Translations under genes and position numbers: made by a program
The notes under the pieces: model-generated
The model's input: only the letters and a program-made list of their open reading frames with translations
What the model was told of the DNA's origin: nothing
Database searches by the model: none
Virus record (IMG/VR): IMGVR_UViG_3300032242_001645
Span: 1-39,067 of that record
Length of the DNA: 39,067 bases
Direction: 5' to 3' (one strand)
From: a virus
Shown: piece by piece, positions 1 through 39,067 of the stretch
Position numbering within the stretch: position 1 is the stretch's first letter
Layout of the letters: every line of letters starts with the position of its first letter

Positions 1-159
1 AAGTGCGATTGTAGTACCTGTGGAATAACGTACTGTTCCTGTATTTGAAAAGCTAAGTGAAGCAACAGCCTCGCCACCTACACCGCTACCTTGACCAACA
101 CTACCGTGGTTAGGTGTGTTTAAATTACCAAAAAATGTCTTTTTAATTGGACGTCCCAT
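1..159 (-). CDS. virion structural protein, N-terminal fragment (MGRPIKK family)
   Basis: This is the first 53 codons of a gene that continues past the left edge of the window. The protein begins MGRPIKKTFFGNLN and continues into a Gly/Ser/Val-rich segment. From memory, small proteins with an MGRPxxK(K/R)(F/Y)FG start recur among structural genes of aquatic T4-like phages; that is family recollection, not a search result. The start is supported by an AGGAG ribosome-binding site about 7 bases upstream. The gene lies downstream of gp23 on the same strand, separated from it by a strong terminator, so it probably has its own promoter; a weak late-type octamer (GTTAAATA on the minus strand) sits at 243-250. 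A minor capsid or tail role is only inferred from context. Confidence 0.6.
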   Translation of the reverse strand, partial: MGRPIKKTFFGNLNTPNHGSVGQGSGVGGEAVASLSFSNTGTVRYSTGTTIAL

Positions 160-251
160 TTTTTTCTCCTTTATTTTTATGACAGTTCTATTGCCTACGC
201 GGTTGGGGTTCCGCATAAACTCTCACTTAAGAGCGAACAGTTTATTTAACA

Positions 252-275
252 AAAAACCCGCCGAAGCGGGTTTTT
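252..275 (-). terminator. rho-independent terminator of the gp23 operon
   Basis: A perfect CCCGC/GCGGG stem (257-261 with 266-270) closes a four-base loop. On the minus strand the loop reads TTCG closed by C-G, the extra-stable cUUCGg tetraloop. A run of six U follows on the minus strand, and matching A/T flanks lengthen the stem. It lies 28 bases past the gp23 stop codon. It could also work weakly on the plus strand, because the other side carries TTTTTG, but the tetraloop favours the minus strand. Confidence 0.9.
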
Positions 276-303
276 GTTTTGCTTTTTAGGCAAGTTCCTC
301 TGA

Positions 304-1485
304 TTAAGAGAAGCTTACGTTTGCGCTAGTAATAGCAACCTTACCTAGGTAGTCGGCAGCGTTACCTAAAGAACTAGCTGTGTTGCTTAGTTCGATATAT
401 CCGTAACGTGTCAAGAAACCAACTACTGGTTCAAAGGTTGTTGGATCTAGAACAACACCAGAGCTCATTAGAGGAATATATGGGCAATAGAACGCAGCAG
501 CATCTGCTTCGCTAGCACCTTTGTATCCGATAAGAACTTGGTTTGCATCTTGTGCAGATGCATCGCTTAGGTATGCATCAACATAGATACGCATTGCGCC
601 ATTCAATGTACCAACAAACTTGGTGTTTGTAGGAGCTTCGAATGTACCTTCTGTTGTACGAGCAAATGCGCTTGTAGTAGCAGATTGTAGAATTGTCAAT
701 GCTTGGTTAGAAACAACAGCCCAGTTACCAGCACCACGACGTGTACGTTGAGCAATCAAGTTGCTTACGCGGTTGATCTGGATAGCTAGAGCGGCGTGCT
801 CGTCACCAACGAATGTAGCTGTACCAGAAACCATAGATTGGTCATATGTTTGTTCAACATTTGCCAAACCACGTAGGCTAGCTAGAATCTCTTGGTCGAT
901 TTCAGCAGTAATTTCTTGTGCTAGAGCGGCCATGATTTCTGCTTCAATGTCAATACCTTGTTGGGCTTGTGCATCTTGAGCAGCTTCAAAAGTCCAACGA
1001 GCGCTTAGTTTACGAGACTTAGCTTCGACTGGGCTCTTCAAGATCTGGATGCTCATACGCTTACCAGGTGTACCTTCCATTGCGGCTGTTGTGTTAGCCT
1101 TTGGAGAAGAATCAACGTTGTTACCAGAGTAAGCAGCAGCAATCTTGAATGGGCTTAGGGCTTCTTCACCTGCTGATACATTGTCGCCGGAATCAGCGTA
1201 ACGTACACGTAGAGTATGGATTTGTCCAACTGGACCGGTCATTGGCTGAACGCCGATGATTTCATTAGCAATAACTGTCGGCATAACACGACGAATTACT
1301 GGAAGAATAACACGGTTTAGTGTAGCTACGTTACCAGCAGATGTAGCACCTGCGGTTGCGCTCTCAGCCAAACTACGACGTGTATTTTCTAAGCATACGC
1401 TCATAGAAGCACGACGATTACCTTGTAGGCCTTCAAGCAGAGCTTCTTTGGTCTCTGACCATCTTTCATTTAATAATTGTGACAT
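304..1485 (-). CDS. 23: major capsid protein gp23
   Basis: The 393-residue product is the T4-type major capsid protein that forms the hexameric head lattice. The diagnostic conserved block lies at about residues 56-93 (NRVILPVIRRVMP, then IIGVQPMTGPVGQI, then LRVRYAD). It is shorter than T4 gp23 (521 aa) and resembles the compact capsid proteins of aquatic T4-like phages. A Leu-Ala-Glu at residues 39-41, just before the conserved fold, fits the L/I-x-E cleavage rule of the T4 prohead protease, so the mature chain may begin at Ser42. The start has an AAGGAG ribosome-binding site 9 bases upstream. It is the last gene of the gp67-like/gp21/gp22/gp23 operon and is followed by the terminator at 252-275. 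Confidence 0.97.
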   Translation of the reverse strand: MSQLLNERWSETKEALLEGLQGNRRASMSVCLENTRRSLAESATAGATSAGNVATLNRVILPVIRRVMPTVIANEIIGVQPMTGPVGQIHTLRVRYADSGDNVSAGEEALSPFKIAAAYSGNNVDSSPKANTTAAMEGTPGKRMSIQILKSPVEAKSRKLSARWTFEAAQDAQAQQGIDIEAEIMAALAQEITAEIDQEILASLRGLANVEQTYDQSMVSGTATFVGDEHAALAIQINRVSNLIAQRTRRGAGNWAVVSNQALTILQSATTSAFARTTEGTFEAPTNTKFVGTLNGAMRIYVDAYLSDASAQDANQVLIGYKGASEADAAAFYCPYIPLMSSGVVLDPTTFEPVVGFLTRYGYIELSNTASSLGNAADYLGKVAITSANVSFS

Positions 1486-1509
1486 TTTAATTGTCTCCTT
1501 GAATATAAA

Positions 1510-2595
1510 TTATTTTAAACCCGCTAATTTGCGGATATCTAAAATGTTATCTAAGCCTACCTCAGGCTTGCTTTCACGATTTCCAGTGACTTCAGAACTC
1601 TCGTTTAATGCCTTTTTAGGAGCAGGTTTTCTAGAGCCTTCCATAACTGCTGGTAGGTACTTGTCGAACGCTTCATTAAGTTTTACAGTGTTTACAGACT
1701 CTAGTAATTCTTTCATGATCGCTCTTTTGCTAGCGTCCAACGGACCTAGTAACTCACCCATAACAGCTTTTCTTTCCATCAAGTCTCTTTGAATGCGTAG
1801 TTCACGCTCTCTAGATTCTACGATAGAAGTCTTTTCTGCTACTGTTTGTTTTGCTTCAGATAATTCTTGATCTTTCTTAGCAATGATCTTTAACAATTTA
1901 CTTGTTTCAGATTTCTCATTTAGATAAGAACTTGAATATTCTTGTGCAAATGCTTCATAAATTTTGCGACCAAAATTATTAGTACGAGCACTGTCGATAT
2001 CTTCTTTCAATTGACTGATTTCAGATGTCAACTTACGAGTGACTACGTTTTCAACAACTTTAGCACTTTGGCTAATGAAGCGGTTTTTAATATCTTCAAA
2101 CTTGCTCTTAGCTTCACGGACTAACTTAACTTTTGTTTCAGCTAGGTCACGCTTGTCTACAGCAAATTCACCGATCTCTTTAGCTAAAGCATGTACCACA
2201 AAGTGCTCTAACTTGCTGAAATTCTCAGAAACTTTCTTACGATCGTTTTGGAATTCAACTAACTCTTTGCCTAATTGATTAATAACAAAACCTTCTAGTT
2301 TAGTAGCATCTTCAGCAATACGTTGTTGGTATGCTACTTTTGCTTCGGCTAGTGCTTTTTTGTCATTGTGCAATTCGGCCATCTCTACGGCCAATCTGTC
2401 GCTTAACATCTTGTCGATTGCTTCAACCATAACAGTCTTATCATGACTATATTTTTGTGCAAACTCTTCACGAAGTTCTGCGGTGATTTGGTCGCGATTC
2501 TCTTGAATTTTCTCTGCAAAGGCAGATTCAATGACTGACTTAACGTCTTCTGTCATTACTCCTGACTCTACTAATTGTTTGAATGCGTCCAACAT
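1510..2595 (-). CDS. 22: prohead core scaffolding protein gp22
   Basis: This 361-residue protein is the main scaffold of the prohead core in T4-like phages; it is degraded by gp21 during maturation. The sequence is highly charged and almost entirely helical and coiled-coil in character (repeated E/K/A/L patterns over residues 30-280), with no cysteine. The C-terminus, ending in a short NILDIRKLAGLK-type helix, resembles the capsid-contacting tail of other gp22 proteins. It is longer than T4 gp22 (269 aa). Its position between gp21 and gp23 is the canonical T4 order. The start is preceded by GAGGAG. The many L-x-E and V-x-E triplets are possible cleavage sites for gp21. Confidence 0.92.
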   Translation of the reverse strand: MLDAFKQLVESGVMTEDVKSVIESAFAEKIQENRDQITAELREEFAQKYSHDKTVMVEAIDKMLSDRLAVEMAELHNDKKALAEAKVAYQQRIAEDATKLEGFVINQLGKELVEFQNDRKKVSENFSKLEHFVVHALAKEIGEFAVDKRDLAETKVKLVREAKSKFEDIKNRFISQSAKVVENVVTRKLTSEISQLKEDIDSARTNNFGRKIYEAFAQEYSSSYLNEKSETSKLLKIIAKKDQELSEAKQTVAEKTSIVESRERELRIQRDLMERKAVMGELLGPLDASKRAIMKELLESVNTVKLNEAFDKYLPAVMEGSRKPAPKKALNESSEVTGNRESKPEVGLDNILDIRKLAGLK

Positions 2596-2611
2596 TGTTT
2601 TCTCCTCGGGC

Positions 2612-3241
2612 TTATTTTAGACCTTTAATAATTTGAAGAAGTGATTCCTTCAAATATTTCTGGGCCTTTGGATCTTCTTTTACTTCTTGTGCTACTGTGA
2701 ATGCACGATGACCACCACGTATGTTCATGAGATGTTCATAAACAGGTGTTGGATACGCGCCAGGAGCACTGGGTTGAGCAACTACGTCTACAGTAATAAT
2801 CTCAAAATCGGATACATGGCCGTTCATGTCGTTAACGTTGCCGCTACCACGAGAACTAACACCAAGTTTTACACCACTTTCAAGCATTGTGCGTACTAAG
2901 TTACCCATCGGTGTTGGCAAAATTTTCATCTTGCCATAACCATTAGGACCTTCCATCCACATTTGAGTAATCATATGTGATACACGGTCCAAATTTACTT
3001 TTAGATCATCTGGATGATCTACTTCACCTAATACAGAATAACCATTTTGTAATTGATCATTCAGTGTTTTCACAGCACGTTCAATTTCATCTACAGGGTA
3101 GACTCGTTGATTAGCATTGCGAATACCACCTTGGATAGCAATACCTTTTAAGTAAAGGCTCTTGCCATCCTTGTCATCCGACTCCATGACAATGCCGGAT
3201 TGATCAAAACTTAGGTGTTCTCTTAGATAAGATACTTTCAT
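2612..3241 (-). CDS. 21: prohead maturation protease gp21
   Basis: The 209-residue product is the T4-type prohead serine protease (peptidase family S80), which cleaves core and capsid proteins after assembly. The visible catalytic blocks are GEVDHPDD, giving a candidate catalytic His76, and GVSSRGSG, giving a candidate nucleophile Ser130 (or Ser129). The His-to-Ser spacing is about 54 residues, close to what I recall for T4. The N-terminal motif GGIRNANQRVYP is also typical of this family. The gene lies between the core protein gene and gp22, 16 bases before the gp22 start. The ribosome-binding site is weak (TAGAG), so it may be translated by coupling to the gene ending 13 bases upstream. Confidence 0.95.
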   Translation of the reverse strand: MKVSYLREHLSFDQSGIVMESDDKDGKSLYLKGIAIQGGIRNANQRVYPVDEIERAVKTLNDQLQNGYSVLGEVDHPDDLKVNLDRVSHMITQMWMEGPNGYGKMKILPTPMGNLVRTMLESGVKLGVSSRGSGNVNDMNGHVSDFEIITVDVVAQPSAPGAYPTPVYEHLMNIRGGHRAFTVAQEVKEDPKAQKYLKESLLQIIKGLK

Positions 3242-3254
3242 CCTAGTGCTCTAA

Positions 3255-4268
3255 TTATAGATGTTTCAAGAAAGGCTTGTCGCTGCTGACACTAGTTTGG
3301 CCAGCTTTGTCGCCTGAACCGGATCCAACTGGTCCAGCAGTCTTGTTGTTACCTGGGTAACCAGAACCTTGCTTGCTTAGAGCGGCTCCATCTTTCATAC
3401 TTGATTTAGAACTGCTAGAGATGTTCTTTTCAACACCTTTAGTGAATTCACCTTTAACACTACCAGCTAAACTGCTAGGATCTGTTTTTGCATTTGGTGA
3501 TGTACCAGTGTTGGAACCAACGCTGCCGTCTTTGCTAGAAATTGGACGAGCGCCGCTTGTTGGCTTTGTTCTGTCTGCATTAGCATTGATTGCGCTCTTG
3601 GTATTTGTACCGCCTGGCATTTTTTCACCAGTGTTAGCACCGGCAATACCGCCTTCGGCAGCACCTTTTTTCTCAGCACCGTGACCATCTTTAACCATCT
3701 CACGATATTCACGAGTGATACGACGACCTTCGTGCATTCCCATCATCATACTTTCGTCTTCATCATTGGAAGGCATATCCATTTTTGGTTTGTCGCTATC
3801 TCCGCCGAAGCTCATTTCATCTCCGCCCATGCCTTTAGATTGCTCTAATTCAGCAAACGCAGCTTCTAATTCAGCAATTGCGGTTTTGATATCCATAATT
3901 GCAGCTTCTTCACCTGCAGGCTCTTCGTCATCCATATCACCAACTTCTTGACCTAATTTACCTGTAGCGTCATCGTCGGTTGTATCAAAACTATCATGAC
4001 CTTCGTCATCAGCTTCCATACTGTAGGAATCTTCTAAATCCATATTTTCTTCAACGGATTCTTCTTGATCTTCTTCTGCTTCTTCAACGGACTCGTCTTG
4101 TTCGTTGTCAGAGGCTTCTTCAACATCTTCTTCTGCTGCTTCTTCAGCGATTAAATTTTCATAGATATCTCTAGATTTTTCAACAACGATTTCGTGGAAA
4201 AGTTCATTGGCTTTATCCATTTCTTCATTGACTAAAAGATCTAAAAGTTGTTCAAATTTTGTAGACAT
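3255..4268 (-). CDS. 67: acidic prohead core protein, gp67-like
   Basis: This 337-residue protein occupies the place of the T4 prohead core genes 67/68, between portal and protease. Residues 1-45 form a helical domain with a pattern (DKANELFHEIVVEKSRDIYENL) reminiscent of the T4 gp67 N-terminus. Residues 43-125 are extremely acidic with long Glu/Asp runs. Residues 125-150 form another helix, and residues 185-337 are a Gly/Ser/Lys/Thr-rich disordered tail. T4 gp67 is only about 80 aa, so this is a large expanded version. It is probably an internal core component packed with gp22 and digested by gp21. The start has AAGGAG 11 bases upstream and a 145-base leader from a late promoter. The gp67 assignment is by position and N-terminal pattern. 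Confidence 0.75.
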   Translation of the reverse strand: MSTKFEQLLDLLVNEEMDKANELFHEIVVEKSRDIYENLIAEEAAEEDVEEASDNEQDESVEEAEEDQEESVEENMDLEDSYSMEADDEGHDSFDTTDDDATGKLGQEVGDMDDEEPAGEEAAIMDIKTAIAELEAAFAELEQSKGMGGDEMSFGGDSDKPKMDMPSNDEDESMMMGMHEGRRITREYREMVKDGHGAEKKGAAEGGIAGANTGEKMPGGTNTKSAINANADRTKPTSGARPISSKDGSVGSNTGTSPNAKTDPSSLAGSVKGEFTKGVEKNISSSSKSSMKDGAALSKQGSGYPGNNKTAGPVGSGSGDKAGQTSVSSDKPFLKHL

Positions 4269-4279
4269 AACTTATTTTT

Positions 4280-4456
4280 CTCCTTAATTGGTAGCGGCAA
4301 GGCTGTGTAGCTGTATTTACAGCGGTCGCATAATACTTATGTAATATAGGCCTAAAACGAGTCGTTTCTGACCTAAGACGCAGATTTTTGATCTGGAATG
4401 ATACAATTTTGTTAAAAATATTTATATTTTAACAAAAAAAATTAAAGTATATGTTA
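4280..4456 (-). other. structured 5' leader of the prohead-capsid operon
   Basis: The 188-base gap between the 80-aa gene and the gp67-like gene contains no open reading frame. On the minus strand it holds a late promoter, then a leader with several short helices: CAGAT/ATCTG, AACGA/TCGTT and GCTGTA/TACAGC, and finally the AAGGAG ribosome-binding site at 4280-4285. The hairpins may stabilise or tune the message for the most highly expressed genes of the phage. This role is inferred from the sequence alone. Confidence 0.4.
4407..4437 (-). promoter_or_regulatory. late promoter TATAAATA inside an 11-bp inverted repeat
   Basis: On the minus strand TATAAATA at 4419-4426 matches the T4 late -10 consensus exactly and would start transcripts about 145 bases ahead of the gp67-like gene, driving gp67-like, gp21, gp22 and gp23. 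It sits in the loop of a perfect inverted repeat: TTTTGTTAAAA at 4407-4417 and TTTTAACAAAA at 4427-4437. The repeat is too AT-rich for an ordinary terminator, so a role in promoter melting or protein binding is possible. Confidence 0.7.
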
Positions 4457-4699
4457 TTAGACTGCCGCTTCGGGCGGTGGCATAGCATACATTTTTCTAA
4501 CTAATCCTAACTCTTCTTTCTTTTCTACTTCGTGAGCATCACTGGCTTTACGTAAATCATTTAACATTTTTAATGTTAAACGAGTCTTACGTAGATCACT
4601 TTGACGTAAAACAGTGGTATCATTTTGGCTTAGATATCTATTGTCGTCTTGAGGATCGGCATGATTTTTGTCGAAATATATAAATTCTCTTAGTAACAT
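4457..4699 (-). CDS. conserved small protein downstream of portal
   Basis: This 80-residue protein is encoded 16 bases after the gp20 stop on the same strand. It starts MLLREFIYFDKN and contains a basic helical middle (residues 30-65, with RKTRLTLKMLNDLRK) and the C-terminal motif FVRKMYA-like VRKMYAMPPPEA. I recall comparable short proteins in the same position in aquatic T4-like phages. The position matches T4 gene 67 or 68, but the protein is basic rather than acidic, so I do not assign either name. No ribosome-binding site is visible, which suggests translational coupling to gp20. A prohead core or portal-associated role is an inference from neighbours. Confidence 0.7.
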   Translation of the reverse strand: MLLREFIYFDKNHADPQDDNRYLSQNDTTVLRQSDLRKTRLTLKMLNDLRKASDAHEVEKKEELGLVRKMYAMPPPEAAV

Positions 4700-4715
4700 A
4701 GAGTTATTTATTCAT

Positions 4716-6446
4716 TTATGCCGGTGCAGCAGGAGCTGCTCCCGGTGCAGGTTCTGCTCCACCTGCTGGCATTTCTTCACCGCCCGGTGCTGGAGGTGGA
4801 GCAGCACCGGCACTTAAACTACCGATGTCACTAGACATTCCATTAGCAGTAATACCTGCATTACGTAATTCGGCATTAGCACTAAGATCCATATCTTCAT
4901 CAACATTCTCTTCGCGCCACATTGTTTCGTTTTCTGCAATTTCTTCTGCACTTAATCCTAAGAATCGTTTCATTGCAAATCTCTTGCTTAAAAAAGGAAC
5001 AGCAACCATGGTAGCAAATGTGTTAACACGGGCTGTATCCATTTCGCTTTGACGATAACTGGCAAAATTTTGTGGAGGATTGAACTTAACATCAAAAATA
5101 TTACTATCAATGTTAATTCCTTTATTGTGTAGATACAATTTAAATTCTGTATCAAATGTTCCACTCATTAAGGATTGTAGTCGTTCGCAGTATTTGTTGA
5201 ATCGGAGCTCTTGTATATAGGCTGTCCCAACTCGTCCGTCATTGAAGCTGCTTCCGCCATCATCTGCACCGGTAGGTAGATAACTGCTAGGAATCCGCAA
5301 AGCTCTAAACAACTTATTAGTAAAGTATTTAAGGTCATCAATTTCTCCTAGATTTGTGCCGCCTGGTAGTAGATCAACTTTACTACCGCGCCCTTCTGCT
5401 GTTTGTGGAAAGAAATAATCTTCATTAACACTTAACGGATTATAACCAGCATCAATAACACTTTGGCTTCCACCAGTTACACTAGGAATACGTCTTTGAT
5501 TTACTTCATTTTTAACACGCTCAACAAAACCCATGGCTAAATGACTAGGCATATTCCCTACATCAATATAAAATACACGACGTTCTGGAGCACGTTGCAC
5601 ACGATAGATAATAATAGCATCTTCTAAAAGTTCTTTTTGTTTGAATACTTTGAAGATACTTTCCATCAAACTATTTCCAAATGGATAATTATTATCTAAC
5701 CCTTCACTCATAGAAATATGAATTACGTGACGTGCATCAATGGCATATTGATTTTGATTTTCACTAAATCTACCACCAGCACCGCTGGTAGGAAAACTTC
5801 CTACCATACCACGACTACCGCCTGCTCCACCTGTACCAGATCCATACGCTCCACCAAAACTACTACCACCACCTTGCAAATTGCTAGGATTGATAGCAGT
5901 AGTTGCTAGTGTTTCTAAATTTGGATTCCAATCACGAATCATGTATTGCTCGGGCTTTTTACCTTCGCTTTCATTGACAATAATTTTATCTACTTTAGCT
6001 GGATCAACATACATCCAAGCCTGTGTTTCTGGATCTCTAACAAAGAAAACATCTCCGTATTTGAAACTGTTACGCACAATTTTAAAAATTCGAGTATCAA
6101 ATTTATTGAGTTTGGTCCACTGTTGTAGATACTTTTTAATAATTTTAACTTCAGTACTAGTAGCTTTTTCGTTGAAGAAAATCTCAAATGGTGTTTTATT
6201 TTCTTCGTTAGTTTGACTACAAAACTCTGCTAAAATGTCTAGGGCAGCATTAACTTCGCTGTCGCTGTCCATAGTATCATATTGTCCGTAACGCTCTAAA
6301 CGATTAGGGTGACCGGCATAGACATCGGGCAAATAGCTAGAATAGTTAGTTCGACTGGGATTGTTTCCAGTACTCATACTGCCGCTAATTGTGCTTAGTT
6401 TACCTGTTGTGTTTACAGGAGTAAAATACTTTTTCCATCCGGCCAT
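4716..6446 (-). CDS. 20: portal vertex protein gp20
   Basis: The 576-residue product is the T4-type portal protein, the dodecameric ring at the packaging vertex through which DNA enters and to which the tail joins. Typical gp20 segments are visible: an N-terminal region with RYGQYDTMDSDSEVNAALDI (about residues 50-70), then the crown/wing region with DDAIIIYRVQRAPERRVFYIDVGNMP-type sequence (about 280-305), and GRGSKVDLLPGGTNLGEIDDL followed by LRIPSSYL (about 350-392). A Gly-rich insertion lies at about 190-225, and the last 35 residues are a Pro/Ala/Gly tail, both likely flexible. The start has AGGAA 6 bases upstream. Length is near T4 gp20 (524 aa). Confidence 0.97.
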   Translation of the reverse strand: MAGWKKYFTPVNTTGKLSTISGSMSTGNNPSRTNYSSYLPDVYAGHPNRLERYGQYDTMDSDSEVNAALDILAEFCSQTNEENKTPFEIFFNEKATSTEVKIIKKYLQQWTKLNKFDTRIFKIVRNSFKYGDVFFVRDPETQAWMYVDPAKVDKIIVNESEGKKPEQYMIRDWNPNLETLATTAINPSNLQGGGSSFGGAYGSGTGGAGGSRGMVGSFPTSGAGGRFSENQNQYAIDARHVIHISMSEGLDNNYPFGNSLMESIFKVFKQKELLEDAIIIYRVQRAPERRVFYIDVGNMPSHLAMGFVERVKNEVNQRRIPSVTGGSQSVIDAGYNPLSVNEDYFFPQTAEGRGSKVDLLPGGTNLGEIDDLKYFTNKLFRALRIPSSYLPTGADDGGSSFNDGRVGTAYIQELRFNKYCERLQSLMSGTFDTEFKLYLHNKGINIDSNIFDVKFNPPQNFASYRQSEMDTARVNTFATMVAVPFLSKRFAMKRFLGLSAEEIAENETMWREENVDEDMDLSANAELRNAGITANGMSSDIGSLSAGAAPPPAPGGEEMPAGGAEPAPGAAPAAPA

Positions 6447-6470
6447 CTTGAATTCCTAGTTTGGGTATGC

Positions 6471-8786
6471 TTATACCGTTGCAAATAAATTACCGCCCAA
6501 TTCTTTAGTAGCATTATAATTACGTTGGGTATAATCCGTGTTCTGTTTCATAACCGCTAATAACTGTGCAGTAAGACTATTTAACCGTTGTATGCCTTCT
6601 GCAACGCCGTTCTGACCTGTAATCTGTGCCATTTGACTAGGTGTTACCACAGATTCTCCAGCTTGTACATTTAGAGTAGCATCTTCCTTTTCCCACCAAC
6701 TTCCTGTCATTCCTAATGTGCCAGAATGTCTTGTACTCATTAGAGAATTTTTTTGTTTAGTTGCCCAATCTTTAAATTCACCACTTGGTGTAATACCTAT
6801 CAATCTTACTATAGTTTCAATTAACGCAGATCGTTGTTTATCAAGTTCTTCTTCTTGTTTACTAACATCTTTTCCTGCTGTTTTTCTGGCATTAATTTCA
6901 TCGGTTAATCTAGTTAATGCTTCCATTCCATAATTAACCTCTCTTTCAGATTTTCTTTTTGTAGGTTCTTCTGAAAATGGTCTGCCCATACCTCCTGGAA
7001 GATTCCAAACAGCAAGATTTAATCTATCTTCCAAAAAATCTAACATTTTGATCATGTAAGGTTTTAAATATTCAACAAAGTTATCAAACATCTTTAATAA
7101 AGGAGCTTTCACGCTTAACCAAAGATCGTCCATTACATTACCCACTCTGTTCCAAAGATCTGCTGGATCCTTTGCGTCACCTAAGTATTTGAAAGTATTT
7201 TTTGCCCAGTCGATAACCTTATTAATAGCAGGTATTAGGTATGTGTCCATTAATGAAGCTAGTTTATGTATTGGGCCGTCGGGTTTTCTAGTAAGATACT
7301 CTACAGCATTGCTTAATCCATTTAATAAAAGATTGGATAATTTTTCTAATACAGGTGCAAACGGTTCTATTAATTTTAAAAATTTGTCACCGAGGGCAGC
7401 ACCAAACATTTTTATTTGTAATTCAGCTTTAGCTAATGATGCTGCATTTCCTTCATATTGATTTTTTTGTTTTTTTGCAATATCATCAGCAGTTTGTATA
7501 TTTTTATTATTAGCAGTTTTAGATAGTTCTGAAATCACGTTTATTGCACCAGCAAACTGCATTACACCTAAAGTTCCTTCTCCAAACGTTTTTCCAAATT
7601 CAATTCTGCCATCAGCTAAAGTATTTCGCAGTTTTATTAATGATTCTACGGATTCTTTACTGCCCACTTTAAAATTTAATGCAGACTGAAGAGCAATTTG
7701 ACTCGCATCAATGAGTTTATAATTTGTCTGTATCAAAGCATCTCCCATGGCGGCGGTAGTTGCTCCCAGATTTTTTCCATTACTCATTAAGACTTGGGCC
7801 ACGAAATCTCTAGCACCTTTGCCGCCTGCTTCAAGAGCTGCTGTTAATTGTACCTGCGCCGCTGCTAGTTGATCAGGCTTTAAATTTGATAAGAATCTTT
7901 TTAAATTTTCATCGGCTGCTGCTTCTTTCATTTGTTGTTCTAAAATTTGTCTGTTCTCTCCAGTGAGTTTAGCAAACGAATCAAGTTCAACTACTAATCC
8001 AGCAACTCCTTTAGCAGTTTGTTCAGTAGTTTGAGTTTGTAGTTTACCTAAATTACCTTGCATACGCATATATAACCCAATATAATCGCCTGCATCTTCT
8101 GCTGTTAATCCTAACCCTAATATTTGTTTTGATAGTTTACCGTCAGTAAACAATTTATTCTGGACTTCTGTAAATTTTCTAATACCAGCATCTACTCCGC
8201 CGACTGCTGTGGCAAAAATATCACTATTTGCTTTAACAACTTTACCAAATTCTGCTAATGACATATACGCTTGAAATGCCATTGAACGCATTTGATATAA
8301 ACTACCGCTAAAGTCAGCGCCAGCTTTTGTAATTTCTTGGTATGATTTTAGCAAACTTTCTTGATATCTGATAAGCTCTGCAAATAGGCCCATTACTGTG
8401 CCAATAAAGAATGGTAAATCTTTAAAAGAATCGTATAAATCACTAAGTGTAGCTGTACCGTTAGCTGCTGCTTTGGCAAAATTAAAAAGATTTTTTGCAG
8501 TATCAACTAGTCCGCCTACTACTTTTCCTAATATATTACCTAACACTCCAAAAACAGTACCAACTGCGCTAGCAGCACCTTGAAGTACACCAAATGCTAC
8601 AGACGCGGCGCCGCCTAGTCCACTACTGCCACCCCCGCCACTACTGCCACCCCCGCCACTACTGCCACCCCCGCCTCCACCGGTTCCTGCTCTACTGATT
8701 ATATTCTGAAGTTTAATCAGATTGACATTCATGGCCTGTGCTGTTGCCAATAAGTCTGCTAGTGTTGCTTCTGTTGCGCCAGTCAT
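6471..8786 (-). CDS. probable tail tape-measure protein (gp29 role)
   Basis: This 771-residue protein has tape-measure features. It has hydrophobic Gly/Ala/Val-rich segments (residues 56-96 and about 127-145), long amphipathic helices through the middle, and near the end the block NVQAGESVVTPSQMAQI (from residue 706) followed by a helix and NATKELGGNLFA. Gly-Glu-x-Val-x-Pro/Thr blocks of this kind are common at tape-measure C-termini. Residues 36-55 are a Gly/Ser linker made of three identical hexapeptides. The T4 tape measure gp29 has 590 aa. The placement next to the portal gene, where T4 has tail tube gp19, is unusual. No clear ribosome-binding site precedes the start; a late-type octamer is at 8840-8847. 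The function rests on composition and C-terminal pattern. Confidence 0.65.
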   Translation of the reverse strand: MTGATEATLADLLATAQAMNVNLIKLQNIISRAGTGGGGGGSSGGGGSSGGGGSSGLGGAASVAFGVLQGAASAVGTVFGVLGNILGKVVGGLVDTAKNLFNFAKAAANGTATLSDLYDSFKDLPFFIGTVMGLFAELIRYQESLLKSYQEITKAGADFSGSLYQMRSMAFQAYMSLAEFGKVVKANSDIFATAVGGVDAGIRKFTEVQNKLFTDGKLSKQILGLGLTAEDAGDYIGLYMRMQGNLGKLQTQTTEQTAKGVAGLVVELDSFAKLTGENRQILEQQMKEAAADENLKRFLSNLKPDQLAAAQVQLTAALEAGGKGARDFVAQVLMSNGKNLGATTAAMGDALIQTNYKLIDASQIALQSALNFKVGSKESVESLIKLRNTLADGRIEFGKTFGEGTLGVMQFAGAINVISELSKTANNKNIQTADDIAKKQKNQYEGNAASLAKAELQIKMFGAALGDKFLKLIEPFAPVLEKLSNLLLNGLSNAVEYLTRKPDGPIHKLASLMDTYLIPAINKVIDWAKNTFKYLGDAKDPADLWNRVGNVMDDLWLSVKAPLLKMFDNFVEYLKPYMIKMLDFLEDRLNLAVWNLPGGMGRPFSEEPTKRKSEREVNYGMEALTRLTDEINARKTAGKDVSKQEEELDKQRSALIETIVRLIGITPSGEFKDWATKQKNSLMSTRHSGTLGMTGSWWEKEDATLNVQAGESVVTPSQMAQITGQNGVAEGIQRLNSLTAQLLAVMKQNTDYTQRNYNATKELGGNLFATV
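8620..8673. repeat. three perfect 18-bp tandem repeats
   Basis: The unit CCACTACTGCCACCCCCG occurs three times head to tail without a mismatch. It lies in frame in the tape-measure-like gene and encodes the repeated linker Gly-Gly-Gly-Gly-Ser-Ser (actual phase GGGGSS) on the minus strand. The identity at all wobble positions points to recent slippage expansion, and the block is far more GC-rich than its surroundings. Confidence 0.95.
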
Positions 8787-8813
8787 AGTTTAAAAATCAT
8801 CATTAAGTACATA

Positions 8814-8821
8814 GATAAATA
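8814..8821 (+). promoter_or_regulatory. putative late promoter for gp26
   Basis: GATAAATA differs from the T4 late octamer TATAAATA at the first base only. It lies 46 bases ahead of the gp26 start, giving a short leader, and mirrors an identical octamer on the other strand at 8840-8847, so the two late transcripts would diverge. Confidence 0.5.
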
Positions 8822-8839
8822 GAATATTCATATATAGTT

Positions 8840-8847
8840 TATTTATC
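8840..8847 (-). promoter_or_regulatory. putative late promoter for the tape-measure/portal genes
   Basis: The minus strand reads GATAAATA, one base from the T4 late octamer. It is 54 bases upstream of the tape-measure-like start and would also feed gp20 and the 80-aa gene. It overlaps the leader of the divergent gp26 message. Confidence 0.5.
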
Positions 8848-8859
8848 GGAGATAAAACC

Positions 8860-9729
8860 ATGCAAGTACAACCAGTCAAATCTAAAAACAACCCTTTAGC
8901 TAGCTTTATGCGCCAACCTAAGGTATACATATCTTTACCTAGTAGAGGAGATTTTTGGCCAAAAGGTAGCATTGATATTCCAGAAACTGGAGAACTTCCA
9001 GTTTTTTCAATGACAGCACGTGATGAGTTATTATTTAAAACACCCGATGCATTAATGAATGGACAAGCAGTAGTCGATGTTATTCAAAGTTGCATACCAA
9101 ATATTAAGAATGCTTGGGCAACACCTACCATTGATCTCGATACTATATTAATTGCTATTAGATTAGCCACGTATGGTGAGAAGATGCCGTTTAAACATAA
9201 GATTCCTGTAATTGATGAAGAAGTCACTTATGAGATCGATTTAAGAATGTTGTTAGATCAACAACAAGGTAATTATTGGATTGATCAAGTTGTTATTGAT
9301 CCAGAGTTTATTATTTGTGTTAAACCGCTAACCTACAAACATATGACACAGACCAGTATCAAAAGTTTTGAAACTACTAGAATACTCAGTATGGTCAATG
9401 ATGAGAATATCACAGACGAAAAGAAATTAGAAATGTTCAATGCTAGTTTTAATAATCTTACCAAAGTTACCGTAGAACTAATGTCCGAAAGTGTTTATAA
9501 AATTATCACCAGTGACACCGAAGTTACTGATGCTCGATTTATTTTAGAGTTTGTTAATAATGCCGACAAAGAAATATTTGATAAAGTTCAAAAACATTTA
9601 ACTGAAATTAAAAAGAACAACGATCTTAAACCTTTGGTATTCAATTCTACAGAAGAGCAGCAAGAATTAGGTGCTCCTGCAACCTACACAGTACCTATTA
9701 ATTTTAACGATTCTGATTTTTTCGCATGA
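8860..9729 (+). CDS. 26: baseplate hub subunit gp26
   Basis: This 289-residue protein matches the gp26 type of T4-like phages (T4 baseplate hub/assembly family). The conserved start is visible: an RQPKVYISLPSRGDFWP segment at residues 18-34, then TARDELLFKTPDALMNGQA at about 52-70, then CIPNIK and a TIDLDTILIAIRLATYG block at about 94-109. The rest is an acidic helical region. T4 gp26 is 208 aa. The ribosome-binding site GGAG (8848-8851) stands 8 bases before the ATG. The stop codon overlaps the next reading frame, so gp26 and the gp51-like protein are co-translated. Known family role: assembly of the central baseplate hub. Confidence 0.85.
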   Translation: MQVQPVKSKNNPLASFMRQPKVYISLPSRGDFWPKGSIDIPETGELPVFSMTARDELLFKTPDALMNGQAVVDVIQSCIPNIKNAWATPTIDLDTILIAIRLATYGEKMPFKHKIPVIDEEVTYEIDLRMLLDQQQGNYWIDQVVIDPEFIICVKPLTYKHMTQTSIKSFETTRILSMVNDENITDEKKLEMFNASFNNLTKVTVELMSESVYKIITSDTEVTDARFILEFVNNADKEIFDKVQKHLTEIKKNNDLKPLVFNSTEEQQELGAPATYTVPINFNDSDFFA

Positions 9730-9740
9730 GGCTTTTGACT

Positions 9741-9953
9741 ATGTCCATGGATGAAATCCAGGATGAAGTTAAATCATTAGACAACGAGTCAAAAGCCTTA
9801 ATCAAAGAACTTTATAAGATGGCTTGGTTTATGCGAGGTGCTCTAAGCATAGAGCAAGCATACATGATGTGTATTGATGACAGAATGATTATATCAGATA
9901 TAATCAATGAGAATTTAGAAACTACTAAAGAATCTGGATTACCGTTCTTTTGA
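9741..9953 (+). CDS. 51: baseplate hub assembly catalyst, gp51-like
   Basis: This small helical protein contains LYKMAWFMRGALSIEQAYMM, then an acidic DDRMIIS segment and ends ETTKESGLPFF. I recall this pattern (C/A-WFMRG...ETTK..xMPFF) in the short proteins annotated gp51 in aquatic T4-like phages. The reading frame is open from an ATG at 9726 that overlaps the gp26 stop (75 aa), but I favour the ATG at 9741 (70 aa). A GAGG ribosome-binding site at 9728-9731 lies 9 bases before it, whereas the 9726 ATG has none. T4 gp51 is 249 aa, so only a core is present. Its place right after gp26 and across from the tape measure also fits a tail-assembly chaperone. Confidence 0.7.
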   Translation: MSMDEIQDEVKSLDNESKALIKELYKMAWFMRGALSIEQAYMMCIDDRMIISDIINENLETTKESGLPFF

Positions 9954-9956
9954 TTT

Positions 9957-10511
9957 TTATATTCCGGCTCTTGTTAGCTTCTGTTGCATTATCTGCATCT
10001 GAGATTTCAACTGTGCAACTTCATCATCATTATCAACAGCGCCATTAGCACCTGGAGCAGCAGGCGCAGCACCACCTATTGCGGTAGCGCCGGCTTCTTT
10101 GCCTTGACTGAATGCACGGCCAATTCCAGATGGGATACCGGCTACTGCACCAGCACTCCGTACAACGCCACCAATACCTTGTGCAATTCTCTGACTTAAA
10201 GATGGTCTAGATGTATTTGCATTAGGTGTTGCTGTAGTAGCGGTAGTTGCTGCAGGAGTTGTTGTTGCTGTAGTAGCAGTAGTTGCTGTAGGTGTTGTTG
10301 CATTAGGGCTAGCAGCTAAAGTACCTAATGTAGTCGGTTGTGGATTTGTTGTAGCTTGAGGAAGACCTGTACTAAGGTTAGGAACACCACCTACAGTTGG
10401 ACTTGCAGAATTAGGTGTTGCTCCACTAGCAGCCGCTTGCATTGATGCTTGTTGGGCAGCAGTTCTTGGTCCTGCTTCGTTAATTGATTTTAACAACTGT
10501 GCGATCTTCAT
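9957..10511 (-). CDS. low-complexity Ala/Thr-rich protein of unknown function
   Basis: I do not recognise a function. The 184-residue protein begins MKIAQLLKSINEAG, an amphipathic helix of the kind that starts several virion proteins in these phages. Residues 20-105 are low complexity (Ala, Thr, Pro, Asn) and include a duplicated ATTATTATTTP-type block. Residues 105-145 are Gly/Ala-rich, and residues 158-182 form a short coiled-coil helix. The start has an AAGGA site. Two exact T4 late octamers lie upstream, so it is expressed late and probably structural. Its stop codon is only 3 bases from the stop of the convergent gp51-like gene, with no terminator between them. Confidence 0.7.
   Translation of the reverse strand: MKIAQLLKSINEAGPRTAAQQASMQAAASGATPNSASPTVGGVPNLSTGLPQATTNPQPTTLGTLAASPNATTPTATTATTATTTPAATTATTATPNANTSRPSLSQRIAQGIGGVVRSAGAVAGIPSGIGRAFSQGKEAGATAIGGAAPAAPGANGAVDNDDEVAQLKSQMQIMQQKLTRAGI
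10228..10296. repeat. two 33-bp imperfect direct repeats, 36 bp apart
   Basis: The segments at 10228-10260 and 10264-10296 begin with the same GTTGCTGTAGTAGC and differ at about four positions. They encode the duplicated Ala-Thr-Thr block in the low-complexity protein. They look like slippage expansion within coding DNA. Confidence 0.8.
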
Positions 10512-10534
10512 ATTCTATTCCTTAAAGGATATTT

Positions 10535-10542
10535 TATTTATA
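10535..10542 (-). promoter_or_regulatory. late promoter, proximal
   Basis: The minus strand reads TATAAATA, an exact match to the T4 late -10 octamer, 24 bases upstream of the start of the Ala/Thr-rich gene. It gives a very short leader containing only the AAGGA ribosome-binding site. Confidence 0.7.
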
Positions 10543-10594
10543 TATTAAAGTGAACTACGTTCACTTGCTTCTTCACTAGCGTTCGAAGCAAATT

Positions 10595-10602
10595 TATTTA
10601 TA
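10595..10602 (-). promoter_or_regulatory. late promoter, distal
   Basis: This is a second exact TATAAATA on the minus strand, 60 bases upstream of the first. Transcripts from it would carry two extra hairpins: TTGCTTC/GAAGCAA (10566-10592 region) and GTGAAC/GTTCAC (10550-10565 region). The two promoters therefore yield messages with different leaders. Confidence 0.65.
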
Positions 10603-10614
10603 TAATAATGTGTT

Positions 10615-10628
10615 CATCGTTAACGATG
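10615..10628. repeat. 14-bp perfect palindrome
   Basis: CATCGTTAACGATG is identical to its own reverse complement. It lies just upstream of the distal late promoter and at the edge of the structured block. It could be an operator or protein-binding site; no function is shown. Confidence 0.6.
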
Positions 10629-10643
10629 TTAATATTATCTAGA

Positions 10644-11027
10644 TTAATCGGTCACACTTAGCCCAGACTAGGGCTAAGAAAAAAACTGGGCATTATCTGA
10701 GTAGCACAGTCACACAGCGTTAGAACTACAAGCATTTCTGCTAGCACAGGCGGTTGACCGATACCTGCTCATTCTGTCTTATTTCAACGGCGGCTTACAA
10801 ATATACGCTATCAGATTTGTAAAGCGTGGAGTTTATGTTTGTTACTCCATCCTTGGGCCTTACTTTTAACTCTATTCAAACAATCAAACCGCAGGCATTT
10901 TGCGATCGTGGTCCTGTTAAGGATACTGATTGAGTACTCTTATCGGCAAGAGATTTCCCTCCCTGTGATCCACGATCCAGGTTTCCGGGCACCAGAAATT
11001 AGCAGGTGCGAGCTTTATACCGATTAA
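10644..11027 (-). ncRNA. candidate structured RNA, family unknown
   Basis: The roughly 520 bases between the GIY-YIG nuclease stop and the next gene hold no credible coding frame but are much more GC-rich (about 48-50 percent in sampled 60-base lines) than their surroundings. The ends at 10644-10652 and 11019-11027 are complementary over 9 bases. Internal helices include 10904-10911 with 10970-10977 (8 bp), 10657-10664 with 10671-10678 (8 bp, 6-base loop), 10795-10802 with 10815-10822 (8 bp), 10827-10832 with 10844-10849 (6 bp), 10937-10941 with 10948-10952, and 10989-10993 with 11005-11009. The minus strand is favoured because the block follows the nuclease gene on that strand. I could not match it to tmRNA, RNase P RNA, tRNA or an intron. 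Confidence 0.45.
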
Positions 11028-11033
11028 CTGAGC

Positions 11034-11462
11034 CTAAGGTTTTTTAATTATGTGAGAGCCATGGACACGGACAGATATATGTCCGTTATAATATTCTTGT
11101 GATTCTAATACTTTGCGGTCGAATTGTTCACGGGCCTCAATGTACGATGTTTCTGATTTGCTTTTACAATAGTGTAGTATCTCGCGGGTAAAGTTGTCTA
11201 TACCTATCTTTGCGATATCTGCGGTTAATTCTACACTGGAGCCATAATATGTTTGCCAGTCGGATTCGATCTTACCACGAATCTTTTTTTTCTTTTTTGT
11301 GCCGTTCTTTAACTTTACAGTCTTGTAGGTCGTTTTACTAAACTTTGCTAATTTTTTGCCAATATACTTCCGCCCAGAGACAATGTTGGTAATGAGATAA
11401 ACAAAACCAACACAGTCTTCAGGTAGTTCTTCAACGATTGAACCTTGATAAGTCCAAGTCAT
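11034..11462 (-). CDS. GIY-YIG nuclease, SegE-like
   Basis: The 142-residue protein carries the two signature strands of GIY-YIG nucleases: GFVYLI at residues 19-24 and KYIGKK at 32-37, followed by a Lys-rich insertion (about residues 45-62) and WQTYYGSS near 69-76. T4-like phages carry related SegE-type proteins, some of which are homing endonucleases. The protein is short and lacks an obvious C-terminal DNA-binding domain, so it might instead be a resident repair or host-DNA-cleaving enzyme. It is the last gene of the gp47-gp46 operon, 3 bases after the histone-like stop, without a clear ribosome-binding site. The candidate structured RNA begins right after its stop codon. Confidence 0.75.
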   Translation of the reverse strand: MTWTYQGSIVEELPEDCVGFVYLITNIVSGRKYIGKKLAKFSKTTYKTVKLKNGTKKKKKIRGKIESDWQTYYGSSVELTADIAKIGIDNFTREILHYCKSKSETSYIEAREQFDRKVLESQEYYNGHISVRVHGSHIIKKP

Positions 11463-11465
11463 TGA

Positions 11466-11660
11466 TTATTTTGCTGCCTTAGCTTCCTTGCGAGCATTTT
11501 TCTCAGCAGTGATTTCATTGCGACGTGCTTTAACAGCTTTGGCTAATTCACCTAATGCTTTACGAGCACGAGTTCCTGCAGCAGCATTACCTGCTTCAAA
11601 TTTTGTGTCTTCTGCTAGGAATGCTTCCATTTGATCTTTAATTTGTTGTGTTGATGTCAT
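11466..11660 (-). CDS. small histone H1/Hc1-like DNA-binding protein
   Basis: This 64-residue protein is Lys/Ala/Arg-rich and contains FEAGNAAAGTRARKALGELAKAVK-type sequence at residues 21-44. That pattern (GN-x-AAGTR-x-RK..L.EL) is what I recall from the Hc1-like family first described in Chlamydia and seen in many aquatic phages. The C-terminus is a basic helix (RRNEITAEKNARKEAKAAK). It probably binds or condenses DNA, of the phage or of the host. AAGG precedes the start by about 9-10 bases, inside the overlapping upstream gene (23-base overlap). Sitting in the recombination operon, it may act during replication rather than in the virion. Confidence 0.75.
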   Translation of the reverse strand: MTSTQQIKDQMEAFLAEDTKFEAGNAAAGTRARKALGELAKAVKARRNEITAEKNARKEAKAAK

Positions 11661-11958
11661 TTCTTATTTTCCTTGGTCTTCCTGCTTTTAAAGGATTTGC
11701 TTTTCTGTAAGCTCTTTCTTCTCTCTTCTTTTCTAACGTATCTTTGGTATCTTGCCTGCGGGCATTATACAATTCTATGCTAGATCTATGTAATTGTTTT
11801 TCTACACTGATGATTTTTTTTATGCAGCCTCTGAATCGTCTCCCTGCTTCGGGATCTTTCTTCTTCATACAAGCATAGTGATAGTTATGCAGATCCACAA
11901 TGAGGCTTAACAATTCTGAATACAAAGCATTATGTTTATCCAGTGCGTCATTCAACAT
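11638..11958 (-). CDS. small basic protein of unknown function
   Basis: I do not recognise this 106-residue protein. It has two helical segments (residues 1-60), including a Cys-His-Tyr-rich stretch (LHNYHYACMKKKD), and a strongly basic C-terminus with KAGRPRKIR at residues 91-99, resembling the GRP core of an AT-hook. Nucleic-acid binding is therefore plausible. The start overlaps the gp46 stop by 11 bases and the end overlaps the histone-like gene by 23 bases, so it is tightly embedded in the recombination operon and probably co-translated. Confidence 0.7.
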   Translation of the reverse strand: MLNDALDKHNALYSELLSLIVDLHNYHYACMKKKDPEAGRRFRGCIKKIISVEKQLHRSSIELYNARRQDTKDTLEKKREERAYRKANPLKAGRPRKIRNDINTTN

Positions 11959-13726
11959 AGTCTACATCATTTGAATAACTGGTAAAACCATTTTCTTTGA
12001 TAACTCTAAGAACATTGTTTACCCTGCCCACTAACTCATCCTTATGTGATATCAAGTATATATTCTTATTGCGTTCTCTGGCCATCTTTTTTAAGACCGC
12101 TAGGGCACTTTCTACACCAGCACTATCCATTCCGGCATCTACAAGTTCGTCAATAAACAATAAATTAATGCTTTGATACAATCCTTCCCAAACATCTCGG
12201 AAAGCAAAACTCATACTTAGAATTAATCGATTGCGCTCACCTCTACTTAGATTATCAAAATCTAAATCTTGCCCTAGCTGGGTAATCTCAACACTGAGAT
12301 CATTTTGAAAAATAACACGATGCGGCAATCCAAGTTTATCAATATAATATCCCAAACGTTTGTTTAGATAACTCAAATTTTGATCAATGATCTTTTTACG
12401 GATGAAACTGTCTTTGTTGGTTAATAGTTTGTGTAAAAATTCTTGATGATCTTTGAGTTTAGTTAATTCATTAATTCCAACCCAATTAATTTCTTGAATT
12501 GCGGTCTTCTTTAATTCTTCTATTTGTTCTTCGTAGGGGTTTAATTCATCTGCTCGAGTAGTTAAACTTTTTTCAAGACTATCTAAATTATTTTTATGCC
12601 CTAATGCTTCTGCTTCTGTATCATAAAATGTATTAGGTCTCAACGGCATATCACCATCACCTATTTCATCTACAATCTTTTCTAAGTCTTGAGATACTTT
12701 ATCAAAATATTTCATTGCTTCACTTAGATGTTGTGTAGCAGCATTGGTCATTTCTTCATGTTTATGATCGTGAAGTTCCTGTTCACACGCATGACACGTT
12801 TTATTTGCCAAACTTTTTAATTCTGTTTCATACTTTTTAACTGCTTTTTCAGCTTGACCAAGGGCAGAATTCAAAGTTGCTTGTTGTTTATTCAGCCCTT
12901 GTATCTTTGTATTGTATTCATTCCATAATTTAAGTTGAGCATGTGCCGCTAACTCTGCTTCAATATCCACAGTTTCGAGTCGCATCATAGCCCTGCCGAT
13001 ATTTTCTATATCTGAAGTCTTCTTTGTTTCCCAGGCACTGCTCTTAATACCCAAACTGTCAATGCTTTTTTGTACATTTTCGTTGGCAGCTTTAATGCCT
13101 TCTATCTTAAATGTTTCTTGTTGAATACTATCTTTAGTTTCTTTGACTAGTAATTTAAGAGATTCGGCTTTTTCACTGAGTAGGGTAATTCCTAGCAATT
13201 GTTCAATAACTTCTCGCTGTTCTGCAGCCTTCATTGACAAAAACGGCTCTGTATAGGTGTTTAACGCAACTAAATGCTTGAACATTGTATGGCTCATTTC
13301 CAACATCTGCTCAATGGCCTTCTGTGTTTCTCTACTATCACCCTGGCTATCGTCTTCGGATTCTTCGGTTTTTAACTGGTTATCATTGACAAATAGCTTG
13401 AGTACATTAGGCTTCCTTCCTCGTTCAATGCGGTATTTTACGCCGTTTTTTTCAAATTCAACAGTAACTAACATAGCTTTACTGTTAGTCTTATTGATTA
13501 AATTTTCTTTCTTAATGTTTGTTAATGCTTGCCCGTACAATGCATAAGATAGTGCATTAACAATGGTAGTTTTACCTGTGCCGTTGCGTGATCCAGTATC
13601 ATCCCCACCTAGATCAAGGTTAGATCCTAGCACTAATGTTAATGCTTGTTTGTCAAAGTCCACTGCCTGAGTCTGGTTACCCACACTCATAAAGTTTTTT
13701 ACTGTAAGATTCTTTAATTTAAACAT
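11948..13726 (-). CDS. 46: recombination nuclease ATPase subunit gp46 (Rad50-like)
   Basis: The 592-residue protein is the SMC/Rad50-type ATPase of the T4 gp46-gp47 complex, which resects DNA ends for recombination-dependent replication. Visible motifs are Walker A SRNGTGKTT (Lys52), a zinc-hook CHAC (Cys311 and Cys314) between two coiled-coil arms (about residues 175-300 and 330-440), the ABC signature LSRGERN (about 492-498), Walker B NLLFIDEL (about 520-527) and an H-loop ISHKDE near 563. Length is close to T4 gp46 (560 aa). The ATG overlaps the gp47 stop as TGATG, so translation is coupled and no separate ribosome-binding site is seen. All key residues appear intact. Confidence 0.97.
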   Translation of the reverse strand: MFKLKNLTVKNFMSVGNQTQAVDFDKQALTLVLGSNLDLGGDDTGSRNGTGKTTIVNALSYALYGQALTNIKKENLINKTNSKAMLVTVEFEKNGVKYRIERGRKPNVLKLFVNDNQLKTEESEDDSQGDSRETQKAIEQMLEMSHTMFKHLVALNTYTEPFLSMKAAEQREVIEQLLGITLLSEKAESLKLLVKETKDSIQQETFKIEGIKAANENVQKSIDSLGIKSSAWETKKTSDIENIGRAMMRLETVDIEAELAAHAQLKLWNEYNTKIQGLNKQQATLNSALGQAEKAVKKYETELKSLANKTCHACEQELHDHKHEEMTNAATQHLSEAMKYFDKVSQDLEKIVDEIGDGDMPLRPNTFYDTEAEALGHKNNLDSLEKSLTTRADELNPYEEQIEELKKTAIQEINWVGINELTKLKDHQEFLHKLLTNKDSFIRKKIIDQNLSYLNKRLGYYIDKLGLPHRVIFQNDLSVEITQLGQDLDFDNLSRGERNRLILSMSFAFRDVWEGLYQSINLLFIDELVDAGMDSAGVESALAVLKKMARERNKNIYLISHKDELVGRVNNVLRVIKENGFTSYSNDVDYVE

Positions 13727-14739
13727 CAGAGGTTATTATAAATTTCTAATAAGGTTGTTTTGTCAAACTGCTCGCTATCAATATTAATCAATTGTTCAGT
13801 GACAATTTGATCAACACTTTCAAATGTTGCGTCTGGATTATCGTCAATTGTACCATCCATATTAGTTTTATCTTGTATAAGACTAATTTCGCGAATATCA
13901 TAATCGCGAATAAATGTTTCTTTGATAAAGTTTGCCTCTTCGTAGCTAATATCAATATCAAGATTCACTTTGATGTGCATCTTAGATTTCATTATAGTAT
14001 CCGCATTGTCTATTAGGTTACTAAGTTTAACGGTTCTGTACTTAGGGCAGTCGGACCAATTAATGAATTGTGGTTCTCCACCCCATTCTAAAGTCATCAT
14101 TCCTCGATCATCATCACCTGTATCTGCAAAGTTATGTGGAAACGCATTACCAATGTACCAAATATTACCACTATTTTGTCTTTTATGGAAATGACCACTG
14201 AATACATAGTCTGGACCTTTAAGTGAACTTGCATCAAGTTCACCGTGATCAGGCATTTGTACCATGGCGTTCATATAAAACAATGGTAATTCAAAGTGAC
14301 CAAAAACATATTTGCTTTTAATAGATTTCATTGTCCGCCACTCATCACCTACTAACCAAGGTACAAGAGTGACATCATCCCGGGTCATAATACTATCTAC
14401 GACAGTGACGCCTGGAACGTGCCGACCAAAAGCACTCGAATGAATGTCACGCTTGTCTTTATAGAACAGATCGTGGTTACCTGGGAACCAAAAGAACTGT
14501 TCAAATGCTGCGCCTAGTTTTTCAAGGCAGCGCAAACTGCTATCTAATGTGAATAAGTTTAGACTGTTACGGTTGTGAGACCAATCGCCAAGGAATATGC
14601 AAGTTTCACACCCTTGCTCCTTGGCGTTGGCAATAAACCAATCTACAAATTCTTCACAATCTCTTAAATGTGTTGCCGAATTAGATTTTAGTCCAAAATG
14701 TATATCAGTAAAACACGCTACCTTTTTAAACAACGCCAT
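13726..14739 (-). CDS. 47: recombination nuclease subunit gp47 (Mre11-like)
   Basis: The 337-residue protein is the Mre11/SbcD-type metallophosphoesterase that pairs with gp46. The five metal-binding motifs are visible: FTDIHFG (Asp12, His14), FLGDWSH (Asp52, His55), FPGNHD (Asn88, His89, Asp90), VFGHFE (His148) and SGHFHK (His183, His185). The C-terminal 100 residues form the capping region. Length matches T4 gp47 (339 aa). AGGAGA lies 7 bases before the start, and a good sigma70-type promoter is just upstream. The gene order 47 then 46 is the T4 order. Confidence 0.97.
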   Translation of the reverse strand: MALFKKVACFTDIHFGLKSNSATHLRDCEEFVDWFIANAKEQGCETCIFLGDWSHNRNSLNLFTLDSSLRCLEKLGAAFEQFFWFPGNHDLFYKDKRDIHSSAFGRHVPGVTVVDSIMTRDDVTLVPWLVGDEWRTMKSIKSKYVFGHFELPLFYMNAMVQMPDHGELDASSLKGPDYVFSGHFHKRQNSGNIWYIGNAFPHNFADTGDDDRGMMTLEWGGEPQFINWSDCPKYRTVKLSNLIDNADTIMKSKMHIKVNLDIDISYEEANFIKETFIRDYDIREISLIQDKTNMDGTIDDNPDATFESVDQIVTEQLINIDSEQFDKTTLLEIYNNL

Positions 14740-14759
14740 TAATAATTCTCCTAATAACG

Positions 14760-14788
14760 AGTTTAGCAGGTATAATAATTAATGTCAA
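14760..14788 (-). promoter_or_regulatory. sigma70-type promoter for the gp47-gp46 operon
   Basis: On the minus strand TTGACA at 14783-14788 is separated by 17 bases from TAAACT at 14760-14765. The -35 box is perfect and overlaps the TGA stop codon of gp55. It would fire with unmodified host RNA polymerase, giving early or middle expression of gp47, gp46, the two basic proteins and the nuclease. Confidence 0.7.
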
Positions 14789-15699
14789 GGTTCTTTCTCT
14801 TCAATATCGCCATCTTCTTCTTCGGGATATTCCTCGCTCTTGGGCATACGCATATTTTTATATAGTTCTGCCTGTCTAGCAGTTTCCTCTGCATACCCTT
14901 GTGAATTCTGTCGAGTTGAACTTGGTGTTAGTCCGGCTTCTTCTAATAAGTCATCTCGGATATTTTGACTTTTCTTTTCAATGTTTAGGATCCTAGTAAA
15001 GCTATTAGTCACCGCAGCGGTATAATAGGCAAACGGATTTTCACTTTTACTCTCATCAAATTGCAATCCAATCTGACTTAATTGTAAGATTGCTTGCCCC
15101 TTCATTTCATCGACATAGGTATATCCACGCCAATTTGATCTCTGTGCATATCTTTCACTAAGTTTGATATACATCTTACCTAGATTTTCTGTAATACGTC
15201 CATGATCTTTACTAAAGTGGCCAGTATCCAATGGACCCTTCCAATGACTTTTCCCCACACAAATTAGTTCATCTTCGTCATTAAATTTCCAATGTTGAAA
15301 TGGTGGAAAATTTACTTTGTCATGTGAATCTGCTGTGGTTTTTGTAGTTTTCTTACGACCTGGTGCTAATGGTATATGGTCAAATGTCATAATACGTATG
15401 ACCACATCTGTTTTTGCAATAGTTTTATAGTCCGGAGTTACTTCTGCTAGTTTGGTTTTCTTGTCTCCACTATTTCTAGCAATAGCGAATGCAATTAATC
15501 CTAATCGTTTTGCTCTAGCACGTTTAGCATCTGCTATGGTACGTATATTGATTTTATCAATACTTGAAAGAATTATGTCTTGTTGTTTGTATTCTGGACT
15601 GGTAAAACTTGAAAAGCTGCATTTGCTTTGATGTATTTCTGCTAGTAAATCTCTATTGTTTAGATATTTTACTTTTCTTATGGTTGGTATAAGGCTCAT
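14785..15699 (-). CDS. 55: late-transcription sigma factor gp55
   Basis: The product is the T4-type sigma factor that directs host RNA polymerase to late promoters. The core lies at about residues 180-270 (RSNWRGYTYVDEMKGQAI, then LQFDESKSENPFAYYTAAVTNSF, then SQNIRDDLLEEAGLTPSSTR), corresponding to sigma region 2. The N-terminal 175 residues are an extension absent from T4 gp55 (185 aa), as I recall from some aquatic relatives. The frame is open from 15756 (323 aa), but I choose the ATG at 15699 (304 aa). A near-consensus sigma70 promoter overlaps the extra codons, and AAGGAA lies 14 bases before 15699. The C-terminus is very acidic (EEEDGDIEEKEP), as expected for the tail that contacts the sliding clamp in T4, though the exact clamp motif is not obvious. 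Confidence 0.9.
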   Translation of the reverse strand: MSLIPTIRKVKYLNNRDLLAEIHQSKCSFSSFTSPEYKQQDIILSSIDKINIRTIADAKRARAKRLGLIAFAIARNSGDKKTKLAEVTPDYKTIAKTDVVIRIMTFDHIPLAPGRKKTTKTTADSHDKVNFPPFQHWKFNDEDELICVGKSHWKGPLDTGHFSKDHGRITENLGKMYIKLSERYAQRSNWRGYTYVDEMKGQAILQLSQIGLQFDESKSENPFAYYTAAVTNSFTRILNIEKKSQNIRDDLLEEAGLTPSSTRQNSQGYAEETARQAELYKNMRMPKSEEYPEEEDGDIEEKEP

Positions 15700-15724
15700 G
15701 TTTTTATTGTTATTCCTTATGTTA

Positions 15725-15752
15725 AGTATAGCATCAATTTTTTGGTTGTCAA
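15725..15752 (-). promoter_or_regulatory. sigma70-type promoter for gp55
   Basis: The minus strand reads TTGACA (15747-15752), 16 bases, then TATACT (15725-15730), one base from the consensus -10. The -35 box lies within a 13-bp inverted repeat, TGGTTGTCAACCA (15743-15755), which could be an operator. Transcription would start near 15718, downstream of the first ATG of the longer reading frame, so that ATG would not be in the message. Confidence 0.75.
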
Positions 15753-15784
15753 CCATTGATATTATATTAGCACTTTATTTATTG

Positions 15785-15792
15785 GTTAAATA
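15785..15792 (+). promoter_or_regulatory. weak late-type promoter before the tail-tube cap gene
   Basis: GTTAAATA matches six of eight positions of the T4 late octamer. It is 19 bases ahead of the start of the tail-tube cap/initiator gene and just before its AAAGGAG ribosome-binding site. In AT-rich DNA such matches occur by chance, so this is a suggestion based on position. Confidence 0.3.
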
Positions 15793-15810
15793 TAGTATAA
15801 AGGAGCTATT

Positions 15811-16569
15811 ATGGATATTATAGGAGCAGCAAGTTCGTTCGTCAAAAGTTCACCCACACTATCTGGTATCAGTGATCAGCTCACTGCGTTAGGTGGAGCA
15901 AAGCGAGCAGCTCAGGATTTTTTTGGGGGAAAACAACCTTCATTACCCGGAGCGTCAGTGACTGGTAATATGACCATGGAACAAGATCTTAGAGTAAGAA
16001 TTAAAGTTCCAAATGATTATCTCCAAGCACTTACCTATATGAATTGGAAAAATTCAGGAATAATTTTTCCCTATACTCCACAGATATCATTAGAACATAA
16101 AGCTGATTATGCTCCTGCTAATCCGACACACAGTAATTACACTCTAAATTTTTATAAAAATAGTTCAGTAACTGCTATTAGTATCTCGGGAAAGTTTACG
16201 GTACAGAATGACACTGATGCTTACAATTATCTTTCTACAGTACATTTATTGAGATCATTGACAAAGATGAATTTTGGAAAAGATGCAGACGCTCTACGAG
16301 GCGCACCACCACCAGTATGCCGATTAATGGCCTATGGTGATTATATGTTAGATAATGTTCCTGTAGCAATTTCTAGTTTTAAATCAGAATTTCCAGAAAA
16401 TGTTGATTATTTTTCAGTATCTGGTACCCAGTACGGTGCTGCACGAGTTCCTATTTCTTCTACCATTACTGTAGTTTGCATACCAATGTATAGCAGACAA
16501 GAAATTTTAAATTCATCTGTGACAGGTTGGTTAGATGGAACCGCAAGTAGAAAACAAGGATATCTATAA
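15811..16569 (+). CDS. baseplate tail-tube cap/initiator protein, gp48/gp54 family
   Basis: This 252-residue protein resembles the tail-tube cap (gp48) and tail-tube initiator (gp54) proteins of aquatic T4-like phages. Those proteins sit on the baseplate hub and start tube polymerisation. Recognisable blocks include FPYTPQISLEHKADY at about residues 88-102, ISGKFTVQNDTDAYNYL (about 129-145), HLLRSLTKMNFG (148-159), GAPPPVCRLMAYGDY (about 166-180), and YSRQEIL near the C-terminus. I cannot separate gp48 from gp54 by eye. Its place next to gp53 fits both. The start has AAAGGAGC about 6 bases upstream. The stop overlaps the next gene as TAATG. Confidence 0.75.
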   Translation: MDIIGAASSFVKSSPTLSGISDQLTALGGAKRAAQDFFGGKQPSLPGASVTGNMTMEQDLRVRIKVPNDYLQALTYMNWKNSGIIFPYTPQISLEHKADYAPANPTHSNYTLNFYKNSSVTAISISGKFTVQNDTDAYNYLSTVHLLRSLTKMNFGKDADALRGAPPPVCRLMAYGDYMLDNVPVAISSFKSEFPENVDYFSVSGTQYGAARVPISSTITVVCIPMYSRQEILNSSVTGWLDGTASRKQGYL

Positions 16570-16868
16570 TGTCAATGTACGGAACTAGTAGCCCCTATTA
16601 TACCACTAATCTCTCTGGTGGATATCTAGATGTAATGGCAACAAGATATATTCCTCCTAAAACTGATGACTTATTATTTGAAGTACCTAATACCTATGAA
16701 CATCGTCCAGACTTATTAGCCTATGATCTATATAAGGACGTCAACCTATGGTGGGTATTTGCAGTTAGAAATCCTAATATAATTAAAGATCCAGTATATG
16801 ATTTAGTTGCTGGTATTAAAATATATATACCCCAACTGACTACAATTAATTCTGCATTAGGAATGTAA
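16569..16868 (+). CDS. 53: baseplate wedge protein gp53
   Basis: The 99-residue product matches the core of the T4 gp53 family. The hallmark is RPDLLAYDLYKDVNLWWVF at residues 46-64, followed by RNPNIIKDPVYDLVAG and IYIP, a LysM-like segment. T4 gp53 is 196 aa, so only the core is present, as in other aquatic T4-like phages. gp53 joins gp6, gp7, gp8 and gp25 in the baseplate wedge, and those partners (gp25, gp6, gp7-like) follow on the same strand. The ATG overlaps the previous stop, and AAGGA lies 8 bases before it. Confidence 0.88.
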   Translation: MSMYGTSSPYYTTNLSGGYLDVMATRYIPPKTDDLLFEVPNTYEHRPDLLAYDLYKDVNLWWVFAVRNPNIIKDPVYDLVAGIKIYIPQLTTINSALGM

Positions 16869-16869
16869 T

Positions 16870-19302
16870 ATGGCAACAAGCTCAAATATTACTGTTAAAA
16901 AATCTACCAATAATATGGCGCCTGCTACCGCCGGTAAAAACATATCGGGTTTGAATGCTCCTAAATTACAAACTGGAACTGGACCAACACAAATTCCAAG
17001 CGGCGCGAATATTACTGTTTTAAGTTCAGACAACCCTACGCTTGACTTAGTAACTATCTCTGGCAAACTACGAAATAGAAATAGAGCAATAGAAAAAAAT
17101 GTTTTAAATAATTATCGATCTTTAACTCACAATTTCACTATAGCAGCATTGTCAATAGACGAAGTAAATAATCCTGATAGTTATCGAAACGGAAATTTAA
17201 CTCGAGTTATATTAAAATCTGGAGGCAAGGGATCGGAAGCAATTAAAAGTACCGATGATTTAACTAAAAAGTTTAACGAAAAGAGTCCTGGTAGATTTGA
17301 TATGTTTATTGACAATGTTGAAATTGAAAGTTACATGGCATTTACAAAACATAGCAGTGTTAGTTTAACATCATCATTAAGATTTGATATTTTTGAACCA
17401 TATAGTATTAGTGGATTTATTGAAGCTATACAAGTTGCCGCAGTATCGGCCGGATATCCTGCCTACACAAATGCTAGTTTTGTATTGAAGATGGATTTTT
17501 TAGGATATCCGGATAATGTTTCAATAGAAGACTCAAAACCTATTTCAATTCCTGACAGTTCTAGATATTTTGTATTTTGCTTTAATAATGTATCTGTAGA
17601 TGTTACTGAGCAAGGTACAAGATATAGATGTGCAGCAAGGCCTTGGAATCAAACAGGATTTGGAGAACCTAACAAATTAAAGAAACCTATCAAGATTGCG
17701 GGAAAAACTGTAAAAGAGATTTTAACGAATTTTAAAGACTCACTAAACGAACAGCTAAAAGATGAACAAAAAGAATCTACTATTGAAGATACTACCGATG
17801 TTGAACCAGACGAGTATGATATAGTATTTTCAAAATCAAAAAGTAGTGATGTTATAGCTAATTCTGAGATCAGTGAATTTCAAAAAGGTAATGAGAATTA
17901 TGAGTTTGTTGAAGCTCAAGATACAACAGGGTATAATGGTTGGCAAGTCAAAAAAATTGCTGAGAATAAAGCAGCAGGTAAAACTCAGTTTACAGAGCAG
18001 GAACTAGCACTAATTAAAAAAGATGCAGCAAAGAACGGCGTCAAGAACCCTATCATTACCTTCCACACAACTCTTCCTAATTCTTCAAAACCCACAGTAA
18101 ATTTTAGAGAAAGTCAAGCCATACATGAATGCATAGCGGCTATTATTCGAGATAGTGAATTTGGTAAAGCTATTGTAAAAAATATAGATGTAGATGGTAC
18201 TCCTGGAGAAATTGATGACTATGGTTTTATAAATTATTTTTTAATAAACATAGAAATGACTAATCTAGGAGGCATTAATAAAATAACTAGAAAACCTCGT
18301 CAAAAATATACCTATGTAATTTCTCCATATAAGGTACATTATACAAATATTCCTAATTATGCAGGACAGATTGTTGATGCAAATCTATTAATAGATCGTG
18401 TTATCTTGAGAGAATATAATTATATCTATACTGGAAAAAATATAGATGTTTTAAGTTTTAAAATTAACTTCAATAATTTATTCTTTGAAGCAGCACCATA
18501 TGCAATGGGAAATAGTAATAATAATCGCGGAGATAATAGTCTTCAACCGGATAATTTACCATCCCCTAAAATAAACAAATGGGCAGACTCGGCTGCAACG
18601 GCTACTAAAGAAGGTATAGTTCCAACTGCTACAAGAATAGTAACAGCTGAGTCTGGGAATATAAACAGAGATGGCGGAACCGGTAATGTTATAGATTATG
18701 ATCCTTTTACTGCAATGTCTAAAAATATGCATGAAGCTATTATTAATTCTCCAGTTGGTATGGTAAAAGGCGAAATAGAAATATTAGGTGATCCATTCTT
18801 TTTGGTCACAGGAGGCATAGGTAACTATAATCCTGACATAGAAAAACTTGGTAAAACTGTCAATGGTGAATCTGCCTATAATACTGGTGAAGTTTATGTA
18901 AGTGTAAATTTTAGAAACCCTATAGATATTTCTAAATTTGAAAAAGGTGGGCAATTATATTTTAGCGAAGAAAATGTTCAATATAGCGGAGTATATAAAT
19001 TAAATAAAGTAACTAGTAATTTTAGAAATGGTCTGTTTACTCAACGATTAGAAATGTCAAGGCTTCCTGGACAAACACGCACCTTACCTGCTACTTCTCC
19101 AAAAGATACAATGACCACTGTACCTGATGCAAACAATCAATCTGAACTAGTAAACAACAAACTGACCAAAGGAACTCAACCTACTGCTGTACCTGATACT
19201 CCTGTTGAACAACCGGCAACTGTGGTAGGAGGTCCAATGATATTCACTACAGGTGCTCCTACAATCTTAACACCAACACAAGATCTTGTTCCAAAATATT
19301 AA
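16870..19302 (+). CDS. large baseplate hub protein (gp27-like position)
   Basis: This 810-residue protein lies directly before the gp5 spike, where a gp27-type hub is expected. An N-terminal block (YRSLTHNFTIAAL, about residues 74-86) and a central beta-rich region (FDMFIDNVEIESYMAF, then SLRFDIFEPYSISGFIEAI, about 141-190) recur in structural proteins of aquatic T4-like phages. The C-terminal part (VKGEIEILGDPFFL, then a strand ending YSGVYKLNKVTSNFRNGLFTQRLEMSRL, about 635-740) is typical of phage hub proteins of the gpD/gp27/VgrG type. Residues 285-370 are charged and probably flexible. T4 gp27 is 391 aa, so this is twice the size. AGGA stands 7 bases before the start. The hub role is inferred from position and C-terminal pattern. 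Confidence 0.6.
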   Translation: MATSSNITVKKSTNNMAPATAGKNISGLNAPKLQTGTGPTQIPSGANITVLSSDNPTLDLVTISGKLRNRNRAIEKNVLNNYRSLTHNFTIAALSIDEVNNPDSYRNGNLTRVILKSGGKGSEAIKSTDDLTKKFNEKSPGRFDMFIDNVEIESYMAFTKHSSVSLTSSLRFDIFEPYSISGFIEAIQVAAVSAGYPAYTNASFVLKMDFLGYPDNVSIEDSKPISIPDSSRYFVFCFNNVSVDVTEQGTRYRCAARPWNQTGFGEPNKLKKPIKIAGKTVKEILTNFKDSLNEQLKDEQKESTIEDTTDVEPDEYDIVFSKSKSSDVIANSEISEFQKGNENYEFVEAQDTTGYNGWQVKKIAENKAAGKTQFTEQELALIKKDAAKNGVKNPIITFHTTLPNSSKPTVNFRESQAIHECIAAIIRDSEFGKAIVKNIDVDGTPGEIDDYGFINYFLINIEMTNLGGINKITRKPRQKYTYVISPYKVHYTNIPNYAGQIVDANLLIDRVILREYNYIYTGKNIDVLSFKINFNNLFFEAAPYAMGNSNNNRGDNSLQPDNLPSPKINKWADSAATATKEGIVPTATRIVTAESGNINRDGGTGNVIDYDPFTAMSKNMHEAIINSPVGMVKGEIEILGDPFFLVTGGIGNYNPDIEKLGKTVNGESAYNTGEVYVSVNFRNPIDISKFEKGGQLYFSEENVQYSGVYKLNKVTSNFRNGLFTQRLEMSRLPGQTRTLPATSPKDTMTTVPDANNQSELVNNKLTKGTQPTAVPDTPVEQPATVVGGPMIFTTGAPTILTPTQDLVPKY

Positions 19303-19353
19303 ATCCGGATCTGAACACTAGCTCAATCATTATCAACACTTTTTAAGATTAAT

Positions 19354-20745
19354 ATGTCCATTGAACAAAGAACAAAAGGTAAATTACCAACTCCGGGACC
19401 ATATCTTGCAAAAATTACTAATCATTCAGACCCTACCTATATGGGGGGTCTAGAAGTAGTATTGATGCGAGGAATACCAAACAATAAATTATCCAAAGCT
19501 GATACTTATATTGTTAGATATCTTAATCCATTCTACGGAGTTACATCAAAAGATTTTGAAGGTAATAGTGCTGAAAAATTTGGAGATGTACAAAAAAGTT
19601 ATGGAATGTGGATGATTCCACCAGATATTGGTACCACAGTCATGGTAATATTTGTAGACGGAGATCCCAATCAAGGATATTGGATGGGATGTGTACAAGA
19701 TAGATATCAAAATAATATGCTTCCAGGAATTGCAGCAGACACAAACATTGCTTGGGATACTGGACAAAAAGACAAATATGATACTGATACATTACCTGTC
19801 GCAGAGTTGAATAAAAAAGCTCTAACTGGAAATAATCCTAATGTATCTACTATTAAAAAACCAGTACATCCGTTTGCTGACAAATTATTAGCACAAGGGT
19901 TATTAGCTGACAATGTAAGAGGTATAACATCTAGTTCAGCTAGACGAGAAGCACCTAGTAGTGTATTTGGTATTAGTACACCGGGACCCCTAGATATTAA
20001 TGGTCCAAAAAGATTAATTGGGTATGTTGGGCCAACTTCAGCCGCACAAAAAAGTGTTCCAGTAAGTAGATTAGGTGGTAGTACATTTGTCATGGATGAT
20101 GGTGATTCTAACGGAGATAACGAATTAGTTAGAATTCGTACTAGAACAGGTCATCAAATTTTACTACACAATAGTAATGATTTAATCTACATTGCTAACA
20201 GCAAAGGTACTGCTTGGATTGAATTGACCAGCAATGGCAAGATAGATATATATGCAGCAGATTCTGTAAGTATACATACTCAGGGTGACTTCAATGTATT
20301 AGCTGACAAGAATATTAATTTAGAAGCTGGTGGTAATATAAACATGAAATCTGGAACAGCAATGAACGTACAAGCTGTAGATGGTAAAATTTTATTTACT
20401 GGTACGTATGATCACAAAGTTACAGGCGATATTAAGTTTGCTTCATCATCTAATTTTAATATAAATTCTAATGGTAATAATAATTTTACTTCTTCAAAGA
20501 ATACTAATATATTGAGTGGCGACTCGCATTTTGAAACTGCCGGCGAGATACACATGAATGGTCCAACAGCAGCTACAGCAGAAACCGCATCAGTTGATGT
20601 GTTGCCAACTAAATCATTGCCTAATACTGATATAACTAAACCGTGGAATGGCAAAAATAGATATAAAACTGATCCTATAAATACCATTGTATCCCGTGCT
20701 CCCACACATGAACCGTGGGCAGGTCACGAAGATTTAACAAATTAA
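19354..20745 (+). CDS. 5: baseplate central spike gp5, without a visible lysozyme domain
   Basis: The 463-residue protein has the gp5/VgrG layout. The N-terminal OB-fold lies at about residues 12-125 (GPYLAKITNHSDPTYMGGLEV, then YGMWMIPPDIGTTVMVIFVDGDPNQGYWMG). A loop region follows, then the triple-stranded beta-helix from about 266 (GHQILLHNSNDLIYI, then repeated short strands such as ADKNINLEAGGNINMKSG). T4 gp5 (575 aa) carries a lysozyme domain between these parts; residues 130-250 here show no lysozyme motif (no E-x8-D-x5-T pattern) and are Pro/Ser-rich instead. The C-terminus THEPWAGHE is seen in relatives. No convincing ribosome-binding site precedes the ATG. It forms the membrane-piercing tip below the hub. 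Confidence 0.88.
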   Translation: MSIEQRTKGKLPTPGPYLAKITNHSDPTYMGGLEVVLMRGIPNNKLSKADTYIVRYLNPFYGVTSKDFEGNSAEKFGDVQKSYGMWMIPPDIGTTVMVIFVDGDPNQGYWMGCVQDRYQNNMLPGIAADTNIAWDTGQKDKYDTDTLPVAELNKKALTGNNPNVSTIKKPVHPFADKLLAQGLLADNVRGITSSSARREAPSSVFGISTPGPLDINGPKRLIGYVGPTSAAQKSVPVSRLGGSTFVMDDGDSNGDNELVRIRTRTGHQILLHNSNDLIYIANSKGTAWIELTSNGKIDIYAADSVSIHTQGDFNVLADKNINLEAGGNINMKSGTAMNVQAVDGKILFTGTYDHKVTGDIKFASSSNFNINSNGNNNFTSSKNTNILSGDSHFETAGEIHMNGPTAATAETASVDVLPTKSLPNTDITKPWNGKNRYKTDPINTIVSRAPTHEPWAGHEDLTN

Positions 20746-20758
20746 TCTGAGAACATTT

Positions 20759-21196
20759 ATGCCTTATAAAAATATTGAAATTAATACTGCCAACACTGTA
20801 TATAATCAGGCACCTCAACAAAGTCAATTTTACAAAGGATTTAGCACAGTCGGTGCCACAACTTATGGTAATCAGCTCTACGATTTAAATTTAATTAAAC
20901 AAGATATATTAAATCATTTTAATACCAAAAAAGGTCAACGATTAATGAATCCAGATTTTGGTTGCATTATATGGGATTTATTAATGGAACCAATGACTGA
21001 TCAGGTCAAAGAACTATTAGTAGATGATGTTACTAAAATTTGTAATTTTGATCCAAGAGTAGTACCTACTGAAATAACCTTAAATGAGTATCCCAGCGGA
21101 TATGTTGTAGAACTAACAATACGACTTCGAGACACTGATCAATCATCTTCTATGAAAATGATCTTTGATCAGAAATTAGGGCTAAGTGTACAATAA
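20759..21196 (+). CDS. 25: baseplate wedge subunit gp25
   Basis: This 145-residue protein belongs to the gp25/gpW-type baseplate wedge family (T4 gp25 132 aa). The conserved signature is GQRLMNPDFGCIIWDLLMEP from about residue 59, followed by the helix and sheet of the lysozyme-like fold without catalytic activity. gp25 links the wedge to the tail sheath, the first contact that spreads contraction. It lies between gp5 and gp6. The start is 14 bases after the gp5 stop with only a weak GAG site, so re-initiation is likely. Confidence 0.95.
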   Translation: MPYKNIEINTANTVYNQAPQQSQFYKGFSTVGATTYGNQLYDLNLIKQDILNHFNTKKGQRLMNPDFGCIIWDLLMEPMTDQVKELLVDDVTKICNFDPRVVPTEITLNEYPSGYVVELTIRLRDTDQSSSMKMIFDQKLGLSVQ

Positions 21197-21216
21197 TATA
21201 CGTACATTATTACTAC

Positions 21217-21224
21217 AATAAATA
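21217..21224 (+). promoter_or_regulatory. putative late promoter for gp6 and downstream genes
   Basis: AATAAATA matches seven of eight positions of the T4 late octamer. It lies in the 48-base gap between gp25 and gp6, about 21 bases ahead of the gp6 start, and would feed gp6, the giant gp7-like gene and the collagen-like fibre. Confidence 0.4.
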
Positions 21225-21244
21225 CGGTATAGAATAATAAAATT

Positions 21245-24200
21245 ATGATTCCATCAACTAACAGCAAATTACTTGTATCCGAAGATTGGAAAAAAATATA
21301 CCAATCTTTTAAAAACGCGGACTTCAAAAGTTACGATTTTGATACCTTACGTCGAACAATGATTCAATATCTTCAGGAAAATTATCCTGAAGATTTCAAT
21401 GACTTTATTGAAAGCAGCGAGTACATTGCATTAATTGATTTAATTGCTTATCTTGGGCAAAACCTAAGTTTCCGAATTGATTTAAATGCTCGTGAAAACT
21501 TTTTAGAAACAGCTCAACGTCGTGATAGTATTCTACGTTTGGCACAGCTGATTAGCTATACCCCTAAAAGAAATTTACCAGCTAATGGTTTTTTAAAAGT
21601 AACGGCCATTTCTACATCAGATGCTGTAATAGATAGTAATGGTACAAATTTATCTAATATTCCTATTTTATGGAATGACCCTACAAATACAAATTGGTAT
21701 CAACAATTTATTAGCATTATGAATTCTTCCATGTCGGGAAGTTTTTCATTTGGTAAACCTCATGATAGAAAAACCATTGATGGAATACTCACTGAACAAT
21801 ATCGAATTAATAGTTCTAATATAGATGTTCCCATATATACTTTTGCTAAAAGTATAAATGGCACCATAATGAATTTTGAAATTGTTCCGTCATCATTCTC
21901 TAATTCAACTTCTATATATGAAGAAGTTCCTAAACCAGGTACTACTTTTAGTTTTATATATAAAAATGATAATCAAGGCGCCGGAAGTGTAAACACAGGA
22001 TTTTTCACACATTTTCGTCAAGGCTCATTAAGTGGTTCTGATTTTTTTATAGATTCTCCTGTGCCTAACGAAATTGTTGGAGTTAATACTAATAACATCA
22101 ATAACAGTGATGTATGGTTATGGCAACTTGATGCTAATCGTAATTATACAAATCAATGGACAAGAGTATCTGATCTTATAGGCAATAATATTATCTATAA
22201 TAGTATTTCTAATAATAGCAGAAATATATATAGTGTATCGTCTAGAGATAATGATCAAATTGATTTAAATTTTGCAGATGGTAGTTTTGGAAATTTACCT
22301 AAAGGACAATTTAGATTATTTTATAGACAAAGTAATGGTCTAACATATACCATTAAACCACAACAGATGAGTGGTATTGTTGTTGATATTCCATATAAAA
22401 ACAAATTAGGTCAAAGTCATACATTAACAATGACTATGTCTTTGCAATATACTGTTAATAATAGTTCTGGTCCAGAATCTAATGCCAGTATACAAAGTAA
22501 GGCTCCTCAAGCATTCTATGTACAAAATAGAATGGTCACAGGTGAAGATTATAATATTGCACCATTAACTATGAGTAATGATATTCTCAAAGTTAAAAGT
22601 GTAAACAGAGTATCTAGTGGTATTAGTAAGTATTTTGAACTCAGTGATGTTAGTGGAAAATACAGTAAAACTAATATATTTGCCGCCGATGGATTCTTAT
22701 ATAAAAATGTACATGAACAAAATTTTGATTTTGAATTTACTAATCGTAATGAAATTTTTTCAGTGATCAAAGAACAGTTAGAACCAATTATTTCTTTGCC
22801 TGCTCTAAGATCTTTTTACTTTGATCAATATTCTAGACCTAATGTATATACAATATCTGATCCAAAAATAGTTTGGGAACAAGTTAATAAAATTTCTAAT
22901 CAAAGCAGAGGGTATTTTAAAATACCCACCAATCCTGCTGTTCCTATTGTAGTAGGTACTGCTACTGTAAATAATTTTAAATATCTTTTACCTGGATCGA
23001 TGATTAAATTTGTTCCACCAACAGGAAAATATTTTACTTCAGCTGGAAAAATTGTTGCTAATAAAGGTAATTCCACAGTAGATTATATTTGGACAAAAGT
23101 TATACAAGTTATAGGTGACGGTGCAAATTCTGGTGTAGGTGCATTAGATGATGGTACAGGTCCAATAATTTTAAGTAATGTTATAGATAGTTTGGCTATA
23201 CCTGTAGAAATTATTCCAAAATTTGTTAATACTCTTACCTATACATTTGAAAATGAAATAGTAACTCTTTGTTTAAGCAAGAGAAATTTTGGTTTAACCA
23301 TAAATGACAGAACTAGAACTTGGAATATTATATCAGATACTAACATTGATTTAAATAGTCCTTTTAGTTTATTAAATCAAAGTAGTTCATTAAATTCTAG
23401 TAAGGATGCTAGTTGGTTAATAGCATTTACTTGGACAGGTAAAAATTATAGAGTAAGATATAGAATAACTGATTATATATTTGAAAGTGATAAAGAAACT
23501 GCGTTTTTTATAGATAATAATTCTATAAATTATGATTTCATTTCTAATACTGTAATCAAAGATCAGATATCAGTTTTATCTATAAACAATTCAAATACAT
23601 CAACTTCTGTAAGTATAGGTAAAGATTATCGTTGGCAAATTGATGCTCCTGTTGTAGAATCCGATGGTTATTCTGAACCTAAAAAAGTTAAAGTAAGTTT
23701 CTATGATTATAATAATTCTGGACAAATTGATGATCCAGATTCATTTAATAATATAGTACAACCATTAAGTACAAATCTGTCAACACACTATAAAGATAAA
23801 TTTATATATTTTGAAAAATTAGCAGACGGTCTAAGATATAAATTATCTGATCAATCTCAATTTTATACAGCACCCACTCCTGCTGAAGTAATAGGTACTC
23901 CTAATAATGGAGATTTATATTATTTTTATGACCAGTCTTATAATGTAATAAAGAGTTATACAACTGCTGCCATTAGTTCATCTGATCCTTGGGTATATGA
24001 ACCAAACTATTTTGCTTATCCTGGTCGTATTGGATTAAAATTCCATTATGTGCATAACAGCGGAGAAGATAGAAGAATTGATCCTAGTAAGAGTAATATC
24101 ATTGATATCTATCTATTAACATCATCTTACGATACTGAATATAGAACATGGTTAACATCTGGAGTAGGTAACGAACCATTACCACCTACCAGTCAAAGTT

Positions 24201-24670
24201 TAGAACAAAATTTTTCAGGGACATTAGAACCTATTAAAACTATCAGTGATGAGATGATTTTTCAACCTGTTAAATATAAGACATTATTCGGAAGTAAAGC
24301 AGATATAAATTTACAGGCAACATTCAAAGCAGTTAAAAATGCATCTATACCTATTAGTGATAATGAAATTAAAACAAGAATATTAAATGCTATTCAAGAT
24401 TTCTTTTTATTAGAAAATTGGTCTTTTGGGCAATCATTTTACTTCAGTGAATTGTCAACATATGTAATGAATATTATGACACCTGATATAACAAACTTTA
24501 TAATTGTACCTAAGGCAAATAACAATTTTGGAAGTTTATATGAAATTGCCTGTTTAAGCAATGAAATTTTTATTAATGGTGCAACATCAGCGGATATAGA
24601 AATAATTGATGCTATTACTGCTTCTCAATTAAAAACAACTTATACAATAGTAACAAATAGCGGAAATTAA
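21245..24670 (+). CDS. 6: baseplate wedge subunit gp6, enlarged
   Basis: The N-terminal 130 residues are clearly gp6: YDFDTLRRTMIQYLQENYPEDFNDFIESSEYIALIDLIAYLGQNLSFRIDLNARENFLETAQRRDSILRLA-type sequence at about 38-105, the mark of the gp6/gpJ baseplate family. The conserved middle is at about 330-480 (DLNFADGSFGNLPKGQFRLFYRQ, then VQNRMVTGEDYN). The C-terminal dimerisation region is at about 990-1100 (FQPVKYKTLFGSKADINLQATFK, then LLENWSFGQSFYFSELSTYVM). T4 gp6 has 660 aa; this one has 1141, with beta-rich insertions in the second half (about 560-960). gp6 forms the continuous ring that ties wedges together. The next gene begins 2 bases after its stop. Confidence 0.95.
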   Translation: MIPSTNSKLLVSEDWKKIYQSFKNADFKSYDFDTLRRTMIQYLQENYPEDFNDFIESSEYIALIDLIAYLGQNLSFRIDLNARENFLETAQRRDSILRLAQLISYTPKRNLPANGFLKVTAISTSDAVIDSNGTNLSNIPILWNDPTNTNWYQQFISIMNSSMSGSFSFGKPHDRKTIDGILTEQYRINSSNIDVPIYTFAKSINGTIMNFEIVPSSFSNSTSIYEEVPKPGTTFSFIYKNDNQGAGSVNTGFFTHFRQGSLSGSDFFIDSPVPNEIVGVNTNNINNSDVWLWQLDANRNYTNQWTRVSDLIGNNIIYNSISNNSRNIYSVSSRDNDQIDLNFADGSFGNLPKGQFRLFYRQSNGLTYTIKPQQMSGIVVDIPYKNKLGQSHTLTMTMSLQYTVNNSSGPESNASIQSKAPQAFYVQNRMVTGEDYNIAPLTMSNDILKVKSVNRVSSGISKYFELSDVSGKYSKTNIFAADGFLYKNVHEQNFDFEFTNRNEIFSVIKEQLEPIISLPALRSFYFDQYSRPNVYTISDPKIVWEQVNKISNQSRGYFKIPTNPAVPIVVGTATVNNFKYLLPGSMIKFVPPTGKYFTSAGKIVANKGNSTVDYIWTKVIQVIGDGANSGVGALDDGTGPIILSNVIDSLAIPVEIIPKFVNTLTYTFENEIVTLCLSKRNFGLTINDRTRTWNIISDTNIDLNSPFSLLNQSSSLNSSKDASWLIAFTWTGKNYRVRYRITDYIFESDKETAFFIDNNSINYDFISNTVIKDQISVLSINNSNTSTSVSIGKDYRWQIDAPVVESDGYSEPKKVKVSFYDYNNSGQIDDPDSFNNIVQPLSTNLSTHYKDKFIYFEKLADGLRYKLSDQSQFYTAPTPAEVIGTPNNGDLYYFYDQSYNVIKSYTTAAISSSDPWVYEPNYFAYPGRIGLKFHYVHNSGEDRRIDPSKSNIIDIYLLTSSYDTEYRTWLTSGVGNEPLPPTSQSLEQNFSGTLEPIKTISDEMIFQPVKYKTLFGSKADINLQATFKAVKNASIPISDNEIKTRILNAIQDFFLLENWSFGQSFYFSELSTYVMNIMTPDITNFIIVPKANNNFGSLYEIACLSNEIFINGATSADIEIIDAITASQLKTTYTIVTNSGN

Positions 24671-24672
24671 AT

Positions 24673-27600
24673 ATGGCAAATAAAGTTATTAAGTCGGTCA
24701 ATTTATTACCCGAATTTTTAAAAACAGATAAGAATAAAAAATTCTTATCTAGTACAATTGATCAACTAATACAACCTCCTCAACTAGAACGTATTGATGG
24801 TTTTATTGGTTCTAAGTTAACTCCTAATTATGTTTCTTCTACTGATTTTTATATTTCAGAAACCTTACCATTACGAAAATCATATCAACTAGAACCAGCA
24901 TTAACAGTTAAAGATAGCTTGGGTGTTGTTAATGATGTTATTGGACTTGATGATTTAACCAATGAAATTTCCACTCAAGGTGGTATTGTTAATAATCTTG
25001 ATAGATTGTATAGAACAGAGTTTTATTCTTATGATCCACATATCGATTGGGACAAATTAATAAATTATCAAACCTACTATTGGCTAGTTAATGGACCAGA
25101 AACTATTTTAATAACAGGCCCATTGGATGCTGTAACAAATAGATATACTGTACTTAATATCGACGATGATATTTTAGGAAAACCAACATACACTTCTATT
25201 TCTGGTATAACATTATCTAATGGAATGAAAGTAAGATTTGGCGGATCAACATTTCCTGAATCTTATTTAGATAATGAATATTTTGTTGAAGGTGTTGGAA
25301 CAGCAATTAAACTAGTAAAATATTCTTTATTATCTGGCGCAACTAAAATAGCAAGTTCATATACAGAACACTTTGACGAACATCCTTTCGATGAATTTCC
25401 ATTTGATAATTCTAAAACATTACCAACTACTCCAGATTATATTACTATCAATAGGGCCAGCCAAGATTTAAATCCTTGGTCTCAAAATAATCGTTGGGTA
25501 CACGCCGATGTCATTAAAGCATCTGCATTAGCTAATGGATTACAACCAACATATCCAGATGACAAACGTGCTAGACGCCCTATTATAGAATTTAAGGCAG
25601 ATTTAAAATTATTTAATTTTGGATCTTTGGGATTGAAAAATATTGATCTTATTGATACAATAACAAAGGATGCATTTAGTACCATAGAAGGATCTCCGGG
25701 CTATTATGTAGATGGTCTATTGTTAGAACAAGGAAATAGAGTTGTTTTCAATGCAGATACTAATAGTAGAGTTCGTGGTAAAATTTATCAGGTTAACTAT
25801 ATTGCTATTAATGGAGAACTTAAATTAGAATTAGTTGATACTGGTGATATTGCAACAATGTCTAGTGTTGGAGTAAATCTAGGTAAAACTTTTGCTGGTA
25901 CAAATTGGTGGTTTAATGGCGATACCTGGCAATATTCTCAACAAAGAACTTCATTAAATCAAGCACCTTTATTTGATCTATTTGATGATAATGGAAATAG
26001 TTATAGCGATAAAACCCAATACCTTAGCAATTTTGTCGGTAATAAAATATTTGGCTACGATGTAGGAACTGGTACCAATGATACTGTTTTAGGATTTCCT
26101 TTAAAGTATAAAAACAGTATCGGCCTTGGAAGTTATTTGTTTAAAAACTATTTCACATCTGATGTTATTTCATTATCTGTTAATAATAAAGAGATAAAAG
26201 TATCTACAGCAATTACATATTGTAAATTTGCTAATGGTACTTTTGCCAATGTATGGAAAACTGCTGCCGATTATCAAATACCTATTTTACAAGTAGTATC
26301 TACTACTGAAGAAACATCTATAATAGAACTAACAGCTATTGATAATCCAACAACTGTTGATTTATCATTAGAAGTATTTGTCAATGGATATGTGATTTCT
26401 AATTACACAATTTCTAAAATTTCAGGCAAATATCTAATTAATTTTGATAAATCATTACCTGTATCAACTAATGTATTATTAAAAATACGTACCGATGCAG
26501 TGCCTAATGCCAATGGATATTATGAACCACCGTTAGGATTGACCAATAATCCATTTAATGGTCCTATTACATCATTAACACTATCTGAATTAAGCGATCA
26601 TCTTCATACCATGATTAATAAAACTGATGGGTTTGTAGGTAATTTCCCAGGGGCTAGTAATCTAAGAGATCTTTCAGATGAAACAAAATACGGAAATAGA
26701 TTAATATCAAATGTTACACCAATGTCATTTGCTAACTTTTTTATAGGGAAAAAAGAGCATAGTGTTATTGATGCAATAACCAAAGCAGGTGATCAATATA
26801 ATCAATTTAAAGTATTGTTGTTGAAAAAGATTTCTGAAATAAGTGATCTATCAGATCCTATAACAGATCTTGATAGAGTATTAACAGAAATAAATCTTGA
26901 TAAAGATATTCAATCTCCATATTATATGTCGGATATGATTGCATATGGAACTGATAAAAAATCAAGAACTTGGACTATTACTGACTCACGTAACATTATC
27001 TATCCATTGGCCAGTGAATTTAATCCAACGGTATTAAGTACACATTCGATTTTAATTTACCTCAACGGTAATCAATTATTATCTGGCATTGACTATGAAT
27101 TTGAAGTAGCTGACTCTACAGTAAAAATTTTAAAATTATTATCAGTTGGGGATACATTAACTATTAATGATTATCATTCCACATTAGGTTCTTTCATTCC
27201 ACCTACTCCTAGTAAGTTAGGATTATATCCAAAATATCAACCTAGCATTTATCAAGATTATACATATTCGACTCCTGTAAATGTAATTCAAGGGCACGAC
27301 GGTAGTATTACTGTTGCTTACAATGATTTTAGAGATGCTATTATTCTTGAGTTTGAAAAACGTATCTACAACAATATCAAAGCAGAATATCGTTCAGAAC
27401 TGTTTGATGTCAATTCGATATTTGATGGAGCATTTAGAAATAGTGAATATTCCAATGATGAAATTAATCAAATATTAAGTAAAGATTTTTTGAAGTGGGC
27501 AGGTTTTTACGGAATAGATTATACTCTAAATAATTTATTTGATGAATCAAATTCTCGCACCTGGAATTATCAAGGTGGATTTAACACAACGTTAGGCCAA

Positions 27601-30600
27601 CCAGTTAACGGATCTTGGCGTGCAATTTTTAAGAAATTTTACGACACTGATCGTCCTAATACACATCCTTGGGAAATGTTAGGTATTGCAGATAAACCAA
27701 TCTGGTGGGAAAAAACATATGGTGTTGCTCCCTATACAGCAGGCAATGACATATTATGGGATGACATTGAACAAGGATTAAATCGTAATACTGGAAAAGT
27801 AAATCCTGTATATGCTCGACCAGGGTTGCATACAATTTTACCAGTTGATGAAACAGGACACCTAATTGATATTCAATCATTGGTAATAAATTGGACAATA
27901 TATGGACGATATCAATCTTGGAAGTTTGGAGATTATAGTCCAGCTGAAACAGTATGGCGCCGTAGTAGCTACTGGCCATTTGCAGTACAGAGATTATTGG
28001 CATTAACAAAACCTGCCAAGTATGCATCTATAATGTATGATACTAGTAGGATTTCTAAAAATATTGCAGGACAATGGACATATGGTGAAGATCATATTTT
28101 CTTGAATCCTAAAAAATCTGTTATCTATGGTAACGGTGATGAATTGACCAGCGGCTATAGTGTATATATTTTTGAAATAGGTCGTCAACGTACTTCGAAT
28201 TATATCACAGAATTAGTACAAGATCTTTCCTATTTAGATTTTAATTTATTTTATAAAGTAGGCGGATTTGTAAGTAAAGATAAATTACAAGTTGTTATTG
28301 ATGCAATTGATCCTACATCTATTAGTCCCGGTGCATTATTACCACAAGAAGATTATGACCTAATATTAAATACCAGTAATCCAATTAAATCATCAAACAT
28401 TTCTGGTATTATTGTACAGCGTAGTAACGGAAAATTTGTAGTTAAAGGATATGATAGATTAAATCCTTATTTCACTGTATATGAACCTATACGTACTGTT
28501 AATACTTCTGTACTCACAGTGGGTGGCATATCTGAATCTTATGTAACCTGGAATGATAGCACTACAGGTGGTTCAACAGGTCTATCTTCTGTAGACACAA
28601 CTACTGCCAATGTTTCACCTAGCGGTAAATTTTATCAAGCAGGTCAAATAGTATACAAGGATAATAGATTTTTTAGAGTTAAAACTTCTCATCAGAGCGG
28701 CACAACATTTAATACTGCATATTTTCAACCATTGGCAGATTTGCCAACAGTGGGTGGAGCAATTGTACAAATTGCAAATAAATTTGACACCATTGAAAAA
28801 CAAATACCTTACGGTACAGAATATACAACTATTCAAGAAGTCTATGATTTAATAATTGGTTATGGAAAGTGGTTAGAAAGTCAAGGATTTATATTTGATG
28901 AATATAATACAGATTTATCGGCTCCTATTGATTGGAATTTTACAGGCAAAGAATTCTTGTATTGGACTACACAAAATTGGGCAACAAATAGTATTATCAC
29001 ATTAAGTCCTTTTGCTAATCAACTTAAATATCAATTGGCTAATTCTGTAGTAGATAATATTTTTGATAGTTTTTACGAATATAGTATATTACAGGCCAAC
29101 GGCGTTTCGATGCCTCAACAAAATTTAAATATATCTAGAGAAGATGGTGTTTTTACCATACAAACACCTAACTCTACAGATGGTATATATTTTGCAACTA
29201 TTCATTCTGTACAAAAAGAACACGCAATGGTATTCAACAATACCACACGTTTCAATGATACTATATATGACATTGAAACAGGTTATCGCCAATATCGAAT
29301 GAAACTATCGGGGTTCAGAACTGCTAATTGGAATGGTGATTATTTTAGTCCTGGTTTTATCTATGATACTGCACAAATATCTAATTGGCAAAAATATTCT
29401 GAATATCAAATTGGTAATTTAGTAAAATTTAATGGCAATTATTATTCTGCCAATCAAAAAATAGCATCATCGGCTACCTTTAATTTCTCAGAGTGGGATG
29501 TGCTTGGTAGTAAACCAATTGCAGGATTGTTACCTAACTTTGATTATAAAATTAATCAGTTTGAAGATTTTTATAGTTTAGACATTGATAACTTTGATAG
29601 TGCTCAACAGCAGATGGCACAACATTTAATTGGTTATACTCCTCGTGTTTATCTAAATAATATTTTTACTAATCCCATTGCACAATATAAATTCTATCAA
29701 GGATTTATAAAAGAAAAAGGAACTAAAAATTCTATCAGTAAACTGGCCAAAGCTAGTGTACATAATTTACAGGGCGAATTAACTTTTACAGAAGAATGGG
29801 CGTTTCGTATCGGGCAATATGGTTCTTATGAAACATATCAAGAATTAGAAGTTCCTTTAATTGAAGGAACATTTATTGAAAATCCGCAGGTAATTAGTTT
29901 TGTTGATGTTAAACCTCTTCCTTCCCCTAATGACTTAACTTACTATAGTACTGACCGTATTATTACACCTAAAGATTACGTATCATCATCAACCTTTGTA
30001 ACTTCTGATACTGAATTCATGTTGAATACAGCAGGGTATGTGAGAATAGATGATGTTAATTTTACTGCCTATAATGAAATCGATTTAGTAGCTATTGCTG
30101 CTTCTACTGCAATAGTTGAAGGTGATGCAGTATGGTTAGGTTTCAAGAAAGATGGCGGCTGGGATATTTTAAGATATGTAAACTTGCCCGCTAAAATTGT
30201 TGAGGTTATTGTATCAGATGCAGGAGCAGAACTTACCTTTTCTACAAATGATGCACATAAGTTAATTCCTGGCGAAGTTATTTCTATTACTCAGTTCAAT
30301 ACAATTGTCAACGGAGTTTACACTGTTGCAACTGTACCAACTTTAAATACGTTTACAGTAGCATCAACATTATCTGTTATTTCGGATAATACTCCTGCAA
30401 CTCCTGCACAAATATTTAAATTTGAAAGTGCTAAATTTAATAATTTTGATTCATTGCCGTCGGATGATAGTTTACTTAAATCTCCAATTGGTACTAAATT
30501 TTGGGTAAATGATGATGGATTTGGAAAATGGGTAGTTTATGAAAAAACAAAAAATTATTCATCAATATCTAAATATAGTTCTCCAGATTTAAATGGTCAA

Positions 30601-33600
30601 AAATTAGGATGGAGCATAAGTCATAGATATGGTTCTGACATATTTGTTGTTGGTGCTCCGGGTAATTATGAAAATAATAATCAAGGCGGAATATCTGTTT
30701 ACAATAATTCAGATGCTAGACTTAAATTTAAATATACATTAAATCATAATGTATATTATCAAACTACCTCGCCTGATACCCCTAATGAATTTGGATATTC
30801 AGTAGTTTATGATGATCACTTATTTTCTAACAGCGGATACGGATTAATATTTGCTGGAGCTCCTGCTGCTGGAAATATAAGAAGCACTGGTAGTATTGGT
30901 TCTGTTAGAAATGCTTCAAGTGGTGAAGCACCGTCATCATTTGTGCATGAAGGTCTAGTTAAAATTAGCAGCATTGATGCCGAAGCTAATGATGAAAATT
31001 CACGTACATTTGTTCTTTTAAGTCCTAGACCTTCAAGCTATGAAAGATTTGGATCTTCATTATTTGTACAACGTAATGCAGATACAAAATTGTTACTAGT
31101 AGGTGCTCCACAAACAGCAAATACAGGAACTGGCACGGTTTATGCTTTTACAGTTATTACCACAGCTACATCTAATCCTTATTATACTTCAACAACTTTA
31201 CCATTGGTTGATGTAACAACAGCAACAACAGTAATACCTGATGCTGCTATTACACTCGGTCGCGGAAGTCAGTGGGGATATAGTATTGCAGGATCTGACG
31301 ATTCTAAAAATATAGCAATTAGTGCTCCGGGATATAGTTATAGTACAGGTATTGTACAAATATTTTCAGGCACAATATTTAGACAGACCATTCGATCACC
31401 ATATGGAAAAAATTGTAGATTTGGTGAATGTATGGCTATGACTCCTCGTGGTGATTATTTGTTTATTTCTGCACCAAATACTAGAAATGATAATCAATCA
31501 TTTGGCAAAGTAGCAATATATAAGAAAATAAATTCATTGTTTACTTTTATATCAGAAATTTCTAATCCATTATCTAAACCAGGAATGAAATTTGGTATTT
31601 CTCTAAATATTAGTGAATTTGCGGATACTCTAGCTATTTCGTCAATGGGCACTAATACTAAATTGCCTACAACGTTTGATAAAACAAATCTTTCAATTGA
31701 TGCTTTGTCGCAGTTTGATTATAATTCTACAAAATTTTATGATGGAGTTAAATCTAGTGGTACTGTTTATGTTTATAGTAGAAAATTTGATCGATTCTTA
31801 TTAGTTGAAGAATTATATCCTCCACAAACAATAGCCGGTACTAATTTTGGCCGTAGCATATCTGTTGACTCTAATGTTGTTTATGTTGGTGCTCCTGGAC
31901 CAAGTATAGCCACAACTGGAAATAGTGGTCTTCATAAATTTGTGTCAACTACTACTAGTAGTTTAACAACTTTACGTCATCAAGAAAATTTAGTATCGGT
32001 TAATACATTGCAAAAAGTAATGTTAGTTGATTCTTTTAATGAAGAAATTCTAGATTATTTAGATATCATTGATCCATTAAAAGGTAAGATAGGTGGAATA
32101 GCAGATCAAGAATTAAAATATAAAACATCTTTTGATCCTGCTATATATTCAATTGGCAATTCAACAACTGTAAATGATTCTTCTATCAATTGGTTAGATA
32201 ATCATGTTGGAGAATTATGGTGGGATTTAAGTACTGTAAAATATCAATGGTACGAACAAGGTGAATTAACTTTTAGAAAAAATAGTTGGGGAAGATTATT
32301 TCCAGGTTCTACAATTGATGTATATGAATGGGTCAGTACAGAATATCTACCTAGTGAGTGGAATACTCTAGCAGATACCGCAGCGGGTCTAACAGAGGGA
32401 ATTAGTGGAACACCTAAATTTATTGATGACACTGTATATTCTGTTAAACAAACTTATGATGCTACAACTGGTCTTTTTACTAGTCGTTATTACTATTGGG
32501 TAAAAAATAAAATAATAATCCCTAATGTTAAAAATAGAAGACTTAGCAGCTATCAGGTATCTTCTATTATAGAAAATCCTACATCGTACGGATTAAAGTA
32601 TGTTGCCCCTATATCTAAAGATGCTATCATATTATCTAATATTGGATCAGAATTAGTTGCTGATAGAATACACATTAATATTTCCACAGATTCTATTGAT
32701 AATACTATTCCTAAACATACTGAATGGTTATTGTTACAAGAAGGTTCTGCAGAAAGTAGACCTAATACATTACTTGAGAAAAAATTAATTGACAGTTTAA
32801 TTGGTCACGACAGTTTTGGTAATCTAGTTCCAGATCCTACATTATCTTCAAGAATACGTTATGGTATAGGAATTAGACCTCAACAATCATTGTTTAAAGA
32901 TAGAAAAGCAGCATTAAGAAATTTAATAGAATTTACTAATAGTGTATTGATTAAAAATCAAATTACTGGTAATTATGATTTTACTAATTTAAACAAACAA
33001 GATGTTATACCTGATGAATATAGCCATGCCTATGATCAAATTGTAGAAGATAACGAAGGTTTGGCAATTATTGATACTCGACAGCTTGCGTTACCAAAAT
33101 TATCTTGTACAGTAAAAGATGGAAGAATTCGCAGCGTTAGTATTGACAATGTAGGATTTGGTTATAAGGTTGCACCTAGTGTTGAAATTATTAGTCCAGT
33201 AGAATCTACTGCTAAAATTACCACTGAAATTGATTCATCGGGAAGAGTTATTTCTGTTAATATTGCAGATGCGGGAAGTGGATTTCCAGATGATCAACCT
33301 CCTATGTTAAAAGTTCGACCATATACTGTAATCGTATTAGCTGATTCTGTATACAACAATAAATGGACAATTTTTGTTTATGATACTTTAAGAAAAGAAT
33401 GGTTAAGATCTAATACACAAAAATACAATACAACTATGTATTGGAAGTATCAAGATTGGTCTAGTGCCGATTTTAATAAATTTATTGATTATTCAGCATC
33501 AGTGGATGAAATATATGAAATTGATACTGTACCATTATCAATAGGCCAATATATAAAAGTACGTAATGGTGGTGATGGCAGATATATTATATTAGAAAAA

Positions 33601-36600
33601 CTTGCAGCCGGCTCCGCTGGATCATTTAGTGATCAATTCAATATTGTCTATAGTGAAAAAGGTACTATACAGATATTAGATACTATTTGGGATTTTGCCA
33701 ACAATGATTATGGATTTGATTATGTAAACAGTTACGATCAAACACTGTTTGATCAAACACCGGACCTTGAACTTCAATATATTTTGTCTGCACTGAAAAA
33801 AGATATATTCATTAATGAATTAAAAATTAATTGGAATCTTTTCTTCTTTAAAGCAGTAAAATATGCATTGTCTGAACAAAAGTTATTAGATTGGGCATTT
33901 AAAACTTCCTTCATTAATGTAAAGAATTTAGCAGGAACATTGGATCAACGTACTATATATAAAATGCAAAATAGTGAATATTTTGAGAATTATGTAAATG
34001 AAGTTAAACCATATCATACCAGTATAAGAACCTTTACCACGGACTATACAACATTAGAATCATCTAAAACTTATACAACAGATTTTGATTTACCTACGTA
34101 TTATGATAAATCTACTGGTAAATTTATTAATGTTGAATCGAATGATCCGTTATTAGATACATATCCTTGGAAATCTTGGAAAGATAATAACTCTTATTCT
34201 ATTGGAAATATTTCAGTAGGACACGGAGGTAGTGGATATATTAATATACCTAGAGTTGATATAATTCCAGCAGTGGGAGATACAGGAACTGGAGCCACTG
34301 CTGTTGCACATATTAATTCCGGTGTTATATCTAGTATCAATATTGTAAATCACGGGCACGGATATAAAAAAGCTCCGACAATTAATCTTGTAGGCGGAGG
34401 TGAAACAAAACCAGCTGTTGCCTATGCACAGCTTGTAGGCAGCACGGTTCGTACTAATAAGATTGGTATGAAATTTGATAGGACTAATAAGAAAAGTCAA
34501 ATTGGAAATCTATCAGTTACTGATACATTTGTATGCAACGGGTCGGATAATAAATTTGTTTTAAATTGGTTGGCTGAGCCTGATAAATTTAAAATAAATG
34601 TTACACTTGATGGCGGATCTGTTCTACGATCAGATTATACTATTGAATATTATACTGAAATGTATAATGGATATAATAAAAAATTCAATAGAATATACTT
34701 TTTAAATTTTGATCCATTACCAGGACAAGTGCTAAAAGTAACATATATAAAAAATATTGAATTATTAACTGCCACAGAACGTATATTAAATTATTATACT
34801 GCAACATCTGGAATGGTAGGAGTGGATCTACCACAATTAATGGATGGTATAGAATATCCCGATACTGTAATATCTACGTTACCATTGGACTATACTACTG
34901 CCTGGGACATTACGTATACTCCATTTGGAAAATCTGCTTGGGCTGATAATATTTCTTACTATACAAATACCACAATATCTAGTACAGCTACTGCCGGTAC
35001 TAGTACATTGGTATTAACAACTACTACTGGATTAACTGTAGGTCAGCAAGCAAATATCATAGGATCTATTGTTAATAAATTTAGTACAACTACTGACATT
35101 GTCATTACTTCTATTAATACAGCAACAAACACTGTTGGTTTTAGTTCTACATTATCCGGAACAGTATATCCAGGATATGGAATAGAATTCTGGAACTATG
35201 ATGCAAATAATAATGCACTTGATAGTGCCATCGATGGCGGTACTTGGAACACATCGACAAGGATAAATGCTCTAGGTATTAATCCAGAAGATTTAACCAT
35301 TGACGGTGATATATTCTTATCTGCTGCATCAAGTTATGCTCCTGAAGAATTAGTGCCAGGATATGTAACAGAAAGTATAGGTATCAATGTTTATACCAAA
35401 AATCCTCAAGGTGCTCCTATAGTATTTGCTAATGGATTTGATGTACTAGCAGGCACAACTACCACTAACACATTAAGCATGGTTCCTCCTAGTGAAGGAA
35501 ATATAGTCGTTACGTTTGGCGGAAACTTGTTAGATTATACCACAACTACTAATTTTACAACATCAACACAATTTACCATCAATTGGAACACTAATGAAAT
35601 CACAATTCCTCCACAATCTACTAATGGTAGATTAGGGTATACAATATTAGGTATTGGCGGCGGCCGCCTTGAAACTCAGGCCGGTGTAGTTGATTTTGTA
35701 ATTATTACAGATAATACACCTTTTATTCAATTGCAAAGTTTATCAGATTATGGTAGCATTAAGAGTGCATATGTTACAGTAAATGGAAAATCTATTTCTA
35801 AAGTAACAACATCTACTGATTATGGTTATATGTTAACTTATTCTAATGATGATAATAATAGAGCTGCTGTGAATGTTTATAATTTACCTGCTGGCACAAA
35901 TACTGCTCAAGCATGGTTCTTTGCTAATGACTATAAGTATTTTAATGAAGTTAATCAAGAAACTATTCAAGTATTAGATGAAAGAATACAATCATATACA
36001 TTAAGTAACCCTCCGGGCATTGTTGAACCTATGGTAGGTCAGGCTATTGTAGAAGTTAAAGATCCTAGTGGTAGAAGAACTAGACTTTTACCACCATTTA
36101 TCAGTTACTATGATATTACCGGTCCTGCTATCACTACATTTAGAATTGATAATCATAAAGATCATCCAGCTGACACATTTACTATTAATAATGTAAGAGT
36201 TTATGTTAATGGAATTTTATTAAGAGCAGGATTTGATTTCTCAGTGAATTCAATTAATAGTACTGTAAATATAGATCCGGTTGCTCTACAAACAAAAGCT
36301 ACAATAGCTGTTATTGGATTACCAAGGAACAGAGATGTTCCGGTAGGGTATGATTATGATATAATTGGAAATACTTTAATTTTATCAGATCCTCATCATA
36401 TTGATTCTTTAATTCCTAATCGCGGAGTTTATAATGTTATCACATATACCGATCATGATGGTATGTTAATGAGAACAGAAAGATTTGATGGAAATCCAAG
36501 TAGAAGATACAAAATTAGTCGTCCAGTGCTTGATGATAATTATGTTTGGGTGGAATTTAATGGTGTTCCAATAACTAGTAAAACCGATTATGAAATATTA

Positions 36601-37797
36601 GACGATAGAGTAACTATACAAGTTAGTGATCAATATTATCATTCTACTGACGATAATATTGTTATACAAAGCATTAGCAGTGAAAAACTAGCATCTACAA
36701 TTTTAGGTTATAGAATATTCAATGATATTTTTAATAGAACACATTTTAAAAGATTATCTAAACAAAATACCACATATCTAACTAAACCATTAACATTTAC
36801 AGATACTGAAATTCATGTAGCAGATGCTAAAGTACTTACTCCGCCATTGATTAAAAAGAAAATACCCGGCGTGGTAATTATTGATGGCGAACGTATTGAA
36901 TTTTTTAATGTAACTGGTAATGTTTTAAGTCAGTTACGTAGAAGTACATTAGGTACATCACCTAGTTTTTATTCACAAGAAAATACAAAAGTAATTGATC
37001 AAAGTCCTGAACAAAATATTCCATTTAAAGAGAATATTTACAAGCAAATTCAATTTACTAAATCTAATGTTAACACTTATAACATTAGTAAAACTTCTAA
37101 AGTGCTTAACACAGGCACACAACATAGAATAAACAGTGATGGTATAACTTTGAGTTTAGGTGCAATATCTGCTCCAGATGATTATTTTGTATCAAATACA
37201 TTAACAACATCAACAGCAATATCTGCGGTTGACCAGGTAGAAGTATTTTATGGAGGTAGACCTCTACGTAAGTTAGGAATATTACAACAAGATGTTACTA
37301 TATCTTACGATAGTCCTAAGGCAATGATCAATACTGCTACGTTAGCATCTTCTAATCTATTACCAATTACAACAATAATGGGTTCTGCATATATTGTTAC
37401 TGCAACAAATCATGTATGGGTATATACTAACTCTAATGAAGCAGATTCTATCAATGGATATGTTTATCGTGGATTAAATTATCAACCTCCAGAATTTACT
37501 ATAACTATCAATACATCTACACAGGTATTAACATTAAATATTGCAGAAGGTATATCAGATAATGTTAAACTTGTTATTGTTAAAAAAGAATTTGCAAAAT
37601 CAGATGTATGGAATACAGTAGAAGGTGAAAATCAAACACATACATTAATGGATAGTGATACAGTACCTGCTAGATTCTTACAGTTAAAACCTGCAGAATT
37701 ACCGGACAAATATTATTATGGTGGAAACTTTGAACTGATGGATGCCACTGGACAAGTTTTATTAGACGAAAATGGAAAACCCTTAGAAGGAATATAA
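24673..37797 (+). CDS. 7: giant baseplate wedge protein, gp7-like, with an embedded beta-propeller
   Basis: This single 13.1-kb frame encodes 4374 residues, over four times T4 gp7 (1032 aa). It follows gp6 as gene 7 does in T4. The N-terminus (NLLPEFLKTDKNKKFLSSTIDQ, then QPPQLERIDGFIG, residues 9-48) resembles large structural proteins of aquatic T4-like phages. Residues about 1965-2420 hold seven FG-GAP-like repeats with (V/I)(G/S)AP turns near 1994, 2060, 2142, 2216, 2265, 2322 and 2404. Residues 2810-2880 and 3170-3245 each hold paired GxGY...AP beta motifs. The segment VNEVKPYHTSIRTF and the later NRTHFKRLS...IPGVVIIDGERIEFF block (about 4015-4085) are family-typical. It probably forms the wedge core plus added peripheral domains. 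The ribosome-binding site is weak (CGGAAA), suggesting coupling to gp6. Confidence 0.8.
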   Translation: MANKVIKSVNLLPEFLKTDKNKKFLSSTIDQLIQPPQLERIDGFIGSKLTPNYVSSTDFYISETLPLRKSYQLEPALTVKDSLGVVNDVIGLDDLTNEISTQGGIVNNLDRLYRTEFYSYDPHIDWDKLINYQTYYWLVNGPETILITGPLDAVTNRYTVLNIDDDILGKPTYTSISGITLSNGMKVRFGGSTFPESYLDNEYFVEGVGTAIKLVKYSLLSGATKIASSYTEHFDEHPFDEFPFDNSKTLPTTPDYITINRASQDLNPWSQNNRWVHADVIKASALANGLQPTYPDDKRARRPIIEFKADLKLFNFGSLGLKNIDLIDTITKDAFSTIEGSPGYYVDGLLLEQGNRVVFNADTNSRVRGKIYQVNYIAINGELKLELVDTGDIATMSSVGVNLGKTFAGTNWWFNGDTWQYSQQRTSLNQAPLFDLFDDNGNSYSDKTQYLSNFVGNKIFGYDVGTGTNDTVLGFPLKYKNSIGLGSYLFKNYFTSDVISLSVNNKEIKVSTAITYCKFANGTFANVWKTAADYQIPILQVVSTTEETSIIELTAIDNPTTVDLSLEVFVNGYVISNYTISKISGKYLINFDKSLPVSTNVLLKIRTDAVPNANGYYEPPLGLTNNPFNGPITSLTLSELSDHLHTMINKTDGFVGNFPGASNLRDLSDETKYGNRLISNVTPMSFANFFIGKKEHSVIDAITKAGDQYNQFKVLLLKKISEISDLSDPITDLDRVLTEINLDKDIQSPYYMSDMIAYGTDKKSRTWTITDSRNIIYPLASEFNPTVLSTHSILIYLNGNQLLSGIDYEFEVADSTVKILKLLSVGDTLTINDYHSTLGSFIPPTPSKLGLYPKYQPSIYQDYTYSTPVNVIQGHDGSITVAYNDFRDAIILEFEKRIYNNIKAEYRSELFDVNSIFDGAFRNSEYSNDEINQILSKDFLKWAGFYGIDYTLNNLFDESNSRTWNYQGGFNTTLGQPVNGSWRAIFKKFYDTDRPNTHPWEMLGIADKPIWWEKTYGVAPYTAGNDILWDDIEQGLNRNTGKVNPVYARPGLHTILPVDETGHLIDIQSLVINWTIYGRYQSWKFGDYSPAETVWRRSSYWPFAVQRLLALTKPAKYASIMYDTSRISKNIAGQWTYGEDHIFLNPKKSVIYGNGDELTSGYSVYIFEIGRQRTSNYITELVQDLSYLDFNLFYKVGGFVSKDKLQVVIDAIDPTSISPGALLPQEDYDLILNTSNPIKSSNISGIIVQRSNGKFVVKGYDRLNPYFTVYEPIRTVNTSVLTVGGISESYVTWNDSTTGGSTGLSSVDTTTANVSPSGKFYQAGQIVYKDNRFFRVKTSHQSGTTFNTAYFQPLADLPTVGGAIVQIANKFDTIEKQIPYGTEYTTIQEVYDLIIGYGKWLESQGFIFDEYNTDLSAPIDWNFTGKEFLYWTTQNWATNSIITLSPFANQLKYQLANSVVDNIFDSFYEYSILQANGVSMPQQNLNISREDGVFTIQTPNSTDGIYFATIHSVQKEHAMVFNNTTRFNDTIYDIETGYRQYRMKLSGFRTANWNGDYFSPGFIYDTAQISNWQKYSEYQIGNLVKFNGNYYSANQKIASSATFNFSEWDVLGSKPIAGLLPNFDYKINQFEDFYSLDIDNFDSAQQQMAQHLIGYTPRVYLNNIFTNPIAQYKFYQGFIKEKGTKNSISKLAKASVHNLQGELTFTEEWAFRIGQYGSYETYQELEVPLIEGTFIENPQVISFVDVKPLPSPNDLTYYSTDRIITPKDYVSSSTFVTSDTEFMLNTAGYVRIDDVNFTAYNEIDLVAIAASTAIVEGDAVWLGFKKDGGWDILRYVNLPAKIVEVIVSDAGAELTFSTNDAHKLIPGEVISITQFNTIVNGVYTVATVPTLNTFTVASTLSVISDNTPATPAQIFKFESAKFNNFDSLPSDDSLLKSPIGTKFWVNDDGFGKWVVYEKTKNYSSISKYSSPDLNGQKLGWSISHRYGSDIFVVGAPGNYENNNQGGISVYNNSDARLKFKYTLNHNVYYQTTSPDTPNEFGYSVVYDDHLFSNSGYGLIFAGAPAAGNIRSTGSIGSVRNASSGEAPSSFVHEGLVKISSIDAEANDENSRTFVLLSPRPSSYERFGSSLFVQRNADTKLLLVGAPQTANTGTGTVYAFTVITTATSNPYYTSTTLPLVDVTTATTVIPDAAITLGRGSQWGYSIAGSDDSKNIAISAPGYSYSTGIVQIFSGTIFRQTIRSPYGKNCRFGECMAMTPRGDYLFISAPNTRNDNQSFGKVAIYKKINSLFTFISEISNPLSKPGMKFGISLNISEFADTLAISSMGTNTKLPTTFDKTNLSIDALSQFDYNSTKFYDGVKSSGTVYVYSRKFDRFLLVEELYPPQTIAGTNFGRSISVDSNVVYVGAPGPSIATTGNSGLHKFVSTTTSSLTTLRHQENLVSVNTLQKVMLVDSFNEEILDYLDIIDPLKGKIGGIADQELKYKTSFDPAIYSIGNSTTVNDSSINWLDNHVGELWWDLSTVKYQWYEQGELTFRKNSWGRLFPGSTIDVYEWVSTEYLPSEWNTLADTAAGLTEGISGTPKFIDDTVYSVKQTYDATTGLFTSRYYYWVKNKIIIPNVKNRRLSSYQVSSIIENPTSYGLKYVAPISKDAIILSNIGSELVADRIHINISTDSIDNTIPKHTEWLLLQEGSAESRPNTLLEKKLIDSLIGHDSFGNLVPDPTLSSRIRYGIGIRPQQSLFKDRKAALRNLIEFTNSVLIKNQITGNYDFTNLNKQDVIPDEYSHAYDQIVEDNEGLAIIDTRQLALPKLSCTVKDGRIRSVSIDNVGFGYKVAPSVEIISPVESTAKITTEIDSSGRVISVNIADAGSGFPDDQPPMLKVRPYTVIVLADSVYNNKWTIFVYDTLRKEWLRSNTQKYNTTMYWKYQDWSSADFNKFIDYSASVDEIYEIDTVPLSIGQYIKVRNGGDGRYIILEKLAAGSAGSFSDQFNIVYSEKGTIQILDTIWDFANNDYGFDYVNSYDQTLFDQTPDLELQYILSALKKDIFINELKINWNLFFFKAVKYALSEQKLLDWAFKTSFINVKNLAGTLDQRTIYKMQNSEYFENYVNEVKPYHTSIRTFTTDYTTLESSKTYTTDFDLPTYYDKSTGKFINVESNDPLLDTYPWKSWKDNNSYSIGNISVGHGGSGYINIPRVDIIPAVGDTGTGATAVAHINSGVISSINIVNHGHGYKKAPTINLVGGGETKPAVAYAQLVGSTVRTNKIGMKFDRTNKKSQIGNLSVTDTFVCNGSDNKFVLNWLAEPDKFKINVTLDGGSVLRSDYTIEYYTEMYNGYNKKFNRIYFLNFDPLPGQVLKVTYIKNIELLTATERILNYYTATSGMVGVDLPQLMDGIEYPDTVISTLPLDYTTAWDITYTPFGKSAWADNISYYTNTTISSTATAGTSTLVLTTTTGLTVGQQANIIGSIVNKFSTTTDIVITSINTATNTVGFSSTLSGTVYPGYGIEFWNYDANNNALDSAIDGGTWNTSTRINALGINPEDLTIDGDIFLSAASSYAPEELVPGYVTESIGINVYTKNPQGAPIVFANGFDVLAGTTTTNTLSMVPPSEGNIVVTFGGNLLDYTTTTNFTTSTQFTINWNTNEITIPPQSTNGRLGYTILGIGGGRLETQAGVVDFVIITDNTPFIQLQSLSDYGSIKSAYVTVNGKSISKVTTSTDYGYMLTYSNDDNNRAAVNVYNLPAGTNTAQAWFFANDYKYFNEVNQETIQVLDERIQSYTLSNPPGIVEPMVGQAIVEVKDPSGRRTRLLPPFISYYDITGPAITTFRIDNHKDHPADTFTINNVRVYVNGILLRAGFDFSVNSINSTVNIDPVALQTKATIAVIGLPRNRDVPVGYDYDIIGNTLILSDPHHIDSLIPNRGVYNVITYTDHDGMLMRTERFDGNPSRRYKISRPVLDDNYVWVEFNGVPITSKTDYEILDDRVTIQVSDQYYHSTDDNIVIQSISSEKLASTILGYRIFNDIFNRTHFKRLSKQNTTYLTKPLTFTDTEIHVADAKVLTPPLIKKKIPGVVIIDGERIEFFNVTGNVLSQLRRSTLGTSPSFYSQENTKVIDQSPEQNIPFKENIYKQIQFTKSNVNTYNISKTSKVLNTGTQHRINSDGITLSLGAISAPDDYFVSNTLTTSTAISAVDQVEVFYGGRPLRKLGILQQDVTISYDSPKAMINTATLASSNLLPITTIMGSAYIVTATNHVWVYTNSNEADSINGYVYRGLNYQPPEFTITINTSTQVLTLNIAEGISDNVKLVIVKKEFAKSDVWNTVEGENQTHTLMDSDTVPARFLQLKPAELPDKYYYGGNFELMDATGQVLLDENGKPLEGI

Positions 37798-37798
37798 G

Positions 37799-39067
37799 AT
37801 GACAAAAATTACACAAACTCCGGTATTGACTACCGCAACAGATAATCAAACATATTTGTTGGTAATTGATAATGGTATAATTAAACGATTTAATTATAAA
37901 GCATTTGGTGAACAATTCTCAAATATATCAAGAGGTGATATTGGTTATATGGGTAGTCGAGGTAATCAAGGTTATTCTGGTAGTATTGGTTATCAAGGTG
38001 CCCAGGGAAATACAGGATATATGGGTAGTCAAGGTTCCCAAGGTTTTCAAGGATACAGTGGCAGTATAGGTTATCAAGGAGAACGTGGTGATACTGCCTA
38101 TATGGGCAGTCGGGGTTTTGCAGGATATTTTGGCAGTGTTGGTTTTACTGGTAGTTTAGGATATTTTGGTAGTGTTGGATATGTTGGATCTAAAGGAACA
38201 GATGGAACATCTGTCAATATCAAAGGTGCTGTAGTTAACACTATTAATTTGCCATCAAGTGGAAACACATTAGGGGACTCGTACCTTGTTTCTAGTACAG
38301 GACATCTTTGGATATATTCAGCTGCTTCAACACCAGGTTCAACAAATGGATTTGTTGATGCTGGAGTTCTTCAAGGCCCTCCGGGTTATATCGGCAGTAT
38401 TGGTAGTCAAGGGTACCAAGGAAATCAAGGTTACACCGGATCATTTGGCGTTCAGGGTTATCAAGGCTATCAAGGTTATACTGGATCAATTGGTAACCAA
38501 GGCCTTCAAGGATTCCAGGGAAGTATGGGTTATCAAGGATATGCGGGTAGTTTTGGTGGTCAAGGATTTCAAGGTGATACAGGTTATACTGGAAGTATTG
38601 GCATCCAAGGTAATCAAGGATATACTGGTTCATATGGATATCAAGGTTTCCAAGGTACTAGAGGATCAGATGGCTCTAGTGTCAATATTAAAGGTAATGT
38701 TGTTAATTCATCGGGATTGACTTCAATTGTTAGTCCCGCATTAGGTGACGGATATATTTCTTTAAGTAATGGTCATCTTTGGGTTTATACTAGTACAGGA
38801 TCAGTTAGTGGATTTAATGATGTTGGTACTATTCAAGGTCCTCAAGGCTATCAAGGGTACCAAGGCAATCAAGGTTACACTGGATCATTTGGCGTTCAAG
38901 GATTTCAAGGCTATCAAGGGCAGGGTTTCCAAGGCAATCAAGGCTTCCAAGGAAATCAAGGTACTGGTAATCAAGGTAACCAGGGATTCCAAGGCAATCA
39001 AGGAACTATTGGTGTACAAGGATCAACAAGTTTCACTCCGAGCGTTATTAGTTCAAATGGTTATGTA
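37799..39067 (+). CDS. collagen-like tail fibre/virion protein, N-terminal part
   Basis: The frame opens 2 bases after the gp7-like stop with an AGAAGGA ribosome-binding site and is still open at the window end (423 codons seen). Residues 1-45 are a small N-terminal domain (TYLLVIDNGIIKRFNYKAFGEQF), probably the virion anchor. Three Gly-x-y stretches follow (about 46-137, 198-292 and 351-413), rich in Gly-Tyr-Gln, Gly-Phe-Gln and Gly-Asn-Gln with almost no proline. They are separated by two copies of a globular module that begins GT/SDGT/SSVNIKG and contains GHLW(I/V)Y (from about 138 and 293). The repeats should form a collagen-type triple helix. It is probably a trimeric fibre or head/tail decoration. 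The Gly-x-y phase slips near the end (GYQGQGFQ). Confidence 0.8.
   Translation, partial: MTKITQTPVLTTATDNQTYLLVIDNGIIKRFNYKAFGEQFSNISRGDIGYMGSRGNQGYSGSIGYQGAQGNTGYMGSQGSQGFQGYSGSIGYQGERGDTAYMGSRGFAGYFGSVGFTGSLGYFGSVGYVGSKGTDGTSVNIKGAVVNTINLPSSGNTLGDSYLVSSTGHLWIYSAASTPGSTNGFVDAGVLQGPPGYIGSIGSQGYQGNQGYTGSFGVQGYQGYQGYTGSIGNQGLQGFQGSMGYQGYAGSFGGQGFQGDTGYTGSIGIQGNQGYTGSYGYQGFQGTRGSDGSSVNIKGNVVNSSGLTSIVSPALGDGYISLSNGHLWVYTSTGSVSGFNDVGTIQGPQGYQGYQGNQGYTGSFGVQGFQGYQGQGFQGNQGFQGNQGTGNQGNQGFQGNQGTIGVQGSTSFTPSVISSNGYV

Follow-up and report, generated by a model that had tools for sequence, protein, structure and literature searches.

The locus studied here raises the question of whether a giant protein encoded among phage baseplate genes carries an integrin-like beta-propeller and, if so, what such a domain would do there. 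The window, i.e. the whole stretch of 39,067 nucleotides that was analysed, has as its source record a 39-kb virus contig (IMGVR_UViG_3300032242_001645). The initial annotation had read in it seven successive repeats ending in an AP turn, the sixth degenerate, and had proposed an integrin-alpha-like propeller inside a baseplate wedge protein, possibly involved in receptor binding.

The seven peptides named for the repeats were all found, in order, within the 4374-aa ORF, window 30565-31935 corresponding to residues 1965-2421. The AP dipeptides lie at residues 1995, 2063, 2145, 2218, 2267 and 2407 and the degenerate SM at 2324-2325, the turns being 49-83 residues apart. Of the 9 [GSA]AP triplets that the whole protein contains, 6 lie within the tenth of it that forms the propeller (binomial P 8e-5, calculated post hoc), which argues against chance. 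The degenerate sixth blade is real and conserved, with ISALGxN as the family consensus.

We then investigated the fold. Submitted in isolation, residues 1940-2460 matched the Pfam family FG-GAP_2 (PF14312) with 37.3 bits for a cut-off of 23 (E 3e-9), and the family matched 54 of the 63 aligned members; the full-length protein scored 20.4 bits, below the cut-off, and single repeats score weakly. The AlphaFold2 model obtained with the 63-sequence alignment (pLDDT 89.7, pTM 0.89) exhibits a closed beta-propeller with four strands in each of the seven blades, the degenerate sixth included, the strand register being assigned manually, without coordinates, using the repeat pattern and the DSSP line. 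Blade 6 presents a long B-C loop, partly with a pLDDT under 50. With Foldseek the model matched integrin alpha heads (E 6e-15) with moderate TM-scores of 0.55-0.67, and with VIA-align these heads gave Z 33-36.6 over 355-400 residues, integrin alpha-M reaching Z 36.6 with an rmsd of 3.3 over 364 residues. In the same way, the 63-sequence profile searched against PDB sequences retrieved integrin alpha-4 (E 7.8e-14). The nearest viral structures are giant-virus FG-GAP proteins, some phage proteins coming further down.

The repeats might instead belong to a beta-solenoid or be a chance pattern, and a model built with two sequences was indeed poor (pLDDT 40). However, the deep-alignment model is confident, the PDB matches listed are all propeller-bearing integrins and the FG-GAP_2 cut-off was passed, so that both the solenoid and a chance pattern were rejected as extremely improbable. 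A closed seven-bladed, integrin-alpha-like FG-GAP propeller is therefore strongly supported as the predicted fold, as the initial annotation had proposed. No canonical DxDxDGxxD calcium loop was present in any of the 63 members, hence the earlier remark that Asp-rich calcium loops are not obvious was right; metal sites of another kind may exist.

Features of the window, with the residues of the giant protein where they apply
Feature	Residues	Window position	Strand	Basis or remark
gp5-like hub subunit/tail lysozyme gene		19354..20745	+	phrog_13211, E 9.9e-45
gp25-like baseplate wedge gene		20759..21196	+	PF04965, 43 bits vs cut-off 27
gp6-like baseplate wedge gene		21245..24670	+	phrog_10646, E 5e-286
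ORF of giant virion/baseplate protein, 4374 aa		24673..37797	+	phrog_10938, E 0; holds the propeller
KFWVNDDGFGKWVVYEK, first strand of host hairpin	1942-1958	30496..30546	+	kept with and without propeller
Inserted propeller module	1959-2429	30547..31959	+	absent as a unit in L131
Blade 1, VGAPGNY	1979-2022	30607..30738	+	AlphaFold2 model strands
Blade 2, FAGAPAA	2041-2116	30793..31020	+	AlphaFold2 model strands
Blade 3, LVGAPQT	2126-2186	31048..31230	+	AlphaFold2 model strands
Blade 4, ISAPGYS	2201-2241	31273..31395	+	AlphaFold2 model strands
Blade 5, ISAPNTR	2250-2297	31420..31563	+	AlphaFold2 model strands
Blade 6, degenerate ISSMGT	2307-2381	31591..31815	+	AlphaFold2 model strands
Blade 7, VGAPGPS	2393-2436	31849..31980	+	AlphaFold2 model strands
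Conserved core right after propeller	2436-2743	31978..32901	+	used for relatives and tree

The giant ORF comes directly after the gp5-, gp25- and gp6-like baseplate genes, and genes for the portal, the head protease and the major head protein lie on the minus strand of the window. These hub, wedge and head gene matches indicate a T4-like myophage, with jumbo phages among its relatives, of which the window is a fragment. Homologues of the giant protein were found in PA5oct, Atu_ph07, SCTP-2, 121Q, RaK2 and others, with 25-31% identity over the main segments, and those of PA5oct, Atu_ph07 and 121Q occupy the same position after gp6-like genes, where checked. The place in the baseplate wedge claimed at the outset is thus sustained by gene order, which after gp25 and gp6 is that of T4 gp7, and by the family matches; for the other part of the claim, homology to T4 gp7, no signal was found, a whole-protein profile of 8 sequences having matched, at E values up to 1, no solved structure of a baseplate wedge chain. 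The name gp7 for the giant protein consequently follows from gene order only.

Concerning the virion, the family member PA5oct gp355 is flagged ESI-MS/MS in its own record, and the structural proteome of phAPEC6 includes gp245, of 381.88 kDa, which adjoins the wedge protein gp244 (PMC7247149). Judging from its size and its neighbour, gp245 is probably a homologue of the giant protein. A virion location has good support for the family and indirect support for the phage of the window. Elsewhere in the giant protein, residues 3090-3243 (window 33940-34401), where GxGYxxxP-type stretches occur, match phrog_460 (head closure Hc2). The next ORF (window 37799-39067), which runs off the window end, has five PF01391 stretches and codes for a fibre-like protein with collagen repeats.

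Comparison with relatives that have no insert, which had been suggested as the way to find the borders of the domain, indeed delimited it. In many propeller-less relatives the conserved core is immediately preceded by a short hairpin with the pattern WVD..G.W.VYK-turn-W...R.Q..VD, which was read by eye, a regular expression being too loose for counting. The propeller clade includes one phage, L131 (353-kb contig), in which window residues 1959-2429 are gone and the ORF is still open, the three residues of the short turn being placed arbitrarily inside this gap. No propeller was detected elsewhere on the 353-kb contig, in which the profile finds the conserved flank only. As the relatives keep the hairpin and L131 is without residues 1959-2429, the propeller is a module inserted into the turn of an older hairpin. 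The borders are slightly wider than first noted, with the module, of about 470 residues, at 1959-2429 and propeller strands extending to about 2436. Blade 7 takes its final strand (about 2430-2436, LTTLRH in the window protein) from the older hairpin, of which it was the second strand. In the alignment with the window protein, residues 3576-3974 (window 35398-36594) form a second block absent from L131.

Other phages present other sequences at this site. Atu_ph07 and Phosso have about 1500 aa of different sequence between the same anchors, and Pfam recognised no family in the replaced region of PA5oct, SCTP-2, 121Q and a Vibrio phage; the SCTP-2 segment, which by eye had seemed LamG-like, found no Pfam support.

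Using three scans of viral contigs together with reference phages, copies being removed, we collected 188 proteins with the conserved core. By profile, 120 carried the propeller, 64 did not and 4 were cut short. Five of those counted as propeller-less (L124, L159, L168, L246 and L247) were wrongly classed, divergent FG-GAP-like blades with inserts being readable by eye, which brings the propeller to about 125 of the 188. A quick, midpoint-rooted tree built from 164 core-domain rows contains a branch with SH-aLRT 100, on one side of which stand the 104 propeller rows, all of them, together with six others. Five label changes suffice on this tree, the exceptions being mostly misclassified rows and L131. 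The module occurs widely among uncultured jumbo phages, and within one large clade it is almost fixed. Its acquisition was probably a single event in the ancestor of this clade, and at least one lineage has since dropped it; gain as against loss is inferred, since the tree is quick and midpoint-rooted. By tblastn no isolate of the phage collection searched carries the propeller in the giant gene, and its sole match there was to another protein, in Sinorhizobium phage Phosso. Looking for hints of the host, a scan of bacterial genome contigs gave no relative; a plasmid search gave one weak match.

Among six relatives the mean identity of the propeller is 36%, compared to 57% and 61% for its flanks. 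Over 62 relatives the near 5' flank and the propeller show 41% and 37%, respectively, the propeller being slightly more variable, and residues 3151-3300 and 3751-3900 change as fast as the propeller. At the most conserved propeller positions, structural residues such as G, P, W and F predominate. No hypervariable binding face was found: the mean entropies of the four loop types all lie within 2.35-2.47 bits, and as the two faces vary evenly, neither is singled out for binding. Propeller loops of relatives carry inserts, after residue 2164 in 9 members (up to 139 aa, in the C-D loop of blade 3) and also after residues 2287 (141 aa), 2387 (121 aa) and 2413 (86 aa), these points lying at about 31164, 31533, 31833 and 31911 in the window.

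Since the module sits in the hairpin turn of a protein of a virion family, its surface exposure is likely. The hairpin turn would face outwards and expose the propeller at the wedge surface of the baseplate, where it would serve as a platform for adhesion or docking, with no enzymatic role. During adsorption it would most likely grip a glycan or a protein of the host surface, no calcium being held in canonical FG-GAP loops. The virion family, the hairpin-turn site, the faster change, the loop inserts and the precedents of other propellers together favour such an exposed adhesion or docking domain, acquired once and lost in at least one lineage, and we consider this the probable explanation. 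Between the two uses, binding of a host receptor is plausible and likelier than docking of a phage fibre. More tentatively, the integrin-type propeller could be, throughout the clade, a fixed receptor platform of first contact, set in the wedge apart from the tail fibres, gained a single time and with its loops decorated later.

The main alternative, somewhat unlikely, is that the propeller acts inside the virion as a socket for a tail fibre, a whisker or a neighbouring wedge, and not on the host. The gene next to the giant ORF does encode a collagen-repeat fibre-like protein, and long collagen-like repeats lie downstream of 31 of 94 propeller loci compared to 5 of 44 others. However, three sisters of L131 (L058, L059 and L075) have the propeller yet lack collagen repeats in the downstream 4 kb, so that a collagen partner is not obligatory; moreover, the loss of the propeller in L131 argues against an essential joint. 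This dispensability also fits a structural ornament instead of an adhesion domain. That the propeller is an enzyme, for instance a glycan-cleaving one like sialidases, is very improbable: some phage tail propellers are enzymes, such as the endosialidases (PMC4901313), but the best matches listed here are without exception heads of integrins, whose fold family is non-enzymatic, and there is no conserved acidic or histidine catalytic-like set apart from D2349.

The propeller module can be compared with known systems. With the integrin alpha head, the phage propeller model (Z 33-36.6, as given above) has in common the fold, the seven blades and the repeat order with FG and GAP-like turns. It differs by an identity of 16-21%, by the absence of canonical calcium loops and by its position inside a phage protein, for which neither a beta-subunit partner nor legs or a membrane anchor are known; a full-length profile search gave no integrin match outside the propeller, and the protein is not classed here as an integrin. 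FG-GAP_2, known from bacteria and giant viruses, is the sequence family that the region matches, and there are structural matches to giant-virus FG-GAP proteins, but the repeats are here embedded in the hairpin turn of a phage baseplate-region protein. The C-terminal propeller of phiKZ gp131 (PDB 4GBF) is seven-bladed, lies at the periphery of a jumbo-phage baseplate and was proposed to be a receptor binder (PMC4901313). It is, however, a domain of another protein and is likened here by description, 4GBF not being among the matches listed. The receptor-binding protein Gp45 of phi11 also presents a beta-propeller platform in a host-recognition baseplate (PMC4901313), but one that is five-bladed and trimeric, in a separate siphophage protein. 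The giant gp7-position proteins of 121Q/RaK2, PA5oct and Atu_ph07 share family and gene order but have no propeller at its site, which is occupied by a short hairpin or small segment in 121Q/RaK2 and PA5oct and, in Atu_ph07 as in Phosso, by the long segment described above.

Propellers at phage baseplates are therefore already known from phiKZ gp131 and phi11 Gp45, and what is new is an integrin-like propeller within a wedge-linked giant protein; in the library searched, no paper joins FG-GAP with jumbo phages, or with phages and the baseplate. Swaps of phage adhesin domains are usually described in fibres, and here an adhesion-type fold is found inside a baseplate-linked giant protein. Most virion proteins of jumbo phages have no known role, and the clean natural deletion in L131 gives exact borders for asking whether their wedge proteins touch the host.

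FG-GAP folds or repeats are also present in Atu_ph07 gp320, Phosso gene 108 and cyanophage S-TIM5 H6WG31, but in separate genes. Phosso gene 108 (L004, 6339-16819) exhibits 24 FG-GAP_2 stretches with 563 bits, and FG-GAP repeats also occur in three further frames of this phage, one long and two shorter. Atu_ph07 gp320 (L261, 3019-4200), annotated as a hemagglutinin, matches the FG-GAP propeller and adjoins tail sheath genes.
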